Shown here: in pieces, positions 1 through 20,385 of the stretch
How the letters are laid out: each line of letters starts with the position of its first letter
Position numbering within the stretch: the stretch's first letter is position 1
Source of the DNA: Ceraceosorus guamensis
Taxonomy: Eukaryota; Basidiomycota; Exobasidiomycetes; Ceraceosorales; Ceraceosoraceae
Assembly (NCBI RefSeq): GCF_003144195.1
Contig: NW_020290157.1
Coordinates: 1,396 to 21,780 of the forward strand
Reading direction: 5' to 3'
Length of the DNA: 20,385 bases
Notes under the pieces: generated by a model
Told to the model about the DNA's origin: nothing
The model's input: only the letters and a program-made list of their open reading frames with translations
Databases searched by the model: none
Translations under genes and position numbers: made by a program

Positions 1-290
1 CACCACCACCGGCGCCCAGACCCTACTTCTCACCCTGCACCATCTAGAGTTAACCCTACCGTCGAGTAGGGTTAAAATCCTGACCCTACTGTAAATCTAG
101 AGTCGACCCCAAGTAGGGTCTAGGGTCGGCGGAAAGTAGGGTCAGGGTCTAACCCTACTGTAAATCTAGGGTCTGACCGTTGGGGAAAGTAGGGTTAGGG
201 TCTAATCCTACCTCGACATCCAGCCAAACTCTAGATTGGTAGGGTCTACAAAGTAGGGTTTAGCCCTAGATTTGCGGTAGGGTTAGACAT
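1..290. repeat. Degenerate TAGGG/CCCTA subtelomeric repeats
   Basis: The stretch is dominated by imperfect units built on AGTAGGGTTAGGGTC and its complement. TAGGGT occurs on the + strand near 67, 115, 136, 189, 240, 254 and 278, and ACCCTA near 22, 54, 94 and 164. The spacer TGTAAATCTAG recurs near 96 and 159. Units face both ways, so this is not a simple telomere array; short inverted pairs such as TAACCCTAC with GTAGGGTTA could fold into hairpins. It may be a decayed telomere-derived satellite or one end of a subtelomeric element. No coding potential is seen. Confidence 0.75.
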
Positions 291-577
291 TTTGCCTTCC
301 ACAGACAAGACCAAGAGGCCTTGAGGTCTGAGCTTCTGCATTTAGGGGTTATTTGAGGCGCTCTACAAGCCTATTGAATAATCTGCTCCAGGGTTAAGCC
401 AACTTTGCTGAGTTCCCCAGCCAACAAAAAATTCAAAGCGTCATATCTTGCTCACGTGATGTCCAACCAAAGGGACACCGTATAGTACCTTGAAGCGCTT
501 CTCAAGGGCTATCCAAAACTGCAAAGACCTGCAAGATTTATGGACCAATTTTTCCCAACCCTGCCGGGAACACCTAT
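291..577. other. Unassigned segment between telomere-like repeats
   Basis: About 290 bp with no open frame of note lies between the degenerate TAGGG repeats and the clean CCCTAA block. It holds a CACGTG at about 454-459 but no recognisable gene. Because it has telomere-type repeats on both sides, it could be the end of an element that inserted into a telomere, or subtelomeric DNA joined to a healed break. I recognise no family. Confidence 0.4.
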
Positions 578-612
578 CTAACCCTAACCCTAACCCTAAC
601 CCTAACCCTAAC
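578..612. repeat. Interstitial telomere block (CCCTAA)n
   Basis: Five perfect TAACCC units plus a partial one form 35 bp. This is the complement of TTAGGG, the telomere repeat of many filamentous and basidiomycete fungi. The C-rich strand reads 5' to 3' on the + strand, as at a left chromosome end, so the telomere would lie towards position 1. Since 577 bp of other sequence lie outside it, the block is internal within this window. Confidence 0.9.
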
Positions 613-865
613 TGTGCGTCGAATCTGCACCTATAGCCCGCCGCTTACTGTATCTGCATGCAGATTGCAGTCGTGATCTTGTGTCTGATCATTGCCCGAG
701 CTGTCAGCAGTCGCAACGCAGATGTGATGAGCGGCAAAGACGCAACATCGTCCATGCATCAGCAGTCAGAGTCTTGAGTAGCATTCGAACGCGAGAGCGG
801 CCGGAATGGCTGCGTGTGCAGTCACCAGTGCATGGCCTGACCGGCTGGCAAGCATCTGCTTGATT

Positions 866-1080
866 CGTTATTCGTGATTGGGTCAGACCCATTCGTGATT
901 CATTCAATTCACGATTCACGATTGCTTCTTGACACGGCCTTGCAGCTATTGTGTCACGTGACACGCGCATCACCTCAGCTTCATGCACGACGTTTGACTA
1001 GCGTCTTCGATCATCGTCGCAATCCATTAGTGATTCGTGATTGTGATTGTGCATTTATTGATTCACAGATTCACAGATTG
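866..1080. repeat. Clustered ATTCGTGATT / AATCACGAAT motifs
   Basis: Short motifs of the type ATTCGTGATT and ATTCACGATT are repeated in both orientations in two groups, 866-930 and 1028-1080, with GATTCACAGATTCACAGATT at 1059-1078. Related copies lie before other genes in the window (about 5034, 10470-10500, 14341-14372, 14927-14952 and 19790-19805). They could be binding sites or simply AT-rich satellite-like spacer; the sequence does not decide. Confidence 0.55.
951..964. promoter_or_regulatory. 14-bp palindrome centred on CACGTG
   Basis: GTGTCACGTGACAC is a perfect palindrome around an E-box. CACGTG is the site of bHLH regulators such as Cbf1-type proteins. It lies about 720 bp upstream of the dehydrogenase start. 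A regulatory role is inferred only from the motif. Confidence 0.4.
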
Positions 1081-1151
1081 CACCCGCGAGTCAGACACTT
1101 TGCTTGAATGCGAGAATCGGCGCCACTCGATCATCAGTCAAAGTCCCCCGT

Positions 1152-1208
1152 CCTCGCAGCTTCCCCTCGCAGCTTCCCGTCCTCGCAGCTTCCCGTCCTC
1201 GCAGCTTC
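1152..1208. repeat. Short tandem repeat CCTCGCAGCTTCCCGT
   Basis: Four copies, one of them shortened, of a unit close to CCTCGCAGCTTCCCGT stand in tandem. It is a minisatellite in the upstream region, with no coding frame through it that resembles a protein. Confidence 0.75.
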
Positions 1209-1575
1209 TAAGGCGGTCTAGAATACGCACCGTCTTCCTCCCTCCTCGCGGGACATGCAGCGGATTGAGTTGAGCCTGGGCGTGCCTTTACCGGACAATC
1301 ATGAATGCTCACCTCTTGAGAGATTGCCACTGGGCTTGGCTTGCCCAGCTGCTGATCTCCCGTGCGCCACTTGCACTTGCGGTGGCTTGCGGTAATTGCG
1401 GCGGTCTTCAAATTTGCGATCTCGTGGCCTCCACCGCTCGCTCGCTCGACATGCTGTTGTGGCAAGTGCAGGGGTCGGTTTCTACAATCTGCAAAGCTAC
1501 TCGATCAGGACGACTGCAACCAGCTCAACGCTACCGCATGGTCCAGCACTGGTGCCCATCCACATCCTCTCGTTC

Positions 1576-1581
1576 TATAAA
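1576..1581 (+). promoter_or_regulatory. TATA box of the dehydrogenase gene
   Basis: TATAAA in the context TTCTATAAAGGG lies 107 bp before the ATG at 1688. The spacing suits a core promoter with a leader of roughly 70-80 nt. Confidence 0.5.
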
Positions 1582-1687
1582 GGGATATTTGTGAAGACCA
1601 AAAGGGAACGTCTCTAGAGCCATTACGACATCCACGATCCTCGCCTCAATGGTTCCATCCACGTCGCGATCCTTAAACGCTTCGCAA

Positions 1688-3490
1688 ATGCCTCTTTTCT
1701 TTGAAAACCCTTCCCCCCGTTCTGAGCCCATCCAGTCCATCTGCTGCAGTAAGTGTTCGAGGCTGTAATCATCTTTCATTGGTCTCCGCTCACCTCCACA
1801 AGTGTACCTTTTCCTCGCACATAGTTGGTGCTGGCTACGTCGGTGGCCCAACATGCGCTGTGCTTGCATGGAAGTGTCCGAACATCTGCGTCACCATCGT
1901 CGACATCTCGCAAGAGCGCATCGATGCTTGGAATAGCGATGAGCTTCCCATCTTTGAGCCCGGATTGGAGGAGATTGTCAAGTCTCGTCGAGGGAAGAAT
2001 CTCTTCTTTTCGACAGACATCGATGCTGCTATCAGTGAGCAGATTTTCACGTTTCCGGCGTGCTCGATTGAACGCTGAATCGAATGCCTCGTGGATCTGG
2101 CAGTTGCTGCCGATCTCGTATTTGTTAGCGTCAACACTCCCACCAAGACGAGAGGCGTGGGCGCCGGGTATGCTGCGGATCTGCAATACGTCGAGGCTGC
2201 CACGCGACGCATCGCGCTCCTATCCACCAAGAGCAAGATCATCGTAGAAAAATCGACGGTTCCTTGTCGCACAGCCGAATCCATGCGAGCGATTTTGGAT
2301 GCTACATCTCCTCGTCCTGGCGTTCACTTCGACATTCTGTCGAATCCGGAGTTCCTTGCTGAGGGAACGGCAGTACAAGATCTCTTGAAGCCTGACCGCA
2401 TCCTCATTGGCGCTCTCAACACCAAGAGCGGCAAACTTGCGCAGGATCGCTTGGCGAATGTCTATGCTACCTGGGTCGAGCGTAGCGCTATTATCACCAC
2501 CGGTCTTTGGTCAAGCGAGTTGACAAAATTGGCCGCCAATGCGCTCCTCGCTCAGCGGATCTCGAGCATCAGCTCGCTCGCAGCAATTTGCGAGAAGACA
2601 GGCGCCGAGATCGACGAGGTAGCTCGAGGCTGCGGCAAGGACTCGAGGCTGGGTCCGCACTTTCTTAAAGCCGGCCTGGGCTTTGGAGGCAGTTGTTTCC
2701 AGAAGGTGAATGGTGCTGCAAGCGTGATCGAGACCGTCCTGGCACTGACTGGTCACATTGTGCTGGCATCGATCACAGGACATCTTCAATCTCATATACC
2801 TCGCCGAGACTTTCTCTCTTCAACCTGTGGCGGACTACTGGCGCCAAGTACTCGTGATGAATGAGTGGACAAAGGCTTCTTTTTCGCGCACCATCATTCG
2901 TCATATGTTCTCGACGGTTAGCAACAAGAAAATTGTGAGTGACTTGGCCCTCTGATCGGGCCAAAACCACGCTCAAGCTGGCTGTCGACTCTATGCAGGC
3001 CCTTCTGGGCTTCGCCTTCAAGAAGGACACCGGCGATACCGTGAGTTATCGCTGACTTGAGAGTCCGTGTTATGACTCGCTGCTCAGTCGAGTCCTTCCG
3101 TTTGCCAAGCGCGAGTCTCCTGCCATCAGCATTGCTCGCGACTTGCTCGTTGAGGGAGCGGAAGTGTACATTTACGATCCGAAAGTAAGCGAGCGCAACA
3201 TGCGTCAGTGCTTGGGCGCCTTCAGCAACTTCCACTTCTCTTCTTCGGTGGAAGCTGCTGCCTTGAACGCCTCTGCAGTCGTGGTTGCCACAGATTGGGA
3301 CGAATTCAAGCCTAGTAGTAGTAGCGGTAAGACCGCCGCTGCCATCGACTGGACCAGCATCTACGCCAACATGAACCGCCCAGCATTTGTCTTTGACGGT
3401 AGAGGCATACTAGATACCGCCGCGCTCCAAAACATTGGTTTCAAAGTTCACACCGTTGGTCGAGGCAACTTGGTTGACACGCTGTCGTGA
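1688..3490 (+). CDS. UGD1: UDP-glucose 6-dehydrogenase, six exons, intact
   Basis: UDP-glucose 6-dehydrogenase oxidises UDP-glucose twice with NAD+ to give UDP-glucuronate, a cytosolic precursor of glucuronic-acid glycans and UDP-xylose. Exons are 1688-1748, 1825-2034, 2104-2705, 2779-2934, 2999-3040 and 3110-3490; introns are 64-76 nt, GT-AG, and all phases agree, giving 483 aa, close to animal enzymes of about 480-495 aa. The Rossmann motif GAGYVGG is at residues 22-28. The active-site set is complete: Thr142 in EKSTVP, Glu173 in NPEFLAEG, Lys232 and Asn236 in [12 protein letters not shown], Cys288 in GFGGSCFQK and Asp292. The third domain shows [10 protein letters not shown] and VYIYDPKV. 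The first exon encodes a 20-residue lead ending SICC, which joins to IGAGYVGG across intron 1 and so decides the start. The last intron uses a CCAAG acceptor, the weakest join. The GH16 remnant lies just downstream on the same strand. Identity is near certain; exon ends are inferred by eye. Confidence 0.93.
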
Positions 3491-3934
3491 CTCGAGACCC
3501 GCTTCCTCTTTTTCGCCTTTTGCTCGCGCTTGTATTTTGCTTTCCCCATTCGATCTCCGCGTCTTGGTTTCCGGGTGGAATTTGGATGTAGATCCTCTCT
3601 CGACTCTTCCAAACGCGCCGTCACGGTATTTTGGTGAGAGCTCTTTTACGACTAGCCGCTCATCATCAGATTGAGGCAACGTAGTCGAAAGAACGAATTT
3701 GCCATGTTGCTGCGCTGTGCTGTGCGTGTATGCGGTTCGGGAGGCAGGCACCCCAGAACGAAGCATACGGGCATGCGCGTACATGAATGCGTGCATCCGT
3801 GCATCCGTGCATACGTGCCTGCACAGGCCGCAGCAAAAACCTCATCACAGAAGGCGAAGGCGCCAGACGGGAGTTGCTCGGGCCGGGCATTGTGATTCAC
3901 ATGTAGTCGAGCAGCGACGGCGGAACAGACACAC
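3491..3934. other. Spacer after the dehydrogenase, no gene seen
   Basis: Short frames overlap on both strands and none resembles a protein. A run of GCGTGCATCCGTGCATCCGTGCATACGTG-like units lies at about 3788-3820. If the GH16 gene was once whole, its catalytic part should have been here, and nothing of it is seen. Confidence 0.5.
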
Positions 3935-4425
3935 GCAGAGAGATCCGGCCATCGACACCTCGACGTGGGGTGAGCCTGCAGCATTCTTTGACTTGCAGAC
4001 CTGTCAGGAAGAGCCGTGGGGCGATCAAATGATTGTAAGTTGGACGAGAAGTTGAGGCAAACTGAGCACGTGCTGCTGCACACGTAACGCGGCTTACAAA
4101 AGGGTGGCATCTGTCGCAGGTGCTCAACATTGCTCTGTGCGGTGATTGGGGTACAGCTACTTACGAAGCTAGTGGCTGCGCTCCACGATATCCTTCCCGC
4201 GCCGCTCAAGTTGCTCAAGCCCCCGAGTCTTTTTCCGAGGCGTACTGGTCATTGAAAAGCATGCGCATCTACACCAACGGCATCAGCATCGACGATAGTC
4301 AAGACACCAACGGAGCCGCAACCACGACCACTACCAATCCAAATTCTGCTCCGTATTCTGGTGTCTTCTCTCTGCTTTCCCTTTCTGTCATCTTTCTCGC
4401 AACTGCTACGACTCTCCTCGCCTGA
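3935..4425 (+). pseudogene. 3' remnant of a GPI-anchored GH16 glucanase
   Basis: Two exons survive, about 3935-4034 and 4120-4425, joined by a GTAAGT...CAG intron (4035-4119) in phase. The first encodes IDTSTWGEPAAFFDLQTC and the second opens VLNIALCGDWG, the C-terminal part of the GH16 endo-1,3(4)-beta-glucanase fold (compare the family's PxAFFD...C...LxLNIAxCGDWAG and the later AYW...IxxYT strand). After that come a Thr/Asn-rich linker and a hydrophobic tail ending FLATATTLLA, typical of a GPI-anchor signal. Family members act on wall glucans at the cell surface. The signal peptide and the ExDxxE catalytic strand should lie upstream, but only about 440 bp of non-coding DNA separates the remnant from the dehydrogenase, so it is 5'-truncated. 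The left edge of the homology is approximate. A short transcribed fragment cannot be excluded, but it could not be an active glucanase. Confidence 0.75.
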
Positions 4426-5203
4426 TGTATAGCGCCATTATTTTCGCTCTGGGCCTCGCCCGTCTTCACGTGAGCTTATCTCTACCGTGCAGTTGTCATC
4501 AAGATCGGGCACTTAGCTTAGCACATTTGTGTGAGAGCGTTCGTATAGAATTTTGAGTTGTGCATTTGTGCAAAAAGCGCGTCACAGTGAAGGTCCTTCA
4601 CACTACCGTCGGTCATGGAGTTCATTGTCACATGAGACTCGGTCGGACATGGAGGATCTGAGAGCATACTCTGACTCTTTTCTATTTGACACTCATAGCA
4701 CGATGACGAGCTCTGCGCAAGCCATTGATGCTCTCACCAGAGTTCTAGCCTGAGAGAGTCACTTCAGCTCGATCCAAGCAGGACTTGCTTGCGGGAGCGC
4801 GGACACGAGCATGGGGCTGTTGCCGACTTTTCTTAACTTCTCACACAGCTACAGAGCCATACGCGGGGGCAGCGCGACGCGTATTGATCGATTCATGACT
4901 GATTTGTCAACTGCCCCACCTCAAAATATCGTGAATGCATGACAAGCAGCAAGCAAAAAGTCGTATGTCTGAGCGAACAACGTGGATTTGGACGCGTCTG
5001 ATGTACGCGCGCGCGACGCATGGACTTACCTTGATTCGTGATTGACGCGCGCGACGCGCGCAGCCTGCAGTGATGAGTGTGAGATCAAATTTGATCCCTA
5101 TGGGCAACTTGCTTTCTTCTCTGCTTCTGTTCCACCGCCACCATCACTCTGCCCTTCCCACATCAATTATCCAACCACCATCACTTGGTCCTTCAACATC
5201 AAT
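4426..5203. other. Intergenic region upstream of the dioxygenase-like gene
   Basis: No gene is supported in about 780 bp. It contains CACGTG near 4469, a GATTCGTGATT copy near 5034, CG-rich alternating tracts at about 5006-5020 and 5044-5062 (ACGCGCGCGACGCGCGC), and from about 5110 a pyrimidine- and ACC-rich leader that ends at the ATG at 5204. The last part looks like a 5' untranslated leader. Confidence 0.5.
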
Positions 5204-6751
5204 ATGTCAAAGCAAGCTACCAAGCCCAAAGCAGGACCAGATGTCTACCAGCTCAAGAGAAACTTAGCTCTTGAGCTTGCGGCTTCCAGTACTGAGCAAC
5301 ATGTCCTTCAAGTCACACAGCACCAGTATGATGGATGTACAAGCGCTACAATGCTCCCAACTCTTGCAGAGCACAAGGCTGGACAGCCATCAACAGCCAC
5401 ATGGGCAAGCATCACTGGAGCTTCATTTGTTGAGGGAGGGTATGTGTTGGGGTGGGCTCAGATAGCCGGGTCCTTGCACATACAGGAGGGGGCCAGGAGA
5501 GGCGCGCAAGCTCTTTCAAGCTTCCGCAGCAAGGGGTAAAGGTGGTGCAGGGTTTGAGGGGCAGGGATGAGGCCCAGGAAATGGAGGTTTGGGAAATGGT
5601 GGCTGTGGGGGTAAAGCCGATGGAGGGAAATGATTTGGAGAGCTCTGCCTTGTTGCTGGTTCAGGCAACTCCCCAACTAGTACTTGTACTAGACCAAGCA
5701 AAAGCGGGAAATCACCCTGCTTTGCAAGGTATCCCTTTGGAGCAGGGTTACTGGATCTGCGAGCCGGAGAAAATTGGTTGGCACCTTTTGCACGACAATG
5801 GACTCTTGCTCGCAATCCAAATGGAGACCCTTGGCTCGCAAGATGCCGCCTTTGCAAATGACTGTTGCAGGCGTGTTGTGGCAACTTCTATTCAATCCCG
5901 CAAGGAGATTGAGCACCACGGCACAAGGGTCTTTCATGGGAATGCGGTTGGGATTGGCTACCGCAAGGAAAAGGCGGGAAATGTGGGCCTCTACCGGAAT
6001 TGGAGGAAAAAGATGGTGAGTGGGGGCGCAGGCGCGTGAGTGAGTGACCACGTGCGCTGACGCTGGGCGCGCACATAGTCGGTGGAGGAGCAGGATGAGC
6101 AAGTGGTGAGGGAGGACGCATTGCTGGACTACACGGCAGGACTCTTGGCAGGGGTCATGCCGGGTCTCCATAAAGAGCACGTGAAGAGTGCGAGGGATGC
6201 TGGCCTGCCTCTGTACAGGTATAGGGGGTATGCGGTGCAGGGAGCGGCCTGCGCTGGATACGTTTCAGGACACCACACGGTGAGTTGGGCACGCGCGCAC
6301 ATGCCGCGTGTTCTCGTACCGCGTGTTCTCGTACCGCATGTTCTCGTAACTGACCGCGCGTTCTCACTTGCACGCCACGCTGCAGGACCCTCAAGATCCC
6401 GATTTCACTGTTGGAATTGACCTCACAATGGACAAAGATTGGGGGAAGCTACCTCCTGGCGCCCACAACTTTGCCATTGCTCCTTTTGGGCTGGTTATGA
6501 GGAATGGGCCCGGTGTATTTATGGTTTGGAGGGGTGGTGTGCCGCATGGAACGACGGTCCCGGGGGATTTCTCACAGTTCGAAAAGGTCACGGAATTGGC
6601 GCACACCTTTGGTTGCGCCATGTATATGAAGCCTCCTGCCCTTAGTCGCGGTTTCAAGCAGTCCAAAGCCCTCAAGACGCTATCTAAAGATTCCAACCTC
6701 CCCAATACCTTTGATGTAAATCACCCCCTTCCTTGGTTTCCCGAATCGTGA
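5204..6751 (+). CDS. Putative TET/JBP-like Fe(II)/2OG dioxygenase, four exons
   Basis: Proposed exons are 5204-5439, 5511-6015, 6079-6279 and 6386-6751, giving 435 aa with no internal stop. Introns 2 and 3 are clear (GTGAGT, acceptors CATAG and TGCAG, phase 0). Intron 1 (GTATGT donor, CAAG acceptor at 5510) is the best in-phase choice but uncertain. Near the C-terminus the protein reads SGHHT-DPQDPDFTVGID, then GPGVFMVWRGGVPHGTTVPG. This fits the double-stranded beta-helix of Fe(II)/2-oxoglutarate dioxygenases: His313-x-Asp315 and a distal His368 as iron ligands. The upstream segment GTRVFHGNAVGIGYRKEK and the helix LLAGVMPGLHKEH recall fungal TET/JBP proteins, which oxidise 5-methylcytosine or thymine in DNA and are often linked to KDZ transposons; no KDZ transposase is seen here. 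The first 150 residues have no recognised domain. Family assignment is by motif memory; another 2OG oxygenase family, or an unrelated protein, remains possible. The gene itself is well supported from 5581 on. Confidence 0.55.
6303..6350 (+). repeat. Tandem repeat within intron 3
   Basis: Three copies of a 15-bp unit close to CGCGTGTTCTCGTAC stand in tandem within the intron at 6280-6385, which explains why this intron is longer than its neighbours. The third copy differs by a few bases. Confidence 0.75.
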
Positions 6752-9700
6752 ATGCCGTGCGTCGTGCGGGTATGAGTATGCGCGTGCGTGCGTGTGATGA
6801 TGCGTGCGTAAATGCTTGCGTGCGAGTGGGCGCGCAAGCATTGGCGCGCCGCGCTCGAAGAACGGCAGGCAATCTGGCAACTGGCCGACTGGCAAAATCC
6901 CCGCCCGAGATGACTCGCACAGCATTCATTCGAAGCCAGCGTGTCAAGCCCGATCACACGACTGCTGTTGTCAAGATCCAAACACAGAGGCATCATTCGT
7001 CGCTTCTTCGCGCTGTGTCCGGAATTAACTCTCGTCATATCACTGTGTGATATGTTCTTCCACAACCTTCGCATATTGGCGGCAGTGTAATCTAGCGGAC
7101 AAAGGTCCTCAGGCAAGGAGAATTTTCTTTGCCACAAGTGAGGCAATACACTGCGTTCGAGGCACACTGGTACAAAGACCACTAAATTGACCTTGTAAAT
7201 TACGCGTCAGACACAGAACGGCTTGCGCATAGAGTATGGTTTATGCCGCATCGTAAACTCTTTTTGGCGTCACAACTCAAATTGCACTCGATGTGCTTTA
7301 TTTTCTCGCACAGTATCGTATGTCCAAAACAATTGTCCTGCCACGGTGTGCGCAATCGCGTTCTCTTCCCTGCTGACACATCTTGAAGCTTCGCGACAAT
7401 TCTGCCATTACCACAAAAGCGTTCGCGCAAGGAGGTTCTGGCTGCCCAATCATTGGCTCAGCTGAAGCTTTTCACGCAAGGTAGACATCGACAAGCCCGT
7501 GGTTTGAAAGTAGCATCGTCATCTCCGGGGAGGTCGAGTCTCCGAGTTCATCTTCTTTGAATTCTTTATCATTGGCGCACGCGGACTGATGATGACGTGG
7601 ACGAAACGGATAGATGTCTTTCCTGAATCTGGTAAACATCATGCACTTCACTCTGCGACCTCCCGAGAAAGGTGAAAGGTTCATATTTGTTCTGTTTTGG
7701 AGCAAATTATTGAGCGTAAGGTATGATTACGGGGCAGGTATCGAGACAAATAGCCAAATCACGCTACTTCATAAGGGTCTAGACGAGCGAAGAAGGACAC
7801 AAAGATTCTACCACTATGTTCGATTAAAGAAGAGTGAGATCTGGTGGACAAGAGGACACTCTTGAAGTCGTTCGCCGTCCTCAAAATTAAGCTTGGTAGG
7901 CTTGCGAGATTCGCAATATAGCCGGTGAAAACCCCTATTTTGTGTACTGGTGAGCTCTAGACTTGCTGCACGCCCAGAGCATGCTGTGCGCTCAGAGAAC
8001 GATGGAACATTTTGTTTAACAGCCTAGACTTTAGCGCTTGACATCCATTCTTACGACTAGAGCGTCTTGAAGTACCACTGCATGACTGTTAGAGCAGAAC
8101 GTCTTTCACAAGCCCCAAGAGTACAAGGGTAGAATCCAGTTTTTTTGCGCACGTTCCCGTCACAGTTAAAAACTCTGGCATCGGCAATATTCATCCTAGA
8201 GCAAGCGCGACAAAGTCAAGTACCCGCACGCGCTTGACTTTAATTGGTGTGTATGACCAGCTTCAGTCTTCGTCAAGGTGTTGCCTGAGAGCTGCAATCT
8301 TACATTCATGGTATACCAGCGAACGGGTCAGATTCAGAAAAACAAACGCCCGTCGCACGAAGGGCAGCGTTCTGGTTCCACTAAACCTTTGAGTCACAAA
8401 GTCACAGCAGCGGAAAAAAATACGACTAATTCCAAGCTCAGTCACTGGCCAGACACAGATCACGGATCTAATCTTGAGAGGCACGTACAGAAAGACAATT
8501 TTCACTTGCTCTCCTTTCTTAAGAGGCAGGCCGATTTAGAGTCCGGACTTTCTAAAGCTGAAAACAAAACAATAATCGAGCGAGGAGGCACAATTCAGCA
8601 GAGCTGCTAGCTTCGAAGCTCACGTTTATCAAAAAGTTGAGGCAAGTCACCCTCTACCATCGTGGTGTGACTGAAATTATTGCTCGAAAACGCTTCTAGC
8701 GGAAAGCCTCCTGGTCGAATGCTGTTGATACTCGTTACCTTGATTGATGCGATGCGTGTATAACAGTACACGCATGCATAGGGCGCAAGACGTTTCTGAG
8801 AACCTCTTTTCGATTTTCCACATCATCCGAAGCCGCATTTGCAGCCCGCAGTAGTGCTCTGAGGCACCCACAGCGGGGTGCGACCACAAACGTGTGTACG
8901 ATACACACTGGCCACGAAATGGGTGTTTCGGCGACAAATTTATGGTCGCATGGTCGGTCTATTTTGAAATTCGATGGTTTTCATCCTTTGCTCCCTATGC
9001 CAGAATGATGAGCTGCGCTCTGCTTAGTAAGCACTGTTCCAAGACCGCATTTATTGGAGAGCAGAAATCAGCATTGTCAAGTCTTAGAATAGCTCCAAAA
9101 AGATCCGCTGCAAACGGATACCACGGCCCTTATATGAGTAAGTATTTGGTGCAAAGTGGCAAAAAATTGCATCTGCAGGCGCGGCTGGCGTGCCCTGTAC
9201 CTGTAGTGCAAGTACCAAGTGTCACGCATCTCAGAACTGTTGAAACGCGCCGTGCTTGTCGAGTGGACAAGGATCGACGTCTTCGGGCTTCCTGAAACAC
9301 ACAGCGTCTGGTTGACTTTGCATTTCTGCTTCCGTTTCTGCGCGTCGCGACTAGCAGACACAGCGTGAGCGTTGACTGACGCCAAGCAGCTTACGGGCTC
9401 ATGCATTGGTGTAAGCAAGTATTATCTGGACAGCAAAGCAACATTGATGCGCAACGCGGCACATGACAAGCAGATCGGGGGTGGTCCGGTGTAGGTGCGA
9501 GTCAGAGTAGCTGCACCGTAATTGGCATGGATAGAATGGAGAATCTATCGCTTTTGCTGTATCGGTATACAAGTGTGAGCAAATCACTATTGTTTACAGC
9601 AACGGAACAAATCGATGCACTTTGTAGCAACGGCAATCCAAATGCCACAAAGGCTAGCAATATGGATAGGCGGAGGTCCCTCTCATTTTTTTTGTCTTTC

Positions 9701-11448
9701 CCCTGTAAATCACTTCTTGCTCGGCTGGGTTTAACCACATCAACATACCGAATCACTGAAGTGCTGAAGTCGACGACAATTCTGCCTGTTGCTTCTGTCA
9801 GCAATCTAGCGCGTGGCCTTTGTGACCTTGCAAAGTCAAGATAGCGCGGTTCCAAAGCTTACGGATCAATATGGCCCAGGCTGAGTTGCGTGCGGGCGAA
9901 GTGGTTCGTTTGGATCAAGCGACACCTTTTGTGTTGACTTCCTCATGTGGGAGCGGTTCTTGCCGCGCCAGTTTTGCCGCATAGCAGTGCTCATCAAGTC
10001 TACGGGCAGCGACGACGAGATGGAGCACTCATTGTACTAGAAAACAAACAAAGAGCACAATGGCGGACAGTCAGTTGCGGGCAACATTTCAGTGCGAGCG
10101 GGCATTTCTTGTAGGTTCATCTTTTGTGAGGGGCTGAAAGCTCTTCAGCGACTAGGAGACAAGGTCGAGCGGCAATCTGCAATCAGGGATTGCCTTTGTT
10201 TCTGTGTGATGTACACACCAACAAAGCCTGTGGCCAATGGATTTCGGGCAAGGTAATCATGATGATCAAACGTGAAGTCAAAATTGGATGATGGCTCATA
10301 AAAGCAGCTGGAAGGGAGAAAGTGCCGCCGCATCAAAAGCTGAGCAGATCGCCGGCGAGAGATCAGGAGCAATTGAAAGAAGAAAGGATGGACTGTAGGA
10401 ACAAGTGTCAGGGCATTCGGGCTGGAGAGAAGGGTCATGCAGCTTGACTTTAAAATTGCAAATTGTGACACGTGAAACGTGAATTGTGGATCGTGATTGA
10501 CAGAGAGGAGGTGTCAGTGGAGCGTTCGTCGCGCCTTAACTCTCTGAGTGATTTTCCGGATGCCTAGTAATCCAATTCGCGAGTGTGCTCAATGCAGGTC
10601 GGCCTGACCGCGCCTCGAACCGCGCTTCTTCACCGCCTTTGCCAAGCACGTTTGCGCCAAGTTGAGGTTTGCTAGGTGGCTGTGGCCGAGTCGCCCAACA
10701 AACTAAGCTGGCTGGCCCTTGCATAATCCCAGACTGGACGAGTGGGTTGGCGAGAAGATGCTGCAATTTGACTTAGACAAGCTGTCAATGTTGAAGCCAA
10801 ACCAGGATTCCCTCAAAGAGTGTATTCAAGAGTAGCGAGCAAATGGAGCTCCGTATGGTGGCTTCGCCGTCCTTTCCAGCATGGCTGACAACGTCTTCCT
10901 CGTAGTCTTCACCGGTTTTCTGGCACAAAATTGTCGAGAGTCTCGGAGATCAGCACGTAAGCTGAACGGGCCATGAAAGGGTGAAAATACGCTCCAACGT
11001 TGTCCCCTCGCATCATGGCTCGCGTACGCACTAGACCACATCCTCCCGCACACCACCAAACAGTCCAGCTGGGTCTTGAGAATGCCGGCCAACACCACGT
11101 CCGGGCAAACAGCACCTCGGCCTCAGACCGCCCGAGCACTAGATGCGAGCATCGATACACACAAAATACCAGGAGCAACTACAAGGAAAGCAGCGTGAAA
11201 TTCCGTCCGAAGCGAGCGAAATTTACTGCTCATGTTTCTGCGGTGATTGTAGGTCTATTCGACAGTTCGATGAGTTCTAATTGTAAATGAGGGTAGCCAG
11301 TCTATGCAGTTGCCAGATACTCGTGATACAAGCGAACGCGCGAACATGCCGAGGTGTAAATAGATAGGGTCGAAAGATTGGACCTGGATCATCGCGGATC
11401 CGAGTTTATGTCATCTAGCTGTCGTGATCACATGCTCGCAAGCACGCC
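6752..11448. other. 4.7-kb gene desert
   Basis: No convincing gene lies on either strand. The longest frames are about 133 aa (8894-9295 +) and 117 aa (9502-9855 -); neither shows a recognised motif, and frames overlap at random. The first 100 bp carry GTGCGTGCGTGTG-type simple sequence (about 6770-6835). Segments 9871-10040 and 10830-11175 give short protein-like stretches in shifting frames, which might be eroded gene relics, but I could not assign them. I see no terminal repeats, transposase or reverse-transcriptase motif. CACGTG with GTGAATTGTGGATCGTGATTG lies at about 10468-10500. Confidence 0.5.
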
Positions 11449-13591
11449 TCAATGCATCGCAACGCCTCCATCTTGTTTGCCGCCCGCGGCTGCTACCCAA
11501 GCACCATTGGCCAGAATCAGGCACGCGCCCGCAACCGACAGAGGCTCGAGGGGAGTGCCGAGCAGCAAGACCTGGAAAGTCGTCGCGAAGAAAATTTGCT
11601 GCAAAAGTAGAAGCAGGTCAAAGGTCAGGCGATGCCGTAAGCAGGCTTCCTAACGCAGATCGACTCACCAGATAACTCATGACCGCCGCCCTGCCCGCTT
11701 TCTCTCGTTGCAAGCCAAGCTTGATATTGCGAGATGAGAAGGTCAGCTTCACAACATTTGCGTTACAAGCGTCTCGTCTCTCACCGTTTGAAAGACTTGT
11801 GCACACAAGCTGAAGATTCCGACGCCGACGAGGAAAAAGGCGGACCTGTAGCAGAGTGGTGGTACTTATTTCAGAGGCTGCGCTTGCATGAGAAACTTGA
11901 CCCGTGCCGTGTCACTCACAATGGGGTGCTCGGGACTACAAAAGGTTGTCGGAGAATGAGCATACAGGCGAGAGATAGCGTCCATGAAGCACCGGAGAAA
12001 TAGGCTGCGCAGAGGGAGGGCAACAGAGGCCTTGTGAGTCACCAAGATGGGCAGCCGCTGCATCGGATGATCTTGTGGGTACGCACTGATAGAATGATAC
12101 GTGCTCGCACGCCTTCCGATGAGACGCTGAGCGACCCATGCCACTGCCACTGTGGCGACGCTTGCGAGTGCAGCAAGCACGCCGATGAGCTGTTTGCTGC
12201 CATCATCGACTTGTGGAGAGTGCGGGAATGGATCGTCTGGTTGAGGGGGTGTGTCGCCAGGTGCGGCGGGTGGTGCGCCAGGTTGCCCAGCGCTGCGAGG
12301 GCCAAAGATGAAAGCAGGTCTCGCGATCAAAGCAACGCCCAGCAAAGAGGAAGCGCCAGCAATGCGCTCGCGCACGGTAAAGGGCTCCGCGAGGAAGATG
12401 GTTGCCAGGATGCCGGTGGCCAGTGGAGATAGGAAGCAGATGGTCGTGGCATCGGACAGTGCGAGCATCTGCAGACTGATGTAGAGGAACAACGTGGACA
12501 GCCAGCCAGCAATGCCTCTGACTGCCAACGCGTAGCGCACTGCGCCAGGCGGGCCCAGCAAGCTACGCAGGCGTCGAGGCACCGATCGGGTGAGAGATGA
12601 ATGACGCGGTCAGCATCGCATGCGAGACTGTGCTGACTCAATCTGTGCTGCCACTCACATGTGCTCTGTGCGTGCAATCTTCATGACTGCCAGGCATGCG
12701 ACCCAGATGGTGAGCGTTTCGACAAAGACGACCTCGAGCGCTCCCAGAGGAGGGTTGAGACCGTCACCATAACCCCTGCCCGGAGCTTCTGCGCCTTCGC
12801 GAGCGTCGAGCAGGGTGACGAAGAGGTTCATGCAGCTGTAGCAGATTTGGCTGAGGGCGATGAGGATGAGACCGAGATTGCTGGAGGGCGTGGGCGATAC
12901 GGACAGCATGGCTTCGCGCAGCGTGATGGAAGTCTCGCCCGCTGCAAAAGGCTCCTCCATGACCGATGCGTGGGTGCGGGCCAAGCTGAAGAGGGAAGCA
13001 TCGCCGCGCAGAGATGGCGCCGCGTAGTAGCGATTCAGCTCATCATGACCGTGACTCGCACTCTGACCGTAGTTCATGGGATGACGAGAGATGAGTGATG
13101 AACGCTCGGACAGCGAGGCGTGATCATCTGCCTCCAGTGCTTGACGCAGCGAGAGGCCAGATGCTGCTGCTGCGGCTGCTGCGGCTGCCGCTCCGACGCG
13201 GTCATCGTCCGAGTGAAAGGGACGGTTGCCGGCGAGGATGCCGCTTTGTGCTTGTCTGCGAGTGCGACTGCCACTTCGACTGCCACTCTGACTCATGCTC
13301 ATCAGACTGGCCACCTCTGCCTCTGCCTCTGCCTCCTCGTCCAGCGGCTCAAAGGCGTTGGCCGCGCGAAGGTAGTCGTTTGGCGCGAGCATCTGGACAG
13401 CGTCGTGTAAGAATGAACTGGCATTGCTGACGTAACTCTGTCCCAGCGCCAAGTAGCTCTCGTTGGCGGCGTCTGTATGTGCGGCATCGTGATCTTGATC
13501 GTCCGTGTATGATGCGCTTTCGGTCAGAGTGTCGCCTCTGGATTCACGTGACTGCAAGGAAGAGATGGAAGCGGTCATGCCTGCCGCGCCA

Positions 13592-13633
<42 letters not shown>

Positions 13634-14187
13634 TCGCCGATGCCCTCTTCCCCTCCCGCACTCTCTCCTTCTGCCTCCTCTTCTCCCTCAGATGAGGAGG
13701 ATTTGCTGCTGACTCGGAGCATCGGACTCGACACCTCTCGACTGTCTGCAGCAGCAGCAGCAGCAGCAGCTTCCCTACGTCGATAGGCATAGTCGATGAT
13801 CTCTATGCGACCGGGAGGTGCAGCGCCACGAGATCCCGTCGCGCCGCTTCCCACAGCCACCTGAGCGGGCAGCATGGGTGGCGGGTCGCTGGCCAACAGC
13901 TCTCTCAGCGTAGTCGCGTTGGCAACGGCGTGCTGGTGCTGAGGCTGAGGCTGAGGCTGAGCCTGAGGCTGAGTGTGCGCCTGAGCATCCGCAGCAGTGG
14001 CGTCCGCAGCGGCAGCCGGCATTGCCATTGCCATTGCCATTCTGCCTTGCGATGGGCTGGTGCTGGCTGATCGCGCATTGCGTTCGCGTTCGCCGCCACT
14101 CGCACTGTGACTCCTGTCATCGCTACTCGTCCCTCTTGCTCGGCCACTCTGACTCTGACTCCTGGATGCAGAGGCGGATCGCTGCAT
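11449..14187 (-). CDS. EamA/SLC35G-type membrane transporter, six exons
   Basis: Exons on the minus strand are 14187-12659, 12562-12087, 12004-11920, 11845-11785, 11719-11669 and 11598-11449; introns are 65-96 nt, GT-AG, with matching phases, giving 783 aa. Residues about 437-783 form the ten-helix drug/metabolite transporter fold with two EamA halves. TM1 is NLGLILIALSQICYSCMNLF; half one has the hallmark RGIAGWLSTLFLYISLQML-ALSDATTICFLSPL and IARPAFIFG; half two has TYHSITYFSGASWTLSLACM, FFLVGVGIFSLCAQVFQ, LGLQREKAGRAAVMSYL and a last helix ending LILANGAWVAA. This matches SLC35G and yeast YMR253C-type proteins, whose substrates are largely unknown. The first 430 residues are Ser, Ala, Gln, Glu and Gly rich and surely disordered. 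An upstream in-frame Met exists at 14337, but the stretch between is His-Thr-Ala repeat from GTGGGC-type DNA, so the Met at 14187 is preferred. A hydrophilic linker of about 35 Pro/Gly/Asp-rich residues splits the halves. Confidence 0.88.
13588..13632 (-). repeat. Hexanucleotide repeat coding Gly-Thr
   Basis: About seven GCCTGT units on the + strand encode, on the minus strand, a run of alternating Gly and Thr in the disordered N-terminus of the transporter. Other in-frame simple repeats in the same exon lie at 13749-13769 (CAG, poly-Ala), 13938-13978 (GCTGAG, Gln-Pro-rich) and 14021-14040 (CATTGC, Ala-Met). All have unit lengths that are multiples of three, so they can vary in copy number without breaking the frame. 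Confidence 0.8.
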
Positions 14188-15528
14188 GGCGTGGGCGTGG
14201 GCGTGGGTGTGGGCGTGGGCGTTGCGAGTTTGTGTAGGCGATGTCGAGACTCGCGACTGAAACGAGTGTGAGTCAACAATCACGAGTCTTGAGTCTGATG
14301 AGCGTGAGACAAGAAAGCGTGTTTCTCCTAGGCACATTTTTGATTCACAATTCTTGATTCAAATTGTGATTCGCACTCTCGCGATGTAAGATTCAAATTC
14401 GAAATCATTCCTTTTCCGGGCTGGCTCAGCAACGCGCTCTTGCACTTTTTCTGATTTTGACTCGCACTGCCGCGGCCCCTCTCTCGACCGCACACGTGAT
14501 TCAAAGTCTTGAGTTAAATTCGAATTTCCCCGGCCATGGTCACGTGGGATGTCGACATCCTGCGCGCAGTTTTGAGTCTGGTGAGTCTTGAGTAGAGGTA
14601 TAAGTCGATCAGTCAAGGGCGCGAGACGCCCATTCCAAAGCGCATTAGCCCAAACCGAGCTGCTGCTATCCAGACTAATCTTAGTCTTGATTGTGACCCT
14701 GAACACTCAAGACTCAAGACTCATCAGACTTGTATATAAAGTTGAGTGCCGTACCGGTACAGAGCTGCGCTCCAGCCGGTCCCCCTCCCCTGGAACGCGC
14801 GCGCTTTGCTTGGACGTGCTGTGCTGCCGCGTTGCTGCATATATGCTGCCTCACGTGATGCTACAGCTCGCTGGGTCGACTGTGAGTGCGTGATGCGCCG
14901 GCGTGTGAGATGCTGTGCGCGAATTTTGATTCAGATTCATGATTCATCAGATTCTTGCATGGTGCTGCTGCTGCTCGAAGCGTGCGTGGTGCCCCCATCA
15001 GCTGATGCGCCGACGCGTGCGTGCGTGCGCGCGCGTATGCTGCCTGCTTGCTTGTGTGTGCAACAGCCGCGGCCGTCAGAGTCGTGAGGGCAGCAGGCAA
15101 GGCATCAGGCACCTCAGCTCGCATGCAAAGATCAAACAGGCAGGAGGAGAGAGGTTGGCGTACAAGGCGCGGGCAGGGGCAGGGCAGGGCAGGCTGGGCA
15201 AGCAAGCAAGCAGGATCGATCGCACGCACGCACCCACGCACCCACGCGCCTCATACAACGTACGTGTGTTCAGCTTCGTGGCCCATCATCGTTCACTCAT
15301 CACTCGCAAACGCCAATCCAACATCGAAGGCAGAGATCAGCTCAAACTCACCACTGCACCACTCACACCACTCTGGTGTCGGCAAAGTCACTGTGATCAT
15401 CCATTGATTGCCTCTCCTGTAGTCGCCCCTCGACCCTACCCCTCACCCCACCGCTGTCCGCTATCAGCGCACAAGCTCAGCAGCCACGCAAGCACGCAAA
15501 CCAAGCTGCATCCACACTCTCCCCAAGC
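14188..15528. promoter_or_regulatory. Divergent intergenic region, transporter and Rab5
   Basis: About 1.34 kb separates two divergent starts. On the transporter side are GTGGGC repeats (14190-14221) and GATTCACAATTCTTGATTC-like motifs (14341-14372). CACGTG or close forms occur near 14494, 14541 and 14853. CAAGACTCAAGACTCATCAGACT at about 14707 precedes TATATAAA at 14733-14740. Between 15015 and 15250 lie GCGTGCGTGCGCGCG, GCAAGCAAGCAAGCA and GCACGCACGCACCCACGC simple repeats. From about 15340 a CA- and CT-rich leader runs to the Rab5 ATG. Overlapping open frames here are not protein-like. Confidence 0.5.
14733..14740 (+). promoter_or_regulatory. TATATAAA box
   Basis: A strong TATA sequence lies on the + strand 789 bp before the Rab5 ATG. 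That is far for a core promoter unless the leader is long or has an intron; it may serve a non-coding transcript or be fortuitous. Confidence 0.25.
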
Positions 15529-16765
15529 ATGTCCAGCAACGCTCAATCCGCATCATCTTCGACAGCAGCAGCTGCAGCGCCTGCAGCTACGCAAAAACCA
15601 TGGCAAGCCAAGTTGGTGCTGTTGGGTGAGGCTGCTGTGGGCAAATCATCAGTCGTGCTCAGGTTCGTGTCAGACGAGTATACCGAGAACAAGGAGCCCA
15701 CCATTGGCGCTGCATTTCTGACTGTGAGTGCGAAGTGCGAATAGGGGAGCATATATGCGTGCTTTCATTGCTGCCAAGCCTGAGCCTCGCATGTGGCGTC
15801 AATGTGAGCCGCTCTCTGGAGTCGGAGAGCCCTTGACGCCAATGCCGCGTTTCGAGTCGGGCCCCAATCTCGCCTTTGGGGTCTCTGATGTAGCCAGCGC
15901 TTGTCGCTCCTCCTCGCTGATACCGATGGTCTTTCTCCCTTCCCATCCAGCAAAAATGCCGGCTAGACAATGCGATCATCAAGTTTGAGATCTGGGATAC
16001 CGCCGGTCAGGAGCGATTCCACAGTCTGGCCCCCATGTACTATCGAAATGCACAAGCAAGCGCAGTCGTCTACGACGTCACAAAGGCTGTGAGTGTGCAT
16101 GGTTGCGTTGCTCCACGACATGTCTGTTGAGCAAGTCGCACCTTTCCCGCCCTTTGCACAGAGCTCATTCGAGAAGGCCAAGTCGTGGGTCAAGGAGCTT
16201 CAAAGGCAAGCGAACCCAAACATCGTCATCGCATTGGTGGGCAACAAGATCGACCTGCTGAGTGAGAGCGGCAGCGGCAGTGCAGCGGATGATGATGATG
16301 AGGAGGAGGAGGAGGAGGACGATGCGACTACTACTGGCGCAGGTGGAAACTCTAATGGCACCCCGTCAGGTGGTGCGACAAGAGCAGTACCCAAGGAGGA
16401 AGCTGCAGCGTATGCTCAAGAAGGGGGCCTACTGTTTTTTGAGACGAGCGCAAAGACTGGTCAAGGTGTGGTCGAGCTCTTCACCGAGATTGGTGAGTCT
16501 GTGCATCGCCGCGCATTGTAGGGATAAGGAATTCACGTGCTGCATAACGCTATCGTTGACGCGCGCAACCACCGCTTCCGCCTTCTGCTCACCCTATCAT
16601 TTCACAGCCAAAAAGATTCCCATCGACCAGATCCAATCACAGCAGCAGCGCAGCGGCAATGCCAACGGCAACGCAGCTGGGGCAAGTGCGAGCGCAGGTC
16701 AAGGCGGATTGCGGTTGGGCCAGAATGATGCTAGAGGCGGTGCTGGAGAGGGTTGCAATTGCTGA
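15529..16765 (+). CDS. rab5: Rab5-family small GTPase, four exons
   Basis: Rab5 (yeast Vps21/Ypt51) controls fusion and transport of early endosomes; in smut fungi Rab5-positive endosomes move along microtubules in hyphae. Exons are 15529-15723, 15951-16088, 16162-16492 and 16608-16765, all GT-AG with matching phases, giving 273 aa. The P-loop GEAAVGKS is at residues 33-40, the switch I Thr-Ile-Gly at 58-60, [20 protein letters not shown] (the Rab5-type switch II) from 80, NKID at 139-142 and ETSAK at 205-209. The C-terminus GEGCNC ends in Cys-x-Cys for double geranylgeranylation. A region of roughly 40 residues, about 145-185, rich in Asp/Glu and then Thr/Gly/Asn, lies between NKID and ETSAK, where other Rab5 proteins have only a few residues. 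It makes the protein longer than the usual 210-220 aa, and lies within one exon, so it is not a retained intron. The Met at 15529 gives a normal short Ser/Ala lead before the GTPase core. Confidence 0.95.
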
Positions 16766-17636
16766 GGCTGGTAAATGATGGTAGTCTGTGCAGCGATGCT
16801 TACATCTGCAAGTCGAATCTGGACAAAGAAGACGTCTGCGCGACTTTCTTGAGTGCTCGTCTGGACACACCAACGCGCAGATATAGGCAGTCGCTACACA
16901 CACTCTCTCGTCAAGTCCTCGACTCACCATTCGCCCCGCCCCTGGCCGCCCCACCTCCTCTGCTCTTGTCCCGCTCTCTTCTGTCTCTCCTGTGTATAGC
17001 TCTGTCCGTCGAGCGAGGTCTTCTCTAACGATTCCATGCATACATTTTGACTTGCTGTCTGCTCATCGAGACCTGCAATTCCGACGCGTTCAAGAGCGGC
17101 GAGATGCACAACGACCTAGACTGCGACCGCTCTTTCACCGCAAACGTGACCGCGGTTCGACGAGCGGTCTCATTCTTGCGCAAATGCGCCATCGACGTCT
17201 CGAGTCGTGAGCGTAATCTCGGCGCGCGCGTGTGCGAATAAAGAGATAAGTCATTGTTTTGAACCGATTGCACCCACTTTGTGTACTAGTGCGAGTGCCT
17301 CAATCGGAGCAGTGCTTGTGCTCGCAGTGATCGCAAGAGGAGAGGAAAAGGGGGGCGGCAAAATTCGGAAATCGTCGAACAGGCCCGCAAAGAGGGCAAT
17401 GTCCGAGGGAGCCGACTGACAGCGAGAATACGCGAATGACTTGTTTTTGGGAGGGGGTTGGAATGAAGTTTTGTGTGATAGAGGAAAAGGTCAAACAAAT
17501 ACAGAGAGTGTGTGACGATGGCCTTGCAAGGCTCACGCCCCATCTTTTGAGTGCAAGGGGCGTTCGGCAGACATTTTGGCTCGATCGGCAGACGTTTTGG
17601 TGTGCAACTTTGGCTCAGGTATGGCCGCATCCTGCT
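16766..17636. other. Spacer between convergent genes
   Basis: About 870 bp lies between the Rab5 stop and the stop of the minus-strand gene. Frames in it are short and overlapping, and I see no gene. It must hold both 3' untranslated regions. A weak AATAAA-like GAATAAAG stands at about 17236 on the + strand. Confidence 0.5.
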
Positions 17637-18963
17637 TCATCGTCTTCTGCCTTGCTTGTTATCCGCACCGACCGCTGTCACCGGCGGCGGCTCCCTCTCG
17701 CTCTCTGTACCCGATTCCAACTCCAAATCCGAAACGTTCAGATTCTTCACCGCTGGTCCCTCGTCCCAATCCTCGACCATCGGACCAGACATATCGTGTG
17801 CCTCCTTCAAGCGCGAACGTGGAGATCGGGCATCGGCGGTGCGCGATGACGTGCATGCCGCTGCTGTTGGATGCGCCGCTCCATGATTGACCTCTTCGTC
17901 GGGCGGAGAGGAGCCATGAATGGTTTGCAAACTATGTTCACTGGCCAACCTCCGCTTGAGTAGCACGTCCGCATTGTCCAGACTGGAAGTCCTTCTTCCT
18001 CTCATCGGTCTGCCCCTCTCTCGCGTTTGCTGTCCACTTATATCTGGCTCGTTGCCCCTCTCGACTTTCTTAGCAGCCTCCGCGCCCTGCTCCTCCACCT
18101 CTCTACTTCCGAGAGCTTGGTTGGAATCGAACGAGGGACCCGGAGGAGACTCGGGCCTCAAGCCCAGATGCAGAGCCCTCACTTTACCCGAGACGGAAGT
18201 GTGCACCCTGCGAGTTCTGCGACCTAATGCAGATGTGGGTGGCGCGACTGTCCCTTGAGTCGAAGTCCCCGGAGGCGACGAGGCCGAAGAGATGGAGGTG
18301 GATGAGGAAGAGGCCCGAGCGTGGCTGCGCGACTGGCGTGGCTTGATGTCTGTAGGAGAAGAGGCGTCGGAGTTGGATGTGGTGCCTTGTCGCCCTCTTC
18401 CGTGTGCGGGAGGTGTGGAGCTGGACCGCAGTGTGGATGCATCGAGATGGTGCAGATGTCTGAAGGGAATGGTGTGTGAAGATGGATTGGTGGTAAGCAT
18501 GATGAGTGGGCAGACGATGGAGCTGGGTGAGTGGATGAGGGGGGTATTTTGACATGGGCCTTTTGAATGCTACTCACGTGAGAACGTGCTCTCTCCTCTT
18601 GTCGATGTTCCCCTTGCTCACGTCGATGCGCTTCACCCTGAGATGGGAATCTGCTGCTGCTGATGGTGCATCTCCCTTTGCAGCATCGCCACTTGCCGAG
18701 CCTCTGGATCCACCAGCAACAGCAACAGCAGGGTGGGATGCAGATGTGGAACCGTAGCCGCTCCCCACGCCATTGCGGTCGCGGCCCCTTGTTGTTGCGC
18801 CTCCTCTCGAAGCATCGCTACTGTGACCATGCCCGCTCAGTAGAGCTCTACCTTCGTCGTCATGATCCGCATCTGAAGCGTGCGATTGATCATCTGCTGT
18901 GCGCCTGCGACTTGCCAGACATGGGCATATGTGGTGGAGTAGTTGGGTGGGAGTGCAAAGCAT
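17637..18963 (-). CDS. Low-complexity protein of unknown function, two exons
   Basis: I do not recognise this gene. The two minus-strand exons 18963-18578 and 18459-17637 join in phase over a 118-nt intron (GTGAGT donor, CCCTTCAG acceptor), giving 402 aa. The N-terminus MLCTPTQLLHHICPCLASRRR has cysteines next to a basic patch, then an acidic stretch with the dileucine DDEGRALLSG (about 35-43); together these recall lipid-anchored endomembrane proteins, though no family is claimed. The most protein-like part, RVKRIDVSKGNIDKRREHVL continuing THLHHLDASTL (about 109-138), crosses the intron, which supports the join. The rest is Ser/Pro/Arg-rich and probably disordered, with a C-terminal ESGTESEREPPP segment. 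The start is uncertain: the frame stays open to 19293, but that part is His/Ser/Leu-rich, from CT-rich DNA typical of a leader, and an additional 5' exon is possible. It converges with rab5. Confidence 0.6.
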
Positions 18964-19036
18964 GACCTTGCACCGCCTTCCCCACACTTTTGGCAGCCGT
19001 GGCTTGCTGGGAGCGCAAGGGAAGAAATACCTGAGT

Positions 19037-19066
19037 GTATGCGTGTATGCGTGTATGCGTGTATGC
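19037..19066. repeat. GCGTGTAT tandem repeat
   Basis: About three and a half copies of an 8-bp GCGTGTAT unit, followed directly by a GAGA-type purine tract. On the minus strand this becomes a CT-rich tract before the unknown gene and probably lies in its leader. Confidence 0.75.
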
Positions 19067-19490
19067 TTTCGCGAGAGAGAGACAGAGAGAAAAAGAGAGA
19101 GAGGATGAGGTCTTGCGAAGCAAAGATGTGTCGGTAGCGCTTGCACGGGTGGGCAATCTAGAATTGCTGGTTGGGGGATGAGGTGTATTGAATGGTGGAG
19201 CCGGTGATGAGAGCGAGAGTGAGCGAGTGAGCGAGTGAGCGAGGTGAAGGTGGATGGATGACGCGGTGCGATGGCTCTCAAGAAGAAAGCCATCGGATCC
19301 GCGGCTGGCTGGCTGGCTGCTATACACGCGGTCTATAGCTGCTGCAGTCACGAGTGACGAGTGCTCAGTCCTGCGCGAGCCATGGCATGGCGGGCGCCCT
19401 TCTCGCGCTCTCAATGTGAATTCTCTCCCACACGCGCGGCCGGCCCATCCTTTCTATTCGATCGCTCATCGTGAATATCGTCAGCACCAC

Positions 19491-19528
19491 GCAACGCAGC
19501 GCAACGCAGCGCAACGCAACGCAACGCC
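19491..19528. repeat. GCAACGCAGC tandem repeat
   Basis: Two GCAACGCAGC units are followed by GCAAC pentamers over about 38 bp. It is a simple minisatellite in the intergenic region. Confidence 0.75.
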
Positions 19529-19728
19529 GCGGCCCCCTGAAGTTTGCCGCGCACGCGCTTCGACACAGCACCCATGCACGCAGGTGTGCACCCATGCAGC
19601 ACCCACCCACCCAGCACAAGACCCACACTCTGACTCCTGACTCTCCAAACATGCAGCTGATGCAAGAACCCCGCATGCACGCGCAATTTGAATCCAGAAA
19701 ACCCATCAAATTTTTCTGGCGTGCAGAG

Positions 19729-19740
19729 ATCACGTGATCG
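19729..19740. promoter_or_regulatory. Palindromic CACGTG site
   Basis: GATCACGTGATC is a perfect 12-bp palindrome around an E-box, about 390 bp before the start at 20127 and about 770 bp before the unknown minus gene. A bHLH site is inferred from the motif only. Confidence 0.35.
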
Positions 19741-20019
19741 GCCAGAGTGGGTCGCGTAAGAGGTGATTTTCGCGCCCGCACAGCAATCACATCAAGAATC
19801 ACGAATGCGATGCGTGACGCGCGAAGTCGCACCAGGCGCAATTAAGCAAGAGTCGCGAGTCGCGAAGGTCACGATCAAGAGTTACAAGTCGAAAGAGATG
19901 GATGGATCAGCCATGCAGATGGTGAAAGTCAAGTCGAATTGCAAGCAAGCAGCCCTCTCGCCACTCACATTCCTCCACACATCCAACCATCACACCTTTT
20001 GCAGTTCAAGTTCAATTGA

Positions 20020-20049
20020 AGCTCAAGCAAGCAAGCAAGCAAGCAAGCG
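20020..20049. repeat. AAGC tetranucleotide run
   Basis: Six or so CAAG/AAGC units occur in the probable leader of the gene that starts at 20127. Confidence 0.75.
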
Positions 20050-20126
20050 ACTCTCATCTGCCTCTGTCACCTTCCTCTTTGCAGCGCACACATAGCCGGG
20101 CAGAGCTTCACATTGGAAATCACACG

Positions 20127-20385
20127 ATGGATATCGACATCGACGAGGTGGAGCGTGGCGACGCCAGGGAGCAGGAGCAGCAGCAGCAGCAGCAGCAGCA
20201 AGCAGAGGGCATGGACATTGACCATCAAGACATTGCGGCTGGCGGTGAGGTTTGACATGCGATGCGATGCGATGCGGCAGAGCGCGTGCGCGTCGCAGGT
20301 TCGCAACGTGCGAACGTCACAAACAACTAATGCTGGCGCATTCCCCCCTCTCATCATCACCTTACCCCTTCTCATTCTTCCCCGC
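20127..20385 (+). CDS. First exon of a gene running off the window
   Basis: An ATG in good context (ACACGATGG) opens an acidic, Gln-rich first exon, MDIDIDEVERGDAREQ, then eight or nine Gln from CAG repeats, then GMDIDHQDIAAGG. The exon most likely ends at 20244, where GTGAGG follows. The sequence after that has a branch-point-like ACTAAT near 20325 followed by a long pyrimidine tract to the window edge, so the acceptor should lie just past 20385. Reading on without splicing gives a stop at once, for a 42-residue peptide. MDID repeats and poly-Gln suggest a nuclear protein, but the product cannot be named. Confidence 0.6.

What the first reader, a model, noticed from the sequence alone, without database searches (positions are those of the whole stretch)
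5204..6751. Subtelomeric gene for a TET/JBP-like dioxygenase with its HxD motif split by an intron
Seen: two clear introns join frames that read ...SGHHT|DPQDPDFTVGID... and then a distal PHGTT 53 residues after the Asp. Known: the HxD...H iron triad on a beta-helix defines Fe(II)/2OG dioxygenases, and basidiomycetes have many TET/JBP genes, often linked to KDZ transposons. Inferred: this is a divergent, stand-alone TET/JBP-like enzyme placed about 5 kb from telomere repeats. The long N-terminal region without a known domain could set its target. Modified bases near telomeres are known in kinetoplastids (base J), which makes the location worth a look.
Basis: partly seen in the sequence, partly recalled or inferred. 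Interest (0 to 1): 0.75.

Follow-up and report, generated by a model that had tools for sequence, protein, structure and literature searches.

The report
Divergent TET/JBP-like dioxygenase gene near telomere
A real fungal gene that looks like a distant cousin of the iron enzymes that oxidise bases in DNA, the only copy found in this genome whose reading frame is still open, but it lacks a residue those enzymes normally need and its fold could not be tested.

Summary
Window 5204-6751 carries a spliced gene (about 435-445 aa); a phase-0 intron (6280-6385) splits H-T from D of an HxD motif, and a distal His follows 53 residues after the Asp. Broken relatives lie on contigs C77, C73 and C116. In the three alignable copies HHTD, the Asp three residues on, and the distal His are invariant, and the HxD-splitting intron is shared. 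Pfam, PHROGs, NCBIfam and PDB gave no credible match, so TET/JBP membership is not shown. The best link is to kinetoplastid JBP1: a 76-column profile alignment pairs HTD with HTD and His with His (24 of 1000 shuffles score as high, none of them over 70 columns). Most comparisons with other TET sequences failed. The Arg that holds 2-oxoglutarate in TET proteins is Thr in all four copies readable there. The 5' part of the window gene and the C77 and C73 copies lie in CpG-depleted stretches, in a genome with a DNMT1-like methyltransferase, as expected of methylated transposon cargo; no transposase was found. The subtelomeric position is supported. Best reading: a divergent TET/JBP-type Fe(II) oxygenase with a transposon-like footprint and possibly altered co-substrate use. 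A telomere-specific role has no support.

The parts
5204..5439 (+). Exon 1 (N-terminal part; 3' end uncertain)
   Evidence: Open frame from ATG; GTATGT donor at 5440; resemblance of this part to the N-terminal region of the C77/C73 copies is by eye only
5440..5510 (+).
   Evidence: In-frame acceptors at 5501 (438 aa) and 5510 (435 aa); the stronger acceptor at 5485 breaks the frame
5511..6015 (+). Exon 2
   Evidence: tblastn relative on C77
6016..6078 (+). Intron 2
   Evidence: GT...AG; the C77 copy also breaks its frame at this point
6079..6279 (+). Exon 3, ending ...SGHHT; HxD His at 6274-6276
   Evidence: Aligned to C77 and C73; codon checked
6280..6385 (+). Intron 3, phase 0, splits HxD; holds a 15-bp tandem repeat at 6304-6348
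   Evidence: Shared in place with C77 and C73; repeat
6386..6751 (+). Exon 4 with HxD Asp (6386-6388), Asp+3 (6395-6397), distal His (6545-6547), Thr at the 2OG-Arg place (6605-6607), Tyr (6623-6625), Lys (6629-6631), stop
   Evidence: Codons; invariant in three copies
5101..6000 (.). CpG-depleted stretch (observed/expected 0.35; background 0.99)
582..611 (+). (CCCTAA)5 telomere-type repeat about 4.6 kb upstream of the gene

Best explanation
The gene encodes a divergent Fe(II)-dependent oxygenase of the double-stranded beta-helix kind, closest in motif to the JBP/TET DNA-base oxidases, and is the only copy found in this genome with an open frame through the catalytic part. Inferred mechanism: HxD and the distal His hold iron; Asp+3 and the late Tyr and Lys grip a flipped-out base; oxidation of methylcytosine or another base counters silencing of the element that carried the gene. 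Thr in place of the 2OG-anchoring Arg implies a changed co-substrate site, or weak or lost activity. Shown here: gene structure, family, conserved motif, shared intron, CpG depletion of three copies, a DNMT1-like enzyme in the genome, subtelomeric site. Inferred: fold, iron binding, DNA substrate, transposon origin, activity.
For: HHTD, D+3, distal His, Tyr and Lys invariant in three copies. Profile alignment to JBP1 over 76 columns with HTD on HTD, His on His and CAMYMK on CVFYYR; as high in 24 of 1000 residue shuffles, 5 of 250 column shuffles and 5 of 420 ORFs, one of those five being a family fragment that I had failed to remove; none of the 1000 shuffles or 420 ORFs as high covers 70 columns. 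MAFFT alignment of JBP1, NgTET1 and relic: 0 of 250 column shuffles as high. C73 copy v JBP1 by BLASTP: E 0.002 as a single pair. AlkB aligned at its own HxD. Tyr and Lys sit where published structures put base-contacting residues. CpG depletion; DNMT1-like gene; PF12851-matching relic in the genome.
Against: No Pfam family at E<=10, none in PHROGs or NCBIfam, no credible PDB match. NgTET1: 123 of 200 shuffles as good; relic: 49 of 200; relic by hmmsearch E 14; two hand-set three-sequence alignments: 71 and 29 of 250 shuffles as good (the first was out of register). Window and C77 copies alone find no JBP1 match by BLASTP. The 2OG Arg is missing. Exon-4 model pLDDT 38. No transposase or terminal repeats found. 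The C116 minus-strand copy is not CpG-poor.
Confidence: 0.5

Rival explanations
1. A beta-helix Fe(II) oxygenase of some other branch (AlkB-like, hydroxylase or cupin-like) that acts on RNA, protein or a small molecule, not a TET/JBP relative.
For: No PF12851 match; AlkB also aligns at its HxD (score 15.2 v 18.3 for JBP1); Thr at the TET Arg place.
Against: JBP1 aligns over 76 columns against 36 for AlkB; Asp+3 and the Tyr/Lys pair fit the TET layout; transposon-like CpG loss.
Confidence: 0.2
2. A dead or dying gene: the window copy is a recent pseudogene, or a protein that lost catalysis.
For: All relatives found are broken; the best intron-1 splice pair breaks the frame; the 2OG Arg is missing; the 5' part is CpG-depleted.
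Against: Exons 2-4 stay open with sound introns; the iron-site residues are kept; codon-position pattern of past purifying selection, though that reflects the family history, not the present.
Confidence: 0.3
3. An unrelated protein in which HxD and His fall in place by chance.
For: Such motifs are common; no significant database match.
Against: The motif is invariant in the alignable copies; unsupervised alignments to JBP1 and AlkB both choose the HxD register.
Confidence: 0.2

Closest known systems
JBP1 thymidine hydroxylase domain (PF12851; kinetoplastids)
   Same: HTDxxD, distal His, end strand C-x-x-Y-x-(R/K); aligned in register over 76 columns
   Different: JBP1 matches PF12851 at 6.4e-36, the window protein not at all; 53 residues from Asp to distal His; Thr where TET/JBP proteins have the 2OG Arg; no sign of base J here
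Transposon-borne fungal TET/JBP genes, types PU, AG, PE (Kojima 2025, PMC12730594)
   Same: Fungal, multi-copy, HxD...H, CpG-depleted copies in a methylating genome, proposed anti-silencing role
   Different: No transposase or ends found here; not HxE (PE hallmark); Gly, not Asp, at D+9 (the AG/CcTet Asp337 place); the PU type could not be compared by sequence
CMD1, algal TET homologue that uses vitamin C (PMC7854593)
   Same: Asp at D+3; aromatic plus basic residue near the end (F416 and R418 v Tyr and Lys); 2OG not held in the usual way
   Different: CMD1 keeps the Arg (R410) but turns it away, here it is Thr; no direct sequence comparison was made
CcTet of Coprinopsis cinerea (PMC11040006)
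   Same: HxD...H, and an aromatic residue six places after the Arg position
   Different: CcTet R385 is essential; Thr here; no direct sequence comparison was made

Membership tests
TET/JBP (PF12851) | HxD...H iron-binding triad, conserved in the family | tested here: met
   Invariant in window, C77 and C73; by sequence only, metal binding not tested
TET/JBP (PF12851) | Match to the Tet_JBP profile | tested here: not met
   0 families at E<=10 for window, C77 and C73; the profile does find JBP1 (6.4e-36) but reaches NgTET1 only at 0.048
TET/JBP (PF12851) | Arg that anchors 2OG, six residues before the base-stacking aromatic | tested here: not met
   Thr in 3 of 3 aligned copies and in the C116 minus-strand copy; reference residues from passages. 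The position is set by spacing to Tyr; the profile alignment to JBP1 allows another pairing
TET/JBP (PF12851) | Base-side residues: Asp/Asn at D+3 and aromatic near the end | tested here: met
   Asp and Tyr invariant in 3 of 3; TET2, NgTET1 and CMD1 residues. CcTet has Gly331 at that place
TET/JBP (PF12851) | Double-stranded beta-helix fold | tested here: inconclusive
   Only exon 4 could be folded, one sequence, mean pLDDT 38.3
TET/JBP (PF12851) | Oxidation of a DNA base | not testable with these tools
   Needs an assay
PE-type fungal TET/JBP | HxE in place of HxD | tested here: not met
   HxD in 3 of 3; hallmark
AG-type fungal TET/JBP (CcTet) | Asp at D+9 (CcTet Asp337) | tested here: not met
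   Gly in 3 of 3, ungapped count; hallmark
TET+ DNA transposon | Transposase, terminal inverted repeats and target duplications around the gene | tested here: inconclusive
   KDZ and PF20515: 0 matches in the genome, controls also silent; 10 ORFs, 9 from the C77/C73 islands and 1 from C85: only weak matches below cut-off; inverted repeats no better than in control stretches; CpG loss fits

The most novel reading that the evidence does not exclude
A fourth fungal TET/JBP-like type that kept the iron site and the base-reading residues but replaced the 2OG anchor by Thr, so that it uses another co-substrate (as CMD1 does with vitamin C) and makes a so far unseen DNA base modification in a methylating fungus.
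Probability: 0.12. Interest if true: 0.8.

Novelty: new variant of a known kind. Interest (0 to 1): 0.42.

Why it matters
If the fold is right, fungal TET/JBP-like genes have a branch that the current Pfam profile misses, with the usual 2OG anchor gone. That makes a co-substrate question testable on a single protein and would add to the three transposon-linked types named so far. If not, it is a caution against naming dioxygenases from an HxD motif.

Tried and rejected
Relatives in viral contigs (18 stretches matched a pattern, none confirmed) and genome contigs (19, none); phage records with the C85 relic (none). PDB by sequence (only chance-level hits; with the relic: none). KDZ and 2OG-FeII_Oxy_6: no match, controls silent. 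DUF6818 in the C77 island (E 0.019) dropped: the genome search listed only C47 at E 0.055. Inverted repeats of 12 bases with one mismatch allowed: 6 (C73), 2 (C77) and 4 (window, one with a 2-base repeat AG beside it) against 1 and 6 in two control stretches. AF2 on exon 4: useless, so no fold search was run. NgTET1 and the C85 relic by profile: not significant. Telomere-specific role: nothing for it beyond location.

Choices that shaped the counts: the CpG background of 140 blocks leaves out the islands, the first 3 kb of L020 (0.5-0.9), the last 0.7 kb of L014, and all of L016 and L017. The C116 minus-strand copy (41.3-41.7 kb) reads 0.76-0.95 and the plus-strand piece 0.57-0.61, so not all copies are CpG-poor. 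The 420 decoys are a random part of 503 ORFs of at least 85 aa, cut to 98 aa; the top one (31.5) proved to be a family fragment, which leaves 4 of 419 true decoys at or above JBP1, over 10-18 columns. JBP1 was one of three reference sequences tried (AlkB a fourth, later), so its significance is flattered by selection.

Full report
Observation. The gene at 5204-6751 reads through three introns. Introns 2 and 3 are sound; intron 3 (106 nt, phase 0) lies between T and D of HHT|D. Asp to distal His is 53 residues. Intron 1 is uncertain: the strongest-looking splice pair breaks the frame, two weaker acceptors give 438 and 435 aa.

Family. A six-frame search of the whole genome gives relatives on C77, C73 and C116, and a search with the C77 copy adds a second piece on C116 (14 matches, all on C162, C77, C73 and C116; such counts are lower bounds). 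All relatives found are broken by stops, rearrangement or deletion. C77 and C73 have a GTAAGT...AG intron at the HxD split. In the alignment of exons 3-4 of window, C77 and C73, 64 of 188 columns are invariant, among them HHTD, D+3, the distal His, a late Tyr and Lys (one X each in the C77 and C73 rows). Exon-4 differences at codon positions 1, 2 and 3 are 35, 23, 67 (window-C77), 41, 31, 64 (window-C73) and 32, 22, 57 (C77-C73) of 96 codons, so the family evolved as protein-coding sequence before it decayed.

Kinship. No Pfam family at E<=10 for the window protein, C77 or C73; none in PHROGs or NCBIfam for the parts given; PDB matches only at chance level. A relic on C85 does match PF12851 (E 6.7e-6, 25.9 bits, below the cut-off of 34.9), so TET/JBP sequence was once in this genome. 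Profile alignment of the family to a JBP1 fragment covers 76 columns, pairs HTD with HTD and His with His, and the end strand CAMYMK with CVFYYR. Its score is equalled by 24 of 1000 residue shuffles, 5 of 250 column shuffles and 5 of 420 ORFs, of which one is a family fragment; none of the 1000 shuffles or the 420 ORFs that score as high covers 70 columns. The C73 copy alone gives BLASTP E 0.002 to JBP1 as a single pair; window and C77 give nothing comparable. Tests that failed: NgTET1 (123 of 200 shuffles as good) and the C85 relic (49 of 200), hmmsearch of the relic (E 14), two hand-set alignments of JBP1, NgTET1 and relic (71 and 29 of 250; the first was out of register). A MAFFT alignment of the same three did well (0 of 250). 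AlkB aligned at its HxD with a lower score over 36 columns. PF12851 itself reaches NgTET1 only at E 0.048, so a missing profile match does not exclude kinship. I read this as moderate support for a beta-helix Fe(II) oxygenase and weak support for the TET/JBP branch.

Active site. From passages of PMC7854593 and PMC11040006: TET2 R1896, NgTET1 R289 and CcTet R385 hold 2OG, and the base-stacking aromatic is six residues later (Y1902, F295, F391); CMD1 has R410 and F416 but uses vitamin C. Counted from the invariant Tyr, the family has Thr at the Arg place in window, C77 and C73 and in the C116 minus-strand copy, which however lacks the Lys. The base-reading Asp at D+3 (CMD1 D350, NgTET1 D234) is present. 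So the iron site and base-side residues look kept while the 2OG anchor is gone, which fits a changed co-substrate or loss of activity. The profile alignment allows another pairing, with a non-conserved Lys, Arg or Asp there.

Setting. CpG observed/expected averages 0.99 in 140 background blocks of 500 bp (SD 0.14, minimum 0.65), but is 0.20 in the first 500 bp of the window gene, 0.41 over C77 18.85-22.6 kb and 0.48 over C73 41.85-46.6 kb. In the window coding sequence (442-codon model) 47 CpG stand against 66.6 expected from synonymous shuffles (0 of 1000 as low); later parts of the gene read 0.74 and 0.88, and the C116 minus-strand copy is not depleted. The genome has a cytosine methyltransferase on C19 whose nearest solved structure is DNMT1 (E 1.7e-38). 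CpG loss in islands is what methylated repeats show, and PMC12730594 (parts 1-5 of 7 read) describes TET/JBP genes carried by many fungal DNA transposons, with anti-silencing as the proposed role; the words Ustilag-, smut, Exobasidi- and Malassezi- do not occur in its main text. No transposase or terminal repeats were found here, so transposon origin stays an inference.

Telomere. (CCCTAA)5 lies at 582-611. Window 1-611 recurs at 94% on C3 (3.7-4.3 kb in), its inner part at 95% at the first bases of C77 and at 98% at the last bases of C166, each time ending at a CCCTAA stub. I infer that C162 and C77 reach chromosome ends. Then two of the four loci are subtelomeric (about 4.6 kb from the repeats, and about 19-22.6 kb in); the C116 copies lie 1-3.5 kb from a contig end of unknown kind; C73 is mid-contig. 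Nothing ties the protein to telomere chemistry.

Verdict. A real gene, correctly described, with an interpretation that is plausible but short of proof: a divergent TET/JBP-like oxygenase, transposon-like in its footprint, missing the standard 2OG anchor. The review PMC13297926 (passages) calls transposon-encoded TET/JBP dioxygenases yet to be functionally characterised, and says Ustilago maydis lacks methyltransferases, unlike this genome. Searches for such genes in smuts showed me no paper on them; only listings were seen, and most subscription journals are not held.

Noticed in passing
window 1-611: Sequence with degenerate TTAGGG-like repeats that ends at a CCCTAA stub and recurs near the start of C3 and at the ends of C77 and C166 at 94-98% identity: a telomere-associated repeat or telomere-targeting element. 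The bases before it are withheld.
   Followed up: partly
L017, about 4882-5055 (C85:22481-22654, minus): Relic matching PF12851 (E 6.7e-6), with a stop codon between the H and D of its HxD, in a CpG-poor stretch.
   Followed up: partly
L040 (C19:225.4-227.4 kb): Multi-exon cytosine methyltransferase gene, nearest solved structure DNMT1. An upstream piece that looks like a BAH domain by eye has no Pfam match.
   Followed up: partly
L014 about 4226-4532 and L015 about 3026-3314: A second stretch shared by the C77 and C73 islands (75% over 309 bases), possibly another decayed gene; no domain above cut-off.
   Followed up: partly
window 6304-6348: 15-bp tandem repeat (3 copies, CpG-rich) inside the intron that splits HxD.
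   Followed up: no
window 2091-3490: UDP-glucose dehydrogenase-type gene between the telomere repeats and the dioxygenase-like gene.
   Followed up: no
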